The notes under the pieces: model-generated
Seen by the model: the letters and a program-made list of their open reading frames with translations, nothing else
Told to the model about the DNA's origin: nothing
The model's database searches: none
Assembly: GCF_036898465.1 (NCBI RefSeq)
Contig: NZ_JARUMJ010000001.1
Location: 9,088,430-9,152,429 of the forward strand
Direction: 5' to 3'
DNA length: 64,000 bases
From: Streptomyces sp. B21-105
GTDB lineage: Bacteria; Actinomycetota; Actinomycetes; Streptomycetales; Streptomycetaceae
Position numbers and translations under genes: made by a program
Shown here: piece after piece, positions 1-64,000 of the stretch
How the letters are laid out: each line of letters opens with the position of its first letter
How positions within the stretch are numbered: position 1 is the first letter of the stretch

Positions 1-516
1 GTGCTGGACCTGCTGCTGCCCGTGCAGGGCTCGCGGGTGGTGACGGTCAGCAGCCTCGCCCACCGCATGCGGGCCGCCATCCGCTTCGACGACCTGCAGT
101 CGGAGCGGGACTACAGCCGCGTCGCGGCCTACGGGCAGTCGAAGCTGGCGAACCTGATGTTCACCTACGAACTGCAACGCCGTCTCGGCTCGCTCAGCAC
201 CACGATCTCGGTGGCCGCACACCCGGGTCTGGCCAATACCGACCTGGTGCGCAACCTCCCCGCCGCGATGCGGGTGATCGCCCCCGTGATCGGGCCCTTG
301 ATGAGCCAGAAGCCGGAGATGGGCGCCCTGCCGACCCTGCGCGCGGCCACCGACCCCGCCGTCCGCGGCGGCCAGTACTACGGCCCCGACCGGATGGGCG
401 AGTCCCGAGGACACCCGAAGGTCGTCGAGTCCAGTCCGGAGTCCCACGACCGGACCGTCCAGCAACGCCTGTGGACGGTCTCCGAGGACCTCACCGGTGT
501 GAAGTTCCCGGTCTGA
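1..516 (+). CDS. SDR-family oxidoreductase, 3' part (5' end outside window)
   Basis: This is the C-terminal 171 residues of a short-chain dehydrogenase/reductase; the reading frame is open at the window edge. Seen: a VTVSS strand with the catalytic serine region near residue 16, then AAYGQSKLAN, which supplies the catalytic Tyr-x-x-x-Lys pair near residues 43-47, followed by a 'HPG' turn typical of the family after the active site. The N-terminal NAD(P)-binding glycine motif is missing only because the window starts here. Substrate cannot be inferred. The stop codon abuts a leftover insertion-sequence end that begins at 516, so the extreme C-terminus may have been reshaped by a past insertion. 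Confidence 0.8.
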   Translation: MLDLLLPVQGSRVVTVSSLAHRMRAAIRFDDLQSERDYSRVAAYGQSKLANLMFTYELQRRLGSLSTTISVAAHPGLANTDLVRNLPAAMRVIAPVIGPLMSQKPEMGALPTLRAATDPAVRGGQYYGPDRMGESRGHPKVVESSPESHDRTVQQRLWTVSEDLTGVKFPV

Positions 517-599
517 GCGCTGTCCCGTAAATGCGGTAGCCGCCGTCCGCGATGACCGTTGTCCTGCCGACGGCGTCCTTCGTGCCGGACAGTTCCCAC
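516..599 (-). mobile_element. IS5-family (IS427-like) remnant: terminal repeat joined to an internal transposase fragment
   Basis: Bases 516-530 match the right terminal inverted repeat of the full-length element at 21552-22419 (agcgctgtcccgtaa). From about 534 the sequence jumps to an internal part of the same transposase gene (the region around the GGY motif), read on the minus strand. About 240 bp present between these parts in the intact copies are missing, so this is a deletion relic. It shows that the element visited this locus before. Confidence 0.75.
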
Positions 600-654
600 C
601 CTCAGCCCACCCGACCACGATCGCCACGTCGAGTCGTGCCTGCTCGGCCTCTGC

Positions 655-691
655 GACGTCGATGAACGGGCCGACGTCCGGGAGACCGGTT
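655..691. repeat. Imperfect 37-bp direct repeat, copy 1
   Basis: Matches 1191-1227 at 33 of 37 bases. Both copies can be read as DVDER(A/V)DV(R/W)ETG. The pair brackets the DoxX-like gene. Function unknown. Confidence 0.6.
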
Positions 692-742
692 CTGCGGTAG
701 GGGTTCACTGTCGGGGCTCAAGCGATCAAGACATATCTTGCA

Positions 743-756
743 GTTGAACATTCAAC
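743..756. promoter_or_regulatory. Palindromic operator candidate upstream of the DoxX-like gene
   Basis: gttgaacattcaac consists of two perfect 6-bp arms separated by 2 bp and ends 19 bp before the start codon. TTGA-N4-TCAA symmetry of this kind is typical of MarR-type regulator sites. No regulator gene is adjacent, so assignment is inference. Confidence 0.35.
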
Positions 757-775
757 CAATCGTGGAGAAGTCCTG

Positions 776-1150
776 ATGAACATACTTTTGTGGATCCTTG
801 CGGGCGTGCTCGCGGCGATATTTCTGGCCGTCGGTCTGATGACGGTGCTCCGGCCGAAGGAGAAGCTGGCTGCAGCCGGCTTGGGCTGGGTCGAGGGCGT
901 CAATCCCGTCGCCGTCAAGGCGCTCGGGGCTTTGGAGGTGCTGGCCGCAGTCGGTCTGACCCTGCCCGCACTCGTGGACATCGCTCCCATTCTGGTGCCG
1001 CTGGCCGCGACCGGCCTGATCGCGCTCATGATCGGTGCCGCGATCACCCATGCCCGCCAGAAGGAAACCCCGATGATCATGCTCAATCTGGTGCTGCTGG
1101 CGATGGCCGCAGTCGTGGCGTGGGGACGATTCGGCCCGCATTCCTTCTGA
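776..1150 (+). CDS. DoxX-like small membrane protein
   Basis: A 124-residue protein with four hydrophobic segments (about residues 5-25, 45-65, 70-90 and 100-118), and a basic loop containing RPKEKLAAAG after the first. Length and layout fit DoxX-like/DoxD proteins, small integral membrane proteins often co-inherited with redox or stress functions. The start ATG at 776 is preceded by GGAGAAG at a good spacing. A palindrome at 743-756 lies in the promoter region and a 37-bp direct repeat flanks the gene on both sides. It stands upstream of the molybdenum hydroxylase operon but is separated from it by about 200 bp, so it may be an independent unit. Confidence 0.7.
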   Translation: MNILLWILAGVLAAIFLAVGLMTVLRPKEKLAAAGLGWVEGVNPVAVKALGALEVLAAVGLTLPALVDIAPILVPLAATGLIALMIGAAITHARQKETPMIMLNLVLLAMAAVVAWGRFGPHSF

Positions 1151-1190
1151 ACGCGTCTGCCTGTCGAATCCAGCTATGCCATCCCGGTTC

Positions 1191-1227
1191 GATGTCGATG
1201 AGCGGGTCGACGTCTGGGAGACCGGTT
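1191..1227. repeat. Imperfect 37-bp direct repeat, copy 2
   Basis: Second copy of the repeat at 655-691. It lies between the DoxX-like gene and the start of the hydroxylase operon. Confidence 0.6.
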
Positions 1228-1349
1228 GGGCGGCGCGGCGACGAAATACCGGAAAACCGCCTACTGCGGGCGTTACTACGGCTCTACCCCACAGGGTCGG
1301 CGACCCCAGTCACCGGCCACCGATCCTCACCGGCAAGGACGTGACCCCA

Positions 1350-1832
1350 ATGCCCGAGCTTCGACTCCGGATCAACGGAGAAGACCACATCGCGGACGTC
1401 GCGCCGCAGGTCAGCCTGCTCGACGTGCTCCGCGAACACCTGTGGCTGACCGGCACCAAGAAAGGCTGCGACCAAGGGGCCTGCGGCGCCTGCACACTGC
1501 TGGTCGACGGGAGACGCATCGTGTCCTGCCTGGCCCTGGCGGTGCAGTACGAAGGTCGGGAGATCACCACGATCGAGGGCATCGCCCACCCGCTGCAGGA
1601 GGCCTTCGTCCGCAAAGACGGCCTGCAATGCGGGTACTGCACGCCGGGCCAGATCTGCTCGGCGATCGGGATGCTGAGCGAGTACGCCGCGGGCGCACCG
1701 AGCGCAGCCACCGAGGGACTGACCCCCGAAACACTGACACCCGCGGAGATCCGCGAACGGATGAGCGGCAACATCTGCCGCTGCGGGGCCTACAACGGCA
1801 TCGCCGAGGCGATCCAGGAAGTCGCGTCATGA
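1350..1832 (+). CDS. Molybdenum hydroxylase, 2Fe-2S subunit
   Basis: 160 residues. The electron-transfer subunit of an aldehyde/xanthine-dehydrogenase-type enzyme. Seen: the plant-type ferredoxin cysteine set in the N-terminal half (GCDQGACGACT, then SC about 20 residues on) and the second 2Fe-2S helical domain in the C-terminal half (LQCGYCTPGQ and GNICRCGAY). ATG at 1350 is chosen because AAGGA lies 10 bp upstream and the protein then begins where homologues begin; a longer upstream reading frame exists. The stop overlaps the next start (ATGA), so the three subunits are almost certainly co-translated. Subunit order (FeS, FAD, Mo, then an XdhC-type chaperone) matches the PaoABCD/YagTSRQ aldehyde oxidoreductase layout. 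Confidence 0.9.
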   Translation: MPELRLRINGEDHIADVAPQVSLLDVLREHLWLTGTKKGCDQGACGACTLLVDGRRIVSCLALAVQYEGREITTIEGIAHPLQEAFVRKDGLQCGYCTPGQICSAIGMLSEYAAGAPSAATEGLTPETLTPAEIRERMSGNICRCGAYNGIAEAIQEVAS

Positions 1833-2827
1833 AGACCTTCAGCTACCTCAGTCCCCCCGACGTCGACGCCGCCCTGCGGCAGATCACCGCCGAGCCCGGC
1901 GCCAAGTTCCTCGGCGGCGGCACCAACCTCGTCGACCTCATGCGCGAAGGCATAGAGGCGCCCGCCACGCTCATCGACATCACCCGGCTGCCGCTCAACG
2001 GCATCGAGGAACTCCCCGACGGCGGGCTCCGCATCGGGGCGCTGGTCCGCAACAGCACCCTGGCGGCCCACCCGGACGTGCGCGCCCGCTACCCGTTGCT
2101 GTCCCAGGCCATCCTGCTGGGCGCCACCGGGCAGATCCGTAACATGGCCACGGTCGGCGGCAACCTGCTGCAACGCACCCGCTGCCTCTACTTCTACGAC
2201 GAGGCCTCGGCGTGCAACAAGCGGGAGCCTGGTGCCGGCTGCTCGGCCCGCGAGGGCTTCAACCGGGGCAACGCGGTGCTCGGCACCAGTGACGACTGCG
2301 TCGCCACCCACCCCTCGGACATGGCCGTCGCGCTGGCCGCCATCGACGCCGTCGTGGAGGTCCGCAGCAGCCGCGGCAGCCGCCGCATCGCGCTGACCGA
2401 CTTCCACCGGCTCCCGGGCACCACCCCGCATCGGGAGTCCGAACTCGAAGCCGACGAACTCATCACCGCGATCGAGCTGCCGCCGCTGCCGGTCGCCGCC
2501 CGGTCGCACTACCGCAAGGTCCGTGACCGGGCGTCGTACGCCTTCGCCCTCGTCTCGGTCGCCGCCGCCCTCGACATCGGCACCGACGGCCGCATCACCG
2601 ACGTCCGGCTGGCACTCGGCGGCGTCGCGACCAAGCCATGGCGGGCACGCGCCGCGGAGCAGTCGCTGCTCGGCGCCCAAGCCACCGAGCAGAGCTTCGC
2701 CACCGCCGCCGCCGCCGAGCTCGCCGCCGCCATTCCCCTGTCCGGCAACGCCTTCAAGATCGACCTGGCCCGCCGGACGGTCGTGGCCGTGCTTCGCAAA
2801 CTCACCACCGAACGGAGCGGATCGTGA
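1829..2827 (+). CDS. Molybdenum hydroxylase, FAD-binding subunit (PaoB/YagS-like)
   Basis: 332 residues. It binds FAD and passes electrons from the 2Fe-2S subunit to the final acceptor. Seen: FLGGGTNL near residue 27 (FAD pyrophosphate loop), GQIRNMATVGGNL near residue 100, and a cysteine-rich insertion running through RCLYFYDEASACNKREPG and GCSAREG to DDCVATHPSDM. In PaoB-type subunits this insertion holds an extra 4Fe-4S cluster. That makes a PaoABC-type aldehyde oxidoreductase more likely than a classical xanthine dehydrogenase. It overlaps the upstream gene by 4 bp and the downstream gene by 4 bp (GTGA). Confidence 0.9.
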   Translation: MKTFSYLSPPDVDAALRQITAEPGAKFLGGGTNLVDLMREGIEAPATLIDITRLPLNGIEELPDGGLRIGALVRNSTLAAHPDVRARYPLLSQAILLGATGQIRNMATVGGNLLQRTRCLYFYDEASACNKREPGAGCSAREGFNRGNAVLGTSDDCVATHPSDMAVALAAIDAVVEVRSSRGSRRIALTDFHRLPGTTPHRESELEADELITAIELPPLPVAARSHYRKVRDRASYAFALVSVAAALDIGTDGRITDVRLALGGVATKPWRARAAEQSLLGAQATEQSFATAAAAELAAAIPLSGNAFKIDLARRTVVAVLRKLTTERSGS

Positions 2828-5073
2828 CCACACACGCCAATCCCCAGGGCGAACCCGGCGCGAACACGGATGCGTCCGTGCCGGTCGGCGGCGCGGTCGG
2901 CCGCCCGGTCGACCGCCGCGACGGCCACGCGAAAGTGACCGGGACGGCACTGTTCTCCGCCGAGCACCGCTACCCGAACCTCACCTACGCCACCATGGTG
3001 CACGCCACCATCGCCCGCGGCACGATCACCGGCATCGACACCGCCGCGGCAGCCGCAGTGCCCGGCGTCCTGGCGGTCCTCACCCATCTCAACGCGCCGC
3101 GGATCCGCCCGGTACGCAAAGCCAACATCATCCGGGACCTGGGACCGAGCATCTCGGGAACCGCGGTCGACTACCTCAACACCGATCAGGTCTTCTGGGA
3201 CGGCCAACCCATCGCCGTCGTGATCGCGGAAAACTCGGCCGCGGCGAACGAGGCCGCCCCGCTCGTCACGATGACCTACCGCGAGGTGCCCGCGCGGGTG
3301 GACTTCGCCGTCGAGCAGAAGAACGCCACCGTGGCCAAGGGCGACCTCACCTTCGCCGGCGTGGCGAAAAAAGGTGACGCCGACGCGGCGCTGGCCACCG
3401 CGGAAGTCTCCGTCGACCTGCACTACACCACGCCCGGCCTGCAACACAACGCGATCGAACCGCACGCGACGACCGCCAGCTGGGACGGCGGCCACCTCAC
3501 CGTGCACGACACCACCCAGTCCACCGATCAGACCCACAAGTACCTCGCCTGGCGGTTCGGCGTGCCGGCATCCCACGTCAGGGTGCGGGCCGAGTTCGTC
3601 GGCGGCGCCTTCGGCGGAAAGTTCGCCGTCTGGCCCGGCACGGTCATCGCCGCGATGGCGGCCAAGGCCGTCGGGCGACCCGTGCGCCTGGCGCTGAGCC
3701 GCAAGGCCGTCAGTTGGTCCGCCGGCGGGCGCACCGCCTCGAGCAACCGGATCGCGCTCGGCGCGACCCGCGACGGCCAACTCACCGCACTGATCCAGGA
3801 CAGCATCACCCGCACCGGCTCCGTCGGCGGCCTGCTCGAAGCGACCAGTTCACCGGCCCGGCACCTCTACGGCGCCGACAATGTGCTCACCCGGCAGAAC
3901 CTCGCCGAAATGGATCTGCTGCCCAACACCTCGCTGCGTGCCCCCGGCGAGGCGATCGGCAGCTTCGTACTGGAATCGGCCATGGACGAACTCGCCTACG
4001 AACTGGCGATGGACCCGATCGCCTTGCGGATGCGCAACGAACCCAAGACCGATCCGACCGGCGGCAAGAAGTTCTCCCAGCGGATGCTGCGCGAAGCCTT
4101 CCAGACCGGCGCCGAACGCTTCGGCTGGGCGAACCGCGATCCCCGACCGCGCTCCATGCGCGACGGCGAATGGCTCGTCGGCATGGGCACGGCCGCGGCC
4201 TATCACCCGGCCGTGCGGCTGACCGCCGACGTCAAGGTGCGGCTCAGCGACGACGGCACCGCGCTCGTGCAGTGCAGCTTCCACGAGATGGGCATGGGCG
4301 CCGCGACCGTCCAGGCACAGATCACCGCCGACGCGCTCGGTATCGGATACGAGAAGGTCCGGGTCGAGTACGGCGACACCGCCCTGCCGCCCGGGCCGAT
4401 GGCCGGCAACTCCAACCAGACCGCGACCGTCGCCACCAGCGTCCTCGCCGCCTGCGCCGAACTCACCCGGAAGGTCACCGCGCTGGCCCGGCGTACGGGC
4501 ACCACCGGTCAAGAACCGGCGACCACCCTACGAGCGGCGCACATCCCCTTCCTCGAAGCCTCGGTCGGATCCACCACCCGGCTCGGCGCACTACGCAGCC
4601 AAGGCCGGTTCCTGACCACCTTCCTGAAAGACCAACGCTGGTCCAAAGCCGCCCGCGGCGCGCAGTTCTGCGAGGTACGGGTGAACGCCGACACCGGCGA
4701 ACTACGGATCTCACGCTGGCTCGGCATGTTCGACGTCGGCCACGTCATCAACCCGAAGACCGCCGCCAGCCAACTGCGCGGGTCCATCGTCATGGGCATC
4801 GGCATGGCGTTGTCGGAGCAGACCCTGATCGACCCCCGCAACGGCCGGACCATGAGCGCCGGCCTCGACTCCTACTACCTGCCGGTGCACGCCGACATCC
4901 CGCCGATCGACGTCGCCTGGCTCAACGAACCGGACAAGACAATGCCCCTGGGCATCATCGGTCTCGGCGAGGTCGGCGTGACCGGCGTGGCAGCCGCGAT
5001 CGCCAACGCCGTTTTCCACGCCACCGGCCGACGCGTCCGAGACCTACCGATCTCCCTGGACAAGACGCTGTAA
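2824..5073 (+). CDS. Molybdenum hydroxylase, molybdopterin-binding catalytic subunit
   Basis: 749 residues from a GTG start that overlaps the FAD-subunit stop. This is the large subunit that binds the molybdenum cofactor and oxidises the substrate. Seen: an N-terminal a/b hammerhead domain (GRPVDRRDGHAKVTG to about residue 150), the cofactor loop VGGAFGGKF near residue 260, a LRAPGEA motif near residue 370, and GLGEVGVTG near the C-terminus, where the glutamate is the expected catalytic base of the family. Exact substrate (aromatic aldehyde, purine or N-heterocycle) cannot be told from sequence. The cofactor is probably inserted by the XdhC-like protein encoded from 5362. Confidence 0.9.
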   Translation: MTTHANPQGEPGANTDASVPVGGAVGRPVDRRDGHAKVTGTALFSAEHRYPNLTYATMVHATIARGTITGIDTAAAAAVPGVLAVLTHLNAPRIRPVRKANIIRDLGPSISGTAVDYLNTDQVFWDGQPIAVVIAENSAAANEAAPLVTMTYREVPARVDFAVEQKNATVAKGDLTFAGVAKKGDADAALATAEVSVDLHYTTPGLQHNAIEPHATTASWDGGHLTVHDTTQSTDQTHKYLAWRFGVPASHVRVRAEFVGGAFGGKFAVWPGTVIAAMAAKAVGRPVRLALSRKAVSWSAGGRTASSNRIALGATRDGQLTALIQDSITRTGSVGGLLEATSSPARHLYGADNVLTRQNLAEMDLLPNTSLRAPGEAIGSFVLESAMDELAYELAMDPIALRMRNEPKTDPTGGKKFSQRMLREAFQTGAERFGWANRDPRPRSMRDGEWLVGMGTAAAYHPAVRLTADVKVRLSDDGTALVQCSFHEMGMGAATVQAQITADALGIGYEKVRVEYGDTALPPGPMAGNSNQTATVATSVLAACAELTRKVTALARRTGTTGQEPATTLRAAHIPFLEASVGSTTRLGALRSQGRFLTTFLKDQRWSKAARGAQFCEVRVNADTGELRISRWLGMFDVGHVINPKTAASQLRGSIVMGIGMALSEQTLIDPRNGRTMSAGLDSYYLPVHADIPPIDVAWLNEPDKTMPLGIIGLGEVGVTGVAAAIANAVFHATGRRVRDLPISLDKTL

Positions 5074-5361
5074 CCACTGCCCGGCCTCGGCGTCCGGCAT
5101 CCATACTCGTGGCCGCCGCCAGGCTGGCCAACAGCGCCTTCCACGCTCATTTCGTTTCCGAGGATGACCTGGCAGGACGCCACCGTCGCCGACCAACTGC
5201 CCGGCTCGGTTGTTGTCGCGCAAAGGCATCGACCACGTCCGCCCGGTTGGGCGCGGCCAGCGAAGCTGACGAGCACGCCAAAGCGTGACCAGGTCTGGCC
5301 GGTTTAACCACCAGCGAGGAGACCTTCCTCGCGTCTCGCACCGGCCTGTTTTGGAGACCGA
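5074..5361. other. Intergenic gap, no gene seen
   Basis: 288 bp between the Mo subunit and the XdhC-like gene. Open frames here have no recognisable motif. The gap is long for an operon, so the chaperone gene may have its own promoter. Confidence 0.5.
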
Positions 5362-6591
5362 ATGATCGACATCGCCGACCAGCTCACCGACTGGGTCGCC
5401 AGCGGCAGGGACTTCGCCGTAGCCACCGTGGTTGCTGTCACCGGCAGCGCGCCGCGACCGGTAGGTGCCGCCCTCGCCGTCGACGGCGACGGCGTGGTCA
5501 TCGGTTCCGTCTCCGGCGGCTGCGTGGAGGGCGCGGTGTACGAACTGTGCCGACAGGTGCTCCAGGACGGCGTACCGGTCCTCGAACGCTTCGGCTACAG
5601 CGACTCGGACGCCTTCGCGGTGGGCCTGACCTGCGGCGGCATCATCGACATCCTGATCACCCCGGTGCGAGCCGGGACGGCGGACGGTGAGGTGATCGCG
5701 GCGGCACTGGCCGCCTTCTCGGCGGGCGAGACCGTGGCGTTGGCCCGCATCGTCGATGGACCCGGCGACCTGACCGCACGGCCCCTCCTCGTACGTCCTG
5801 ACGGCTCTCACGAAGGCACCCTCGGCGGTCACCGCGCACTGGATGCCACCGCCGCCGCGATGGCCCGAACCATGCACGACACCGGCACTGCCGTCATCGG
5901 CGAGGACGGCTCGCACTGCGGAAGACCGGTTACCCTGCTGATCGAATCCAGCGTTCCACCACCCCGGATGATCATCTTCGGGGCGATCGACTTCTCGGGT
6001 GCCCTGACCCGGATCGGCAAGTTCCTCGGCTACCACGTGACGGTCTGCGACGCCCGCCCGATGTTCGCCACCACTGCCCGCTTCCCGGAAGCGGACCAGG
6101 TCGCCGCCGACTGGCCACACCGCTACCTGGAGTCCACCGACATCGACAGCCGAACTGTGCTGTGCGTACTCACCCACGACGCCAAGTTCGACATACCCCT
6201 GCTGCGTATCGCGCTACGGCTTCCGGTCGCCTACGTCGGCGCCATGGGCTCGCGCCGCACCCACCAGGACCGCACCCGACGCCTGCGTGCGGCCGGAGCC
6301 ACCGAACTCGAACTGGCCCGCCTTCGTTCGCCGATCGGCCTCGACCTGGGCGCCCGAACGCCCGAGGAGACCGCCCTGTCCATCGCCGCCGAAATCGTGG
6401 CCGAACGACGCGGCGGCAACGGAGCACCCCTGACCGGCACCAACCGCTCGATTCACCACGACAAGCCGGCCCGGACAGCCGACACGCTAGCCTCGGCGCA
6501 CCAAACCCGGCCAGCGACCGCGAGGACGCCCAGTCAGGCGACCGTCGCCGCGGTCGCCGCACCGGCCAGGCCTGCTGTGACCCGTTACTGA
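5362..6591 (+). CDS. XdhC/CoxI-family molybdenum cofactor maturation protein
   Basis: 409 residues. Such proteins bind and load the (often sulphurated) molybdenum cofactor into hydroxylases like the one just upstream. Seen: N-terminal XdhC_CoxI domain with VTGSAPRPVGA near residue 28, SGGCVEGAV near residue 50 and a TCGG near residue 90; C-terminal Rossmann domain with CVLTHDAKFD and YVGAMGSRRT near residues 275-300. The last 50 residues are low-complexity. The current stop codon lies inside the left end of an IS630 element: without the element the frame would end CGT-TAA. With it the frame reads CGT-TAC-TGA, adding one tyrosine, so the protein is effectively intact. Confidence 0.85.
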   Translation: MIDIADQLTDWVASGRDFAVATVVAVTGSAPRPVGAALAVDGDGVVIGSVSGGCVEGAVYELCRQVLQDGVPVLERFGYSDSDAFAVGLTCGGIIDILITPVRAGTADGEVIAAALAAFSAGETVALARIVDGPGDLTARPLLVRPDGSHEGTLGGHRALDATAAAMARTMHDTGTAVIGEDGSHCGRPVTLLIESSVPPPRMIIFGAIDFSGALTRIGKFLGYHVTVCDARPMFATTARFPEADQVAADWPHRYLESTDIDSRTVLCVLTHDAKFDIPLLRIALRLPVAYVGAMGSRRTHQDRTRRLRAAGATELELARLRSPIGLDLGARTPEETALSIAAEIVAERRGGNGAPLTGTNRSIHHDKPARTADTLASAHQTRPATARTPSQATVAAVAAPARPAVTRY

Positions 6592-7753
6592 CTTCGGCTC
6601 AGGGTGAATCATCGCGAAGTCCCTCAGGGGCTTCGGGTGGTGGCTGTATTCCGTGGTGTGTGAGGTATGCGGATGGGGGCGGGCTGACCGCCGCGGGACG
6701 TCGGCGCCGGGAGAGGGGTACGGCTACAGGCGGCCAAGTTGTTCGAGCAGGAGATCAAGCCGTCGGAGGTGGCACGGCGCCTGCGGGTGAGCTTGAAGTC
6801 GGCCTATCGATGGCAGCAGTTGTGGCGGGACGGCGGCGTGCAGGCTCTGGCATCCCGTGGCCCGAGCGGATCGCGGTGTCGCCTGTCCCCGCGTTGTCTG
6901 GAGAAGCTGGCCGGGTATCTGGAGCAGGGGCCGGCCGCGCATGGCTGGGTGGAGGACCAGGTGTGGACCGCGGCGAGGGTGGCCACACTGATCGGCAGGA
7001 AGTTCCACGTCTCCTACAGCGTCTCCGGGGCGACGAGGCTGATGCACCGGCTCGGCTTCAGCCCGCAGGTCCCCGCGCGGCGGGTCGCAGAACGCGACGA
7101 GCAGGCCGTCACCGCGTGGAAGGAGGCGACCTGGACCGAGGTAAAAGAGCCCGGGCGGCTTGCGGAGGCTACGTCTGTTTCGAGGCCGAGGCAGGCTTCA
7201 CCCGACGGCCGCCCAGAGGACGTACCTGGGGCCGGCGCGGCGTGACTCCGCAAGTGGCGGTCAGCGGGCGACCCTCGGCGCGGCTGTCGGTGGCCGGGCT
7301 GATCGCGATGCGGCCCGGCTCCCGCACCCGGCTGTGCCACCGCCTGCGCGTCCACCGCGCGGGCAAAGGCAAGCGCCGCGCCATGGGCGAGCGCGACTTC
7401 ATCGCGCTGATCGACGGCGTCCACCAACTCGTCAAAGCGCCGATCGTGTTGGTGTGGGACCGCTTGAACACCCACGTGTCCCACGCTATGCGTGAGTTGA
7501 TCGCCGAGCGTGCACGGCTGACGGTGTTCCTGCTGCCCGCCTACTCGCCCGACCTCAACCCCGTCGAGGGGGTATGGGCGCACGTCAAGCGCAGCCTGGC
7601 CAACCTCGCCGTGGTCGCCCTCGACCGGCTTGAGGCCCTCGTCCGCAACCGACTCAAGCGTCTTCAGTACCGGCCCGACATCCTCGATGGCTTCATAGCG
7701 GGCACCGGCCTGGCACTCGACGGACCAGCGTCACCCTGACGAGCCGAAGTCAG
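6588..7753 (+). mobile_element. IS630-family insertion sequence with TA duplication
   Basis: The ends are inverted repeats beginning ctgacttcggctc (left, 6588) with the complementary copy ending at 7753; internal parts of the repeat (cagggtga) also match. TA is present on both sides (6586-6587 and 7754-7755), as expected for IS630/Tc1 elements. The insertion point is the TAA stop codon of the XdhC-like gene. Confidence 0.85.
6660..7739 (+). pseudogene. IS630-family transposase, out of frame and missing a catalytic residue
   Basis: The protein can be followed from GTG 6660 through an N-terminal HTH part (EVARRLRVSLKSAYRWQQLW), a winged-helix part and a DDE domain ending with VLVWDRLNTH and YSPDLNPVEGVWAHVK, which carry the second aspartate and the glutamate. 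Two frame changes are needed. One is at a GGGG run (6715-6718). The other is at AAAAG (7143-7147), where a -1 slip restores the family sequence and could be a programmed frameshift. The first catalytic aspartate, expected in an E-D-E-A-G context, is alanine here (GCC at 7185-7187). This copy is probably inactive. Confidence 0.8.
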
Positions 7754-7960
7754 TAAGTGGCCGGACAGGGGCGGGCGAAGGGGTTGCCACGGCGGTCAGC
7801 GGGTCCGTAAAGACACGGGCAAAGGACGCTCACATCAAGATCGCCGGAAGAAAAGAGAGTTCGTTACGGCCGAGGAATGATCACGCCACGCCGACGATCT
7901 ACGGGCCAGCCACTCTCACGTCCAGTCATCAGTTCTTCCTCCAGAGCGAAAGACAGGACA

Positions 7961-8467
7961 ATGACGCCTACGCCCCACAAGCGCTCACGTCGAGCAAGGA
8001 TCGCGGCCCGCATCGGCATGGTGCTGACCGCCGTGGCGCTCGCGCTCGGTATCACCGCCGGAACAGCCCTGGCGGACACGCTGACGTACAGCGGCGACTT
8101 CAGCTGGCGCGCGACGCAGGTGAAGCGGCTGGCCAACTGCGCCTCCACCCATTGGTACAACGGCACTCAGCAGGCCGCGGCCTCGACGGGCGACGCCTCG
8201 ACCGGCAGCAAGCTCACGGCCTGCGACGGGGCGGGATCCGACTCGTACTGGGACGGCGTGCATCTCCTCGCTGCCGACACCCTGACCATGAACGGCCGTA
8301 AGGTCGGTTACCGCTCCGACCAGAGCTGCCCGCCCTCGCGCGGCTTCCAGTTCATCAAGTGCTGGTATGTGGGCGGCAAGACCAAGGGCAACCCCGTCAT
8401 CAACGTCTCCATCATCGCGACCGGCTATGGCGGCCAGGACGTGGCCGTGGACTGGTACTACCTGTAG
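7961..8467 (+). CDS. Secreted protein of unknown function
   Basis: 168 residues, starting at ATG 7961 with a weak AGG-rich ribosome site. Residues 1-45 form a Sec signal: a basic start (KRSRRARIAARIG), a hydrophobic core (VLTAVALALGITAG) and an Ala-x-Ala cleavage site before DTLTYSG. The mature part has four cysteines (CAST, TACDG, QSCPP, KCWY), so two disulfides are likely, and it ends in VDWYYL. I do not recognise the family; small size, secretion and paired cysteines would fit a bacteriocin-like or inhibitor-like protein, but that is inference. The gene lies just right of the IS630 element and ends at a strong terminator. Confidence 0.75.
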   Translation: MTPTPHKRSRRARIAARIGMVLTAVALALGITAGTALADTLTYSGDFSWRATQVKRLANCASTHWYNGTQQAAASTGDASTGSKLTACDGAGSDSYWDGVHLLAADTLTMNGRKVGYRSDQSCPPSRGFQFIKCWYVGGKTKGNPVINVSIIATGYGGQDVAVDWYYL

Positions 8468-8477
8468 AAGAGGAACG

Positions 8478-8515
8478 CGGCCCAGGCTTCACCGGCGACG
8501 GTGAGGCCTGGGCCG
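8478..8515 (+). terminator. Rho-independent-type hairpin after the secreted protein
   Basis: Two 17-base arms (8478-8494 and 8499-8515) pair with a single G-T wobble around a 4-base loop, followed by gctttt. The stop codon of the secreted protein gene is about 10 bp upstream. Confidence 0.8.
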
Positions 8516-9126
8516 CCGGGGCTTTTGGAGTCGCGGATGTGCATCGCGGTGGTGGGGGAGTGAGGGCAGGGGGCGATCTCTACGCAGTCCCCGCCGCCAC
8601 TGTCGCTGCGGGCCCGCGCCCCCCAAAGGGACACGGGCCCGGAGCCGTGGACGGGGTGGGGCTGGGCGTCAGCCCACGTTCACCGAGTACGACGATGTGC
8701 TCAACTTGCCCTTGCCGCTGAAGACTTCCGTGCCCGCCTCGACACTCCGTCAGCGTCTCGCGCTTCGTGCCGAGGGGGCCCGCCTCGCCGCCGACGCGCT
8801 GAGGACCCGGATCCACGCGGTGCGCCGCGCTGACCGCCTGGGCTCCCGCTCCCGGCCGCACACCGTCGCCGTGCCCGCCGCTTCGAGGTCTCGTCTGCGG
8901 TCGCCCCGTACGGACCGGAAGGCCGGCCGCGTCCCGGAGCAGGCGACCGACGTCGCCGCGATGGATCAGACCCGCGCCACGTTCGAGGCCGCCGCCAAGA
9001 TTGCCGCCAAGCTCACCGACGGCGTTCGGGACCGCGCCATCGCCTCCGGCCCCCGCCCGCAGCCCACCGCGACAACGACCTCGCCGACGCTGCGCCTGCC
9101 GAAAAGCTCATCCGCCCGGTTTCAGA
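8516..9126. other. Gap without a supported gene
   Basis: About 610 bp. Open frames exist on both strands but none shows a ribosome site, a motif or a plausible protein; alanine/arginine-rich translations suggest shadows or degenerate DNA. The right side runs into a decayed transposase. Confidence 0.4.
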
Positions 9127-9690
9127 CGCCATGTCGATACTCGTGGAGGATGCCGCCGAGTCGTTGGCGTCGTCGTATGTCGAGGTGGGTAATCTGCTCC
9201 GGATCGCCGATTGGCATCGGTAAGGGGCGTAATGGGCGGGCGTTGGCGATGCCTTGATGGGGCCGGTGGGAGTTGTAGAAGTCTTCGAACTCGCGTAGTG
9301 CGTGGAGCAGGTGCGCTGGTTCCAGATCAGGGTGCGGTCCGGCAGCTCGTGCCGGCAGGTCTGCACCCACCTTTCCATGAGCGAGTTCATGCGCGGCATC
9401 CGTACTCCGCTGAGTACTACCTCGATCCCTGCATCGTTGAGGACGGTGTCGAACAGGGCGGGAAACTTTCCGTCCCGGTCCCGGATCAGGAACTTGGCCC
9501 GGCAGTCGGCGTCTTCGAGGTCCATGACGAGGTTCTTCGCAACTTGTGTCACCCAGGATGCGGTGGGGTGCGCGGTGGCGCCGAGGACCCGGATCCGGCG
9601 GCTGCCGTGCTCGATCACCGCACATACATAGAACCGCGCCCCGGACAAGGCAGGGCCCCGGCGTTTGCCCGGCTCGCCCCCGCCTGGGCC
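9127..9690 (-). pseudogene. Integrase-core (rve) transposase fragment, frameshifted
   Basis: Minus-strand remains of a DDE integrase-core transposase. Seen: FYVCAVIEHGSRRIRVLG near the start, AKFLIRDRDGKFPALFD with the second catalytic aspartate, RMPRMNSLMERWVQTCRHEL with the catalytic glutamate, and, in a different frame, EFEDFYNSHRPHQGI. The frame break is near 9310. The N-terminal part is missing; the DNA upstream changes to the ISAs1 element near 9700. Family placement within IS3/IS481-like elements is uncertain. Confidence 0.7.
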
Positions 9691-9723
9691 GGTTGATCAT
9701 GCTGGCGGGCCCCGGAAGCAGAT

Positions 9724-9786
9724 GAACACGGCACCTGTGGATCATGGAGTTCTCTACGCTGCAAGATCCACGAAGGTGCCGTGTTC
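9724..9786 (+). promoter_or_regulatory. Hairpin covering the ISAs1 transposase start
   Basis: Arms 9724-9743 and 9765-9786 are inverted copies, with about two extra bases in the right arm, around a 21-base loop. The GTG start (9781) and its AAGG ribosome site (9773-9776) both lie in the right arm, so a transcript entering from outside would hide them. Confidence 0.6.
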
Positions 9787-10707
9787 GTTCCTCCATCATC
9801 CCCTGCCGTCGTTCCCGTCTCTCCGGCGCCCCGCCTGGAGGCCCTCGGCTCGGATGCTGCACGAGGCCAAGTCCGCGGCCTGGTTGCCGAGTTCGAGTCG
9901 GTCACCGATCCTCGCGGGGCGTGCGGGGTGCGCTACCGGGTCTCCTCGCTGCTGGCCCTGGTGGTCTGTGCGATGACCCCGGCGGGCCATGACTCCATCA
10001 CCGCGGCGGCGGAGTGGTGCCGACGTGCGACGCCTGAGGAACTGGCCGCTTTCGGTCTGCCCTACCATCCGTTGCGCGGCCGCTACCGGATCCCGAGCGA
10101 GAAGACCTTGCGCACCGTTCTGGGGCGGCTCGATCCCGGTGAGGTCAGCGCGGCCCGCTACGACCACCTGCGGCCCCTGCTGTCCACGGTGTCCCACTCT
10201 CCCGAGCCGCTCATGCCCGACGGCGGCATCGAACGCGAACAGCGCCGCGCCCACCGGGCGGCCGCCCGCGCCGAACCGGTGCGCTCCCGGCGCCGGGCCA
10301 TCGCGGTGGACGGCAAGTGCCTGCGCAGTGCGAAGCGCCCGGACGGCAGCCGGGTCTTCGTGCTCTCCGCCGTCCGGCACGGCGACGGCATCACCCTCGC
10401 CTCCCGCGAGATCGGCGCGATGACCAACGAAACCCCCGAGTTCCAACCCCTGCTCGACCAGCTCGACGACGCTGATCTCAAGGGGGCCGTCGTCACCGCC
10501 GACGCCCTCCACGCCCAACGCGACCACGCCGCCTACCTGCACGAACGCGGCGCCCACTACCTGCTGACCATCAAGAACAACCAGCGCAACCAAGCCCGTC
10601 AACTCCACGCCCTGCCCTGGAAGGAGATCCCCGTCATCCACCGTGACGACGCCCGCGGCCACGGCCGCCACGAACAGCGTCTCGTCCAGGTCGCCACCGT
10701 CAACGGC
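9781..10707 (+). pseudogene. ISAs1-family transposase, C-terminus lost
   Basis: About 309 residues of an ISAs1-type DDE transposase from GTG 9781. Seen: an N-terminal DDE_Tnp-associated region (LEALGSDAARGQVRGLV, LLALVVCAMT), AIAVDGKCLR with the first catalytic aspartate, VVTADALHAQRDHA with the second, then YLLTIKNNQRNQ. The frame then passes at about 10707 into DNA that is a tap-gene relic read backwards, so the last 70-100 residues, including the C-terminal WxIEN-type region, are absent. Compare the complete relative at 40209-41360. The start region sits in a hairpin (9724-9786). Confidence 0.8.
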
Positions 10708-10888
10708 CCACCCGTTCAGCAGCCGCTGGTAGGCATCCAGCCGCGGTGACTTCGGCTCGCTGCGGCCGTTCTCCCAGTTCTTCACCCGGCAGCCTCACGC
10801 AGCCGGGCCCGCTCCGCCGGAGGCGGCAGGTGCGGCTCCTCGTTCAACAGAGCGTCGACGGACGCGAACAGCTCTTCCTCAGAAGGAG
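10707..10888 (-). pseudogene. Relic of a second tap gene (N-terminal coding part)
   Basis: This stretch matches the 5' part of the intact tap gene (63010-63238) closely, on the same strand. It covers codons for the beginning of the protein up to the NWENGRSEPKSPR and LLNGW segment. A deletion of roughly 55 bp removes most of the helix-turn-helix (the TQARLAAALKTT part). The relic is cut on one side by an ISAs1 transposase and on the other by an IS110 fragment. It shows that a second telomere-maintenance locus was once present in this DNA. Confidence 0.8.
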
Positions 10889-10891
10889 CCC

Positions 10892-11377
10892 TGAAGCCGA
10901 CCTCGGCCACGCCGACGGCGGAGCCGCCCTGACCATCGCGATCCTGACCAACCACGCTCAGCCAGTGCACTACATCTCTGGCCGGGCCATCCAGCGAGCC
11001 TCGGAAAGCTACCGCGGCGAGGGCAAGACCGACGCCAAGGACGCCGCAGTCATCGCCGACCAGGCCCGACCTGCACCCCTTACGGACCGGCGACGAGACC
11101 GTCACCGACCTCAAGATCCTCACCGGCCGTCGCACGGACCTGGTCGCCGACCGCACCCGCACCGTCAACCGCCTACGTGCCCAACTGAACGGAATCTTCC
11201 CGGGCCTGGAGCGGGCCCTGGACCTCACCAACACCGGCCCGCTCGTGCTGCTGACCGGCTACCAGACCCCGGCAGCTCTTCGCCGGACAGGCAAAAAGCG
11301 GCTCGAGACCTGGCTGCGCAACCGTAAGGTTCTGCGCGCTGACCGGCTCGCCGAGACAGCTTTGGAGGCTGCCAGGT
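10892..11377 (+). pseudogene. IS110-family transposase fragment
   Basis: Nucleotide and protein similarity to the intact IS110 gene at 31295-32485, covering its middle third: the region encoding HYISGRAI, GEGKTDAKDAA and TGPLVLLTGYQ. It is broken into several frames and has lost both ends. The left edge joins the tap relic and the right edge joins the tail of a DUF6192-like gene. Confidence 0.75.
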
Positions 11378-11512
11378 GACGACGAACGCACCATCGTTCA
11401 CGAGAACGTCGCCCGTGTCAGGGCGACCCTGGACTGGATCGAGACCGCAGTCGACACCGGCAAGGTGGACGTCGACGGCGAGCTGGCACGTCTGCTGCAA
11501 GGCGAGTAGGCG
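11378..11512 (+). pseudogene. 3' tail of a DUF6192-like gene (cassette copy A)
   Basis: The last 44 codons or so (DDERTIVHENVARVRATLDW ... ELARLLQGE) align with the C-termini of the DUF6192-like proteins at 28087-29100 and 57381-58400. The rest of the gene has been replaced by an IS110 fragment. Its stop precedes the next start by 1 bp, as in the other copies. Confidence 0.7.
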
Positions 11513-11941
11513 ATGCCCCGCGCTTCCGAGCGCAGATCACCCGCCGCCCCACGACACGCCGACACCGTCCGGTTCGTGCTCTTCGAGGCCCGCCCGGCCG
11601 GTCTGACCTTCAACCAACTGGTCAGGTCCAGCGAACTGTCGCCCCACCAGACCCGCTCGGGCCTGGCCTGCCTGCGGGACACCATCACCGAACGCGGGGG
11701 GCCTCCCCTGATCTGGACCCGCCCGGACGGCTACAAGTTCTGCGCCGACCCCGCCGAGCTCCAGGCATACGAGGTCGCGGTCATCCGTGGGAAGCTCACC
11801 GAGATCCGCAGGTTCATCACCGGGACCGTCGCCCCACATGCCGTCCTCCAGCCCAAGGGACGGTGGATCAAACACCTCAACACCCAGCTCAACTCGGTCG
11901 AGTCCACACTCGACGTCATCGCCGACTTCACCGACGCCTGA
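11513..11941 (+). CDS. RacP-like small protein (cassette copy A)
   Basis: 142 residues from ATG 11513. It aligns over its length, at low identity, with the proteins at 29103-29510 and 56964-57377. Shared landmarks are EARPAGLTFNQL near residue 24, a winged-helix-like stretch with RSGLACLRD, a WTRPDGYKF turn near residue 70 and RFITGTV near residue 105. The fold suggests a DNA-binding wHTH with a helical tail, but this is inference. I recall such proteins labelled RacP in Streptomyces genomes; the label says little about function. It follows a truncated DUF6192-like gene and precedes an IS5-type transposase, as in the other two copies. Confidence 0.65.
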   Translation: MPRASERRSPAAPRHADTVRFVLFEARPAGLTFNQLVRSSELSPHQTRSGLACLRDTITERGGPPLIWTRPDGYKFCADPAELQAYEVAVIRGKLTEIRRFITGTVAPHAVLQPKGRWIKHLNTQLNSVESTLDVIADFTDA

Positions 11942-11943
11942 CC

Positions 11944-11976
11944 GGCGGGGCCGGCCGCGAAGCGGCCGGCCCCGCC
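11944..11976 (+). terminator. Strong GC hairpin between RacP-like and transposase genes
   Basis: A perfect 15-bp stem (11944-11958 with 11962-11976) with a 3-base loop, followed by ccgtcttt. It would reduce read-through from the RacP-like gene into the transposase gene. Confidence 0.75.
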
Positions 11977-11997
11977 CCGTCTTTCAGGGAGGGAACG

Positions 11998-12867
11998 TTG
12001 TCACGGCGACGCTGCTACCCCTCCGACACCTGGGACGACGAATGGGCCCTGCTCGAACCCCTGTTGCCGACACCGGCCTGCGAAACGAAGGCGGGCGGCC
12101 GTCCAGAAAAGCACCCCCGCCGGGAGATCGTCGACGCGATCCGCTATGTCGTCGACACCGGATGCAAGTGGAGGGCCCTGCCCAAGGACTTCCCGCCCTG
12201 GCGCACGTGTTACGGATTCATGGCCCGCTGGGCTGCCGCTGGCGTCATCGGGCAGATCCGTGACCAGCTCCGCAAGCGGATCCGCCGCGAGATGGGCAAG
12301 GCGCCCGGAGCGGTCGCCACCGTCATCGACTCCCAGTCGATCAAGGCCGCCGAGACCGTCGGCAAGGACTCTCGCGGCTACGACGCCGGCAAGAAAATCA
12401 ATGGCCGTAAGCGGCACCTGGTCGTGGACACCAAGGGTCTGCCGCTGTTCGTCATGGTCACCCCGGCCGACATGACCGACCGCAACGCGGCCAAGGAAGT
12501 GCTGTTCCGGCTGCGGCTGATGCACCCCGAGATCACCATCGTCTGGGCCGACTCCGCCTATACCGGACAGCTCGTGACCTGGGCGAAGACCTACCTGAAC
12601 CTGACGATCAAGACCGTCAGCCGCCCGAACGATGCCTCCGCGTTCGTCGTTCTGCCCCGGTGCTGGGTCGTCGAACGCTCACACGCCTGGGTCATGCACG
12701 TCCGTCGGCACGCGCGCGACTATGAACGGCTCATCCAGCACTCGGAATCGCTCATCACCTGGGCCGCGATCACCCTTATGACCAGGCGCATCACCCGCCG
12801 AAACTCCCGCAGGAGCGGACAGCTGGCCTCCCGCGAGGCCCAACGCGACCGATCGTCTCGGCGCTGA
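11998..12867 (+). CDS. IS5-family transposase (cassette copy A)
   Basis: 289 residues. TTG at 11998 is chosen because GGGAGGG stands 6-12 bp upstream and the protein then begins SRRRCYPSDTWDDEW, like its relatives. DDE features seen: GGRPEKHPRREIVDAIRY with WRALPKDFPPW (N-terminal DUF4096-like domain), VIDSQSIKA with the first aspartate, IVWADSAYTG with the second and CWVVERSHAW with the catalytic glutamate. The gene looks intact. It is clearly diverged from the transposases at 56063-56926 and 29550-30406 but has the same neighbour upstream. No terminal inverted repeat was found for this copy. Confidence 0.85.
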   Translation: MSRRRCYPSDTWDDEWALLEPLLPTPACETKAGGRPEKHPRREIVDAIRYVVDTGCKWRALPKDFPPWRTCYGFMARWAAAGVIGQIRDQLRKRIRREMGKAPGAVATVIDSQSIKAAETVGKDSRGYDAGKKINGRKRHLVVDTKGLPLFVMVTPADMTDRNAAKEVLFRLRLMHPEITIVWADSAYTGQLVTWAKTYLNLTIKTVSRPNDASAFVVLPRCWVVERSHAWVMHVRRHARDYERLIQHSESLITWAAITLMTRRITRRNSRRSGQLASREAQRDRSSRR

Positions 12868-13074
12868 CGGTCAGCAGTCCCACCAAGAGGTCACCGGGCC
12901 TTCAAACCGGCCTCATTATCGCACCACCACGACGGCTCCACCTGGCAAGCCGCCACGGCGAGGCCGCGCCGTCAGCCGTCGACCAGCCGTGTTTCTGAGC
13001 TGGGCAAACACCGAAACCCCACAGACTGGCATGTCATGACCGGCTCAAAAGCAAGCAACTCAGCTCGTCTGATC

Positions 13075-13767
13075 TCACTGCGGCAGGCCAGCCTCGGCCG
13101 CCCGGCGGAAGACGTGCCCACACGTGGGTAACCGTATCGGCGCGCGTTCGGCGAGGACGAGCAGTGCATGGCGCAGCTCCGTGCTCAGCTGAGTGAGCCG
13201 GTGGCTGTACTGGCCGCCTCTGTAGACGTGCAGGCGGAAGATGTTGATGGCGTGTCCGTCACGGTCGTCGGCGAAGGTTTTCGGGAGCCCGGCGAGCAGT
13301 TCGTAGTCGCGCTTGCCAGTCGCCGCCTCGGCTACGGCCTTGAGGGACAGATCATCTAATTCTGCTGCGGACAATGAAGTGTCGACTGCGACAGCATGGG
13401 TCGCCAGGGCCGCGAAGATCTCGATCAGTCTCTCGCCTGCCGTCGTGTCGATGCCCCAGGCCTGCAGGTTCTCGTGGCGACGAGCCTGCCGCCATGGCTC
13501 TGGTCCACCAACGGCAGCAGGACACGACCCAGATGAGCGCATCGAGGCCACAGCATGTCGTGGTCGGGGGTCACGGTCGATCCTCTCGACGGCGAGTGGA
13601 AGGCCTGGGGCAGAGGACCAATTCGACGACCACCAGGCCCTCCAATTTCGCACTACGTCTGATCTGGGCGAGATCACGAACGCGATCCTGTACGTGGACC
13701 GCAGCTTCGTCGAGCACGCCGCAGTCCTCGAGCGAGAACACCGTCTCCTAGCGCGACCCGACATCAC
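13075..13767 (-). CDS. Hypothetical protein convergent to the IS5-type transposase
   Basis: Up to 230 residues, but only roughly the last 135 (from NLQAWGIDTTAGERL to EAGLPQ) look like a natural protein; the N-terminal part is arginine- and serine-rich and may be out of frame. Seen: helical stretches with IEIFAALATH and TGKRDYELLAGLPKTF. No recognised domain. It points towards the transposase at 11998-12867, as the cargo genes do in the two other cassettes, so it might be the cargo of copy A. The start is not established. Confidence 0.4.
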   Translation of the reverse strand: MMSGRARRRCSRSRTAACSTKLRSTYRIAFVISPRSDVVRNWRAWWSSNWSSAPGLPLAVERIDRDPRPRHAVASMRSSGSCPAAVGGPEPWRQARRHENLQAWGIDTTAGERLIEIFAALATHAVAVDTSLSAAELDDLSLKAVAEAATGKRDYELLAGLPKTFADDRDGHAINIFRLHVYRGGQYSHRLTQLSTELRHALLVLAERAPIRLPTCGHVFRRAAEAGLPQ

Positions 13768-13953
13768 CGGATCAAAGCTGCATACCGGGATGAAACAACG
13801 GGAGAAGACGACCTCCTACTCCCCAGGGAGTAATCCGCAGCCGCCGTCACCCCCGGCAGTACGCGTCACCTCGCCCTCCCGCCCGACGAAAGCCGTGGTT
13901 CTGACCGGAAGTCTGGGGACGGAAGCAGACGTCACCCGGAGGGAGATCGGTCG

Positions 13954-16092
13954 ATGAGGGCCGGAGAGACAACCGCTACGACGAGGCTGGGGCCGGGGCG
14001 CGGGCGAGCCGTTCCATGGGCGGTGCTCGGGCTGTGGATTGCGGTGATCGCGCTCGTCGGGCCGTTCGCGGCGAAGCTCGCCGATGTGCAGCACGACAAG
14101 GTCACCGACTACCTGCCGGCGAGCGCGGACTCGACGCAAGCGGCGAAGATCGAGGAGAAGTTGCCCGGTGGCGAGACCACCGAGATGGTGCTCGTCTACC
14201 ACCGGGACGGCGGGCTCAGCGCCGCCGACCGGGAGACCGCGGCCGGGCAGGTCGCGGAGATCGCCCGGGAGCACGAGCTGATCGACGGTGTTCCCGACGG
14301 GATTCCGTCCAAGGACGGCACGACCCTGATATACCCGGTCGCCAGCAACGATCCCGGGGCGGACGAGGAGAAGCAGGACAAGCTCGTCACCGATGTCCGC
14401 GAAGTCGCCCAGGGCGAAGGCGGGTTGAGCGTCGATGTGGGCGGCACCGGCGCGCTGGGCACCGACTCCGGCGCGGTCTACGACTCGCTCGGCGGACCGC
14501 TGCTCTACACCACCGTCGCCGTCGTCGCCGTACTGCTGATCCTGATCTACCGCAGCCCCGTGCTGTGGCTCGTGCCCCTCGTCGTCGCCGGGATCGCCGA
14601 CTACATGTCGATGGGCGTGGCCTACGGCCTTAACCAGGCCTTCGGCACGGCCGTCTCGGGGCAGAGTTCGGGTGTGATGACAATCCTTGTGTTCGGGGCG
14701 GGCACGGACTACGCGCTGCTGCTCGTCTCGCGCTACCGGGAGGAGCTGCGGCGCATCGAGCGACCGTACGAGGCCATGGTCGCCGCCCTGCGCGGCTGCG
14801 GGCCCGCCGTGCTCGCCTCCTCCGGCACCGTCGCCGCCGGACTGCTGTGCCTGCTCGCCGCCGACCTCAACAGCAGCCGGGGCATGGGCCCGCTCGGCGC
14901 CGTCGGTGTGCTGTGCGCGCTGATCGCGATGATGACCCTGCTCCCCGCCGTCCTCGTAGTGGTCGGACGGCGGGTGTTCTGGCCGCTCGTGCCCGCCTTC
15001 GGGAGCACGCCCAAGCAGCGGCGGAGCCTGTTCTCGGCGATGGGCAGCTCTGCCGGACGCAGGCCGCTGACGGTACTCGCGAGCGGTGCCGTGCTGCTCG
15101 GTGCCCTCGCCCTCGGCTCGTTCAACCTGCCGGGAGCGCTTAAGCAGGAGGACTCCTTCGTCAAGAAGCCAGAGTCCGTCGTCGCGATGGAGACCGTTGC
15201 CAAGGCCTTTCCCGACAGCGGCAGCCAGCCCATCGACGTGATCACCCCGCAGGGGCGCGTCGACGAGACCCTCGCGACCGTCCGCGGCACCCCGGGCGTC
15301 GGCAGCGCGGAGAAGGGGCGTACGGGAGGCGGCTGGACTGAGATCTCCGTCTTCGCGAAGAGCGCACCCCAGTCGGCGGGGGAGACCACCACCATCAAGT
15401 CCCTGCGGGACGAACTGAAGGGCTCCTACGTCGGCGGGGACAGCGCCCAGCAGATCGACCTGGAGGACACCAACGCCCGGGACACGAAGATCGTCGTACC
15501 GCTCGTCCTCGTCTTCGTGATGCTCGTCCTGATCGGGCTGCTGCGGAGTCTGGTCGCACCGCTGCTCCTGGTGGCCGCGGTCGTCGCGGTGTGGGGCGCC
15601 TCCCTCGGGATCGGCGGACTGGTCTTCGAACCGCTCCTCGGCCTCAAGGGCACCGATCCGGGGCTCGGACTGCTGTCCTTCGTGTTCCTGGTCGCCCTCG
15701 GCGTCGACTACGGCATCTTCCTCATGCACCGGATGAGGGAGGAGTCCCTGGCGGGAGCGGAACCGGCCACGGCGGCACTGACCGCGCTGCGCACCACCGG
15801 CGGCGTCATCGCCTCCGCCGGACTCGTCCTCGCCGCGACCTTCGCCGTGCTGACGAACATGGGCCTGGTGCAGCTGGTCCAGCTCGGCTTCGTGATCGCC
15901 GTCGGCGTCCTGCTCGACACCTTCCTCGTACGGACGTATCTGGTGACCAGTGCCAGCGTGGCCCTGGGCCGGAAGGTGTGGTGGCCGGGCGTGCTCTCAC
16001 GGCAGCCCGGGCCGGCCGAACCGGCCGGGTCGAGCGGAAGGGGCGGACCGGCCGAGCCGCCCCGGCAGCCGGAAACCGTCAGTGCACCCTGA
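13954..16092 (+). CDS. MMPL-family transporter
   Basis: 712 residues, an RND-superfamily exporter of the MmpL/ActII-3 type, expected in the cytoplasmic membrane moving lipids, drugs or a secondary metabolite. Seen: one N-terminal membrane segment (residues 24-42), an extracytoplasmic loop, a five-helix block with YMSMGVAYGL and VFGAGTDYALLLVSRYREEL near residues 250-270, a second loop, and a second block with FVFLVALGVDYGIFLMHRMREE near residue 580. The duplicated GTDYALL and GVDYGIF motifs carry the proton-relay aspartates. ATG 13954 has GGAGGGA about 9 bp upstream. It is followed by a hairpin terminator and then by a two-component system that may control it. Confidence 0.9.
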   Translation: MRAGETTATTRLGPGRGRAVPWAVLGLWIAVIALVGPFAAKLADVQHDKVTDYLPASADSTQAAKIEEKLPGGETTEMVLVYHRDGGLSAADRETAAGQVAEIAREHELIDGVPDGIPSKDGTTLIYPVASNDPGADEEKQDKLVTDVREVAQGEGGLSVDVGGTGALGTDSGAVYDSLGGPLLYTTVAVVAVLLILIYRSPVLWLVPLVVAGIADYMSMGVAYGLNQAFGTAVSGQSSGVMTILVFGAGTDYALLLVSRYREELRRIERPYEAMVAALRGCGPAVLASSGTVAAGLLCLLAADLNSSRGMGPLGAVGVLCALIAMMTLLPAVLVVVGRRVFWPLVPAFGSTPKQRRSLFSAMGSSAGRRPLTVLASGAVLLGALALGSFNLPGALKQEDSFVKKPESVVAMETVAKAFPDSGSQPIDVITPQGRVDETLATVRGTPGVGSAEKGRTGGGWTEISVFAKSAPQSAGETTTIKSLRDELKGSYVGGDSAQQIDLEDTNARDTKIVVPLVLVFVMLVLIGLLRSLVAPLLLVAAVVAVWGASLGIGGLVFEPLLGLKGTDPGLGLLSFVFLVALGVDYGIFLMHRMREESLAGAEPATAALTALRTTGGVIASAGLVLAATFAVLTNMGLVQLVQLGFVIAVGVLLDTFLVRTYLVTSASVALGRKVWWPGVLSRQPGPAEPAGSSGRGGPAEPPRQPETVSAP

Positions 16093-16167
16093 GCACGCAG
16101 ACCGAAGGCCTCGATCTAACGCTCTGATTCGAGCACGCTGACCGTGCGCCTTGATCCGGCGGGCCTG

Positions 16168-16201
16168 CCTGGGCGCCTCTCCTTTCGGAGGGGCGCCCAG
16201 G
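16168..16201 (+). terminator. Hairpin after the MMPL gene
   Basis: Stem of 15 bp (16168-16182 with 16187-16201, one G-T wobble) around a 4-base loop, 76 bp after the MMPL stop. It separates the exporter from the kinase gene and sets a left limit for the kinase promoter or start. Confidence 0.7.
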
Positions 16202-16230
16202 CCCCCGCACGACTACCGGAAGATGGAGCC

Positions 16231-17574
16231 GTGGAAGAACGGGGAACGACCACAGGGGTACGCGACCGGTCGGCGGCGGAGACGGCGGACGGTGGCGACG
16301 GGCGGTCCCGTCGCGTCGAGCGCATCATGTCCGCCATCAACCGCGAACCGCTGACCGCACCGCACCGCACCCGCAATGACGCGGTCCTCGCGCTGGGCGT
16401 CGCCGTGCTCGCCCTAGCCATCACCCTGACGGGCGGCGAAGGGACCCGGCCCGACCATCTCAGCTGGATGCTGCTGCTCGCCGGGCACGTGCCCCTCTTA
16501 TGGCGGCGCCGCAGTCCGGTGGTGGCCCTGCTCGGGGTGGTGGCCTGTATGGCTCCGTACTACGCCTTCGACTACAACCCTGCCCTGCCCACACCCGCGA
16601 TCGTCCTGGCGCTCTACACCGTCGCGGCGACCGGCACCGTACGCCGCACGCTGCTCACCGGTGTCGCCGTCCTCGTCCCGACACTGATCAGCAACGGCCT
16701 CACCAACTCGGACGGGGCGCTGGAGTCCCTGGAGATCTCCGGCTGGATCATCGCGGTCCTGTTCGTCGGTATCGACGTCCGCTACTACCGCTTGTACGTC
16801 GCCTCCGTCGTCGAGCGGGCCGAACGGGCGGAGCGCACCCGGGAGGAGGAGGCCAGGCGCCGCGTCGCCGAGGAACGGCTGCGGGTCGCCCGTGACCTGC
16901 ACGACCTGCTCGCCCACAGCATCACGCTCATCGGCGTGCAGACGTCCGTGGCGGCCCACGTCCTCACCGCCGACCCCGAGCGCCTCGACCGCAAGGCCGT
17001 CGCGCAAGCGCTGGACGACATCGCGGGGACCTGCCGGATCGCCCGGGGGGAACTGCGTACGACGCTGGAGGTGCTGCGGGCGCATGACACGGTCGTGGGA
17101 GTGGACGCGGATCCGGGGCTCGGTTCCGTGTCCGGTTCTGTTTCCGGGGCCGAGGACATGCGGGGGCCGCTGCCCGGGATCGACGGGCTGGCCGATCTCG
17201 CGGAGACCGGCCGGGTGGCCGGGGCCAAGGTCGAACTGTCCGTCCGCGCGGACGACATCCCGCCCTCCGTGGGCGCCGCCGCGTACCGGATCGTGCAGGA
17301 GGCGCTCACCAACGCCGTACGTCACGGCGGCCGCGAGGACCTCACCGTGCGAGTGGGTCTGTGGACCGCGGACGGCGCACTGCGGGTGAGTGTCAGGGAC
17401 GACGGCTCGGGCGGCGGGGTGGGCCCGTCCGACGGCACCCCGGGGTTCGGGCTCATCGGAATGCGGGAGCGGGCCCGTAGCGTGGGCGGCACACTGGACG
17501 CCGGCCCGGGGCCCGCCGAGGGCTTCGAGGTGACCGCCACACTGCCGCTGTCCCGGGAGGACGAGGTTCGATGA
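16231..17574 (+). CDS. Two-component sensor histidine kinase (NarL/DesK-type)
   Basis: 447 residues from GTG 16231, preceded by GGAG; longer in-frame starts would run through the terminator at 16168-16201. It senses an unknown signal and phosphorylates the regulator encoded next. Seen: N-terminal membrane segments between about residues 50 and 190, HisKA_3 dimerisation domain with VARDLHDLLAHSITL near residue 225 (the phospho-accepting histidine is in DLHD), and a HATPase_c domain with QEALTNAVRHG and a GFGLIGMRER G-box near the end. The stop overlaps the response regulator start (ATGA). Confidence 0.88.
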   Translation: MEERGTTTGVRDRSAAETADGGDGRSRRVERIMSAINREPLTAPHRTRNDAVLALGVAVLALAITLTGGEGTRPDHLSWMLLLAGHVPLLWRRRSPVVALLGVVACMAPYYAFDYNPALPTPAIVLALYTVAATGTVRRTLLTGVAVLVPTLISNGLTNSDGALESLEISGWIIAVLFVGIDVRYYRLYVASVVERAERAERTREEEARRRVAEERLRVARDLHDLLAHSITLIGVQTSVAAHVLTADPERLDRKAVAQALDDIAGTCRIARGELRTTLEVLRAHDTVVGVDADPGLGSVSGSVSGAEDMRGPLPGIDGLADLAETGRVAGAKVELSVRADDIPPSVGAAAYRIVQEALTNAVRHGGREDLTVRVGLWTADGALRVSVRDDGSGGGVGPSDGTPGFGLIGMRERARSVGGTLDAGPGPAEGFEVTATLPLSREDEVR

Positions 17575-18242
17575 CCATCCGCGTACTGCTGGCCGACGAC
17601 CAGAACCTCGTACGGGCCTCCTTCGCGATGCTCGTCTCGTCGGCAGGCGACATGGAGGTCGTCGCCGAGGCGGGCACCGGGCGGGAGGCCGTGGCGCTGG
17701 CCCGGTCGGCGCGGGCCGATCTCATCGTGATGGACATCCGCATGCCCGACCTCGACGGGATCGAGGCGACCCGGCTCATCGCCGCCGACGAGGCTCTCGC
17801 GGGGGTGAAGGTGCTCGTCCTGACGACGTACGAGACCGACGAGCACATCGTCGAGGCACTGCGGGCCGGGGCGTCCGGCTTCCTCGTGAAGGACATCAGG
17901 CCGGCCGAACTCCTCGACGCCATCCGCACGGTGGCCGCGGGGGACTCCCTCCTCTCGCCCGGTCCCACCTCGCGGCTGATCGCACGCTTTCTGCGCGCGC
18001 CGAACACCGGGACGACCCCCGCGGTGGGCGGGCTGAGCGGGCTGTCCGAACGGGAACGGCAGGTGCTCGCGCTGGTCGCGCGCGGTCTCAACAACCCCGA
18101 GATCGCCGACGCGTTGGGACTCAGCCCGCTGACCGCGAAGACCCATGTCAGCCGGATCATGGGCAAGTTGGGGGCGCGGGACCGGGCGCAACTGGTGATC
18201 GTGGCATACGAGTCGGGGCTTGTGATACCTGGGACTGTCTGA
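17571..18242 (+). CDS. LuxR/NarL-family response regulator
   Basis: 223 residues. Receiver domain with LLADDQNLVR (acidic pair), VMDIRMPDLDG carrying the phospho-acceptor aspartate near residue 55, and LVLTTYETDEH; then a GerE-type helix-turn-helix with LSERERQVLALVARGLNNPEIA and LTAKTHVSRI near residues 160-200. It forms an overlapping pair with the kinase upstream. The MMPL exporter to the left is the likely but unproven target. Confidence 0.9.
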   Translation: MTIRVLLADDQNLVRASFAMLVSSAGDMEVVAEAGTGREAVALARSARADLIVMDIRMPDLDGIEATRLIAADEALAGVKVLVLTTYETDEHIVEALRAGASGFLVKDIRPAELLDAIRTVAAGDSLLSPGPTSRLIARFLRAPNTGTTPAVGGLSGLSERERQVLALVARGLNNPEIADALGLSPLTAKTHVSRIMGKLGARDRAQLVIVAYESGLVIPGTV

Positions 18243-18410
18243 GTTCGGGCCGACTTCGAGGCGGGTTCAGGTTGCGTTCAGGGGGAGGGCAGACAGTCGG
18301 AAGTGTTCGGTCCGCGTTCGTCCCGGCTCACTCAACCTGCGCAAGCGCTGGGCAGTCCTACCGGATGCCGAGATCGGAACAGGCATCCGACCGCTCGACT
18401 GAGGAGAAGG

Positions 18411-18791
18411 ATGGCGAATCTGAACACGCAGACGACCTGGATTGACGCACGTGAACGACTGCCGCGGGAGGGTGTACCGGTGGCGGCGGCGATCACGGGC
18501 CGGTACCCGGCTGACAGCGCTGAGTCCGAGAACGCGGTGGAGGAGGCGTTCTGGCTGGTGAGGCCGATGTACTTCACGACTCGGCACTTCAGTGAGGACG
18601 GAACGGAACACAGGGACTGCTTCGTCGACTCTGACGGATATGTCCGTCTGCCCTACGGCATTGCCGACGATGACACGGTGACTCACTGGGCTGAGCTGCC
18701 CACCCTGCCGGGCAGGACGACACACCTCGTTCTCGGGGACGACGTGCAGCCGGCGCTCCAGGATGCGTGGCGTGCTCGCCCTGGCACCTGA
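18411..18791 (+). CDS. DUF551-like protein
   Basis: 126 residues from ATG 18411 with a strong GGAGAAGG site. Seen: WIDARERLPREGVPV near the N-terminus and DTVTHWAELPTLPG near residue 95, the two ends of the DUF551 pattern (WISVxDRLPE ... VTHWMPLPEPP) known mostly from phages and prophages. No biochemical role is established for that family. It stands alone between the two-component system and a dehydrogenase on the other strand. Confidence 0.6.
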   Translation: MANLNTQTTWIDARERLPREGVPVAAAITGRYPADSAESENAVEEAFWLVRPMYFTTRHFSEDGTEHRDCFVDSDGYVRLPYGIADDDTVTHWAELPTLPGRTTHLVLGDDVQPALQDAWRARPGT

Positions 18792-18853
18792 CACACGTCC
18801 TGTTTCGGATGCGGAGTCGCTTGAACTGGTGCAGCCAGGCGAAGGCGCGCTTG

Positions 18854-19940
18854 TCAGCGAGCCGGTGGGGTGAGGGTGGTGCGGTCGAACGGGCCACCAT
18901 GTGAGGCGGCGTACGTGACGGCCTCGTTGACGGCGTTGAGGCCGAACGACCGGACCCGTTCGGTGGCGAGGTCCAGGGTGCCCGAGGCGAGGAGCCGGAT
19001 GATGCCGACGTTCGCTGTACGCGGGTACATCCACTGGCCGCGCACGGTGATCGAGTTGCGCATGATCCATGGGTACGGGAGGGCGAGGTCGTCGCCGCCG
19101 AGCATGCCGACGCCGCCCATGAGAACGACGCGGCCGTATTCGCGCACGGTCATGGCTGCCGTGCGCGCTGCCGAGCTGGGTGCGCTCGGCGGTAGCAGGT
19201 CGATCACCATGTCGATCGGGCCGTCGGCCGCCGCGGACATCGCCGCGCGGTCGCCGGCCTCGTCCCCGGTGAGCGGAACCGGGCGCACGAGCGGACCGAA
19301 CCGATCGGCGAGGAGGTCGAGCGCGGCCTGGTTGCGGCCTGGGGCGACCACGCGGCCCGCCCCCATGGCAAGCGCCACCGCAACCGCGCTACTGCCGAGG
19401 TTGCCGGTGGCCCCGCTGACGAGCAGCGTCTCACCGGCTGCGAGCCCGCCGGCCAGCAGCCCGCCGTAAGGGATGACGTGCACGCCGAGCGCGGCCCAGC
19501 GGGCCGGGTCGTCCCCCGCCGCTGAGGGGAGCGGGAAGACGTTCTCCGTCGGGACCCGCATGAGCTCGGCGAACGAACCGTCGTGCAGGCACAGGGCGAG
19601 GCGCGCGCCCCTCGCCGCGGGAACTCCAGCCCTGGAGCGTGATGTCGGGCGTCAAGGCGTCATCACGCGAGCGCACCGTCGAGTCGCACCACACCAGGTC
19701 GCCGGGGCGCAGCCGGGTGGCGTCGGAGCCCACGTGGACGACCCGTCCCACGCCGCCGATCCCGGGCACGACGGGAGGGACCAGGGGGTAGTTCCGCTCG
19801 CCGCTGAAGACCTCAGCCGCGTAGGGCGCCACGCTGGCGGCGAGGACCTCGACCACCACCTCGCCGCCGCCGGCCTCGGGGTCGGGAACCTCCCGCACCG
19901 TGAGCGGGGCACCGAACTGCGTCAGAACTGCTGCTCGCAC
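18854..19940 (-). pseudogene. MDR-family (zinc-type) alcohol dehydrogenase/quinone reductase, one frameshift
   Basis: Read from GTG 19940 (GGAGG just upstream): N-terminal GroES-like half with FGAPLTVREVPDPEAGGGEV and VVPGIGGVGRVVHVG, then in another frame the Rossmann half with LLVSGATGNLGSSAVAVALAMGA and FDRTTLTPPAR at the end. The two halves join if one G is removed from a four-base run at 19608-19611. This may be a sequencing error or a real mutation. It is divergent from a LysR-type gene, the usual arrangement for a LysR regulator and its target. Confidence 0.75.
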
Positions 19941-19950
19941 CTGATGACCT

Positions 19951-19970
19951 CCGTGTTCGTCCGTGTTCGT
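19951..19970. repeat. Exact 10-bp tandem repeat in the divergent promoter region
   Basis: ccgtgttcgt occurs twice in a row between the dehydrogenase start and the LysR-like gene. It may be a regulator contact or a chance duplication. Confidence 0.4.
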
Positions 19971-20042
19971 CGGGATCGACACTAGGAACCCGGCGGGCAT
20001 GCGGGAAGCGACGATCAAGCATCTGTGGTATGCGTATCTCGC

Positions 20043-20432
20043 ATGGACATCTCCAGTCCTGCGGCAGATCGCCGAGTCCGGCAGCTTCACCGCAGCAGCC
20101 ACCCGGCTCGGCTACACACAGTCGGCGGTCTCACGCCAGGCCGCCGCCCTCGAACGAAGCGCGGGCACCGCCCTATTCGAACGCCGCCCTGACGGAGTGC
20201 GGCTCACCCCCGCGGGTCTGACTCTGCTGCGCCACGCTCGCACGATCCTGGACTGTCTGACGGCGGCCGAGGGCGACCTCACCGGCACCGTCCCGCGTAC
20301 CGAACTGGTGCGGCTCGGACTGTTCCTGAGCGCGGGCGCGGCCATCCTGCCGCTCTCGCTCACCCACCTCGCGGCGACCGACCCGCAGATCACGGTCACC
20401 ACGACCGAGGGCACCACGACGCTCGGCGAGAG
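20043..20432 (+). pseudogene. LysR-family regulator, truncated
   Basis: Seen: the N-terminal winged HTH, LRQIAESGSFTAAATRLGY then SAVSRQAAALE and RLTPAG, followed by the beginning of the effector-binding domain. The natural start, ATG 20043 (MDISS), is out of frame with the HTH because of one extra base in agtcct near 20058. The effector domain ends at about 20432, where an IS1380 transposase fragment begins. The protein cannot be functional as read. Confidence 0.75.
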
Positions 20433-21478
20433 CCGTCGCCCGGGAGATCGCCTGGCTCCAGGCCGCTGAGACCACCGGCGGCATACCCGCAGCCCGCGCC
20501 GGTAGCCGCGACCTGCCGAGCCTGGTCCTGGACCTCGACGCCACCCTCGTCACCTGCCACTCGGAGAAGAACAGGCAGCGCCGACCTACAAACGCGGCTA
20601 CGGCTACCACCCGCTGCTGTGCTTCCTGGACAACACCGGCGAAGCCCTGGCCGGGGTACTGCGGCCGGGCAATGCCGGCGCCAACACCGCCGCCGACCAC
20701 ATCGCAGTCCTGGACGCTGCCTTGGCCCAGATCCCCGACGCCCACCGCCACGGCACCGACATCCTCATCCGCGCCGACAGCGCCGGAGGCGCGAAAGTCT
20801 TCCTCGCACACGTTCGAGCACTGCGCGAGCGGGGAATCCACACCTTCTTCTCCGTCGGATACGCCGTCACCGAACCAGTCCGCCGCGCAATCCGTGCCCT
20901 GCCCGACCACCTGTGGCACCCCGCGCTGGAGCAGGACGGCACCCTGCACACGTGGCAGAACTGACCGGAACGGTGGACCTGGCGGACCACCCGGACGGCA
21001 CCCGGATCATCGTCCGGCGCGAGCGCCCACATCCCGGCGCCCAGTTGTCCTTGTTCGATCTCGACGAGGGTATGCGCCACCAGGTCTTCCTCACCCCCCA
21101 CGACGAAGGCTCCCTGCAGCATCTGGAAGTCCGCCACCGTGCGCACGCCCGCGTCGAGGACCGCATCCGCTGCGGCAAGAACACTGGTCTCGGCCGCTTC
21201 CCCTCCCGCCACTTCGCCATCAACGCTGCCTGGCTGGAGCTTGCTCTGACCGCCGTCGACCTGCTCGCCTGAACCCAAGTTCTGCTACTGAACGGCGAAT
21301 CGGCCTCCGTCGAGCCGAAGAAGTGGCCTCCGTCGAGCCGAAGAAGCTCCGCTACCGGCTGCTGCACGCAGCCGCCCGCATCACCCGCGGCGGGCGCCGC
21401 CTTTACCTGCGGATCTCCGCTACCTGGCCCTGGTGGAGCACCCGACCCGAGCGTCGGGCCTCGGCCATGCTCGCCTGA
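20433..21478 (+). pseudogene. IS1380-family transposase remnant
   Basis: Pieces of one transposase in three frames: LPSLVLDLDATLVTCHSEK (first DDE aspartate region), YKRGYGYHPLLCFLDN, LRPGNAGANTAADH, ILIRADSAGG (second aspartate), HTFFSVGYAV, then RRERPHPGAQLSLFD and a C-terminal LRYRLLHAAARITRGGRRLYLR. Frames change near 20575, 20960 and 21290. It lacks the N-terminal part and replaces the 3' half of the LysR gene. Confidence 0.8.
21302..21346. repeat. 22-bp tandem duplication inside the IS1380 remnant
   Basis: 21302-21323 is repeated exactly at 21325-21346, with a single base between. It is part of the decay of this transposase. Confidence 0.9.
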
Positions 21479-21551
21479 CGGCAAGCGGCCAACAACCACG
21501 GGTCGCCGCGATCAGCCCGGCTGATCACTCCCAACCGAAACGCGGAGGCTA

Positions 21552-22419
21552 AGACTTGTCCCGTAACTGCTGGTCACGGGTGAGATGATCTTGTTGTGTC
21601 TGGTGTGATCACGGCGTCGGAGCCTTCCTGGATAGCCCCGTTCACCGGGCTGAGCCCGCGTCAGTTCGGGAAGCTGATCACAGCGTTGCGGCGCGAGGGT
21701 GCGGACCCGGTACGCAAGGGCCGGCCGTGGAGCCTGCCGCTGGAGGACCGTGTACTGCTGGTCGCCGCCTACTGGCGGACCAACCTCACGCTGCGCCAAC
21801 TGGCGCCGCTGTTCGGGGTGTCGAAGTCGGCCGCCGACCGCATCATCGGCCACCTCGGACCGGCGCTCGCCCTCCAGCAACGCAAGCGGTTCCGCAAGGA
21901 TGCCGTGCTGATCGTGGACGGCACCCTGGTCCCCACACGCGATCACCAGGTCGCCGAGCAGTCGAAGAACTACCGCTACTCGACCAACCACCAGGTCATC
22001 ATCGACGCCGACACCCGGCTCGTCGTCGCCGTCGGCCGCCCGTTGCCCGGCAACCGCAACGACTGCAAGGCGTGGGAACTGTCCGGCGCAAAGGACGCCG
22101 TCGGCAAGACAACGGTCATCGCGGACGGCGGCTACCGAGGCACCGGCCTGGTCATCCCGCACCGCCGCGAACCCGGCCAGGCCGAACTCCCTGACTGGAA
22201 AGAGGAACACAACACCTCCCACCGCAAAGTCCGCGCCCGCGTCGAGCACGCCTTCGCCCGCATGAAGACCTGGAAGATCCTCCGCGACTGCCGCCTCAAG
22301 GGCGATGGCGTCCACCACGCCATGCTCGGCATCGCCCGCCTGCACAACCTCACCCTCGCCGGGTGACGGAGAAACGGCAGGCCATCCAGCACGTCAAAGA
22401 TCATTTACGGGACAGCGCT
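21552..22419 (+). mobile_element. IS5-family (IS427-like) insertion sequence, copy 1
   Basis: 868 bp with 15-bp inverted repeats (agacttgtcccgtaa at 21552; agcgctgtcccgtaa on the complement of the right end), flanked by TA on both sides (21550-21551, 22420-22421). It looks identical in sequence to 49117-49984. A third, deleted relic is at 516-599. Confidence 0.88.
21596..22366 (+). CDS. IS5-family transposase (copy 1)
   Basis: 256 residues from GTG 21596. Seen: N-terminal HTH_Tnp_4-like part with TLRQLAPLFGVSKSAADRII near residue 65, then DDE_Tnp_4 catalytic parts: VLIVDGTLVP (first aspartate), VIADGGYRGTG (second) and VRARVEHAFARMKTWKIL (glutamate). No frame break, so probably active. Identical in sequence to the protein encoded at 49161-49931. 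Confidence 0.9.
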   Translation: MSGVITASEPSWIAPFTGLSPRQFGKLITALRREGADPVRKGRPWSLPLEDRVLLVAAYWRTNLTLRQLAPLFGVSKSAADRIIGHLGPALALQQRKRFRKDAVLIVDGTLVPTRDHQVAEQSKNYRYSTNHQVIIDADTRLVVAVGRPLPGNRNDCKAWELSGAKDAVGKTTVIADGGYRGTGLVIPHRREPGQAELPDWKEEHNTSHRKVRARVEHAFARMKTWKILRDCRLKGDGVHHAMLGIARLHNLTLAG

Positions 22420-22421
22420 TA

Positions 22422-22992
22422 GTGATGGCAGTCGACGCAGCACCCGGGGAAAGCGCAGGGCACCCGCACCACAAACCTCATAAAGTCACGACCGTCTCAC
22501 TGGACTTGAAATCTTCCGGCAGCCCCTGGACTTCGGGCCCAGTTGCGACGGGCCTTGATTCTCGTGCGGGTGTCGAACGGCGCTCCGGAGAGTACTCCCG
22601 TCGGAGTAACGTCGTACCGCCTGTCTCCCGAGGGATGACGACCGCAGTATGACGAAACAGCACGGAATCGGGCCTAGCGTTGGGGCTATGCCGGAACTTG
22701 ATAGTCCACTGCGGAGTTTCGGGGTGGCCACCAAGGCGCTGGCGACGGCGTTCCCTGTCGCCGCATGCGGGGTCACACGCCGACAACAGTGCGGGGCCCG
22801 CTGCGGCCGGCCCGCACAGCGCGCACGCGGACGGTCGTCAGCTCCACCACAGCCGCTGCGCACCGGCGAGCGGTTCCTCGACCTGAGCGCTGCCGCGGTG
22901 CGCGAGCAGGACGCGAAGACCCCCTGAAGCATCTCGCAGACGGATGCCGTACGGATACCTCACCACACCAACGCCTGAAGAGAGGGACTGAC
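22422..22992. other. Gap without a supported gene
   Basis: About 570 bp between the IS and the amidohydrolase. A 92-residue frame at 22649-22927 (with MTKQHG start) has no recognised motif, and its arginine-rich end is typical of a shadow frame. The amidohydrolase promoter should lie in the right part. Confidence 0.4.
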
Positions 22993-24129
22993 ATGAAGCC
23001 CATGGGACGCCGCGGCTTTCTCACCGCCAGCACGGCACTTGGCATTGGTGCCGGCTTGTCCACGCACGCCATTCTCTCGGAAGCGAGCGAGAACGAGACT
23101 TCGGACAAGACTTTGGACATTTCACGGCGGGACCAGGACCTGCCCTTCATCGGCACGGAGGAGACCTTTTCGACTCCCACGTTGTTGAAGCTGAACTCCA
23201 TCAATCAGGATCACATAGCGTTCCTTGAGGAAATTGGTCTTTCGGATCTAGGTCAACGCCGCATCGGCGATATGGATGCGGGGGGACTCAACGTTCAAAT
23301 CCTCTCTGCTCATACACCCTCCGTGCAAAATGTCCCTGGGCAGAGGGGCATCGACCTTGCTAATCGTCTTAACCGGCAACTTGTAGACGGGCCAATCGCC
23401 AAATATCCGGACCGCTTCAGGGCTTTCGCCACCTTGCCCTTGCAGAGCCCGGAGGCGGCGGCGGATGAACTGGAACGCTCGGTTCGGGAAGATGGCTTCT
23501 TGGGCGCACTGACCAACGGACACATCGCGAAGAAGTATCTCGATCATCCCGATTTCGAGCCTGTGCTGGCACGTGCCGTTGCTCTCGATGTGCCGATCTA
23601 CCTGCATCCCGGCTATCCAGCTGACGAGGTCTTCAAGATCTACTACAGCACCACGCGGTCTAAATACACGGAAGAGTACCAAGACTACATTTTCAGTGGG
23701 TCTGGATATGGCTGGCACCAGGAGGTGTTGACCCAATGCATTCGGATGATCGCGTACGGGGTTTTCGACAGATTCCCCAAACTGAAAATCATCATCGGCC
23801 ACATGGGCGAAGGTCTTCCCTTCTACTACGAGCGGATCGTCAATGACATGGGCGAGCCAACCAAAGACTCGCTCGAGAAGCCCATCGGGAAATACTTCCA
23901 GGACAACTTCTGGGTCACAACCAGCGCATTTCCCCAGACCGAACTGCTCGATCTCCTGCTGAAGTACATAAGCGTGGATCGAGTGATGTTCGCAACCGAC
24001 TACCCGTTCGCGGACATAAAGGAGCAGGCCGACTGGTTTCGCGGAGTCGATTTGCCACGCGAAGACAAGGAAAAGATTGCATTCCGAAATGCAGAGAAAC
24101 TGTTTAGAATGAAAGTGCCCGTGAAGTGA
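22993..24129 (+). CDS. Tat-exported amidohydrolase-family protein (decarboxylase-like)
   Basis: 378 residues from ATG 22993 (AGAGGG 10 bp upstream). Residues 1-35 form a twin-arginine signal (MGRRGFLTASTALGIGAGLS). The rest is an amidohydrolase_2 domain as in gamma-resorcylate decarboxylase and ACMSD relatives: IYLHPGYP near residue 215 and IIIGHMGEGLPFYYERI near residue 270 carry metal-binding histidines, and MFATDYPFADI near residue 340 holds the late aspartate. The family acts on aromatic acids or related substrates; substrate here is unknown. The gene has clearly lower GC and more A/T-ending codons than its neighbours, a sign of recent transfer from a different donor. Confidence 0.8.
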   Translation: MKPMGRRGFLTASTALGIGAGLSTHAILSEASENETSDKTLDISRRDQDLPFIGTEETFSTPTLLKLNSINQDHIAFLEEIGLSDLGQRRIGDMDAGGLNVQILSAHTPSVQNVPGQRGIDLANRLNRQLVDGPIAKYPDRFRAFATLPLQSPEAAADELERSVREDGFLGALTNGHIAKKYLDHPDFEPVLARAVALDVPIYLHPGYPADEVFKIYYSTTRSKYTEEYQDYIFSGSGYGWHQEVLTQCIRMIAYGVFDRFPKLKIIIGHMGEGLPFYYERIVNDMGEPTKDSLEKPIGKYFQDNFWVTTSAFPQTELLDLLLKYISVDRVMFATDYPFADIKEQADWFRGVDLPREDKEKIAFRNAEKLFRMKVPVK

Positions 24130-24353
24130 TACGCCGATGTCGGCCGGAGTGAAAGAATGCTTTACTGTAAGGCGAGAGTGCGGCCGAAGTATGCGGTGCG
24201 CGGCTGCCCCATAACGCGGTCTCATGCAGGCTCTTCTAAAGGCTGTTAGCGCCAGTTTGGACGGGCGGTCCGCTGCCATATCCACTACCCGGTATTTGCG
24301 CCGTTCGAATCCTGAGCTGGGCAAACGCGCAGCGAAGCTTTGCAAACAGGCAC
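24130..24353. other. Short gap, no gene seen
   Basis: A gttcgaatcc sequence at 24303-24312 resembles a tRNA T-loop, but no acceptor stem or anticodon arm can be built around it, so no RNA gene is called. Confidence 0.4.
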
Positions 24354-24857
24354 TCAGCGCCCCGGCCGCGTAGGGCGGCGGGGCGCGGTGCGGGGGTGAG
24401 TCGCGCGGCGCATGGTCAGTCGTCGGAGCTCAGGCCGCTGGCGCGGGCGATGCCGGCAGGCTCGCTGTAGAGGGCCTGCTGCCTCGGTGACGAAGTGACG
24501 GTGCTTTTCGCGCAACTCCTGCAGTTTCGCCGGGTCGTCGGCGGCGGAGGCTTCCACGATGGCGAAGCCGGGGCTGCCGTCGGGGCCGGGCATCTCCACG
24601 AGTCGGTGGTCCATGCGGCCGGTCAGGAGAATCGCCAGGACCGTCGCGTACTCCCGCTGCACATCATCGGTGAACTGTGAGGCGTCACCGACAGGGCCGG
24701 CCTGATGACCCTCGGCTATCAGGTGCGCTGTCTCGTGCACGGCCTTGGCCAGGACGTCGTACTGCTCGGGGTCCATGCGGGCCTTGAGCGTCTCCATGTA
24801 GAGGGAGACGTTGTCGATCCTGCCGTCGTCCGAGCCGGAGTCGTTCGCGTCGTTCAT
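24354..24857 (-). CDS. Hypothetical protein, C-terminus probably frameshifted
   Basis: About 167 residues from ATG 24857. The body, from NVSLYMETLKARMDPEQYD through AKAVHETAHLIAEGHQ to LREKHRHFVTEA, looks natural: acidic, helical, with an H-E-x-x-H-like HETAH near residue 40 whose meaning is uncertain. After HRHFVTEA the translation becomes proline/arginine-rich. Another frame continues naturally as LYSEPAGIARASGLSSDD and stops near 24418. A one-base error or mutation around 24480 is therefore likely. It belongs to a row of three hypothetical minus-strand genes. Confidence 0.6.
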   Translation of the reverse strand: MNDANDSGSDDGRIDNVSLYMETLKARMDPEQYDVLAKAVHETAHLIAEGHQAGPVGDASQFTDDVQREYATVLAILLTGRMDHRLVEMPGPDGSPGFAIVEASAADDPAKLQELREKHRHFVTEAAGPLQRACRHRPRQRPELRRLTMRRATHPRTAPRRPTRPGR

Positions 24858-25055
24858 CTCGACAGCCTGGCCCGGGAGGCTGCAGGCGTCCAGGCCCGTA
24901 CGCGGGGCGGCGCAGAGCGGTACAAGTACAAGTACCGGTATGGCGTCCATTCGGATCCGGCAGCCGGCCGTGGTGGACCGGGCCCGTCGAAGCGCTGTGC
25001 AGGCTCAGGCGGGCATCGGTGCCGGACGCAGCGACGCGAGCGGAGAGCGCCGGAG

Positions 25056-25499
25056 TCACCTCACGCTGACCGGTTCGGCCTCGTCGGCCAGGTCGGTCAG
25101 GATGTCGCTGATGCCCTCGATCAGCCGTGAGAAGTCCTTATCGCCCAGTCCTGCCCGCACGCACTCCACGACACGGGCGGCCCATTCCACCCGCGAGGGA
25201 AGGTCCAGGTTGACACCCAACTCCTTGTTGGGGGCGAGCTCCTGGAAGATGAAGTGCAGGAAGCCAGCGGTCATCAGGGCGCCTGGTGCGGTGTATTGCC
25301 GGTGAGCCTCTGCCGCCGCCCGGACCAGGCCTTGGGCGTTGGCCGGGTCATACGTCTTCATCGCGGTGTCGAGCAGAGCCCACGCGCCTGCCAGGTGGGC
25401 ATCCATTTGCCGGCGCCGCCCTGGGACGGGCGGATTGCCGAACCGGCGCGCCACTTTCCCATGCAACTCTGCGCGATCGATGACGTCATTGAGGTCCAT
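25056..25499 (-). CDS. Hypothetical protein
   Basis: 147 residues from ATG 25499 (a longer start at 25535 is possible). Mostly helical. Seen: RFGNPPVPGRRRQMDAHLAG near residue 20, YTAPGALMTAGFLHFIFQEL in the middle and LIEGISDILTDLADEAEPV at the end. I do not recognise the family. It is the middle gene of three on the minus strand (24354-26195), which may form a unit facing the AlbA_2-type gene. Confidence 0.6.
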   Translation of the reverse strand: MDLNDVIDRAELHGKVARRFGNPPVPGRRRQMDAHLAGAWALLDTAMKTYDPANAQGLVRAAAEAHRQYTAPGALMTAGFLHFIFQELAPNKELGVNLDLPSRVEWAARVVECVRAGLGDKDFSRLIEGISDILTDLADEAEPVSVR

Positions 25500-25664
25500 G
25501 CCCGTATCGCTATCCCGGTGGACAGCCGAGCGCATGAGACACAGCCGCAGGGCACGCCCCGTTCACCTCGATGGCGCAGTGCCGCGAGCGGAGCGCCCGG
25601 CCGTACAGGATGCTCCCCGAGCAGGCAGCGGTGGCACGACACCGACCGCGGCACTGCCGGCACC

Positions 25665-26195
25665 TCAGCGCTCGGCCTGCTCACGCAGGAAGCGGCGATC
25701 CTTAATCCGCCGACGCACCTGCCACCAGCGGGCGGTGTAGGCAAGGTCTTCCCGGCAGACGTCCAGGAACGCATCCTGGGCGGCCACCACAGCATCGGCC
25801 TGCTGGAAGCGGTCGGCGCTCTTCTCGTTCAAGTCCAGGTCGCCGGTCGCGGCAACAAGGGTCTCCGCGGCGGCGATGACGTGCACGCTGCCGCACAGCC
25901 GAACGCCCTGCAGCGCGCCGATGAGTTCACTGCTGAGCTCCCATGCCTGGGGCAACTGACCCAGCAACACCTTGTTCGCCGCCCGCCCGGCCTCACGCCG
26001 GAGGTGGGCGAACTGGTAGGCGTAGCCGAACGAGCGGGCGGAGGCGTCCAGCAGCCGCCGGTATGCCTCCGCGCGGTCCTCGTTGCTGCCTAGCCGGGGC
26101 ACGCCTGTGGGTCGGTACCGTCCGATCAGAGCGCTGGCCACGCTGCCCGTGGCCTTGATGCCGGCAGCGGCCATGCCCGGCGTTATGAAGGTCAT
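25665..26195 (-). CDS. Hypothetical protein
   Basis: 176 residues from ATG 26195 (MTFITPGMAAAGIKATG); an in-frame extension to 26363 exists but is less natural. Seen: SVASALIGRYRP, RSFGYAYQFAHLRREAGRAA near residue 60, then a helical C-terminal half with LIGALQGVRLCGSVHV and ARWWQVRRRIKDRRFL. The glycine-rich start could be membrane-associated, but no clear membrane segment is present. Family unknown. Confidence 0.6.
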   Translation of the reverse strand: MTFITPGMAAAGIKATGSVASALIGRYRPTGVPRLGSNEDRAEAYRRLLDASARSFGYAYQFAHLRREAGRAANKVLLGQLPQAWELSSELIGALQGVRLCGSVHVIAAAETLVAATGDLDLNEKSADRFQQADAVVAAQDAFLDVCREDLAYTARWWQVRRRIKDRRFLREQAER

Positions 26196-26451
26196 GCCCG
26201 GTTCTACCACCCGGCGGTCCCGGCGCTGGCCGGGACGCCGCAGCAGCCGAACCAGGTGAGCCGTTCCGTAGGCGGTGCTGGTCAGGTTGCGCAGCAGCGT
26301 CAGGGCATCGCTGTCGGGCGCAGCCGCCAGGTCGGTCAGGTAGTGAAGCAGATGGAACAGCACAACGGCCTCCGGGACGTCGGCGGACGGTTCTCGCCCC
26401 TTGCCGAGTCCGGGAGGCCGCCAGAGTGCAGCGGCGCCCGATGTGTTCCGA

Positions 26452-27570
26452 ATGAGTACGGGGGCTCTCCTGTTCAGGATGAGCCATCAGTTTCCTGGAG
26501 CGTTAATCACCGCCCACCAGCGCAGAGGGAAAGCGTCTCTGACAGAGGCCGATACGCCCTCTACGGCGCGCATGGCACGCACATGGACAAGACTGCACGA
26601 ACACCTCGGATGCCCGCCTGGTCCTCTCACCTTCGACATGGTCCGCCAGGCCGCGGTAGACAACCTGGAGGAGTCCGACGACCTGGACTGGAAGGAGATG
26701 CTTCCCCAGCCGCCCCGGGACGGCCGGTGGAACGAGTTCGCCAAGGACGTCGCCGCCATGGCAAACACCCGCGGCGGGCTGATCATCTTCGGGGTCCAGG
26801 ACAAGACGACCGTCCTGACGGGCATCGACCCCGACGAGGTCAACCGGCAGCAGTACGCCCAGTGGATCCGCAACCACGTCCAGCCCTACCTGCCGGACCT
26901 GGACATATTCGAGCTGACCGACGGGACGAAGACGGTCCTGGTCGTCGATGTGCCAGCCAGCGAGATGGCACCGCACTTCGTGTACGGCGGCGCAGCACGC
27001 GACAAGGAACAGCAGACTGCGGTCGTCCCCTACCGGGACAACGACCACACCGCCTGGATGGCAGAGCACCAGATCGAGCGGGCCTACCGCGACCGCTTCG
27101 CCCGCGTCGGCCGGGCAGAGGAAGAAATCCAGCGTCACATCGACTTCACCACCCAGACCATCTCCGCGCACGCCTACGCGCCCTCGGCATGGTTCCTCGC
27201 GGTCTCCCGGCCTCAGCGGCCCCTGCCGCGCGGTGCCTATACGATGAACCGTGATGAGGCACGGGAGGTCCTGGAGGCCGCCAAGACACGAGCCCGCCTT
27301 CTGCACGCGAGAGAGCTGGTGCCCGGCCCCCTGGTCGGGATGGGGCCGGATATCCGGCTTAACCCGCGCCCCGGTCTGCGCCGCTGGGTGTGCAACAACC
27401 TCCAGTCACCCATGAACCGGGAGATCATCACCGAGCTGCACTACGACGGCACTGTGGTGATGGCCGCCAACCTGTCCTTCATCCGCGAGGGGGGCGCGGA
27501 GCTCCCAGGAAAAGACGACGGCCTCCGGGTGTCTGAGTGCGTGTTTTTGAAGGCTGGTGTTGAGGTCTGA
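26452..27570 (+). CDS. AlbA_2 (Schlafen-AlbA-like) domain protein, C-terminus cut by a mobile element
   Basis: 372 residues from ATG 26452, or about 332 from ATG 26572. Seen: ESDDLDWKEMLPQPPRDGR and ANTRGGLIIFGVQDKT, the paired motifs of the AlbA_2 domain (usually annotated as putative DNA- or ATP-binding), then VLVVDVPASEMAPHFVYGGA and YRDNDHTAWM. The domain is common in regulators and in defence-associated proteins of actinobacteria; the actual role is unknown. The last 11 codons lie in a transposon end that begins at about 27537 (GTGTTTTTGA), so the natural C-terminus is lost. Confidence 0.7.
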   Translation: MSTGALLFRMSHQFPGALITAHQRRGKASLTEADTPSTARMARTWTRLHEHLGCPPGPLTFDMVRQAAVDNLEESDDLDWKEMLPQPPRDGRWNEFAKDVAAMANTRGGLIIFGVQDKTTVLTGIDPDEVNRQQYAQWIRNHVQPYLPDLDIFELTDGTKTVLVVDVPASEMAPHFVYGGAARDKEQQTAVVPYRDNDHTAWMAEHQIERAYRDRFARVGRAEEEIQRHIDFTTQTISAHAYAPSAWFLAVSRPQRPLPRGAYTMNRDEAREVLEAAKTRARLLHARELVPGPLVGMGPDIRLNPRPGLRRWVCNNLQSPMNREIITELHYDGTVVMAANLSFIREGGAELPGKDDGLRVSECVFLKAGVEV

Positions 27571-27590
27571 ACGTTGCGACGATCAGGGTT

Positions 27591-27898
27591 GTGGTGTCGC
27601 GAGGGGTGGTTCGGCGGTACTGCCGGGAGTGTGGTGATCCGTTGCCGTCGACGAGGGCGGTGACGGCAGTGTCTGCTCCAGCAGATGCAGGTCGCGGCAC
27701 TGGCGGGTGCTTGAGCAGACCCGGCTGAGGGTGGTGGCGATCCAGTCCGGGGAACAGGCTGAGTGCCCGGTGTGCAGGCGGTGCTGGACGGTGGGGGTCG
27801 AGCGCGCACGGTCGGCGGTGTACTGCTCGCCGCGGTGCCGGGTGACAGCCTGTCGGGAACGGCAGGCGTCACGAAACAGTGTTGCGGAAACGCCGTAG
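27591..27898 (+). pseudogene. Zinc-ribbon protein of the cassette, frameshifted (copy B)
   Basis: Homologue of the intact gene at 58595-58903. Seen in frame 1: VVRRYCRECGDPLPS. In another frame: EQTRLRVVAIQSGEQAECPVC and WTVGVERARSAVYCSPRCR. One T is missing near 27671 (gtgtctgctcc where copy C implies gtgttctgctcc); restoring it rejoins both halves and the second CxxxC pair. Each half holds two Cys pairs, so two treble-clef or zinc-ribbon units per protein are expected. Confidence 0.7.
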
Positions 27899-27962
27899 CC
27901 GAACGGAAGTTGGGCCCCGGGGTCCCCGTGCGTTGTTCACGGACCGAATTGGCGGACGGTGT

Positions 27963-27975
27963 GCGCTTCGAGCGC
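27963..27975. promoter_or_regulatory. Conserved inverted repeat between zinc-ribbon and DUF6192-like genes (copy B)
   Basis: gcgcttcgagcgc has 5-bp arms around tcg. The same 13 bases occur in the same place in copy C (58518-58530, complement), and roughly 30 bp after it are also conserved although the rest of the intergenic DNA is not. It may be an operator or a promoter element for the three genes that follow. Confidence 0.5.
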
Positions 27976-28086
27976 CCCCGTTTCGCGCTCTGCCCCGCGA
28001 TCTCGGGTCCGCGCCACCGTTTGAGGTGGACTGGAAGGGTGTCATGTTGACGGTTGCCGTGGGGCGGCCGGCCCGGCCAGGGCGGG

Positions 28087-29100
28087 ATGGTGAGCGTCGT
28101 GTCGGAGCGGATCGGGAACGTCACTCGGGCGCGTTACGAGCAGATCGTGGCCGAGGCGCGGGAGCTGATCGCGCAGGTCTCGCGAGCTCAATTCGCTCTG
28201 GGTGACAAGGCGTTGGAGATTGAGCCGATGAGGCCGGTGGGCGGTTCGATGCCGAACGGGACCGACGATCTGTACACGGTGGAAGAGTCGTTGCAGATCT
28301 TCGCCGACGACATCGGGGTCGCGCGGGCGAACAGTGGAGGACTGGCGGTGGACGGCGAACAGGTGGCCGGCCGCGTGGCGCAGAGACGGGGTGTCCTTCA
28401 CCGTGCACCGGGTGCTGGCGTCGGTCACGGATGAGGCGGAACGGTGGGCGGCGATCGAGGATCCGCCGTTCAACCAGCGCACCGGTCAGCGCCGCAGGAC
28501 GCCGGACTCCGGGAAGCGGCTGGTGGGGCAGCGGGTGGAGCGTCCGGTGACGGTGGAGGAGAAGGTCCAGGCGGTGACCCACCTGGTCCGCGACGACGAG
28601 GTCGCCGGGCAGGTCGCCACCGGTCTGCTGCGGCGCCCGGCGGTTTCCTCGCAGGTCAGCCCGGAGGACAAGGTAAGGGTCGTGCAGGAGCTGGCCCGGG
28701 ACGACGAGGTCGCCGGGCAGGTCACGGCCGATCTGCTGCAATGGCCGGCGGTCGCGCGGCGGGTGATGCGGGACACCACCACGCGGATGGCGGTCAACCG
28801 GGCGCAGTTCGACAACTCCGAGGAGACCCGCGAGCAGATCCGCGAGCGGACTCCGGCGGTGCGGCAGATCGAGCACACCATCGAGTATCTGGACCTGGTG
28901 GGGTCCTGTCACAGCTACGTCGCCGCGTTGGGCAGGCTGGTGCCGCGGCTACGGGGCCAGGAGTTCACCAAGGACGAGCGCGAGACCGTCCGCCGGGGCA
29001 TCGCGAAGGTGCGGGCGGCGGCCGACTGGCTCGAATCGCGGTCGACCACGGCGAGTTCACCCTCGACGAGCAACTGGCCGCGCTCCTCAAAGGCGAGTAG
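28087..29100 (+). pseudogene. DUF6192-like protein, two frameshifts (copy B)
   Basis: Follows copy C (57381-58400) throughout: ERIGNVTRARYEQIVAEARE, FALGDKALEIEPMRPVGGS and DDLYTVEESLQIFADDIGV in the first frame, VEKVQAV-type and VRDDEVAGQVATGLLRRPAV repeats in the second, then HGEFTLDEQLAALLKGE in the third. Breaks lie near 28330 and 29035. The start ATG 28087 corresponds to copy C's start. Confidence 0.75.
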
Positions 29101-29102
29101 CC

Positions 29103-29510
29103 GTGCCCCGTGCGGCACGGCCGCTCGCGGAGCACTACGGCGACCTGGTCTGGGCCTCACTGATCGAGGCCCGTCCCGCCGGACTCCACACCCGGCAGCT
29201 GGTGGCCGCGACGCGGCTGAAGAAATCCCAGGTCGCCCGGGGGATCCGACATCTTCGCGACGTCGCGGCGGCGGAACACCTCACCCCGATCATCTACACC
29301 TACAAGGACGGCTACGTCTTCTCCGATGAGCCGGCGGACTGGATCGAGTACGAGAAGAAGCAGTTCCGGCAGATCCTCGGTCGTCTCACCCGGGTGATCA
29401 CGGGCACGCTCGACCCGCACCTGGCCCGCTGCCCGGAGGACGAGTGGGCCCAGCTCGCCGTCGCCCAGCTCACCGGGGTGCGCGCCACCCTCGCCCAGCT
29501 CTCCAAATAG
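29103..29510 (+). CDS. RacP-like small protein (copy B)
   Basis: 135 residues from GTG 29103, two bases after the DUF6192-like stop. Highly similar to the copy C protein: PLAEHYGDLVWASLIEARPAGLH, ATRLKKSQVARGIRHLRDV (probable winged-helix recognition part), YTYKDGYVFSD, and FRQILGRLTRVITGTLDPHL near residue 95. Intact, although its neighbours on both sides are broken. Likely DNA-binding by fold; no role demonstrated. Confidence 0.7.
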   Translation: MPRAARPLAEHYGDLVWASLIEARPAGLHTRQLVAATRLKKSQVARGIRHLRDVAAAEHLTPIIYTYKDGYVFSDEPADWIEYEKKQFRQILGRLTRVITGTLDPHLARCPEDEWAQLAVAQLTGVRATLAQLSK

Positions 29511-29549
29511 CCTCCGCCTCAACCTCCCGCCCCGTCTACCGAGACCGCT

Positions 29550-30406
29550 ATGCCCACCGTCCAGCGCCGCCGCTGCTATCCCTCGGACACCACCCCCGCC
29601 GAATGGGCCCTGCTCCAGCCCCTGCTTCCGGGTCCCGGCCTGCCAGACCAAGAAGGGCGGTCGGCCGGAGAAGCACCCGCGCCGCGAGATCGTCGATGCG
29701 ATCCGTTACATCACCGACAACGGCGCGAAGTGGCGCGCTCTGCCCTCCGACTACCCTCCGTGGGAGACGGTCTACGGGTTCTTCGCCCGCTGGAACCGCC
29801 GCGGCGTGGTCACTTATATCCGTGACCAGCTCCGGCGTCGTCTGCGTACTGGCCTGGGACGATGCCCCTATCCGGTCACGCTGATCATCGATTCGCAGTC
29901 GGTCAAGGGCGCCTCCACGGTAAGCAGGGCGACGCGAGGCTTCGATCCCGCGAAATTGATCAACGGGCGGAAGAGACACGTCGCGGTGGACACGAAGGGC
30001 TTCCCAATGATTATGGTGACGCCCGCCGACATGCAGGACCGGGACGCCGCCCGCGAACTCCTCTGGCGCCTTCGTCTCACGCACCCTCAGATCACCCAGG
30101 CCTGGGCCGACTCCGCCTACGCCGGCCAACTCGTCACCTGGGCCGAGGACTTCCTCCACATCACTCTCAAGACCGTCTCCCGCCCCAAGGGTGCCAAAGG
30201 GTTCGTCGTCCTCCCGCGCCGCTGGCGTGTGGAACGCACACTGGGATGGATCATGAACGCCCGCCGCAACGCGAGGGACTACGAACGCCTGCCCCAACAC
30301 AGTGAAGCTCACCTGAACTGGTCACTCATCACCCCTCATGACCAGGCGACTGACCCGGAAGAAGCCAGCCCGAGGTTGGGCGAAGAAGCCGAATCCCACG
30401 GGCTGA
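29550..30406 (+). pseudogene. IS5-family transposase, two frameshifts (copy B)
   Basis: Begins MPTVQRRRCYPSDTTPAEWALL, changes frame near 29640, then runs KKGGRPEKHPRREIVDAIRY, LIIDSQSVKGAST (first aspartate), AWADSAYAGQL (second), RRWRVERTLGWIMNARR (glutamate), and changes frame again near 30335, where one extra C separates ATC-ACC from ATG-ACC. With that C removed it stops at 30404-30406. Close relative of the intact transposase at 56063-56926. Confidence 0.8.
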
Positions 30407-30472
30407 GACGGCCTACGAGGACGCACCAGGATCATCGTGGCAGCGGGCAGGAGCCGGTGAGGCCGCCGAGCC

Positions 30473-30877
30473 TCAGTCGCCGTACCGGATGGAGATCTTG
30501 TCCGTGCAGTTGTCGGGCAAATTGTTGATCCGCTCGCACACCCTCATCCACTCGATGAAGTTGATCACGAAATACGACCCAGCCGTTACGCAGACGCCGT
30601 TAGAGCCGCTCGAGTCAGTCCAACTCAGGGTTTCTCCGGCTTCATTCTGCAGTTGGATGTAGACCCCACGGCCGTCCGCCTCGTTGTCGCAGATGACGAC
30701 GCGGCCAGCCGCATTGTAGTTGCCGGCCCAAAGCTCACCGACGTCGCTCCCGTGCTTCTGGAACACGAGCGGCCGGTCGGCTGCAGCCGCCGGTTCGGCC
30801 ACGACAAGACTCGCGGCGATAGCGGTGGTGGTGAGGAATGCTGCGGTTACTCGCTTGCGGACCCTGCTCAGCTCCAT
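30473..30877 (-). CDS. Small secreted protein with CDN-x-x-DGRG motif (cargo of copy B)
   Basis: 134 residues from ATG 30877. A clear Sec signal: MELSRVRKR, hydrophobic VTAAFLTTTAIAASLVVA, cleavage near EPAAAA. The mature domain contains VVICDNEADGRGVYIQL, SWTDSSGSNGVCV and VCERINNLPDNCTD, with four cysteines. It is related in layout and motif to the protein at 49970-50359. Function unknown. It lies convergent to the transposase in the cargo position, where copy C carries a transporter. Confidence 0.7.
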   Translation of the reverse strand: MELSRVRKRVTAAFLTTTAIAASLVVAEPAAAADRPLVFQKHGSDVGELWAGNYNAAGRVVICDNEADGRGVYIQLQNEAGETLSWTDSSGSNGVCVTAGSYFVINFIEWMRVCERINNLPDNCTDKISIRYGD

Positions 30878-31294
30878 GACTGTTGCTCCCCCGTAATTAT
30901 GGTCTACCCAATCTGTTGGTCTTGGAGCTTAGTTCATCCGTTGCTCCTGCGTACCTATAACTTTGCAGGGACTGTGACCATGCCATTCCCCCGCCCACCT
31001 GGTGCCGGCAGAATCTGCCTACCGCACAGAACCGGATTTGAGATCCGCCAAGGTTCAAAAACACTCCCTACGTTGTTCTGCGGGACGCGGTGAGCCCCTC
31101 GTATGGTTCACCCACCCAGGGGTGCCGGGTGTGGTTCAAAACGCTCTGCCGCTGGTGGCTTTCAGTGATTGGCCGCCCGGTGCCCCACGACGACTCGGCT
31201 GCCAATTAGGAATTGCGAATGATCGCTGAGTAGGGAATCGACAGCGAGGTCGTCCGTCGGGAGGCACCAGCACCACCCCTCACGGAGGCATCAC

Positions 31295-32485
31295 ATGGCC
31301 ATGATCTGGGCCGGCATCGACGCAGGCAAGACCCATCACCACTGCGTCGCGATCGACGAGAGCGGCCACCGGTTGCTGTCCCGTCGCGTCGCCAACGACG
31401 AACCCGAACTCCTCGAGCTCATCGCAGATGTCCTGGACCTGAGCGACGAGGTGACCTGGGGCATCGACCTGGCCGACGGCGGCGCCGCCCTGGCCATCAC
31501 GATCCTGTTCAACCACGGCCAGCCGGTGCACTACATCTCGGGCCGGGCCATCCACCGCGCCTCCGAGAGCTACCGAGGCGAAGGCAAGACCGATGCCAAG
31601 GACGCCGCGGTCATCGCCGACCAGGTCCGCATCCGACGGGACCTGCACCCCTTACGCACCGGCGACGAGACCGTCACCGACCTCAAGATCCTCACCGGCC
31701 GTCGCATGGATCTGGTCGCCGACCGCACCCGCACCGTCAACCGGCTCCGAGCCCACCTCACCGACATCTTCCCTGGTCTGGAGCGGGCCCTCGACCTGAC
31801 CAACACCGGTCCGCTCGTGCTGCTGACCGGCTACCAGGCCCCGGCCGCCATTCGCCGGATCGGGGTCAAACGGCTGGAGACCTGGCTGCGCAATCGCAGG
31901 GTCCTGCGCGCTGACCGGCTCGCCGAGACAGCCGTCGAAGCGGCCGGGCGCCAGCACGCCAGCCTGCCAGGGGAGAAACTGACCGCCCAGCTCGTGCACA
32001 CCCTGGCGGCAGAGGTGATGGCCCTCAACCAGCAGATCACCGAGATGGACAAGGCGATCGAGGCCCGGTTTCGCGAGCATCAGGACTTCGAAGTGATCAC
32101 CAGCATGCCCGGCCTGGGCGTGATCCTCGGTGCCGAGTTCCTGGCCGCGACCGGCGGCGACATGAGCCTCTTCGGCACCGCAGACCGCCTCGCCGGCTTC
32201 GGCGGCGTTGCACCCGTTCCGCGCGACTCCGGCAAGATCAGCGGCAACCTCCGCCGCCCACGCCGCTACAACCGCCGGCTCCAACGCGTCTTCTACATCT
32301 CCGCGTTGTTCAGCATCCGTCACTGCGAGGACTCCCGCCGGTTTTACGAACGCAAGCGCGCCGAAGGAAAGCGCCACATCCAGGCAGTCCTGGCCCTGGC
32401 CCGCCGACGCGTTAACGTCCTCTGGGCCCTCCTACGCGACGGACGGCCCTACGAGGCCGTGCCTCCCACTGCCCTGGCCGCTTGA
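31295..32485 (+). CDS. IS110-family transposase
   Basis: 396 residues from ATG 31295 with GGAGGC upstream. Seen: N-terminal DEDD domain with IWAGIDAGKTHHH (first aspartate) near residue 3, TWGIDLADGGAAL (second acidic residue) near residue 48 and KTDAKDAAVIADQ near residue 95, then a C-terminal Transposase_20 part with SMPGLGVILGAEFLAATGG near residue 270 and APVPRDSGK-type region, including the family's conserved serine region. IS110 elements have no long inverted repeats, so edges were not set; similar attaggaat sequences occur at 31206-31214 and 32495-32503. Apparently intact. Confidence 0.9.
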   Translation: MAMIWAGIDAGKTHHHCVAIDESGHRLLSRRVANDEPELLELIADVLDLSDEVTWGIDLADGGAALAITILFNHGQPVHYISGRAIHRASESYRGEGKTDAKDAAVIADQVRIRRDLHPLRTGDETVTDLKILTGRRMDLVADRTRTVNRLRAHLTDIFPGLERALDLTNTGPLVLLTGYQAPAAIRRIGVKRLETWLRNRRVLRADRLAETAVEAAGRQHASLPGEKLTAQLVHTLAAEVMALNQQITEMDKAIEARFREHQDFEVITSMPGLGVILGAEFLAATGGDMSLFGTADRLAGFGGVAPVPRDSGKISGNLRRPRRYNRRLQRVFYISALFSIRHCEDSRRFYERKRAEGKRHIQAVLALARRRVNVLWALLRDGRPYEAVPPTALAA

Positions 32486-32641
32486 CAATCGGCATTAGGA
32501 ATCACTGAGCACGGACGTACCTTTCCGACCCGCGCGCCAACGCGGGCCTACTCGGTGACCATCACAGGATCATTCGGGAAGGTACGCCCTCGGCGTTCCA
32601 CCCGGGACTGATCCACAGGTATCGAGCATTGCTCGGCGCCC

Positions 32642-32749
32642 GATGAGCTGTACCTGCAAGTCATGGGCGACAACCATGCCGCGCGCCGGCTGTACGACGA
32701 CGTCGGATTCCGCGTCTCGCACACCTACTACTACCGGCTCAAGCCCTGA
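32642..32749 (+). pseudogene. C-terminal remnant of a GNAT acetyltransferase
   Basis: The last 35 codons read DELYLQVMGDNHAARRLYDD then VGFRVSHTYYYRLKP and stop. The NHAARRLYDDVGF part is the typical last motif (B) of GNAT N-acetyltransferases. No upstream part of the gene is present. Confidence 0.6.
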
Positions 32750-32930
32750 GCCGGTCCCTGCCTCCGAGCCCCGGGCCCGACTTTCGGGCGGCGCTCACAA
32801 AATCGGCTGCCCCCCTTCGGAAGACGAACGGCAGCCCGTCGGGGTCGCCGGACTCGCGGTAGTGGAGGGTGGAGTCGAGGACGGGGAGGATGGGCACGGC
32901 GGCGTTTCACTTCGCTTTCAACACGGGGAT

Positions 32931-33335
32931 TCAGAGGTTGAGGCTCAGGACACGGTCGACGGCGATCTCGACGACGACCAGGTCCAGCGGGGCGGGCGGG
33001 GCCGCGCGGTAGCGGACGGTGTAGCGGCGGACCGCCTCGGCCAAGCGCGCGGGGTCGTCGGTGACGGCGGCCCGGCCTTCGAGGGTGACCCAGCGGAAGC
33101 CGTCTGCCTGGCAGAGCGCGACACGGGCCGTCGGGCCGCCCGCCACCACGTTCCGGGCCTTGCGGGACCCCGCCCCGGTGGTCACCCGGACCAGGCCGGT
33201 GGACGCGTCGAAGGTGAAGCGGACAGGGGTGACGTGCGGGGCGCCGTCGGGGCGGAGGGTGGTGAGGGTGGCCGTGTGAGGGCGAGTGAGGAACGCCCGT
33301 GTGGCGGCCGGGAGTTCGACGGTCGCCCGGCTCAC
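32931..33335 (-). CDS. PPOX-class (split-barrel flavin/F420) oxidoreductase
   Basis: 134 residues. Split b-barrel of the pyridoxamine-phosphate-oxidase-like type: LTRPHTATLTTLRPDGAPHV near residue 15, VRFTFDASTGLVRVTT, KARNVVAGGPTARVALCQ near residue 60 and WVTLEGRAAVTDDP. Actinobacterial members often use coenzyme F420 or flavin; which one is not readable here. Its start overlaps the stop of the NmrA-like gene by 4 bp, so the two are one transcript. Confidence 0.8.
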   Translation of the reverse strand: MSRATVELPAATRAFLTRPHTATLTTLRPDGAPHVTPVRFTFDASTGLVRVTTGAGSRKARNVVAGGPTARVALCQADGFRWVTLEGRAAVTDDPARLAEAVRRYTVRYRAAPPAPLDLVVVEIAVDRVLSLNL

Positions 33336-34024
33336 TTCTTCTTCACGCCCTCATTCCAGATCAGCTTGGCGATGTTCGGCTTCACGGCCGTGGTGATGAC
33401 ACCCATGGCTGTACGGACGTACCGCCGCTCCTCCAGCTCGCGCAGCATGCTCGCGGCGAGGTCGGCACGGGCGGTGAAGACGCCGTCGGCGCTGGTCTCG
33501 GCGGTGTGGTAGTCCGTGACGAGGGGGTGCTCGAAGAGGCCCGAGGGTCGGACGAGGGTCCAGTCTAGGTCCGTCTGACGGATCACGGCCTCCATGCGGC
33601 GCATGTCCTCGTGGAGGGTACGGCCCAGGCGTCGGTTCACCAGCGGGTCGAGCACGTGGTTGAAGAAGTGCGCGCCGGTGGGACGCCAGTTCGGGTCGGC
33701 GATGCTGGAGCTGACGGTGAGGAGCCGCTTGATGCCGTGGCGGGGCATGGCCCCGGTGATGGCCGTGGCGCTCGCCGAGTACGTGGTGATGGTCTCCTTG
33801 CTGAAGCGCGCGCCCAACGCGGACAGGACGGCGTCCGTCCCGCCGATCGCTGCGTCGACGGCCTCCGGGTCGGTGGCGTCGGCGACGGCCACAGCGAGGC
33901 CGGGTCGCGTGGGGAGGGAGCCGGGGCGGCGGGTCACGGCGACGACCTCGTGGCCGGCGGCGAGGGCCTGGTCGGTGAGGTGGCGGCCGGTGGGTCCGTT
34001 GGCGCCGAAGACTGCGATACGCAT
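33332..34024 (-). CDS. NAD(P)-binding NmrA/atypical SDR protein
   Basis: 230 residues from ATG 34024. Seen: N-terminal FGANGPTGRHLTDQALAAGHEV (GxxGxxG nucleotide loop), DATDPEAVDAAIGGTDAVLSALG, LTVSSSIADPNW near residue 105 and LDWTLVRPSGL near residue 150, the pattern of NmrA/HSCARG-like NADPH sensors and flavin-reductase-like proteins. First gene of a two-gene operon with the PPOX protein; the TetR-family gene is divergent from it and probably represses it. Confidence 0.82.
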   Translation of the reverse strand: MRIAVFGANGPTGRHLTDQALAAGHEVVAVTRRPGSLPTRPGLAVAVADATDPEAVDAAIGGTDAVLSALGARFSKETITTYSASATAITGAMPRHGIKRLLTVSSSIADPNWRPTGAHFFNHVLDPLVNRRLGRTLHEDMRRMEAVIRQTDLDWTLVRPSGLFEHPLVTDYHTAETSADGVFTARADLAASMLRELEERRYVRTAMGVITTAVKPNIAKLIWNEGVKKK

Positions 34025-34100
34025 GGTGTCGGGTCATCCCTTCGTGTGGTTACCGGAACGCCCTTGACTGTGCCGATCAGGAAACGCAGGCTCAACGCTG

Positions 34101-34757
34101 ATGAATAACGCCGCCCCTGCCCCCGCCCGCACCCGAGGCCGCCCCCGCGGCAACCCGCCGACCCGTGAGTCGATCGTCTCGGCGGCACGGGCGCTGTTCC
34201 TGCAGCGCGGCTACCGACGTACCACCCTGCGCGCGGTGGCCGGGGCCGCCGGGGTCGACCCGGCGCTGATCGCGTACCACTTCGGCTCGAAGAAGGGCCT
34301 GTTCGCGGATGTGATGCAGTTCCAGTGCGCCAATGCGCTGGCGGTGGACGACGTCCTCGGCGGCGACCAGGCCGGCCTCCCCGACCGCCTGATCGACGCG
34401 GTGACGGACCTGTGGGAGGACGCCGACTTCCTGCAGCTCACCGCCCAGAGCGACGAGGCTGCCGAGGTGATCCGCGAATACCTGGAACGCGAGTTGCTGG
34501 CCCGGCTTGTTGAATTTCTCGGCGGCCGGGACGCGACCGCCCGCGCCACGGCCGTGGTGACGATCCTCGGCGGCCTCATCTACACCCGCTACCTCAACCC
34601 CCTCCCCACCCCCGCCGCCCTCACCCCGTCCGAGACCCGCCACATCCTCACCCCGGCACTGCGCGCGGCACTGGCCCCTAGGCCGCGCACCGAGGCAACC
34701 ACCAGAGCGGGCCGTCGGGGCTCGCCAACCTCCGGTGGAGGCCCCGTCCGGCCTTGA
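34101..34757 (+). CDS. TetR-family transcriptional regulator
   Basis: 218 residues from ATG 34101. N-terminal HTH with ESIVSAARALFLQRGYRRTTLRAVA then DPALIAYHFGSKKGLFADVM; helical ligand-binding part follows. The last 35 residues are proline/arginine-rich and may stem from foreign DNA, as a recombinase fragment begins just after the stop. Divergent position, 76 bp from the NmrA-PPOX operon, suggests that operon as target. Confidence 0.85.
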   Translation: MNNAAPAPARTRGRPRGNPPTRESIVSAARALFLQRGYRRTTLRAVAGAAGVDPALIAYHFGSKKGLFADVMQFQCANALAVDDVLGGDQAGLPDRLIDAVTDLWEDADFLQLTAQSDEAAEVIREYLERELLARLVEFLGGRDATARATAVVTILGGLIYTRYLNPLPTPAALTPSETRHILTPALRAALAPRPRTEATTRAGRRGSPTSGGGPVRP

Positions 34758-34780
34758 CCACCTCAGCACATCCGGTACGG

Positions 34781-34905
34781 CTACCCCTGTAGGTAGCGGT
34801 GCAGGGAGGTTTTCGGGATGCCGGTCTTGGTGCTGATCTCCCCGTAGCTGCTGCCCTGCTCCTTGAGCAGGCGCGCGTACTCGATCTTGCTGCCGCGGTG
34901 TGGTC
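34781..34905 (-). pseudogene. C-terminal HTH remnant of a serine recombinase
   Basis: The minus strand reads KIEYARLLKEQGSSYGEIST then KTGIPKTSLHRYLQG and stop, the Hin/resolvase-type C-terminal helix-turn-helix. The catalytic domain is absent. Confidence 0.6.
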
Positions 34906-35261
34906 GGGCCCGTCGTGGGCGCTCCGCTCAGCGTGCCGCCGTGGTGGTCCCGCGTCCGGCGACCTCGCCGGGAGGGCCGCCGAGCCGTGGCGACTGGCGA
35001 CCACACGGCCGCGATCAGCTGGGAACTGCCGCCCACGAGGTCCTCTTCGAGGCCACCGTCGATTCGCTGCGCCGCGTCTTCGCCGTTCCGGACGACGTTG
35101 CTGGCATCACCGAAGGACTCGTGCGCCACTGGCGCACCCCCGAGGGGGAGTACGGGGAGGAGTGGGAACGGGCATCCGAGGTGCGGAAGTCGATCGAGGC
35201 GTTCCACTCGCCGGATGGAGGTGCCATTGTGATCGTCCGATTCGTGGGTGGCCCGCTTTAA
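34863..35261 (+). CDS. Hypothetical protein, start uncertain
   Basis: The C-terminal 85 residues or so (HEVLFEATVDSLRRVFAVPD, GLVRHWRTPEGEYGEEWERA, IVIVRFVGGPL) look like a natural small protein; the N-terminal part overlaps the recombinase remnant on the other strand and is unlikely to be genuine. No recognised family. Confidence 0.35.
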   Translation: MSRRAYSILLPRCGRARRGRSAQRAAVVVPRPATSPGGPPSRGDWRPHGRDQLGTAAHEVLFEATVDSLRRVFAVPDDVAGITEGLVRHWRTPEGEYGEEWERASEVRKSIEAFHSPDGGAIVIVRFVGGPL

Positions 35262-36130
35262 GGGTGCTTTAAGGGCAATACCAGTAACTTAAGGTTTACT
35301 GGATAGCGGCTGCGTGGGACCTTGGTCGGTGGATTGATCGAGGCTGTGCGCCAGTGCGGGGCGATGGCCACGGCTTCGGCCGGGCTCCGGTCGGGCTGTG
35401 GCGGGCGTCGGTGTTCGTCGCGTTTGACGCCGAAGTTGGACATCTTGCGTTTGACGGCTCGGGGGTTGAAGCGTCTGCGGCGGAGGGGCAGCTGGTGCCG
35501 GGCTATCTCCCGTAGGCCCTCGGAGAGGGCCGTGGCCAGGTGGTCAGGGGGAAAAGGCCGCCTGCGCGGTGACCTGGCGGCGTGCGGGACGGATGCTGCG
35601 GGTGAAGGAGAGCCGGTCGGCGTCGAGTTGGGAGGCGTCCGCGGTGTCGTGCATCAGGCTACGGATGGCGTAGTGGACCAGCAGATGGCCCCAGACCTCC
35701 TGCTCGACGCCGTCGGGCGAGCGGGAGCGAAGGACCTGGGCGGGTCCGCGTTGATGAGTCTTCAGCTCGTCCAGGGCGGTCTCGATCTCCCACCGTTCGT
35801 GGTAGAGGGCGGCCAGGTCGGTGGCGGACGCGGCCTCGGGGTCGAGGATCGTGGTGATCAGCCGATAGGGAGCATTCTGCTCGGGGAATCCGGGGCCTTG
35901 CAGGGTGTACTCGATGACCCGCACCGCCGTGGGTCGGCGCGTTTGCGGTGGTCCTTCGCAGCGACGATCTCCGACAAGTACGAGCCGTCGGGAAGTTCCT
36001 CGCGGACCGGCAGCACCTGGTGAGTACGGATCCGCCACAACAGGTCCGCGCCGCCGGCCGAGGCGGCGCGCCACAGATCCAGACCGCTGAGTGCCTGTTC
36101 CTGATCCGGGCATGCCAAGCGGCGGGAAGA
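35258..36130 (-). pseudogene. IS4-family transposase remnant
   Basis: Minus strand, several frames: LLWRIRTHQVLPVREELPDG, VRVIEYTLQGPGFPEQNAPY, LAALYHERWEIETALDELKT with the catalytic glutamate in the family's YREK-like region, SLMHDTADASQLDADRLSFT, and near the end FNPRAVKRKMSNFGVKR. Frame breaks near 35935 and 35555. The N-terminal half is missing. Related in type but not close to the intact IS4 gene at 45937-47478. Confidence 0.75.
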
Positions 36131-36276
36131 TGGCCGACGGGCGACTACCGGCTCTGACACATGAGACCTGTCCACGTCGTTCCGGGCATCCCTGCCTGCC
36201 GCACCTCTGTGCGGTCCGGTTGTCAGTACGCGCTGATACAACTCGTGCGTACCGACCCAACCAACAGAGGAGACCC

Positions 36277-36654
36277 ATGGGCGACTGGGGAACCGGCAAC
36301 TTCGACAGCGACACGGCCGCAGACCACCTGTCGATCCTCACGGACCGGCTCATCACCGAGGTGGCGGACGCGATGGCCGGCGACCCGGTCGAGATCGAGC
36401 CCGACGAGTACTGGGGAATTGCGGTGCCGGCCAACCTGGAGCTGCTGAGCCTTCTGGCGCGGCAGGGGTACGTGGGGGCATCGCTGCCCGAGGCCGAGGT
36501 GGTCGCGGGGTGGAAGAAGACGTTCATGGCGGTATGGGAGGGCCGCATCGACGCCTTGACGCCCTCATCGGGTTACAAGGACGAGCGACGCGCAGTCCTG
36601 ATCCGTACTTTCGACGAGCTGGCCGATCTCAGGAGGAAGGAGGACTCGGACTGA
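36277..36654 (+). CDS. DUF4259 protein
   Basis: 125 residues from ATG 36277 (GGAGA upstream). Starts MGDWGTGNFDSDTAADHL, the hallmark of DUF4259, followed by an acidic helical body. Members often sit near toxin, defence or prophage genes, but no role is established. It is one of the few intact non-mobile genes in the IS-dense right half. Confidence 0.75.
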   Translation: MGDWGTGNFDSDTAADHLSILTDRLITEVADAMAGDPVEIEPDEYWGIAVPANLELLSLLARQGYVGASLPEAEVVAGWKKTFMAVWEGRIDALTPSSGYKDERRAVLIRTFDELADLRRKEDSD

Positions 36655-36915
36655 GGCCTGCCCCCCGAACGGATGCTCACACGGCGTGCAGGACGAGCGG
36701 CACCTCCGCTCCATCAGCCGGTACGGCGGCCTGGAGGACCCCGGTCCGCTCGCCAGGACGAGATGCGCATCCGGACCGCCGCTTATTGACCCCAGGCTCT
36801 TCGACCTCGCGGTGGGTGGCTGCGAATGACTTCTCGTTCTCCTGGGGCCAACCGACACGTTCGAAGCCACGGCGGGGGACTGCCGACGGCCAACTTCGTT
36901 TCGTACGGTGGCAGC
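36655..36915. other. Gap, no gene seen
   Basis: 261 bp between the DUF4259 gene and the zinc-ribbon homologue. No transposon end of the GTGTTTTT type is visible here. Confidence 0.4.
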
Positions 36916-37287
36916 ATGCGCAGGGACGGCGTTCCTCGGCTGAGGCTGGTTGTGGTCACGGACGACCGCGATGATGGGCCTCGGTTGTGCCGTGGGTGCG
37001 GTGGTCCGCTGATGCCGTCGGCAAGGGCGACAGCGGTCTTCTGCTCGTCCGTCTGCCGATCGCGGCATTGGCGGCGGATGCGGCGAGCGAGGGCGAGAAC
37101 CGAGGCGGTGAAGGTCGGTGTGACGTCCAGCTGCCCGGAGTGCGGGACGTCGTGGACGGTCGGGGTCGACCATCCCGCCTCGGCAATGTACTGCTCTACC
37201 GTCTGCCGCAAACGGGCCTGGCACAGACGGGTCTGTGTAGTGAACGGTGGAACTCGGTCGGTTTTGTTTAGCGGCGTCCGGCGGTGA
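36916..37287 (+). CDS. Zinc-ribbon protein, lone cassette homologue (copy D), end altered
   Basis: 123 residues from ATG 36916. Two cysteine units: LCRGCGGPLMPSARATAVFC with VCRSRHWRRMR, and SCPECGTSWTVGVDHPASAM with YCSTVCRKRAWHRR. Clearly homologous to the cassette proteins at 58595-58903 and 27591-27898, but diverged and with a longer N-terminus. No DUF6192-like or RacP-like gene follows: the IS256 transposase fragment begins at 37268 and supplies the last codons. It is probably the stump of a fourth cassette. Confidence 0.65.
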   Translation: MRRDGVPRLRLVVVTDDRDDGPRLCRGCGGPLMPSARATAVFCSSVCRSRHWRRMRRARARTEAVKVGVTSSCPECGTSWTVGVDHPASAMYCSTVCRKRAWHRRVCVVNGGTRSVLFSGVRR

Positions 37288-37978
37288 GCCGGCCGTCGAA
37301 GGTGATGTCGAAGGCTTGGAGTGCTGCCTTCCAGCGCATGGTCCAGCGTTTGCGTCCGGTGCCGGTCGGGTCCAGGCTCATGACGGCCAGGTAGACGCAT
37401 TTGAGGGCGGCCTGGTCGGTGGGGAAGTGTCCCCGGGCCCGGACGGCCTTGCGGATCCGCGCGTTGATGCTCTCGATTGCGTTGGTGGTGCAGATGATCT
37501 TGCGGATCTCCACGTCGAACCGGAGGAAGGGCACGAACTCCGCCCAGGCCGCTTCCCAGAGCCGGACGATCGCCGGATACTTCCCGCCCCAGGCGTCGGT
37601 GAACTCCACGAACCGCTCCAGGGCGGCGTCCTCGGTCGGCGCGGTGTAGACGGGCCTGAGCGCCTTCGCGATCTTCTCCCAGTCCTGCCGGGCCGCGTAA
37701 CGAAAGCTGTTCCGCAGCAGGTGAACGACACAAGTCTGGACGATCGTCGCAGGCCAGACGGTATTCACGGCGTCCGGGAGCCCGGTCAGGCCATCGCAGA
37801 CCAGCATCAGGACGTCGGCCGCGCCGCGGTTCTTGATCTCGGTCAGGACCTGGAGCCAGTACTTTGCGCCCTCCCCGCCGTCGCCGATCCACAGGCCCAG
37901 GATGTCCCGGTGCCCCTCGGCGGTGACCGCCACCGCCATGTAGACCGGACGGTTGGCGACCTGCCCGTCCCTGACCTT
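37268..37978 (-). pseudogene. IS256-family transposase 1, C-terminal part
   Basis: Minus strand. Seen: NRPVYMAVAVTAEGHRDILG after the first catalytic region, VLMLVCDGLTGLPDAV with the second aspartate, CVVHLLRNSFRY and the C-terminal CTTNAIESINARIRKA with the glutamate region. The N-terminal part of the same gene is at 39677-40157; the two are separated by the ISL3 element 37979-39676, whose 8-bp duplication (ctgacctt) marks the break. Confidence 0.85.
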
Positions 37979-39676
37979 GGTTCTGTCGACGATCTTGTGA
38001 TCCGGACCGTGCTGCTCATCGTGTGAGCAGGACGCGTTTGCGAAGGAGATCGAGGCTGGCCCGGCCGAACATCTGGCGCTTCAGCATCTTCAGCCGGTTG
38101 ATGTTGCCCTCGACAGCGCCGGAGCTGTGGGGCAGGGACAGCCCGTTGCGGACAGCGTCGAAGTCGCGGCGGAGGTTGTGGGCGAAGCCTGCGAGTGGAG
38201 CCAGGTTGTCCTGTTCGACAGTGGCGATCCAGTCCTCGAGGCGGTCGCCGTGGCGTCCGGTCATCATCGCGGCGAACTTTCTGACGTGACCGGTGAGCCG
38301 GTCCAGCTCGGGATCGCGCTCACGCAGGCGGTGCAGCTCGTCGGCATCCCTGCCCCGCAGGTGTTCGGGGTGGGTCATGATCCAGGAAGTGACCTCGCGG
38401 ACCGACGGGGGCTTGGGGCCCACGGCAGGTGCGTGTCCGCGCCCGGTGCGGTAGCGCCGCAGGTGTCGTTGGACGGCCAACTCCCCACCCGGGTAGCCAA
38501 GTTGTTGTATCTCGCGGTAGAGCTGTGCGGCGTTTCTGACGCCTTCGTTCCAACGCCGGTGCAGGTAGCCGACGTACGGGTCCACGATGTGCGCCCGCTG
38601 CAGGCTCTTGGCAACGACATCGTCCGCGGAGCGGGCACCCACCAGCTTGCGGACAGTGGCCTGGTGCAGCTCGAGTTTCCGGCCGATCGCCGCCTTCGAC
38701 ATCCCCTGTTCCCACAGTTCGTGGGCGGCAGCATGCTGCTCACGCAGCCGGGTCACGATCTTCAGCTCTTTTGGTGGCTGGACCACCTCGGGCTTTGCCT
38801 CCAGGTGGTCGGGGTTGCCTTCCCGGCCGGGAGGCGGTTCAGCCAGGCGGGAGCGATAGGCGTTGACTGTCTTCTCGACCGCCTGGCCGAGGTTGGCCCA
38901 CAGGTGGTAGCGGTCAGCGACCTGCTCGGCCTGCGGTGCCCCGGCCCGTGCTCCCTCGCCGTAACCGCTGGAACGGTCCCGGCAGATCACCTTCACCTCG
39001 GGGTGACCTTGCAGCCAGGCGGCCAGGTCCTCGCCCTCGCGCCCGTCATAGAGGTGCAGTGGCCGGTGGGTGGCCATGTCGATCAATATGGTGCCGTAGT
39101 GGCGGCCCTTGCGGAAGGCGAAGTCGTCGACGCCGAGTATCTCCACCTCGCCGGTCTCCGGTTCGGGCAGGGTCCTGACCAGCCGCAGGAGGGTGTCCTT
39201 GCCCACGGCGATGCCGGCCGCGGCCGCCAGGCGGGCTCCTGCCCGGCCGGCCAGAGCCAGCCCGATGTGCGTCAACAGTCCGCGCAGCAGCGGGGTGTAG
39301 CGGCTGTGCGGAGTGGTCAGTCCCGTGATCTGTTCGGCGAACGTCACCACCGTGCAGGCGGGGTTCTCGCAGCGGAAGCGGCGTACACATAACTCGATCA
39401 CGACACCGAGACCGCCCACCGCGACGTCACGGAGCTTGCGTGCGTACCGGCCGTGCACCCGAGCCGAGCTCTGTCCGCACCGGCAGGACCCGGTCGCCGC
39501 CCGCACCCGTGTCCTCAACAGCACCTTGTCCGGCCGTCGCTCGACCTCCTCGATCGTCAACGCGGACAGGTACGGAAAAAGCTCCAAGAGCACATCACGA
39601 GGGCACCCGATGCATGATCGCGAACAGTCGGCGCGACCTGCTCAACCGTCCGGATCACAAGATCGTTGACAGAACC
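37979..39676 (-). mobile_element. ISL3-family insertion sequence, copy 1
   Basis: 1698 bp. Ends are inverted repeats of about 29 bp starting ggttctgtc with one mismatch, flanked by an exact 8-bp duplication ctgacctt (37971-37978 and 39677-39684), as expected for ISL3 elements. Inserted in an IS256 transposase gene. Confidence 0.92.
38016..39593 (-). CDS. ISL3-family transposase (intact)
   Basis: 525 residues from GTG 39593. Seen: N-terminal zinc-binding cysteines (SCRCGQS and FRCENPAC), VLGVDDFAFRKG-type segment ILGVDDFAFRKGRHYGTIL near residue 170 with the first aspartate, [19 protein letters not shown] (second) near residue 220, [15 protein letters not shown], an HTH insertion, and near the end LPHSSGAVEGNINRLKMLKR with the glutamate. 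The second copy of this gene (54-59.8 kb) is interrupted; its surviving protein sequence appears identical to this one. Confidence 0.92.
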   Translation of the reverse strand: MLLELFPYLSALTIEEVERRPDKVLLRTRVRAATGSCRCGQSSARVHGRYARKLRDVAVGGLGVVIELCVRRFRCENPACTVVTFAEQITGLTTPHSRYTPLLRGLLTHIGLALAGRAGARLAAAAGIAVGKDTLLRLVRTLPEPETGEVEILGVDDFAFRKGRHYGTILIDMATHRPLHLYDGREGEDLAAWLQGHPEVKVICRDRSSGYGEGARAGAPQAEQVADRYHLWANLGQAVEKTVNAYRSRLAEPPPGREGNPDHLEAKPEVVQPPKELKIVTRLREQHAAAHELWEQGMSKAAIGRKLELHQATVRKLVGARSADDVVAKSLQRAHIVDPYVGYLHRRWNEGVRNAAQLYREIQQLGYPGGELAVQRHLRRYRTGRGHAPAVGPKPPSVREVTSWIMTHPEHLRGRDADELHRLRERDPELDRLTGHVRKFAAMMTGRHGDRLEDWIATVEQDNLAPLAGFAHNLRRDFDAVRNGLSLPHSSGAVEGNINRLKMLKRQMFGRASLDLLRKRVLLTR

Positions 39677-40157
39677 CTGACCTTCACGTTCACACAGTCG
39701 ATGAAGACGACCGGGTAGACGCTGTCCAGCGGGCGGTTCTGCCATTCCGTCATGCCGGCCATCACGCTGTCGGTGATCGTGGAGATCGTGGACTTGGAGA
39801 TCTCCGTGCCGTAGACCTCGCCGAGGTGCGCGGAGATCTCCCCATGCGTCAGCCCTTTCGCCGACAGCGACAGGACCATCTCGTCCACCCCGCCCAGACG
39901 CCGCTGCCGCTTCTTGACCAGCTGCGGCTCGAACGACCCGGCCCGGTCCCGCGGGACAGCGATCTCGACCGGCCCAGACTCGGTGATCACCGTCTTGGAC
40001 CGGTGGCCGTTGCGGTAGTTCTCCCGGCCGCCCTCGGCCCGCTCACCGGGCTCGTGCCCCAGATGATCGGTGAGCTCGCCCTCCAGCGCGGACTCCAGCA
40101 CCCGCTTGGTCAGCTGCTGCAGAAGGCCGCCCTCCCCGGTGAGCTTCACGCCACCGG
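39677..40157 (-). pseudogene. IS256-family transposase 1, N-terminal part
   Basis: Minus strand: LTGEGGLLQQLTKRVLESAL, LVKKRQRRLGGVDEMVLSLS, GLTHGEISAHLGEVYGTEIS and VYPVVFIDCVNVKVR with the first catalytic aspartate, then the ISL3 end. Its own 5' end is cut by the ISAs1 insertion at 40158-40167, so this IS256 copy has been hit twice. Confidence 0.85.
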
Positions 40158-40208
40158 CCTGAGCCGGCAGGGCGATTGCAAAGTCCGTTGATCGTGTGTT
40201 GGCGCAGG

Positions 40209-41360
40209 TCAGTTGAGTCCGAGGAGTGCCAGTGGCCGCTCGTAGGGGCGGAGGGCTGTCGTGCGGAGTCCGGCGGCGATGTTGGTGTGGCCGGCGTTGC
40301 GGAGCTGGTTGATGGCGAAACTGCGCAGGGTGGCCATGTTCTCCGGGCCGTGCCCGGTGCGGATCTTCGAGGCGTCCTCGCGAAAGGCGGTGTCCCGGAC
40401 GAAGTGGAGCCTGTTCTCGATCACCCAGTGCGCCCTCAGGATCTTCGCGATGCGTTCCGGGGATGCCTGGCGGCTGGTCAGGTCGGTGATGACGTAGACG
40501 GTCTCGCGGCTCTGCTTACCGGTCTTGGCGTCGGTGCGGTGGCGTACGACCTTGGCGACCTGGGCGGCGTGGGGGAAGTCGACGCCGAGGTCGGTGACGG
40601 TCAGGGCCTGCACGACCCGGGTTTCCTTGCGGCCGTGGCCGGTGGTTCGGTCGTAGAACTTCGCCGTCGCCTCGCCCCAGGGCAGCGTTCGCAACTGCTC
40701 GTAGAGGTTCTTCTGGTTCCGCTTCACCGTGAAGACGTAGTGCGCTTTCTTCGCCTCGACGAGGAAGCGGGCGTGGTCGCGCTGGGTGTGGAGAGCATCG
40801 CCGGTCACGGTGACTCCTTGCAGGTCATAGGGGTCCAGGAGAGCGGCGAAGCACGTGATCTCGTTCGTCTTCTCCGGGACTCGGAGCTGGGTGACGGTCA
40901 TTCCGGTGCCGGTCATCGCGGCCAGCAGGTGGGCGGCCTGGGTGGCGCCGAGGCGCGAGCCGCGGGCGCTCTTGCCGTCCACGGCGAGGGTGTCCGCGCC
41001 GGCCGGGTCGTGGCCGAGGAGGTCGGCCAGACCGCCGGGGCAGGTGTCCTTGATGACCCGGCGGATCGTCGCGCCACTGGGTGGGACCCGGACGGCCAGA
41101 GCGGTCGCGGTGCGGGCGCCGAGCCGGGCCAGAACGTCCTGCGGGGCGTCGGTGGCCCACTCATCGATCGCCGCGAAGCTACTCGCCCCGGTCACCACAG
41201 CGGAGCAGACGATCAGCAGTACTGCCACGAAGGGGTGACGCTTCCCGCGCCGGCACCGCGGATCGGCCAGCGTGGCCAGCCGCTCGGCCAGCGGACCCGT
41301 CGCACAGTGCTGACGGGTGGGCGACTTGACCAGACAGACGGTGGCAGACTGACGGCACAT
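40209..41360 (-). CDS. ISAs1-family transposase (complete)
   Basis: 383 residues from ATG 41360. Seen: LAERLATLADPRCRRGKRHP near residue 25, DTLAVDGKSARGSR with the first catalytic aspartate near residue 125, VTVTGDALHTQRDHARFLVE with the second, YVFTVKRNQKNL, and RAHWVIENRLHFVRDTAFRE with the catalytic glutamate near residue 325. No frame break. Translation is probably controlled by the hairpin 41361-41416: its 3' arm carries GGAG five bases before the ATG. Confidence 0.92.
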   Translation of the reverse strand: MCRQSATVCLVKSPTRQHCATGPLAERLATLADPRCRRGKRHPFVAVLLIVCSAVVTGASSFAAIDEWATDAPQDVLARLGARTATALAVRVPPSGATIRRVIKDTCPGGLADLLGHDPAGADTLAVDGKSARGSRLGATQAAHLLAAMTGTGMTVTQLRVPEKTNEITCFAALLDPYDLQGVTVTGDALHTQRDHARFLVEAKKAHYVFTVKRNQKNLYEQLRTLPWGEATAKFYDRTTGHGRKETRVVQALTVTDLGVDFPHAAQVAKVVRHRTDAKTGKQSRETVYVITDLTSRQASPERIAKILRAHWVIENRLHFVRDTAFREDASKIRTGHGPENMATLRSFAINQLRNAGHTNIAAGLRTTALRPYERPLALLGLN

Positions 41361-41416
41361 CGAAGCTCCGTTGGGCGCAGGCGACTTGGCAAGGTCACCT
41401 CCGCAACGGAGCTTCG
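41361..41416 (-). promoter_or_regulatory. Hairpin hiding the ISAs1 transposase ribosome site
   Basis: Perfect 13-bp arms (41361-41373 and 41404-41416) around a 30-base loop. On the mRNA the 3' arm is caacggagcttcg directly followed by ATG; GGAG within it is the ribosome site. Confidence 0.7.
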
Positions 41417-41519
41417 TTGCGTCCGGTCGCGCACCCTCCCGGCATCGTCACACCGCCGTGACCTGCACACTCACGAGATCACCGCGACTTTGCAATCGCC
41501 CTGCCTGAGCCGGTGGCTT

Positions 41520-41595
41520 TGTTCACGAGTCGTGACGGCGGTTGTACACGGGTTTGGGAGGCGCCCGTTTCCACGGTCGGGTGATGTTCACGAGT
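41520..41595. repeat. Repeated tgttcacgagt motif at the left of the IS21-type genes
   Basis: tgttcacgagt occurs at 41520-41530 and 41585-41595. IS21 elements have multiple terminal repeats of this kind for transposase binding. A matching right end was not found before folD. Confidence 0.5.
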
Positions 41596-41658
41596 TTTGA
41601 AGGCAGTGGGGGGCTTGCCAGGACAGCATCGGGGTGTTCCCGGTGAAAGGGCCTGGTC

Positions 41659-43305
41659 ATGCCGCAGATGTCGAAGGTCGAGCTGTACGCGGCGATCCGT
41701 CGGGACCACCGGGCCGGCGTGACGATGCGGGAGCTGGAGCGCAAGTACAACGTCGCCTGGCGGACGGTGCGCAAGGCCCTGGACTCGGCCTGGCCGGAGC
41801 CGCGCAAGCCGCTGCCGCCGCGGCCGTCAGCGCTGGATCCGTACAAGGCGGTGATCGACGGGATCCTGCGGGCTGACCTGGATGCGCCGCGCAAGCAGCG
41901 GCACACGGTCACGCGGATCTTCCACCGGCTGGTCGAGGAACACGGCGCCCACGTGTCGTATCCAATGGTCAGGCGCTATGTCGCCGACCGGAAGCCGCAG
42001 ATTGCGGTGGAGGCGGGTAAGGCACCCATCGAGGCGTTCATCCCGCAGACCCACCCACCCGGCATGGAGGCGGAGGTCGACTTCGGCGACGTGGCCGTGC
42101 GGCTCGCCGGCGAGATGGTGACCTGCTACCTGTTCTCCTTCCGCTTGTCGTATTCGGGCAAGGCCGTCCACCGGGTGTTCGCCTCTGCCGGCCAAGAAGC
42201 CTTCTTCGAGGGGCACGTACACGCGCTGCGGGTGCTGGGCGGTGTCCCGCGAGGCCGGGTCCGCTACGACAACCTCAAGGCTGCTGTCGCCCAGGTGCTC
42301 GGGCTCAGCCGGGCGAGGGTGGAAACCGACCGGTGGATCGCCTTCAGATCGCATTTCGGCATCGAGAGCTTCTACTGCCGCCCGGGCATCGACGGCGCTC
42401 ACGAGAAGGGCGGGGTCGAGGGACAGATCGGCTACTTCCGCCGCAACCACTTCACCCCGGTGCCGGAGGTTTCCTCACTGGCGGAGCTGAACGAGATGGT
42501 CGAGCAGTGGGACCTGCACGACGGTCGGCGGCGGATCGGATCGCGGCCGCGGACCATCGACGAGTACTTCGCCGTCGAACAGCCGCTGCTGATGCCGCTG
42601 CCGCAGGAGCCGTTCGAGACCGGGCGGGTATTCACTCCCAGGGTCGACCGCTACAGCCAGATCACGGTCCGCACCAACCGCAACTCGGTTCCGGTCCGGC
42701 TGATCGGCAAGCGGGTCCGGGTGGTGCTGCACGCCTCTCACCTGGTCGTTTATGACCAGAACGTGGAAGTGGCCCGGCATGAGCGGCTGATCGCCAAGGC
42801 TGGCTGCCGCCTGGAGCTGGACCACTACCTCGAAGCCTTGATCCGTAAGCCGGGCGCCTTCCCTGGCGCCACCGCTCTCGAACAGGCCCGTTCCGCAGGC
42901 AAGTTCACCCCGGTCCACGACGCCTGGTGGGCTCAGGCCCGCAAGGTCCACGGCGAGCGGGACGGCACCCGGGCCCTGATCGAGGTGCTGCTGCTGGGCC
43001 GGCACATCCCCCACGAGCACCTGGTCGCCGGGCTGGCCACCGCCCTGCGGGCCGGGGCCCTGACCGCGGACGCGGTCGCCCTGGAGGCCCGCAAAGCCGC
43101 GCAGGCCGACGACGGGCCACCCGCCTCCGGCCGGCCTGCGGGCAGTGGCTCTGAGGTGTCGGGGACCGTGACGTTTCTGCACGAGTGGAAGCTGGCCCAC
43201 CTTCCGCCGGACACCAGGCCGCTGCCCTCGGTGACCCCCTATGACCAGTTGCTCCGACGTCGTCGCGCCAGCGGCGGTGACCACCGAGAGGGAGAAGCCC
43301 AGTGA
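41659..43305 (+). CDS. istA: IS21-family transposase IstA
   Basis: 548 residues from ATG 41659. Seen: N-terminal HTH with GVTMRELERKYNVAWRTVRK near residue 20, then an rve-type DDE domain with EAEVDFGDVAVRL (first aspartate) near residue 135, VRYDNLKAAVAQVLG (second) near residue 200 and DGAHEKGGVEGQIGYFRRN with the glutamate near residue 240, followed by a C-terminal b-barrel region. The stop overlaps the istB start (GTGA), the usual translational coupling. Intact. Confidence 0.92.
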   Translation: MPQMSKVELYAAIRRDHRAGVTMRELERKYNVAWRTVRKALDSAWPEPRKPLPPRPSALDPYKAVIDGILRADLDAPRKQRHTVTRIFHRLVEEHGAHVSYPMVRRYVADRKPQIAVEAGKAPIEAFIPQTHPPGMEAEVDFGDVAVRLAGEMVTCYLFSFRLSYSGKAVHRVFASAGQEAFFEGHVHALRVLGGVPRGRVRYDNLKAAVAQVLGLSRARVETDRWIAFRSHFGIESFYCRPGIDGAHEKGGVEGQIGYFRRNHFTPVPEVSSLAELNEMVEQWDLHDGRRRIGSRPRTIDEYFAVEQPLLMPLPQEPFETGRVFTPRVDRYSQITVRTNRNSVPVRLIGKRVRVVLHASHLVVYDQNVEVARHERLIAKAGCRLELDHYLEALIRKPGAFPGATALEQARSAGKFTPVHDAWWAQARKVHGERDGTRALIEVLLLGRHIPHEHLVAGLATALRAGALTADAVALEARKAAQADDGPPASGRPAGSGSEVSGTVTFLHEWKLAHLPPDTRPLPSVTPYDQLLRRRRASGGDHREGEAQ

Positions 43306-44094
43306 CCTTGCCCCGCCAGAGAGGCTTGACCGGCCGCCGACGCCGCCATCGACACCGCATGCCGCATGCTGCGGCTGCCGTCGATCCGCAACGAGTTCTC
43401 CGACATCGCCGACCGGGCGGTGAAGGACCAGATGACTTACCGCGGCTTCCTCGCCGAACTGCTGATGGCCGAGTGCGACGACCGGGCCCGCCGCCGCTCG
43501 GAACGCAGGATCAAGGCGGCCGGCTTCCCGAGGGAGAAGTCGCTGCGGACCTTCGACTTCGACGCCAACCCGAACATCGACCCGGCCACCATCCACACCC
43601 TGGCCAGCTGCGAGTGGATCAAGAAGAGCCAGCCGCTCTGCCTGATCGGAGACTCCGGCACCGGCAAGTCCCACATGCTCATCGCCCTGGGAACCGAGGC
43701 CGCCATGAAGGGCTACCGGGTCCGCTACACACTCGCCACGAAGCTGGTCAACGAGCTGGTCGAGGCCGCCGACGAGAAGCAGCTGAACAAGACCATCGCC
43801 CGCTACGGCCGCGTCGATCTCCTCTGCATCGACGAACTCGGCTACATGGAACTCGACCGGCACGGCGCCGAACTCCTCTTCCAGGTCCTGACCGAGCGCG
43901 AGGAAAAGAACAGCGTGGCCATCGCCTCCAACGAGTCGTTCGGCGGCTGGACGAAGACGTTCACCGACCCGCGTCTTTGCGCGGCCATCGTCGACCGGCT
44001 CACCTTCAACGGCGCCATCATCGAGACCGGAACCGACTCCTACCGCCTCGCCACCACCCGAGCCCGGGCCGCAGAACCCGCCAAGGCCGGCTGA
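43302..44094 (+). CDS. istB: IS21-family ATPase IstB, 5' end frameshifted
   Basis: ATP-binding helper protein that activates IstA. Seen: CRMLRLPSIRNEFSDIADRA, Walker A GDSGTGKSH near the middle, LLCIDELGYMELDRHG (Walker B), VAIASNESFGGW (sensor) and AIVDRLTFNGAIIETG. The GTG 43302 that overlaps istA is out of frame with the rest; one base seems to be missing near 43331, after which AADAAIDTACRMLRLPS reads through. An in-frame ATG at 43366 could still give a protein short of about 20 residues, so activity is uncertain. Confidence 0.82.
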
Positions 44095-44116
44095 CACATT
44101 CTCGGGCAGCCTCCTC

Positions 44117-44150
44117 GGCGGCTCACCGCCCTCACGGGCGGCGAGCCGCC
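44117..44150. terminator. Hairpin between istB and folD
   Basis: Arms 44117-44131 and 44136-44150 pair with one mismatch around tcac. It can serve the convergent istB and folD transcripts. Confidence 0.55.
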
Positions 44151-44241
44151 ATCGCAAGCACCGCCCGCCAGCTCGACACACGGTTTCCCGTTTTGAGTCG
44201 AAACGTTGCTGCCATGCCACCCATGAGCTGCTGGCGAGGCG

Positions 44242-45108
44242 TCAGTGGCGCTGCATTCCGAGCTGGTCCGCGGCGGCTTCCACGGTCTGCGCGAGCAGGA
44301 CGGCAATGGTCATCGGCCCGACACCGCCGGGAACCGGAGTGATCAGACGAGCCCGGGTGAGGGCGGTGTCGTAGTCCACATCGCCGACGTTGCCCGGGTT
44401 GTAGCCGGCGTCGATCACGACCGCGCCAGGCTTGATGTCCTCACCGCGGATCAGCCTGGGCCGTCCCACGGCTGCTACCACGACGTCCGCTTCCCGGACG
44501 ATCGCCGACAGGTCCGTCGTGCGGGAGTGGCAGTACGTCACGGTTGCGTCCTTGGCGAGCAGGAGCATCCCGGCTGGCTTGCCGAGAATCGCGCTGCGAC
44601 CCACCACGACGGCGTGCTTGCCGGCGAGTTCGACGTCGTACGCTTCCAGCAGCTGCATGATCCCACCCGGAGTGCAGGACACGAAGCCTGGCAGCGCGAA
44701 GCTCATCGCGGCGAAGGAATGCATCGTGACCCCGTCGACATCCTTCTCCGGAGCGATGGCCTCGAACGCCGCTCGCTCGTCGATGTGCGGGCCACAAGGA
44801 TGTTGGAGCAGGATGCCGTGCACTTTTGGATCGCCGGAAAGGTCAGCCAGGGTGTCGATCAGCTCGGCGGTCGTGGTGGTGGCGGGCAGACCGATATGCC
44901 GAGACTGGATGCCTGCCTTCGCGCACCGCGCTCGTTTCATGCGAACGTACGTGGCCGACGCGGGGTCCTCTCCCACCAGCACCGTCGCCAGACAGGGACT
45001 GGTCCCCGTGCGTCGTGAGATCTCCGCCGCCTTGGCAGCAGCCTCTTCGACGATGCGTTTGGCGAGGCTGGTGCCATCCATGAGCTGGGCCGTCTGAGTC
45101 GCGGACAT
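44242..45108 (-). CDS. folD: Bifunctional methylenetetrahydrofolate dehydrogenase/cyclohydrolase
   Basis: 288 residues from ATG 45108 (GGAGGG upstream); an extended start at 45135 is less likely. It interconverts 5,10-methylene-, methenyl- and 10-formyl-tetrahydrofolate, supplying one-carbon units in the cytosol. Seen: SATYVRMKRARCAKAGI near residue 50 with the catalytic lysine, ILLQHPCGPHIDE near residue 95 (the usual QLPLP motif is QHPCG here), EKDVDGV, PGGIMQLLEAYDVELAGKHA, VVVGRSAILGKPAGMLL for NADP binding and TPVPGGVGPMTIAVLL at the end. Flanked by IS elements and far from other folate genes, so this is probably a second, acquired copy. Confidence 0.88.
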   Translation of the reverse strand: MSATQTAQLMDGTSLAKRIVEEAAAKAAEISRRTGTSPCLATVLVGEDPASATYVRMKRARCAKAGIQSRHIGLPATTTTAELIDTLADLSGDPKVHGILLQHPCGPHIDERAAFEAIAPEKDVDGVTMHSFAAMSFALPGFVSCTPGGIMQLLEAYDVELAGKHAVVVGRSAILGKPAGMLLLAKDATVTYCHSRTTDLSAIVREADVVVAAVGRPRLIRGEDIKPGAVVIDAGYNPGNVGDVDYDTALTRARLITPVPGGVGPMTIAVLLAQTVEAAADQLGMQRH

Positions 45109-45742
45109 CGTTGCCCTCCAGGCGTTGCTGACCACTCGCCCAGGCGCACGGCAACGACGTCTCGTCAGACCGCTCCCCGGTGGTGCTCCACCTCAGCGCC
45201 AGTCACGGCCCACGCTGAACTGTAGTAGACGCAGCATGCTCACACCGATCAGCGTCCTCGGTCAGGAGCGACTTGCGAAGGACGATCTCCTCTGCGGTGA
45301 CGTCAATTCACGTGAACATTCCTGACGCGTCTACGCGTCAGATGCCTCCCGAACTCGCAGACAAATGCTGCTGCCGGAAGTGAACGAAGCCAGCCCGGGC
45401 AACCAACGCGGCTACCAGCCCGTCGTCCACGGCGCCCGTCCCACTCACAGCGGCCTTCCCGGCCTCGGTGTCACTCGTCACGTCAGTCATCAACTGTCGC
45501 TTCCAGCTCGGGAGTTACACCGCTCACCGTACAGACCCGCCCCGTCAAACAGCGGCCTTCAGGTCCTGGAGGGCAGAACACGTGTCGGCGTCCTGCGTGG
45601 ACGCCTGCGCGAGGGGCTGCGCGTCGCGTCTCACCACCAAGCCTGGGTCGGACGTCCACGGAACGCCCCGGACTAGCCTCGCGCTTTCATGAAGCGGGCT
45701 GTCCGGCAGGCGGTCAGGAAAGCAGAAAGTGCCTCTGACCAG
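45109..45742. other. Long gap before the IS4 element, no supported gene
   Basis: 634 bp. A minus-strand frame across 45545-45700 has no recognised motif. The region contains the folD promoter and the palindrome at 45323-45340. Its last bases (aagtgcctc at 45727-45735) look like the 5' arm of an IS1380 hairpin whose other arm is at 47544-47552. Confidence 0.45.
45323..45340. promoter_or_regulatory. Palindrome upstream of folD
   Basis: tgacgcgt and acgcgtca are perfect 8-bp arms with a 2-bp spacer, 215 bp upstream of the folD start. Possible operator; no regulator identified. Confidence 0.3.
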
Positions 45743-45874
45743 CAATGCCGGTGATTTAGTGCATCGGTGCAGGTGGGACGCTGTGCTGCTGGCGGTTTTG
45801 GGCGGGTAGACCCATGGGATGCATGAGGGGATTCGACCCGATCTGATGATGCGCCAGATGATCTCGGGACATGG

Positions 45875-45939
45875 CAACGGGGCTCCCGGTAGGACAGGAG
45901 ATCGACCAAGATCCGACTGTCTGCAAGGGAGCCCCGTTG
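45875..45939 (+). promoter_or_regulatory. Hairpin hiding the IS4 transposase start
   Basis: Perfect 13-bp arms (45875-45887 and 45927-45939). The 3' arm contains GGGAG and, five bases later, the TTG start codon at 45937. Confidence 0.65.
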
Positions 45940-47478
45940 GGCGCTCAGTCTGCCATCGCTGCTGCCTCAATCGTCATGTCGACGCCCCGGCCAGTGTCCC
46001 CTCGAAGTCCCCGAAGACGGTTGGAGCCGCAGTTCGGCGACCGGATCCGACTCGGCGTACTCACTGAGGAGATCACCCCCGAAGTGGTCGACGAGGTACT
46101 GGAGTTGACCGGAAGGGCCGAGCGCCGCCGCAGGCTCCTGCCGGCCCGCGCGGTGGTCTACTTCGTCCTGGCTCTCTGCCTGTTCAGCAGCTCCGACAGC
46201 ACCGGGCCGCCGGGATACCGGGTGGTCCTGCGGACCCTGACCGAGAAACTGCGGCACCTGCCGGGCGGCCTCGTCCAGCGCCTGCCCACCAGTTCGGCCC
46301 TCACCAGAGCCCGCCAGCGCCTGGGCGACAAGCCGTTCCAGGCGCTCTTCGAACGCCGGTGCGGCGCCCAGGCGACACCCGCGACCCCAGGAGCGTTCGC
46401 CTTCGGCCTGCGGCTGGTCGCCTGGGACGGCACCGCGCTGGACGTACCGGACACCGCCGGGAACGCTGCCGCGTTCGGATTCACCGGCCGCGACGGCACC
46501 AACAAGAGCGGAAACCCGCAGGTCAGACTGATGTCTCTGATCGAGTGCGGCACCCACGCCATCATCGACGCGGCCTTCGACTCGATCGCCAGATTCAGCG
46601 AGCACAAGCTCGCCCGACGCCTGCTTGCCTCCCTGCGGCCGGGCATGCTGCTGCTGGCCGACCGCAACTTCGCCGGCCACGAGTTGTGGGGCCTGGTCGA
46701 GGCGACCGGCTGCCACCTCGCATGGCGGATCAAGAAGAACCTCGTCCTGCCACCGCTGTGGGTGCTGCCCGACGGCTCGTACGTGTCCGTCATGCCCACC
46801 CCCGCCGAGGGCCAGCGCCTGGGCAACGCCCGCTTCCACGGCCGCACCCCGACAGGGCTGCCTCAAGGACACCTCGTGCGCATCATCGACTACACCGTCA
46901 CCGTCCGGTCCCAGGACAGGCCGGCCCTAACCGAGAAGTTCCGCCTGGCGACCAGCCTGCTCGACCACCGGCAGGCGCCCGCACGGCAGTTGGCCCAGCT
47001 CTACCACCAGCGCTGGGAGATCGAGAACGGCTTCGCGGAACTCAAAAACCGGCTACGAGGCGCCGGCTTCATCCTGCGCTCCAAGACCCCCGAGCTCATC
47101 TGCCAGGAGGTCTACGCACTCCTCACCGTCTACCAGGCACTGTCCGCGCTCAAAGTCCACGCAGCCGAACAGGGCGAGGTCGATCCCGACCGGATCTCCT
47201 TCACCACGATGGTGCAGCTCGCCCGGCTCACAACCGCCGGACAGACCGCAGCGAACCCGCAGATCCTGTGCACCGCCCGACTCGAAGTCGTCCAGGAACT
47301 CCTCAACGACCTCCTTCCCCCACGCCGCGACCGCCGCTGCCAACGACTGAAGAAACCACCGAGGAACACCTTCGAAGCCAAACGCCGGGACGAGCCCCGC
47401 CCTCCCAGCCGCGTCAGCTACTCACTCAAAGTCACGGGGAACCCAGGACACCTATCCTCACCTGCGGAAACACCCTAA
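45937..47478 (+). CDS. IS4-family transposase (intact)
   Basis: 513 residues if TTG 45937 is used; the start is chosen because GGGAG lies five bases upstream, while the frame remains open to 45871. Seen: N-terminal domain (VVYFVLALCLFSSSD, LVQRLPTSSALTRARQRLG), VAWDGTALDVPDT with the first aspartate near residue 170, MLLLADRNFAGHELW with the second near residue 250, and LYHQRWEIENGFAELKNRLR with the glutamate in the YREK-type motif near residue 375. No frame break. Expression is probably limited by the hairpin 45875-45939. Confidence 0.9.
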   Translation: MGAQSAIAAASIVMSTPRPVSPRSPRRRLEPQFGDRIRLGVLTEEITPEVVDEVLELTGRAERRRRLLPARAVVYFVLALCLFSSSDSTGPPGYRVVLRTLTEKLRHLPGGLVQRLPTSSALTRARQRLGDKPFQALFERRCGAQATPATPGAFAFGLRLVAWDGTALDVPDTAGNAAAFGFTGRDGTNKSGNPQVRLMSLIECGTHAIIDAAFDSIARFSEHKLARRLLASLRPGMLLLADRNFAGHELWGLVEATGCHLAWRIKKNLVLPPLWVLPDGSYVSVMPTPAEGQRLGNARFHGRTPTGLPQGHLVRIIDYTVTVRSQDRPALTEKFRLATSLLDHRQAPARQLAQLYHQRWEIENGFAELKNRLRGAGFILRSKTPELICQEVYALLTVYQALSALKVHAAEQGEVDPDRISFTTMVQLARLTTAGQTAANPQILCTARLEVVQELLNDLLPPRRDRRCQRLKKPPRNTFEAKRRDEPRPPSRVSYSLKVTGNPGHLSSPAETP

Positions 47479-47560
47479 ATCACCGGCATTGCTCTGACCA
47501 GCAAGAATGAGGATTGTCGAGGTCCTTGTTCCTGCCACCGCCGGAGGCACTTCCCAGGTG

Positions 47561-49094
47561 AAGCACTCTATCGGGTCCTATCCCCGCGTCCGTGTCCAGG
47601 ACGACGGCCGCCAGGTCGTCTCCCAGGCCGGGTCGGTCCTGCTCGTCGAAACGGTCCGCAAGATCGGTCTTGACCAGGCCATATCCCAGGCTCTGGCTCC
47701 GTGGCGCAAACCGCGGGCCGTCCACGACCCCGGCAAGGCCCTCCTGGACGTCGCCCTGGCGGTCGCACTGGGCGGGGATTGCCTCGCGGACGTCGCGATG
47801 CTGCGGTGTGAGCCGCCGTCTTCGGGCCGGTCGCCTCCGACCCGACCGTCTCCCGTCTGATCGACATCCTCGCCGCCTCCGGCGAGAAAGCCCTGCGGGC
47901 CATCCGGTCCGCACGCTCCGAAGTACGCAACCGGGTCTGGTCGTTGGCCGGCGAGAACGCCCCGGACGCAGACGGCCAGGTCATCGTCGATCTCGACGGT
48001 GTCCTCGTGGTCGCGCACTCCGACAAGGAGGACGCGGCCGCGACCTGGAAGAAGACCTACGGCCATCACCCGCTGACCGCCTTCGTCGACCATGGACCGG
48101 GCGGCACCGGTGAGCCCGTCGCTGCCCTTCTGCGACCGGGAAATGCGGGCTCCAACACGGCAGCCGACCACATCACCACCGCGCGACTCGCCCTGGCTCA
48201 ACTGCCGAAGCACTACCGGCGAGGGCGGCAGACCCTGATCCGCACCGACTCCGCGGGCGGCACCCACGACTTCGTGTCCTGGCTCGCGGGCGAGGCCGAT
48301 GGTTGTCCTACTCGGTCGGCATGACGGTCACCGACGCGATCCACGAGCACGTGCTGAAGGTCCCCGCATCAGCCTGGACGCCGGCCGTCGAGACCGACGG
48401 TGAGGCCCGTGACGGGGCCTGGGTCGCCGAGCTCACCGGCAAGCTCCTTAACGGCTGGCCCAAGGGCATGCGACTGATCGTCCGAAAGGAACGGCCCCAT
48501 CCCGGTGCTCAGTTGAGGATCACGGACGCGGACGGCATGCGAATCACGTGCTTCGCGACCAATACCCCTGACCGGCCGATCGCCGAGCTCGAGCTCCGTC
48601 ACCGGCTACGGGCCCGGGCCGAGGACCGGATCCGGGCCGCCCGGGCCACCGGCCTGCGCAACCTGCCCCTGCACACAACAGCCCAGAACAAGGTCTGGCT
48701 CGAGGTCGTCCAGATCGCTCTCGACCTGCTGGCCTGGATGCCCATGCTCGCTCTCACCGGCAAGGCCCGACTCTGGGAACCCCGCCGCCTGCGATTCCGG
48801 CTGTTCTCCGCGGCCGCTCAGCTCGTCACCACCGGCCGCCGCAGGATTCTCCGCCTCACCCAGCACTGGCCCTGGACCGGCGAGATCACCACCGCTCTCG
48901 AACGGCTCACGCTCCTGCCCCCCCGGCTGACCAGCAACCTCAACCGTCCCGACGACAGCACCACCCGATCCCGGGCAGTGGAACCCGGCGCCCACCCGAC
49001 GCGACAACCGGGCCGCCGGCCTGCCCCGTCAGCTCCGGAAAGCGAAAGGGCCCACCGACTCCGTCGGCGGACCCTCGCGAAAGATCGAGGCTAA
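47561..49094 (+). pseudogene. IS1380-family transposase, two frameshifts
   Basis: Read from GTG 47561 (GGAGG 10 bp upstream): VKHSIGSYPRVRVQDDGRQV, SGSVLL-type start AGSVLLVETVRKIGLD, then after a break near 47815 DPTVSRLIDILAASGEKA, VIVDLDGVLVVAHSDKEDA (first aspartate region), LLRPGNAGSNTAADHITTA and TLIRTDSAGGTHDFVSWLA (second), then after a break near 48295 LSYSVGMTVTDAIHEHVLK, RLIVRKERPHPGAQLRITDA and LFSAAAQLVTTGRRRILRL. Both breaks are single-base. Its leader is split by the IS4 element. Confidence 0.85.
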
Positions 49095-49116
49095 GCGACG
49101 GCTCTGGCTGACGCTA

Positions 49117-49984
49117 AGACTTGTCCCGTAACTGCTGGTCACGGGTGAGATGATCTTGTTGTGTCTGGTGTGATCACGGCGTCGGAGCCTTCCTGGATAG
49201 CCCCGTTCACCGGGCTGAGCCCGCGTCAGTTCGGGAAGCTGATCACAGCGTTGCGGCGCGAGGGTGCGGACCCGGTACGCAAGGGCCGGCCGTGGAGCCT
49301 GCCGCTGGAGGACCGTGTACTGCTGGTCGCCGCCTACTGGCGGACCAACCTCACGCTGCGCCAACTGGCGCCGCTGTTCGGGGTGTCGAAGTCGGCCGCC
49401 GACCGCATCATCGGCCACCTCGGACCGGCGCTCGCCCTCCAGCAACGCAAGCGGTTCCGCAAGGATGCCGTGCTGATCGTGGACGGCACCCTGGTCCCCA
49501 CACGCGATCACCAGGTCGCCGAGCAGTCGAAGAACTACCGCTACTCGACCAACCACCAGGTCATCATCGACGCCGACACCCGGCTCGTCGTCGCCGTCGG
49601 CCGCCCGTTGCCCGGCAACCGCAACGACTGCAAGGCGTGGGAACTGTCCGGCGCAAAGGACGCCGTCGGCAAGACAACGGTCATCGCGGACGGCGGCTAC
49701 CGAGGCACCGGCCTGGTCATCCCGCACCGCCGCGAACCCGGCCAGGCCGAACTCCCTGACTGGAAAGAGGAACACAACACCTCCCACCGCAAAGTCCGCG
49801 CCCGCGTCGAGCACGCCTTCGCCCGCATGAAGACCTGGAAGATCCTCCGCGACTGCCGCCTCAAGGGCGATGGCGTCCACCACGCCATGCTCGGCATCGC
49901 CCGCCTGCACAACCTCACCCTCGCCGGGTGACGGAGAAACGGCAGGCCATCCAGCACGTCAAAGATCATTTACGGGACAGCGCT
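49117..49984 (+). mobile_element. IS5-family (IS427-like) insertion sequence, copy 2
   Basis: 868 bp, same ends, same orientation and, as read, the same sequence as 21552-22419; TA on both sides (49115-49116, 49985-49986). It cuts off the end of the secreted-protein gene 49970-50359. Confidence 0.88.
49161..49931 (+). CDS. IS5-family transposase (copy 2)
   Basis: 256 residues, identical to the product of 21596-22366: HTH region SVSK-like GVSKSAADRIIGHLG, then VLIVDGTLVP, VIADGGYRGTG and VEHAFARMKTW for the DDE residues. Identity of two copies 27.5 kb apart implies very recent transposition or duplication. Confidence 0.9.
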   Translation: MSGVITASEPSWIAPFTGLSPRQFGKLITALRREGADPVRKGRPWSLPLEDRVLLVAAYWRTNLTLRQLAPLFGVSKSAADRIIGHLGPALALQQRKRFRKDAVLIVDGTLVPTRDHQVAEQSKNYRYSTNHQVIIDADTRLVVAVGRPLPGNRNDCKAWELSGAKDAVGKTTVIADGGYRGTGLVIPHRREPGQAELPDWKEEHNTSHRKVRARVEHAFARMKTWKILRDCRLKGDGVHHAMLGIARLHNLTLAG

Positions 49985-50359
49985 TAGGTGGTCAGAATGG
50001 GAGCCCCAGTACTCGTAGACGACGAGCTGGACGGGCGTTTCCTCCAGGAAGAAGTTTCCCTGTATGTGTTCACAGTTCCCGTTGTTGGAAGGGTCGGAGA
50101 CGATCCAAACCACAGGGCCGGTACCGTCCTCGCCCCTTACTTCTGCCGTGATTCCTCGGCCGTCGCTCGTGTTATCGCAGACGGTGATCTTTTCCACGCC
50201 AGGGTCACCGTTGAGGTCGGCGTCGAAATAGACGGCTCCGCTCTGGTTGCTTGTGTAAATCCAACCGCTGTTTTGCGACGCTTGTGCCTGGGTGGTGAGT
50301 CCCATTGTCGATATCACCGCAATCCCAGCCACCATCGAGGCCTTTCGCAAGGCTCGCAT
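49970..50359 (-). CDS. Small secreted protein with CDN-x-x-DGRG motif, C-terminus cut by an IS
   Basis: 129 residues from ATG 50359 (GGGAGACAA upstream). Sec signal MRALRKASMVAGIAVISTMG with cleavage near TQAQA-S. Mature part: GAVYFDADLNGDPGVEKITV, CDNTSDGRGITAEV, NNGNCEHIQGNFFLEE. Similar in layout and in the CDN-x-x-DGRG motif to the cargo protein 30473-30877. The last residues (LSAVP) are encoded by the right end of the IS5-family copy 2, so the natural C-terminus is lost. Function unknown. Confidence 0.7.
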   Translation of the reverse strand: MRALRKASMVAGIAVISTMGLTTQAQASQNSGWIYTSNQSGAVYFDADLNGDPGVEKITVCDNTSDGRGITAEVRGEDGTGPVVWIVSDPSNNGNCEHIQGNFFLEETPVQLVVYEYWGSHSDHLSAVP

Positions 50360-50550
50360 ATTTGTCTCCCGATCTGTTTCGCCCCAACGGAGGTGCCAAC
50401 GAGTCATTTAGAGGCAGCTTTTCTGCTGTGTCATGAACAAGCAAGGCTTTATGAAGGCCGTGGACTCTCCGCTAACTCAATTGGGACGCTCAGCTAACAC
50501 TGCAGCCGCAGTTGCTGTGACCAGCGGTCTGACTGCTCGTTGAGCCGGGC

Positions 50551-50775
50551 ATGGCTGGGGACGTCACGGTTGATGAGGTGCACCGCTGGGAGACCCGTCT
50601 GGATGCTTTCCATGCTCGGGTCGGTGGGTACTTCCGCAGGTCGGAGCCGCGTCGGCGGGTGATGGAGTATCTGCGCGGGCTGCTTGCGCCCTTGGAGCGC
50701 AAGAACGGCTGGACGCTGGCTGAGCAGGCCGGCGAGCTGTGCCCGGACGGCATGCAGCGTCTACTGAAGGCTGGG
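50551..50775 (+). pseudogene. IS701-family transposase, N-terminal fragment
   Basis: From ATG 50551: VHRWETRLDAFHARVGGYFR, EYLRGLLAPLERKNGWTLAE, CPDGMQRLL. This is the conserved beginning of IS701 transposases; it stops at about 50775, where an IS1380 fragment on the other strand starts. Confidence 0.75.
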
Positions 50776-51187
50776 ACGCCAACAGGGTCTTTGAGAAGTG
50801 CCGAGGTGGGCTGTTTGCCTGCTGAGTGCCGGATGTGACGGCTTGTCGACCTCTGTCGGCGGCGACCAGGCGTCCAGGACGTCGCCGGTGAGTTCAGCGA
50901 CCCAGGCGCCGTCGCGGATCTCGCCGCCCGCCTCGACGGCCGCCGTCCAGGCCGATGCCGGAACCTTCAGCACATGCTGGTGGACCTGCTCGGTGATCAC
51001 CATGCCGACCGAGTAGGACAGCCACCGTCCCCGCTGAGCGAGCCAGGCGACGAAGTCGTGGGTGCCGCCCGCGGAGTCGGTGCGGATCAGGGTCCGGCGC
51101 CCGCGCCGGCATTTCTTCGGCAGCTGGGCCAGGGTCAGTTGGGCGGCGGTGATGTGGTCGGTGGCCGTGTTCGATCCCGCATTGCCG
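50776..51187 (-). pseudogene. IS1380-family transposase fragment
   Basis: Minus strand: RPGNAGSNTATDHITAAQLT, TLIRTDSAGGTHDFVAWLAQ, WLSYSVGMVITEQVHQHVLK and GAWVAELTGDVLDAW. Closely similar to the middle of the gene at 47561-49094. Its 5' edge is joined to an ISL3 fragment, and an IS3 element now separates the two at 51188-51191. Confidence 0.75.
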
Positions 51188-51258
51188 GGCCTTGACCCTT
51201 GATCCTGGACACACGAGACACTTGATCCTGAGGATCTGAGAACGGACATCTCGTGGTC

Positions 51259-51559
51259 ATGAAGAACTATCCGTCGCAGTTCAAGGCGGACGCGGTCGCG
51301 CTGTACCAGTCGCGGCCCGAGGCGACGATCAGGCAGGTCGCCGCCGATCTGGGGATCAACCCCGAGACCCTGCGCAAACGGGGTCCGGGCAGCCGGTGCG
51401 AGCCGGCCCCGGGGGCGCCGGGCGGAGGTGCCGACCGAGCCGCCGACGCTGTTGGAGGCGGAGAACGCCGCTCTGCGGAAGAAGGTCCGTGAGCTGGAGG
51501 AAGAGCGCGAGATCCTGCGGAAGGCGGCGAAGTATTTCGCCGGGGAGACGCGCTGGTGA
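51259..51559 (+). pseudogene. IS3-family orfA, frameshifted
   Basis: From ATG 51259: MKNYPSQFKADAVALYQSRP, RQVAADLGINPETLR (HTH), then in another frame VPTEPPTLLEAENAALRKKV and ILRKAAKYFAGETRW with the leucine-zipper-like end. The break is near 51379. The stop overlaps the orfB start. Confidence 0.75.
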
Positions 51560-52158
51560 ACCGCTTCCAGTTCGTCGCTGACCATCAGCGCCGTTACGGC
51601 GTGAAGCGGCTGTGCATCATCCTGGGCATCGCCCGCTCCAGCTTCTACTACTGGCGGGCGACGGCCGCGGACCGGGCCGCCCGGCAGGCGGCCGACGCCC
51701 GCCTCGCCGCCCGGATACGGGCCGTGCACCGCGAGTCGGACGGCGCCTACGGCGTCCCCAGAATCACGGCCGAGCTCCGCGAGGCGGGCGAGCGCGTCAA
51801 CCACAAGCGGATCGCGCGGGTGATGCGGGGTGCCGGTCTGGCGGGCATGCGCTTGCGCCGCAGACACCGCAGCACTGTTGCGGACCCGGCCGCGGCGAAG
51901 GCCCCGGACCTCATCGGCCGCGACTTCACGGCAAGCGAGCCGAACACGAAGTACGTCGGTGACATCACCTATCTCCCTCTGGACGGCGGGAAGTTCCTGT
52001 ATTTGGCCACCGTCATCGACCTCGCCTCACGCCGCCTGGCCGGCTGGGCGATCGCGGACCACATGCGCACCGACCTCGTCACCGACGCCCTGTCCGCCGC
52101 CGAACGGACCCGCGGCAGCCTCTCCGGGGCGGTCATGCACACCGACCACGGAGCCCAG

Positions 52159-53646
52159 GGCGGATTCAACTGGTCGTCGCAACACCTTGATCACGGAGGT
52201 ATGCGATGGGACGAGACCGGAAGCAGAAGGTGCCAAAGGCGCCTGCGGGAGCGCGACGGCAGTGGGCGGCGGATCGGGCGATGCGACCGCCGATGCGTTC
52301 ACCGGGTCGGCCGGAGCCGTCTCGTGCGGTGCAGCGCCACTTCTGGCGGCGGATCGCGTCGGGAGTGACGACGGCAGAGGCCGCGGTGGCTGTTGGCGTT
52401 TCATGGCCGGTCGCAACCCGGTGGTTCCGTCACGCTGGCGGGATGCCGCCGATCAGCCTGGACGAGCCCACCGGCCGCTATCTGTCGTTCGCCGAGCGTG
52501 AGGAGATCGCGCTGCTGCGCGCCCAGGAGTTCGGCGTGCGGGAGATCGCTCGCAGGATCGGCCGCGACGCGGGCACGATCTCACGCGAGCTGCGCCGCAA
52601 CGCGGCGACCCGGGGCGGCAAACCGGTCTACCGGGCTCTGGTGGCGCAGTGGAAAGCGCAGCAGGCTGCGAAGCGCCCGAAGACCGCGAAGCTCGCAGGC
52701 GACGACAGGTTGCGAGAGTACGTGCAGGAGCGGCTCGCCGGCAGCGTCCGTCGCCCCGACGGCATGATCGTCACCGGGCCTGAGACGCCTGGGTGGAAGG
52801 GGCTGAACAAGCCGCATCGGCAGGACAGGCGTTGGGCGACGGCATGGAGCCCGGAGCAGATCTCGCACCGGCTCCGTGTCGACTTCCCCGATGATGAGTC
52901 CATGCGCATCAGCCACGAAGCGATCTACCAGGCGCTGTTCATCGAGGGCCGTGGCGCGCTCAAGCGGGAACTGGTCATGTGTCTGCGCACCGGCCGGGCG
53001 CTGCGGGTTCCCCGTGCACGGTCGCAGAACAAGCCGCAGGGGCATGTCACCGCGGACGTCATCCTCAGTGAACGCCCCGCCGAGGCCGGGGACCGCGCGG
53101 TCCCCGGACACTGGGAAGGCGATTTGATCATCGGGACGGGCCGCTCCGCGATCGGCACGCTTGTCGAGCGCAGCAGCCGCTCCACGCTCCTGGTGCACCT
53201 GCCCCGGCTTGAGGGCTGGGGCGAGAGGCCGCCCGTGAAGAACGGCCCCTCGCTCGGGGGCTATGGCGCGATCGCGATGAACGCGGCGCTCACCACGTCG
53301 ATGGCACCGCTGCCCGAGCAGTTACGCAAGACCCTCACCTGGGACCGCGGGAAGGAACTCTCCGGTCATGCCCAGTTCGCTCTCGATACCGGGACAAAGG
53401 TGTTCTTCGCCGATCCGCACTCGCCCTGGCAACGACCGACAAACGAGAACACGAACGGGCTGCTGCGTCAGTACTTCCCGAAGGGCACTGATCTCTCCCG
53501 TTGGTCGTCCACGGACCTCGAAGCCGTCGCCATGGCGATCAACAACCGGCCCCGCAAGGTACTCGGTTGGCGGACACCGGCCGAGGTCTTCGAAGAGCAG
53601 CTACGCTCGCTGCAACAGCCCTGTGTTGCAACGACTGGTTGAACTC
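52159..53646 (+). mobile_element. IS30-family insertion sequence
   Basis: 1488 bp. Its ends are imperfect inverted repeats around ttcaactggtcgtcgcaaca, flanked by gcccag on both sides (52153-52158 and 53647-53652). Confidence 0.82.
52206..53642 (+). CDS. IS30-family transposase (intact)
   Basis: 478 residues from ATG 52206 (GGAGG upstream). Seen: two N-terminal HTH units (TTAEAAVAVGVSWPVATRWF near residue 55 and REIARRIGRDAGTISRELRR near residue 115), then the rve domain: HWEGDLIIGTGRSAIGTLVE with the first aspartate near residue 305, LTWDRGKELSGHAQFALDTG with the second near residue 380, and SPWQRPTNENTNGLLRQYFP with the glutamate near residue 410. Length is slightly above the family average because of the extended N-terminus. 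No frame break. Confidence 0.92.
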   Translation: MGRDRKQKVPKAPAGARRQWAADRAMRPPMRSPGRPEPSRAVQRHFWRRIASGVTTAEAAVAVGVSWPVATRWFRHAGGMPPISLDEPTGRYLSFAEREEIALLRAQEFGVREIARRIGRDAGTISRELRRNAATRGGKPVYRALVAQWKAQQAAKRPKTAKLAGDDRLREYVQERLAGSVRRPDGMIVTGPETPGWKGLNKPHRQDRRWATAWSPEQISHRLRVDFPDDESMRISHEAIYQALFIEGRGALKRELVMCLRTGRALRVPRARSQNKPQGHVTADVILSERPAEAGDRAVPGHWEGDLIIGTGRSAIGTLVERSSRSTLLVHLPRLEGWGERPPVKNGPSLGGYGAIAMNAALTTSMAPLPEQLRKTLTWDRGKELSGHAQFALDTGTKVFFADPHSPWQRPTNENTNGLLRQYFPKGTDLSRWSSTDLEAVAMAINNRPRKVLGWRTPAEVFEEQLRSLQQPCVATTG

Positions 53647-54225
53647 GCCCAGTACACCAGCCGGGCCTTCGCCGACGCCTGCCGCCAGGCCGGCGTCCGC
53701 CAGTCCATGAGCGCGATCGGCAGCTCGGCGGACAACGCGCTCGCCGAGTCCTTCAACGCGACGTTCAAACGCGAGACGCTTCAGGGCCGAAAGCACTGGT
53801 CCAGCGAACGCGAGGCCCGTCTCGACGCGTTCCGCTGGCTCAACCGCTACAACACCCGACGCCGTCATTCCCGCCTCGGACAACGCAGTCCCATCGCCTA
53901 CGAGACAGCACTCGACACAACATCAACTACCCTGGCCCAAGCCGCATAGCCCGTGTCCAAGATTCCGGGTCAAGGCCCGTCACCCCGAGGTGAAGGTGAT
54001 CTGCCGGGACCGTTCCAGCGGTTACGGCGAGGGAGCACGGGCCGGGGCACCGCAGGCCGAGCAGGTCGCTGACCGCTACCACCTGTGGGCCAACCTCGGC
54101 CAGGCGGTCGAGAAGACAGTCAACGCCTATCGCTCCCGCCTGGCTGAGTAGGTGTTTTTCAACCCGATGCCGCGTTGGCGAGCAGCTCGTCGAGTGATGC
54201 CTCGTGGGGCTCTGATCCGAGTCCC

Positions 54226-54822
54226 CTACTTGGTTTCGTTCGATTGTTCGATGGAGTGGGAGTGCCGGTGGGTTGCGACTCGTTCGCGGGTGGCGCATCG
54301 GCGGGAGCAGTAACGGCGCTCCGGGCCGCCGCCTTGGGCGATGAAGACGTTCTGGCAGCTAGTTGAGGCGCAGATCCTTCCCGGCGGGCGTTGGCGGTCC
54401 CAGACGAGGACGGTCAGGGCCATGCAGGAGGAGGCGAGGAGCCACTCGTCCCAGGCGGCGTTGTCGTCGTGGTCCAGGTGAGGATGCCAGGGGGTGTTGC
54501 CGCCGTGCGAGGTCAGGCGGAGCGGTCCGGTGTGGTCCAAGAGAAGGCGGTTGAGGGTGGCCGCGGCGCCGTCCGCGTGCTCGGCCGCGAAGACTTGCCG
54601 CAGTAGGTCAGCGGCTGCGCGCATCCCGGCAACATCCCGAGTCGTGAGTTCGATGGGGTCAGCCTCACCGTATGCACGAAGCACGCCGGCGACGGCGATT
54701 GGGTCAGGGTGCTCGTCAGCGAGGGCGTTGATCAGGGCGGCGGTGCGCCGAGCCGTGGTCAGCACGGAGTGCCGAGTGGACCAGTCGTCGCTGTTGAAGG
54801 ACACCTGCGGAATGTAACGCAT
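54226..54822 (-). CDS. CGNR-type zinc-finger regulator (cargo of copy C)
   Basis: 198 residues from ATG 54822. The N-terminal helical part (DDWSTRHSVLTTARRTAALI near residue 12, TRDVAGMRAAADLLRQVFAA near residue 65) is the ABATE-like domain; the C-terminal zinc finger reads RICASTSCQNVFIAQ then RRYCSRRCATRERVATHR, with the Cys-x4-Cys and Cys-x3-Cys ligands of the CGNR family. Such proteins are transcription regulators often divergent from an MFS exporter, as here. The likely operator is the GTTAC-N4-GTAAC palindrome in the 38-bp gap between the two starts. Confidence 0.8.
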   Translation of the reverse strand: MRYIPQVSFNSDDWSTRHSVLTTARRTAALINALADEHPDPIAVAGVLRAYGEADPIELTTRDVAGMRAAADLLRQVFAAEHADGAAATLNRLLLDHTGPLRLTSHGGNTPWHPHLDHDDNAAWDEWLLASSCMALTVLVWDRQRPPGRICASTSCQNVFIAQGGGPERRYCSRRCATRERVATHRHSHSIEQSNETK

Positions 54823-54837
54823 CTTGCTGAGTTTTGA

Positions 54838-54851
54838 GTTACCTCCGTAAC
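54838..54851. promoter_or_regulatory. Palindrome between regulator and MFS starts
   Basis: gttacctccgtaac: perfect 5-bp arms with a 4-bp spacer, 9 bp before the MFS start codon and 15 bp from the regulator start. It is well placed for joint control of both genes; it also contains the cctcc/ggagg core. Confidence 0.5.
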
Positions 54852-54860
54852 GTCTTGTCG

Positions 54861-56063
54861 ATGACAAAGCGTTACTCACTCCGCTTCTATCTCGCTGGAG
54901 CAGTGGCAGCTCGTGCGGGGGACGAGATGTCGGGACCGTCGCTGATGCTGGCAGCATTCGCCCTGGCCGGATCGGCCGTCGACGCGTCGTCGCTGCTCGC
55001 GGGCATCACGATCTCTGCTGCGGTGGGTGGGCCGGTGCTCGGAGCGCTCCTTGACAGAGCCGGACGGCCGGGACGCCTGCTGACCGGGGCCCTCGTCCTG
55101 TATGCGGCGGGGCTGGGGATGATTCTCGCGGGACTGGGCCGCTTGCCGTTCGGTGTCACCATCGTGATCGCTGTGGTGGCGGGGCTGCTGGGGCCGGCCC
55201 TGTCGGGCGGATGGACGGCCCAGCTGCCCCGTGTGGTGCTGGGCGACCGCCTGCCCCGGGCAAACGCGCTCGATGCCATGACGTTCAGCGTGGCGAGTCT
55301 GGCCGGTCCGGCTCTCGCAGGGGGCGTTGCGGAGACGCTGGGGGCCTCGACGGCCGTGGTGGTCTCCGCGGTGCTCATCGGCTTGGCGCTGCCCGCTGCC
55401 TGGATGCTGCCCGCCCGTTCCGGCCGGACGCAGGGTGCTCAGGCAAGCTCAGTGGTCAGTGATCTCGCTGCTGGTCTGCGAGTCGTCGTCGGGAGACCGT
55501 CATTGGCCCGAGCGACCCTCACCTCGGTCCTCTCGTGCTTTGCTCAGGGCATGCTGGCGGCCTGTATTCCGCTCCTGGGCGAGCGCGTCCTGGGCGGAGC
55601 CGGCCGCGGCGCGGTGCTGCTCTCCTGCACGGCGATCTCCGCGATGATGGCCAACGCCGTACTCGCGCGGTTTCCACGTGTGGTCGCCCCCGACACGGTT
55701 ATCTGGGTCAGTGCCCTTGTCCAGGCTGCCGCGTTGTCCTTGGCCATATGGGGTCAACCAGCCGTGCTCATCGTGGCCGTACTCATCGCCGGGATCGGTG
55801 AGGGACCTCAATTGGCTGCCTTGTTCGCAGTCCGCCACCGGGAGGCCCCTGAACGACTGCGCGGGCAGATATTCACCACCGGCGCCAGCTTGAAGATCAC
55901 CGGATTCGCCCTGGGGCGGCGGTTGCCGGACCGGTCGCGACCCGGTCCCTTCCAGGCACCTTGGCGCTCGCAGCGAGCGTGGCAGTCCTCGCCGCACTGG
56001 GATTCTTCGCTGTCCCGTCGGCATCTGCCACCCCGTCCGAGGACCGTGCGACATCGGATTGAT
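54861..56063 (+). pseudogene. MFS transporter, one-base frameshift near the C-terminus (cargo of copy C)
   Basis: About 400 residues from ATG 54861: YLAGAVAARAGDEMSGPSLM, a GxxxDRxGRR-like LGALLDRAGRPGRLLTG near residue 60, and a run of hydrophobic helices to LKITGFALG near residue 352, where one G appears to be missing from a run near 55914. In the next frame the protein continues AAVAGPVATRSLPGTLALAA and stops at 56061-56063, one base into the convergent transposase stop. Because everything else is intact, an assembly error is possible. Probable drug or metabolite exporter under control of the CGNR-type protein. Confidence 0.78.
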
Positions 56064-56926
56064 CAGGCGCGGGCTGCCGGAGGCTTCTTGGTCCACTGGC
56101 TGGTGCGGGGGCTCTTTCGGGTGAGGCGCCGGGTCATCATGGTGATGAGTGCCCAGTTCAGGTGGGCTTCGGAGTGCTGGGGAAGGCGTTCGTAGTCGCG
56201 CGCGTTGCGGCGGGCGTTCATGCACCAGCCGATCGTGCGCTCGACTTTCCAGCGGCGGGGCAGGACGACGAAGCCCTTGGCCCCTTTGGGCCGGGAGACG
56301 ATGCGGAGGCTGAGCCAGAGGCGTTCGCGGGCCCAGCCCACAAGTTCACCGGCGTAGCCGCGGTCGGCCCAGACCTGGGTGATCTGCGGCTGAGTGAGGC
56401 GCAAGCGCCAGAACACGTCGCGGGCGGCGTCGCGGTCCTGGATATCGGCGGGCGTCACCGTGATCATCACGGGCAGGCCGAGGGTGTCCACGGTGATATG
56501 TCGCTTGCGGCCGTTGATCTTCTTCGCGGCGTCGTAGCCACGGCTGTTCCTGCCAACGGTGGAGGCGCCCTTGACCGACTGGGAGTCGACGATCAGCGTG
56601 ACCGGGTGCGGGCAGCGGCCCTTGCCGGTACGAATTCGGCGGCGGAGCTGGTCACGGATGTAAGTGACGACCCCGGCCCGGTTCCACCGCCAGAAAAACC
56701 CGTAAACCGTCTCCCACGGAGGGAAATCCGCAGGCAGGGCCCGCCACTTCGCGCCGTTGTCGACGATGTAGCGGATGCCGTCGACGATCTCCCGCCGGGG
56801 CCACTTCTCCGGATGCCCGCCGGTCTTGGTCTGGCAGGCCGGGACGGGCAGCAGGGGTTCCAGCAGTGCCCATTCGGCGACGGAGGTGTCGGACGGGTAG
56901 CGGCGGCGACGGGGGACAGCGGGCAT
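56063..56926 (-). CDS. IS5-family transposase of the cargo transposon (copy C, intact)
   Basis: 287 residues from ATG 56926. Seen: RRYPSDTSVAEWALLEPLLP at the N-terminus, GGHPEKWPRREIVDGIRYIV and WRALPADFPPWETVYGFFWR (DUF4096-like domain), then VTLIVDSQSVKGASTVGRNS (first aspartate), VWADRGYAGELVGWAR (second) and RRWKVERTIGWCMNARRNAR (glutamate). No frame break. It is preceded at 37 bp by the RacP-like gene and appears to be the last gene of a four-gene row. It is the only intact transposase inside the 54148-58957 element. Confidence 0.9.
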   Translation of the reverse strand: MPAVPRRRRYPSDTSVAEWALLEPLLPVPACQTKTGGHPEKWPRREIVDGIRYIVDNGAKWRALPADFPPWETVYGFFWRWNRAGVVTYIRDQLRRRIRTGKGRCPHPVTLIVDSQSVKGASTVGRNSRGYDAAKKINGRKRHITVDTLGLPVMITVTPADIQDRDAARDVFWRLRLTQPQITQVWADRGYAGELVGWARERLWLSLRIVSRPKGAKGFVVLPRRWKVERTIGWCMNARRNARDYERLPQHSEAHLNWALITMMTRRLTRKSPRTSQWTKKPPAARA

Positions 56927-56963
56927 GGAGGGCTCAGCAGGGGTGATCGGCGGTGGGCAGAGG

Positions 56964-57377
56964 CTATTTGGAGAGCTGGGCAAGAGTGGCGCGGACGCCG
57001 GTGAGTTGGGCGGTGGCGAGCTGGGCCCATTCGTCGTCGGGGTAGCGGGCCAGGTGCGGATCGAGCGTGCCCGTGATCACCCGGGTGAGGCGGCCGAGGA
57101 TCTGCCGGAATTGCCGCTTGTCGTACTCGATCCAGTCCGCGGGGTCGTCGGAGAACATGAACCCGTCGCGGCGTGTCCATGTGATCGGCGTCAGGTTCTC
57201 CGCGGCGACGACGTCGCGGACGTGCCGGATGCCGCGGCCGATCTGCGAGCGGGTCAGGCGGGTGGCGGCCATGAGCTGGTAGGTGTGCAGGCCGGCGGGG
57301 CGTGCTTCCATCAGGGCGACGCGGACCAGGTCGCCGTAGTGCTCGGCCAGCGGCCGGGCCTCCCGGCGTCGCGGCAT
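56964..57377 (-). CDS. RacP-like small protein (copy C, intact)
   Basis: 137 residues from ATG 57377, three bases after the DUF6192-like stop. Seen: RPLAEHYGDLVRVALMEARP then LHTYQLMAATRLTRSQIGRG (winged-HTH-like), NLTPITWTRRDGFMFSDDPA (wing-like turn), and WIEYDKRQFRQILGRLTRVI with a helical tail ending LAQLSK. The three copies in this window keep this layout. Presumed DNA-binding protein; possibly a regulator of, or accessory to, the transposase, which is inference from constant position only. Confidence 0.72.
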   Translation of the reverse strand: MPRRREARPLAEHYGDLVRVALMEARPAGLHTYQLMAATRLTRSQIGRGIRHVRDVVAAENLTPITWTRRDGFMFSDDPADWIEYDKRQFRQILGRLTRVITGTLDPHLARYPDDEWAQLATAQLTGVRATLAQLSK

Positions 57378-57380
57378 GGC

Positions 57381-58400
57381 CTACTCGCCCTTGAGCAGCT
57401 GGACCAGCTGCTCATCAAGGGTGAACTCGCCGTTGTCGAGGGCTCCTTCGAGCCAGTCCGCCGCGGCGCGGACCCGGCCGATCTGCCGGCGGACGGTCTC
57501 ACGTTCGTCCTCGGTGAACTCCTGCCCCCGCAGCTGCGGGACCAGGCGGCCCAGGGTGGCTACGAAGTTGTGGCAGGAGCCGACCAGGTCGAGGTACTCG
57601 ATGGTGTGCTCGATCGCGCGGACGGCCGGGGTGCGCTCCCGGATCCTGTCACGTGTCTCGTTGGAGTTGTCGAACTGGGCGCGGTTGACGAGCATCCGGG
57701 TGGTGTCGTCCCGCATCGTCTTCCGGGCGACATCCGGGCGGCGCAGCAGACTGCTGGTGACCTCCTGCGCGACGGTGTCGTCCCGGGTCAGCTCCGTGAC
57801 GACCCGCACCCGTTCGGCCGGAGTGACGTGCTCGGTGACCGCCGGCCGCTTCAGCAGGTCGGTGGCGACCTGGGCGGCGACCTCGTCATCACGGGTCAGG
57901 TCGGCCACGGCCTGGACCTTCTCATCCACCGTGACCGGCCGGTCGACCCGCTGGCCGACGGCCCGCTTCGCGCCGTCCGGCGTCCACTGCCTCGCCCCCG
58001 TGCGCGGGTTGAACGGCGCGTCCTCGATCGCCGCCCACCGCTCGTCCTCGTCCACGACCGACGCGAGGATGCGATGAACAGTGAACGACACGCCCTCCCT
58101 GCGGCGCTTGGCCGGCCACCGGTTGGCGGTGTAGCGCCAGTCCTCCACCGTCCGGCGCTCCACCCCGATGTCGTCCGCGAACATCTGCAACGACTCCGTC
58201 ACGGTGAACAGGTCGTCCGTGCCGTTCGGCATCGACCCGCCCACCGCCCTTATTGGCTCAATCTCCAACGCCATGTCACCGAGGGCAAATTGCGAGCGGG
58301 CGATCTGCGCGATCAGTTCCTTCGCCCGGGTGACGAGCTGTTCGTAACGCTGCCGGGTGACGTTCCCGATTCGGTCGGTCACGTCGGTCATGATGACCAC
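57381..58400 (-). CDS. DUF6192-like protein (copy C, intact)
   Basis: 339 residues from GTG 58400 (ATG 58391 also possible). Seen: DRIGNVTRQRYEQLVTRAKE, FALGDMALEIEPIRAVGGSM near residue 40, a putative HTH with LQMFADDIGVERRTVEDWRY near residue 75 and VSFTVHRILASVVDEDERWA; then two similar units, VDEKVQAVADLTRDDEVAAQ with LLKRPAV and AERVRVVTELTRDDTVAQEV with LLRRPDV (residues 150-220), and a helical C-terminus with TIEYLDLVGSCHNFVATLGR and FTLDEQLVQLLKGE. This resembles proteins I recall as DUF6192; no function is known. The layout (HTH plus repeated helical units) suggests a DNA-bound partner protein. Confidence 0.72.
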   Translation of the reverse strand: MVIMTDVTDRIGNVTRQRYEQLVTRAKELIAQIARSQFALGDMALEIEPIRAVGGSMPNGTDDLFTVTESLQMFADDIGVERRTVEDWRYTANRWPAKRRREGVSFTVHRILASVVDEDERWAAIEDAPFNPRTGARQWTPDGAKRAVGQRVDRPVTVDEKVQAVADLTRDDEVAAQVATDLLKRPAVTEHVTPAERVRVVTELTRDDTVAQEVTSSLLRRPDVARKTMRDDTTRMLVNRAQFDNSNETRDRIRERTPAVRAIEHTIEYLDLVGSCHNFVATLGRLVPQLRGQEFTEDERETVRRQIGRVRAAADWLEGALDNGEFTLDEQLVQLLKGE

Positions 58401-58517
58401 CGTCCTCGCCCGGGTCCGGCCCAGCCGCCACGACGGGACCGATCAAAGGGGCGCCGGCCCCGGTCACTGTCCACCGTGACGCGCGCGCGACACGCCGGGG
58501 CAGGGCGTGAACCAGGG

Positions 58518-58530
58518 GCGCTCGAAGCGC
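58518..58530. promoter_or_regulatory. Conserved inverted repeat between zinc-ribbon and DUF6192-like genes (copy C)
   Basis: Complement reads gcgcttcgagcgc, exactly as at 27963-27975 in copy B, followed in both by a similar GC-rich block. Candidate operator or promoter element. Confidence 0.5.
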
Positions 58531-58594
58531 TCGGCAGTCGCTCCCAACTACCTTGCAAATCCTGGGGTGTTGGAGGTGTTGGCGAGGCGTTCGG

Positions 58595-58903
58595 CTATGG
58601 CGTTTCCGTTACGCCGTTCCGTGACGCCCGCCGCTGGCGGCAGGCCCGTACCCGGCAACGGTCCGAGCAGTACACCGCCGCCTTTGACCGCTCCACTCCT
58701 ACCGTCCACGACCGCCCGCAGACCGGGCACTCCGCCTGCTCTCCCCGCTGCATCGCCATGACCCGCTGGCGAGTCTGCTGAAGCCTCCGCCACCGTCGTG
58801 ACCTGCACCGCCCCGAGCAGAACACCGCCTCCGCCGCCATCGTCTGCGGAAGCGGATCACCGCACTCCCGGCAATACCGCCGAGCCGTCCCGCCAACCCC
58901 CAC
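58595..58903 (-). CDS. Zinc-ribbon protein (copy C, intact)
   Basis: 102 residues from GTG 58903. Two zinc units: RRYCRECGDPLPQTMAAEAV with FCSGRCRSRRWRRL, and AECPVCGRSWTVGVERSKAA with VYCSDRCRVRACRQRR. Each has CxxC followed by CxxxC, the pattern of FCS/CGNR-like or treble-clef zinc sites, with arginine-rich stretches behind, consistent with nucleic-acid binding. First gene of the four-gene row, at the transposon end (54 bp from the inverted repeat). Homologues at 27591-27898 and 36916-37287. Confidence 0.7.
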   Translation of the reverse strand: MGVGGTARRYCRECGDPLPQTMAAEAVFCSGRCRSRRWRRLQQTRQRVMAMQRGEQAECPVCGRSWTVGVERSKAAVYCSDRCRVRACRQRRASRNGVTETP

Positions 58904-59820
58904 GACTCAGATCATCCAGGCGTAGCCACCTCACGGCCAGGGATCAAAAACACCTACTGAACCGCCTCCCGGCCGGGAAGGCAACCCCGACCACCTGGAG
59001 GCAAAGCCCGAGGTGGTCCAGCCACCAAAAGAGCTGAAGATCGTGACCCGGCTGCGTGAGCAGCATGCTGCCGCCCACGAACTGTGGGAACAGGGGATGT
59101 CGAAGGCGGCGATCGGCCGGAAACTCGAGCTGCACCAGGCCACTGTCCGCAAGCTGGTGGGTGCCCGCTCCGCGGACGATGTCGTTGCCAAGAGCCTGCA
59201 GCGGGCGCACATCGTGGACCCGTACGTCGGCTACCTGCACCGGCGTTGGAACGAAGGCGTCAGAAACGCCGCACAGCTCTACCGCGAGATACAACAACTT
59301 GGCTACCCGGGTGGGGAGTTGGCCGTCCAACGACACCTGCGGCGCTACCGCACCGGGCGCGGACACGCACCTGCCGTGGGCCCCAAGCCCCCGTCGGTCC
59401 GCGAGGTCACTTCCTGGATCATGACCCACCCCGAACACCTGCGGGGCAGGGATGCCGACGAGCTGCACCGCCTGCGTGAGCGCGATCCCGAGCTGGACCG
59501 GCTCACCGGTCACGTCAGAAAGTTCGCCGCGATGATGACCGGACGCCACGGCGACCGCCTCGAGGACTGGATCGCCACTGTCGAACAGGACAACCTGGCT
59601 CCACTCGCAGGCTTCGCCCACAACCTCCGCCGCGACTTCGACGCTGTCCGCAACGGGCTGTCCCTGCCCCACAGCTCCGGCGCTGTCGAGGGCAACATCA
59701 ACCGGCTGAAGATGCTGAAGCGCCAGATGTTCGGCCGGGCCAGCCTCGATCTCCTTCGCAAACGCGTCCTGCTCACACGATGAGCAGCACGGTCCGGATC
59801 ACAAGATCGTCGACAGAACC

Positions 59821-60412
59821 CTGATCTTGACGTTGATGGCGTCGACGAAGAGGACCGGGTAGACGCTGTCCAGCGGGCGGTTGGACCATTCCGCCATGCC
59901 GTCCATCACCTTGTCGGTGATCGTGGAGATGGTGGCCTTGGACACGCTCGCCCCGTAGACCTCAGCCAGGTGCGCGGAGATCTCTCCGTGGGTGAGCCCC
60001 TTCGCGGACAACGACAGCACCACCTCGTCCACGCCGGACAGCCTGCGCTGGCGCTTTTTGACGATGGCCGGCTCGAACGTGCCCGCCACGTCCCGGGTAC
60101 ATTGACCTTTACCGGGCCGACATCGGTCAGCACGGTCTTCGCCCTGGTGCCATTGCGGGAGTTGCCGCTGCCCCGGCCCTCGGCGTCGTGCTTCTCGTAT
60201 CCGAGGTGATCCGTAATCTCGCCCTCCAGGGCGGACTCCAGCACCCGCTTGGTCAACTGCTGCAGCAGCCCGCCCTCCCCGGTCAGCTGCAGACCCTCGC
60301 TGCGGGCCCGGTCCACCAGCATCGCGACCAACTGCTCGTCACTCGCCAGCACCGGCGCAGCCACCGGCTCGACATCCGCGCGCGCTATCTGCTCGATGGT
60401 GGTGTCGCTCAT
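59821..60412 (-). pseudogene. IS256-family transposase 2, N-terminal part with a frameshift
   Basis: From ATG 60412: MSDTTIEQIARADVEPVAAP, LTGEGGLLQQLTKRVLESAL, DHLGYEKHDAEGRGSGNSRN, then after a break near 60095 (one base missing in a C run) AGTFEPAIVKKRQRRLSGVD, GLTHGEISAHLAEVYGASVS and VYPVLFVDAINVKIR with the first catalytic aspartate. Cut there by the ISL3 copy 2 end, at the same codon position as IS256 copy 1. The start lies 68 bp from the end of tpg. Confidence 0.85.
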
Positions 60413-60480
60413 CAGGCGTCTCCTTGATCATCGGATCCGCCGATCATTGAACACTCCCGGCTCCCGGCCGGGTCTGGAGG

Positions 60481-61038
60481 TTAGTAGTCGAGGTCGAGGT
60501 AGTCGATGTCGTTGAGGGTGACGTCGGAGAGGCCCATGGCGCGGGCTCCGCCGTCTTGGAAGTAGATGTCTTTGAATCCTTCGGCGATGATCTGGCGCAT
60601 CTGCTGGTCGCTGGCTCCGGCGTCGCGGGCGTTGAACAAGCGCTGTGCGTAGGTCGGGGGGAGGTGGACGGTAAGCCGTCGGAATCTTCCGTCGTCGGTG
60701 GTGCCGATGGGTGCGGTGTATCCGAAGCGGGCCCTTGTCTCTACGGTGATGCCCGTGGTGGTGGCGGCCTGTTTCTGTCGGCGTTTGCGGACCTGGGGCT
60801 GCCAGCGGGTCCGTACGGCGGCGTCGATGCGGTCCGTGATCGCCTGTGGCGGGTGTTTGCGTTCGCCCTTGCGGTAGCGCTCGACCGACCGCTGGCTGAC
60901 CCCGATCTCCTCGGCGACAGCGCGGGTCGTCTTGAGCTGCTTGATCAGGTAGCCGATCTGCCCTTTGAGGGTCTTGGGGGGCTGGCGGGTGAACGCTTCC
61001 CTGTCGGCCCGCTCGATGGCGTCCTCGATTTCTGCCAC
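60481..61038 (-). CDS. tpg: Telomere terminal protein Tpg-like
   Basis: 185 residues from GTG 61038 (AAAGG upstream), the usual size of Streptomyces Tpg. Such proteins attach covalently to the 5' ends of linear chromosomes or plasmids and prime end patching. Seen: QPPKTLKGQIGYLIKQLKTT, a helix-turn-helix with AVAEEIGVSQRSVERYRKGE near residue 45, RFRRLTVHLPPTYAQRLFNA near residue 120 and an acidic tail ending NDIDYLDLDY. It follows tap by 91 bp on the same strand, the normal tap-tpg order. Presence of both argues that this DNA is, or comes from, a linear replicon. Confidence 0.88.
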   Translation of the reverse strand: MAEIEDAIERADREAFTRQPPKTLKGQIGYLIKQLKTTRAVAEEIGVSQRSVERYRKGERKHPPQAITDRIDAAVRTRWQPQVRKRRQKQAATTTGITVETRARFGYTAPIGTTDDGRFRRLTVHLPPTYAQRLFNARDAGASDQQMRQIIAEGFKDIYFQDGGARAMGLSDVTLNDIDYLDLDY

Positions 61039-61129
61039 GGCTCAGCCTTTCTCGACGGTGGGGTCCTGGCCGCCGGTGTCGGCCGACGGGGTCCGCGTCG
61101 TGTGCGTCCATCCGGTGTCGGGCACTGGC

Positions 61130-63244
61130 CTACTCTCCTTCGTCGAGGACGGCGTCGCCGCCTTTGATGTGGCGGGCGGGGTTGTGGCCCTGTTCCATGA
61201 GGTCGACCGCCCAGAGCATCGACTGGACGCCCTCCAGCTTCGCTAGGCCGGGGGTGGGTCCGAGGCGGAAGCCGCCGGGCTGGGGCTTGCCGGAGGCGGC
61301 GTAGGGCAGGAAGTCCAGCGGGCTGTCCCCGGGGCTGGGGTAGACGACGCAGTCGGAGAGCACGGCGAGCGGGTACAGGCCCGTCATCGTGGCCATGTTG
61401 CGCATCTTGCGGTGCATGTTGACGCGGGCCTTGGAGATGACGGCGGCGCGGATGTCGGGCCGCCAGGTGGGGCGTTGGAGGGCCGGCCACCGTTCGCCCT
61501 CCTTGTATTTCCTGCCCTGGGGGCGTTCGCGGAGCTTGCCGATGCCGCCCTTGACGGTGGCCTTGATAGCCGCCAGGACAGCCGCCATGGCCGGGTCGGC
61601 GTCTTTGTGCCGCTCCATCGCCGCCAGGAACTGAACGTCCGTGAGTTCCTTGGTGACGCCGAGGTCGGTGAGGGTGTCGATGTACGCCTCCTTGAGGCGG
61701 TCGTGCCACGGGTCCAGGTAGGCGCCGGTCTCGCGGCGCAGGTACGCCTCGAGCGGGGCGACGTTGTGGCCGAGTTCCTGGGCGTAGGCGACGGTGTGCG
61801 TCTGATACCAGGCAGGTCCCGTCGGCCGCTCCCCGGTCGGTGTGAACGGTGAGGGCAGGCGCGGGTCCACCTCGACGTGGGACAGGTCGACCAGCCAGCT
61901 CCCGGGGATCTTCGGGTTGAACGTTGGGGCGTGGAAGTGGTCGGGGCCGGACAGGCCGACGACCAGGCGGGCCGCGGCGGCGAGGAAGGCGGTGTTCAGG
62001 TCCAGGCCGACCGCGTACGGAAGTGTGCACTCTTCATCGCTGAGCAGGTCCACCGGCCGCACCCACTGGTACGCCTCCTCGTTCAAGAACCCGCCGCTCC
62101 AGCCGCTGTCCACGACGACCGGGTGTTCGGGGGTGGCCTCCGGCGGCGCGGGGGCCATCGGCTCGGTGCCAAGGCTGCCGGGGTTGTGGCCGGGCACCCA
62201 GTTCCCGCTCGCCTCGTCGCGCACCGCGCGGGTGGGCGGGCGCAGCGCCGTCATCAGCTCAAGGCCCGATACGGCTGTGGAGCCGCGCGGGGTGATGACC
62301 CGGGTCGCGTACACGCCGAGGACGCGGGCGACGTCGGCCGGCTCCATCTCCGCCACCCCGGGCCAGGACCGCTCGTCGAGGGCGTCCCAGGACAGGATCG
62401 CGAGCTGCACGCACTGCCGGTCGCGTCCCTGTGCCTTGCGGTAGATCCTTGCCCACGGCCCGAACCCGCGCTGAGTGAGCCGCCACTTCGCCTTCGCCAC
62501 CTGTTTGACCACCGGGTGGTCCTCGGGCAGGCGCAGGGAGCGGCGCTGTTCGTGGCCTTCCAGGCGCTCGGGCAGTCCGAGTTTCACGGCGGCTGCGGCG
62601 GTGAGGACGATCAGCGGGTCGGAGTCCTTGCCGTAGCGGTTGAGCTTCGGCGCGCCGAGGCCGGACTCGCGCAGCGTCCACTCCACCAACTCCGGAACGG
62701 TGGTCGCCGGGCAGTCCAGCACGATCCCGCCCGTGCCGTACGCGCAGCCGTCACCGTCCAGGACCGCGAGCGGGCCGTGCGGGAAGCGCGGGTCGGCTGC
62801 CGGCTGCGCCGCCCTCTTCGTGGCCGGACGCCGCGACGGCGCAGCAGGCCGGACGGCAGGGCGTGCCAGCGCCGCAGCCGGAACGGCGGAAGCCTGAGGG
62901 GCCGCGGCATCTGCCGTCTCCGCCCTGGACGCACCCGGTTCGGCAGACGCCGCAGGCACGGTCGCGGCAACCGGAACTGTCGGAGCTGTGCCGGGGGCGG
63001 GGTACTTCGCCGCCCACCCGTTCAGCAGCCGCTGGTAGGCGTCCAGGCGCGGCGACTTCGGCTCGCTGCGGCCGTTCTCCCAGTTCTTCACCGACTGGGT
63101 CGTGGTCTTCAACGCGGCCGCCAGGCGGGCCTGCGTGATGCCGGCGGCCTCACGCAGCCGGGCACGCTCCGCCGGTGGCGGCAGGTGCGGCTCCTCGTTC
63201 AGCAGAGCGTCAACGGACGCGAACAGCTCTTCCTCGGATGGCAT
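61130..63244 (-). CDS. tap: Telomere-associated protein Tap-like
   Basis: 704 residues from ATG 63244; a start 12 codons earlier is possible but MPSEEELFASVDALLNEEP is the expected beginning. Tap binds telomeric 3' overhangs and recruits Tpg. Seen: N-terminal HTH with REAAGITQARLAAALKTTTQ and VKNWENGRSEPKSPRLDAYQ near residues 30-65, an alanine/proline-rich linker (residues 75-140), then the long domain with GDGCAYGTGGIVLDCPATTV, GFGPWARIYRKAQGRDRQCV, LDLNTAFLAAAARLVVGLSG and VKGGIGKLRERPQGRKYKEG. Some of these segments recall the polymerase-like or nucleotidyl-transfer folds proposed for Tap. No frame break. A relic of a second tap is at 10707-10888. Confidence 0.88.
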   Translation of the reverse strand: MPSEEELFASVDALLNEEPHLPPPAERARLREAAGITQARLAAALKTTTQSVKNWENGRSEPKSPRLDAYQRLLNGWAAKYPAPGTAPTVPVAATVPAASAEPGASRAETADAAAPQASAVPAAALARPAVRPAAPSRRPATKRAAQPAADPRFPHGPLAVLDGDGCAYGTGGIVLDCPATTVPELVEWTLRESGLGAPKLNRYGKDSDPLIVLTAAAAVKLGLPERLEGHEQRRSLRLPEDHPVVKQVAKAKWRLTQRGFGPWARIYRKAQGRDRQCVQLAILSWDALDERSWPGVAEMEPADVARVLGVYATRVITPRGSTAVSGLELMTALRPPTRAVRDEASGNWVPGHNPGSLGTEPMAPAPPEATPEHPVVVDSGWSGGFLNEEAYQWVRPVDLLSDEECTLPYAVGLDLNTAFLAAAARLVVGLSGPDHFHAPTFNPKIPGSWLVDLSHVEVDPRLPSPFTPTGERPTGPAWYQTHTVAYAQELGHNVAPLEAYLRRETGAYLDPWHDRLKEAYIDTLTDLGVTKELTDVQFLAAMERHKDADPAMAAVLAAIKATVKGGIGKLRERPQGRKYKEGERWPALQRPTWRPDIRAAVISKARVNMHRKMRNMATMTGLYPLAVLSDCVVYPSPGDSPLDFLPYAASGKPQPGGFRLGPTPGLAKLEGVQSMLWAVDLMEQGHNPARHIKGGDAVLDEGE

Positions 63245-63402
63245 GACCCTGCACCCTTGCTCCAGGCAGTCCTTAACCACAAACTTATCCCACTCCTTAA
63301 CCTTTCTGCGCCCATTCCAGCGCGGCGGGTGCGGTGAGTTTGCCGGCGGTGGGCTTCGCGCAGCGTGCTTATGGCCGTCGGGGGAGGGGAAGTGTGATCG
63401 CC

Positions 63403-63588
63403 ATGACGAGCGTGATGCAGCACTACGGTCTGCTGTGGACCGACCCTGACGGTGCCCCGCAGGCGTCGGCCGGCAGGTACGACAAACGGTCGGCGAAGCG
63501 TCGCCGCACCGAACTCAAAGCTGTGGGCTGCACACGTGTCGAGATCGTGCCGGTCAGGCCGGGTGACGTTCCCGAGCCGGTTTCCTGA
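63403..63588 (+). CDS. Small hypothetical protein between tap and the helicase-like gene
   Basis: 61 residues from ATG 63403; GGGAGGGGA lies upstream. Sequence: MQHYGLLWTDPDGAPQASAG, then a basic stretch (KRSAKRRRTELKAVG) and VEIVPVRPGDVPEPV. No recognised domain. The ribosome site and natural composition support a real gene. It points away from tap and may share the promoter region with it. Confidence 0.5.
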   Translation: MTSVMQHYGLLWTDPDGAPQASAGRYDKRSAKRRRTELKAVGCTRVEIVPVRPGDVPEPVS

Positions 63589-63681
63589 GCGAAGCGGGGA
63601 CGTAGACAGAACTCTGCGATCAGAAGTCCCGTCCAGCAGCCCCCCGCCACGCAGCGCGTCGACCAGCCACTGAGCCATCCC

Positions 63682-64000
63682 TCAGTCGAACAGACCGAGG
63701 TCCGCGAGCAGCTGGCGCCGCGTATCGGGCAGCGAGTCTCGCCTGCTGCGCATGTTGCTGCGCCATACCCCGAGTCGGACCTCGGTTCCGTCTTCCAGCC
63801 GCTCTGTGTGCCCGCGTGGGACGGTCACGGTGCCGGTGCGGGCTCTGTACTGCGCGAGGGCCGCGACGCCCCGCTCGAACGTCGTAGAAGCCCTTGCGGG
63901 CTCCTCCGGCTCCGGGGCGAGCGGTGTGATGCCAAGCTGCTCCAGGCGCTCGCGCTGTCCGTCGGTCAGGGCCTGCCAGACCTTCGGCGTCCGCTGCCGG
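63682..64000 (-). CDS. Helicase-associated-domain protein, 3' end (5' part outside window)
   Basis: The minus strand is open from the window edge to a stop at 63682-63684, giving the last 105 residues: KVWQALTDGQRERLEQLGIT, FERGVAALAQYRARTGTVTV, then GTEVRLGVWRSNMRSRRDSL and QLLADLGLFD. The pattern W-x-x-(LTxEQ)-RLxxLG, then FxxG-x-x-A-L-x-x-Y-x-x-R-x-G, then LG-x-W-x-x-x-R-x-x-R is the helicase-associated (HA) domain repeat that ends many Streptomyces telomere-proximal helicase-like proteins. This supports a subtelomeric location. Confidence 0.75.
   Translation of the reverse strand, partial: RQRTPKVWQALTDGQRERLEQLGITPLAPEPEEPARASTTFERGVAALAQYRARTGTVTVPRGHTERLEDGTEVRLGVWRSNMRSRRDSLPDTRRQLLADLGLFD

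Follow-up and report, generated by a model that had tools for sequence, protein, structure and literature searches.

Members of the IS5 family are normally about 1 kb long and carry a single gene, and one subgroup has short terminal inverted repeats and a 3-bp TNA target duplication. Insertion sequences with passenger genes unrelated to transposition have been described as transporter IS (tIS) (PMC9330008, PMC3129680). Distant relatives of IS5, the PIF/Harbinger elements, are reported to prefer a 3-bp target and to need a second, Myb-like DNA-binding protein (PMC4890758).

Two named Streptomyces elements are closest to the transposon analyzed here. Tn5714, from plasmid SCP2 of Streptomyces coelicolor (AL645771, AF395846), shares our four core genes and their order (its zinc-finger gene was detected by tblastn), and its transposase is 76% identical to ours. 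It measures 3512 bp between paired ends with two mismatches (GTGAGTGTTTGA and GTGACTGTTTGG, compared with GTAGGTGTTTTT in our element), has TCA on both sides, and its ends are placed alike relative to the genes. Its passenger slot of 657 bp holds one other annotated ORF, and the passenger differs from ours, being a membrane protein with a DUF6518 match below the cut-off. The second is a locus on SLP2 of Streptomyces lividans (NC_004933), which we take to be Tn4811 from its IS4811 annotation and a report on SLP2 (PMC3017869). According to that report, the right 15.4 kb of SLP2 is of chromosomal origin, with recombination between Tn4811 copies as the probable route (PMC3017869). The locus contains DUF6192, a gene resembling that for our 137-aa protein, and a transposase 64% identical to ours that is annotated as "IS5-like element IS4811 family"; on its passenger side lie an SDR oxidoreductase and then an AraC regulator. 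Paired ends were not found in the SLP2 copy. Judged from their sequences, Tn5714 belongs to the same group as our element and Tn4811 is a more distant relative.

The initial annotation of our locus had called passenger carriage unusual for the IS5 family. This stands for IS5 in general; however, passenger-carrying IS5-type transposons are already known, since Tn5714 and the Tn4811 locus are such elements. Our transposase scores above the cut-off of the IS5_3 model NF033580, and the short inverted repeats and 3-bp TNA duplication are likewise IS5-like, but the group has four core genes plus passengers instead of one gene in about 1 kb. As in a tIS, a single IS-type transposase and one set of ends carry passengers between the terminal repeats; unlike in a tIS, the transposase is accompanied by three further conserved genes, and the passengers vary at one fixed slot.

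Boundaries, target site, and a second copy

The window is a 64,000-nucleotide stretch of the Streptomyces sp. B21-105 genome, in which the following features were mapped.

38542–39007 (−): empty site, an ISL3-type copy without the insertion that matches the joined flanks exactly
54145–54147: left target-site duplication TGA
54148–54159 (+): passenger-side (transposase-side) terminal inverted repeat GTAGGTGTTTTT; the last ~12–15 bp are common to relatives
54160–56083: passenger slot, extending from the terminal repeat into the final transposase codons; homology ends near the transposase stop
54226–54957 (−): passenger CGNR zinc-finger regulator, longest ORF (PF11706, 38 bits; cut-off 24)
54834–56062 (+): passenger MFS exporter (PF07690, 73 bits), extent taken from the intact second copy
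56063–56983 (−): IS5-type DDE transposase, DUF4096 + DDE_Tnp_1 (NF033580, 190.6 bits; cut-off 110)
56964–57377 (−): core accessory gene, 137 aa, RacP-like, predicted winged-helix (dN/dS 0 to 0.30)
57381–58400 (−): core accessory gene DUF6192, 339 aa (386 bits; cut-off 27; dN/dS 0.05 to 0.27)
58595–58903 (−): core accessory zinc-finger gene, 102 aa, two conserved Cys-rich motifs (dN/dS 0.06 to 0.34)
58946–58957 (−): zinc-finger-side terminal inverted repeat; in close relatives conserved over 45 bp compared
58958–58960: right target-site duplication TGA

GTAGGTGTTTTT occurs exactly at 54148–54159 (+) and 58946–58957 (−), forming perfect 12-bp inverted repeats, and the 9.2-Mb genome has no further exact match. 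When the 300-bp flanks were joined with one TGA removed, 466 of 466 bases were identical to the minus strand of 39007–38542, spanning the junction. The empty target predicted in a second ISL3 copy is thus present, uninterrupted, with the junction at about 38839, close to the first-placed 38853. With the perfect repeats, TGA on both sides, and the empty site, the proposal of a complete, bounded transposon at 54148–58957 held. All six predicted genes (CGNR zinc finger, MFS, IS5-type transposase, 137-aa protein, DUF6192, and zinc-finger protein) were found.

Another genome of the genus has a second copy of 4811 bp (L111), at a site unrelated to the first. It is 99.9% identical to the window element, with five substitutions and one indel over 4811 bp, and is bordered by a TGA duplication of its own; when its flanks are joined, one continuous subtilisin-like frame results. 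Because this near-identical copy occupies an unrelated target with its own duplication, the 4.8-kb unit has moved, and the passengers do travel in one piece with the transposase, as had been suggested. The sequences thus document both termini, the target duplication, the unoccupied site, and movement of the whole 4.8 kb; 54148–58957 is a real 4.8-kb mobile element of the Streptomyces chromosome.

Conserved genes and a variable slot among relatives

We assembled 64 candidate elements (58 distinct on recount plus six added later) and kept the 30 with paired ends and equal 3-bp flanks, so that both features, which the initial annotation had proposed to look for, recur elsewhere under a requirement of flank equality. 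Flank agreement among the 30 is not itself a test, since it was the selection criterion; in 29 of them the flank is TNA. Eighteen end pairs are perfect, seven have a single mismatch, and five have two. Chance pairs arise at two mismatches (L064, L170, and L183 each have a second equal-flank pair), which makes the two-mismatch elements L067, L115, L173, L049, and L183 weaker cases. L048, L051, L052, and L168 have both ends with unequal flanks. The remaining 34 of the 64 candidates gave no accepted end pair; many are truncated contigs or remnants.

As a control, the reverse complement of an element's own 12-bp end (at most one mismatch) with the same 3 bp was found in 22 of 39 oriented elements and in none when the ends were reversed, complemented, or shuffled, 31 of the 39 having been preselected in that a possible partner end had already been seen. 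Neither ends unrelated to the gene content nor an absence of duplications elsewhere, which would have spoken against the proposed transposon, was observed.

All four core genes occur in the same order in 28 of the 30 elements when coverage is pooled. Each is one unbroken match in 21 elements; in the other nine of the 30, a core gene is interrupted or incomplete. The 28 full-module elements are 3.4–9.9 kb long; the other two, L067 and L072, are internal-deletion derivatives that retain both ends. Core DNA is 89–96% identical among nine close elements, and in comparisons with 11 elements dN/dS was at most 0.34 for all four core genes, indicating purifying selection, with values for the three accessory genes as low as those of the transposase. 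D114 is present in 31 of 31 aligned transposases, D188 in 30, and E229 in 29, the remainder being gaps. Two relatives of the 137-aa protein are annotated as RacP, and a low-confidence model gives the N-terminal part of DUF6192 a weak resemblance to the ParB/Noc DNA-binding domain.

On this conservation, the zinc-finger, DUF6192, and 137-aa genes form one module with the IS5-type transposase and are not passengers. The initial annotation had the transposase carrying five other genes; the CGNR and MFS genes, which are the current passenger and look like a small regulator-exporter pair, fit that description, but the other three belong to the module, so movement by a single transposase is unproven. 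Co-occurrence and selection suggest instead that the accessory genes would be required for movement.

The passengers sit between the transposase stop and the near repeat. In eight of eight related elements, homology to the window breaks off close to the transposase stop, at −21 to +1 nt relative to it. Beyond it, the relatives mostly carry other genes, including methyltransferases, acetyltransferases, a terpene synthase, and MATE proteins, and a passenger Pfam match exceeded the cut-off in 23 of 25 elements scanned. Among 33 slots from 32 elements, one of which is represented by both its copies, similar DNA was seen only in the two identical copies, the set L033/L034/L038/L168, and three short matches of 30–46 bp. 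The 494-bp slot of L113 is without a convincing gene. L034 and L160 have a second transposase inside the slot; some slots have therefore been enlarged by later insertion. The group thus looks like a general-purpose gene shuttle, with the same engine and mostly different passengers in the same place. A search of one open-access literature library returned no description of this module with an exchangeable slot.

Movement and passenger acquisition

We consider it highly probable (about 0.9) that the locus holds a complete unit transposon and that this belongs to the Tn5714 group, a set of Streptomyces IS5-type transposons in which a four-gene module moves all DNA between short inverted repeats into TNA. 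From one end, the module reads zinc finger, DUF6192, winged-helix 137-aa protein, and DDE transposase. It would insert the DNA between the two repeats at TNA, duplicating those 3 bp, presumably by DDE cut-and-paste. The three accessory proteins may be DNA-binding proteins that assist the transposase in locating the two ends or in pairing them; the second protein of PIF/Harbinger would be no more than a parallel to this. Passengers would be replaced through recombination or junction formation, for which it would suffice that the transposase reading frame stays intact on one side and 12–15 bp of terminal repeat on the other.

Whether this Streptomyces IS5-type family amounts to a gene-capture and delivery system is an even call. 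Such a system would combine a four-protein machine, the transposase plus three small putative DNA-binding proteins, with a dedicated, repeatedly refilled slot bounded by the transposase stop and a minimal 12-bp end. Its role would be comparable to that of integron cassettes or plant Pack-type transposons, with different machinery.

The passengers might instead have been captured by one-ended transposition. In ISEcp1, the transposase bypasses the nearer of its own ends in favor of a downstream sequence that resembles an end, and flanking genes join the element. The asymmetry of our ends in close relatives (45 bp conserved as compared on the zinc-finger side, 12–15 bp on the passenger side) and the 12 imperfect end pairs among the 30 (seven at one position, five at two) are consistent with such capture, as is a CGNR-MFS locus (G302) that has no core gene by tblastn and an end-like sequence at the exact position of the terminal repeat. 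G302 may, however, be a decayed element, since the similarity includes ~41 bp of transposase tail. ISEcp1-like capture leaves the passenger beyond a retained inner end, adding DNA past the previous end, whereas in our group the exchange of the old slot starts right at the transposase stop; inner ends were absent from the window element as exact or two-mismatch 12-mer copies. Moreover, 18 of 30 end pairs are perfect, which is improbable for chance host sequences. We regard one-ended capture as possible but doubtful.

Somewhat less likely still is that all five extra genes are passengers and the IS5 transposase alone suffices. One gene is normally enough in the IS5 family, and L067 and L072 have equal flanks yet are without DUF6192 and the 137-aa gene; their transposase is also truncated, however, and another element therefore probably moved them. 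The ordered retention of four genes in 28 of 30 elements (pooled coverage) beside varying slot genes, and accessory dN/dS as low as the transposase's, argue against this explanation. No paired ends were found around nine related transposases, but the search is uninformative because five of the nine do have accessory genes and were equally without pairs.

A composite or chance structure, with a small IS5 element inside unrelated DNA bounded by repeats, would account for the mid-unit position of the transposase but can be dismissed: there are one transposase and one pair of ends without two flanking IS copies, the family recurs, and the second copy with the same outer ends contradicts it. Inner ends would also have almost no space, as the transposase and MFS genes meet at their stops and <40 bp separate the likely transposase start from the 137-aa gene.

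If the slot pattern of the four-gene transposon holds, a small element could take single genes from one Streptomyces chromosome or plasmid to another, among them genes for methyltransferases, acetyltransferases, exporters, terpene synthases, and other enzymes, and cargo would be carried in a family thought to move only itself. TNA, element-specific 12-bp ends, the four core genes, and a slot after the transposase provide a sequence rule for finding cargo in existing genomes. The group also offers a bacterial IS5-type element for testing the need for an accessory DNA-binding protein known from eukaryotic PIF/Harbinger relatives.

As to individual genes, the true start of the CGNR gene may lie downstream of the longest-ORF start, and the transposase likely starts at 56926. 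The MFS reading frame is broken near its 3′ end in the window element, a break missing from the initial annotation, and is intact in the second copy.

Ends, target site and movement of the element

The element under study is delimited as follows:
54148-58957, transposon of 4810 bp with a perfect 12-bp inverted repeat at either end, GTAGGTGTTTTT

Exact copies of this end occur only at the two termini of the element, both in the window (contig C1 of G000, 9088430-9152429) and in the entire 9.2-Mb genome; when up to two mismatches were allowed, six matches were found in the window versus 0.49 expected. TGA flanks the element on each side. Joining the flanks and dropping one TGA gave a sequence identical to the minus strand at 39007-38542 (466 of 466 bases); of two ISL3-type copies, one has thus been cleanly interrupted by the element.

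Pfam and NCBIfam assigned four products to families, namely CGNR zinc finger, MFS, IS5 transposase (NF033580, 190.6 bits, cut-off 110), and DUF6192 (386 bits). The 137-aa protein matched no family in these collections, and the 102-aa zinc-finger protein gave nothing above cut-off, with weak treble-clef matches below it.

The exact 12-mer end was present in 33 of 392 genus genomes. In G226, 12-mer pairs 4811 bp apart lie near each end of a large contig (L111 and L112, 30724-35534 and 9769779-9774589). Both copies are identical to one another, as expected near both contig ends if the element lies in terminal inverted repeats, and the window copy differs from them by five substitutions and one indel. 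Their flanks are unrelated to those in the window and have TGA on each side; joining them yields a single uninterrupted subtilisin-like frame. The 4.8-kb unit therefore occurs with the same ends at two unrelated targets, and comparison of these sites indicates that it moved as a unit.

A conserved core in a family of related elements

The region from the zinc-finger gene to the transposase (about 56085-58960) matched Streptomyces plasmids at 74-95% identity, including SCP2, where it is annotated as Tn5714. The CGNR-MFS part matched at other places in the plasmid search, and of the 347 records that matched, not one contained 80% of the unit at a single location. The element thus has two parts of different history: a core of four genes (zinc finger, DUF6192, 137-aa gene, and transposase) and the passengers.

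To survey the family, we collected 79 genome loci with a related transposase, plus genome and plasmid regions, oriented the elements, and sought paired ends. A control used 39 elements with a recognizable zinc-finger end, 31 of them chosen because a possible partner end had already been shown. The reverse complement of each element's own 12 bp, with one mismatch tolerated and the matching 3-bp flank behind it, was sought in an 8-kb stretch beginning 2.6 kb from the zinc-finger end. True ends were paired in 22 of 39 elements; reversed, complemented, and shuffled ends gave 0 each. The 17 misses comprised two-mismatch ends (L067, L173, L049, and L115, which is Tn5714 of SCP2), an element shorter than the search offset (L072), unequal flanks (L048, L051, L052, L168), and elements with no convincing partner end (L037, L044, L148, L154, L161, L162, L165, L167).

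From 64 candidates (58 distinct, many truncated or remnants, and 6 further), we retained 30 distinct elements in which the 3-bp flanks were equal and the ends differed at no more than two positions, counting duplicate views of a locus once. The ends had no mismatch in 18, one in 7, and two in 5; the last five are the weaker ones because chance pairs with two mismatches do occur (second pairs in L064, L170, and L183). The flanks conformed to TNA in 29 of 30 (TCA 14, TGA 10, TTA 3, TAA 2, CTA 1).

All four core genes were present in 28 of the 30 (pooled coverage at least 0.84). The proposal that the IS5 transposase suffices by itself, with all five other genes as passengers, which is how the initial annotation read the element, is in our judgment unlikely. 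Paired ends sought around nine related transposases were not found, but five of the nine have accessory genes, so this outcome does not bear on the proposal. Each core gene gave a single unbroken match in only 21 of 30 elements, so some copies are partly decayed. Internal deletions have removed DUF6192, the 137-aa gene, and at least part of the transposase from L067 and L072, which retain both ends, the duplications, and a passenger and probably moved in trans.

The passenger slot

The slot, between the transposase stop and the near terminal repeat, ranges from 0.5 to 7 kb. Core DNA is 89-96% identical across nine close elements (window versus others, 89-95%), and homology to the window element ended -21 to +1 nt from the transposase stop in 8 of 8 comparisons. 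At the passenger-side end, just 12-15 bp are common to relatives; at the zinc-finger end, the 45 bp compared are conserved among close relatives. When the 33 slots (32 elements, one as two copies) were all compared with each other by blastn, the two identical copies matched, the set L033/L034/L038/L168 showed internal similarity, and three short matches of 30-46 bp appeared; there was no other similarity.

Slot ORFs were scanned with Pfam in 25 of the 30 elements, and 23 slots had a match above cut-off; L115 and L159 had none.

Passenger families in the scanned slots
SAM methyltransferases: L033, L163, L169, L170
Leucine carboxyl methyltransferase family: L067
GNAT acetyltransferases: L041, L114, L116, L172
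SMI1/KNR4: L042, L174
Terpene synthase: L050
MATE: L072
RTX repeats: L151
DUF5937/HTH: L156
S41 peptidase: L160
NucA/NucB and DUF6461: L164
DUF5994: L166
Amidohydrolase: L173
Alpha/beta hydrolase: L049
HEAT: L064
NAD(P)-binding: L034
CGNR/MFS: window element

Some passengers belong to the same protein family, so slots with unlike DNA may still hold the same type of gene. The other five elements were L038, L113 (no ORF passed the filter), L181, L182, and L183. The L038 slot is FolD-like, as judged from 91% identity at the DNA level to L168, where FolD was among the scanned ORFs, and that of L182 holds an aldo/keto reductase according to its record annotation.

The slots of L034, L038, and L168 are mosaics: the proximal 890 bp of L038 (FolD) recur in L168 and its distal parts in L034, which suggests recombination between elements within the slot. 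L034 and L160 carry a second transposase domain inside the slot. Later insertions and inter-element exchange thus also shape the slot.

The CGNR-MFS pair, whole or in part, was found in 58 of 384 genus genomes (E 1e-50). The closest match beyond the two copies lies in G302 (L212, 4573-6535), with 90.5% identity over window 54143-56103 and no core gene by tblastn. Similarity starts at an end-like sequence, exactly where the terminal repeat sits, and extends across about 41 bp at the 3' end of the transposase gene. This locus is a decayed element or, alternatively, one connected with the capture event; a search of 100 relatives did not recover its joined flanks. One-ended capture by itself does not account for the slot being replaced at the transposase stop.

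Known systems and other remnants in the window

Tn5714 belongs to the same group as the window element. The Tn4811 locus of SLP2 has the same order (DUF6192, 137-aa gene, transposase, passengers) with 64% transposase identity; the search on SLP2 did not locate its ends. Transporter ISs are a recognized category in passages of two papers (PMC9330008, PMC3129680). The window element thus adds a new member to the Tn5714 group. Judging from the open-access literature searched, a four-gene module with an exchangeable slot appears not to have been described, a reading that may be wrong.

Three further related sequences lie in the window:
36982-37260 (+), further zinc-finger protein with 49% identity to the core protein of 102 aa
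27537-31068 (+), second, degenerate Tn5714-group element
11378-12780 (+), remnant of a third, more distant element

No other core genes adjoin the first by tblastn. In the second, the ends show two mismatches and the flanks are unequal (TGA/TAC), with identities of 73% (zinc finger), about 75% (DUF6192, in two frames), 80% (137-aa gene), and 79% (transposase). The third retains a transposase (64% identity), the 137-aa gene (39%), and the DUF6192 C-terminus (47%).
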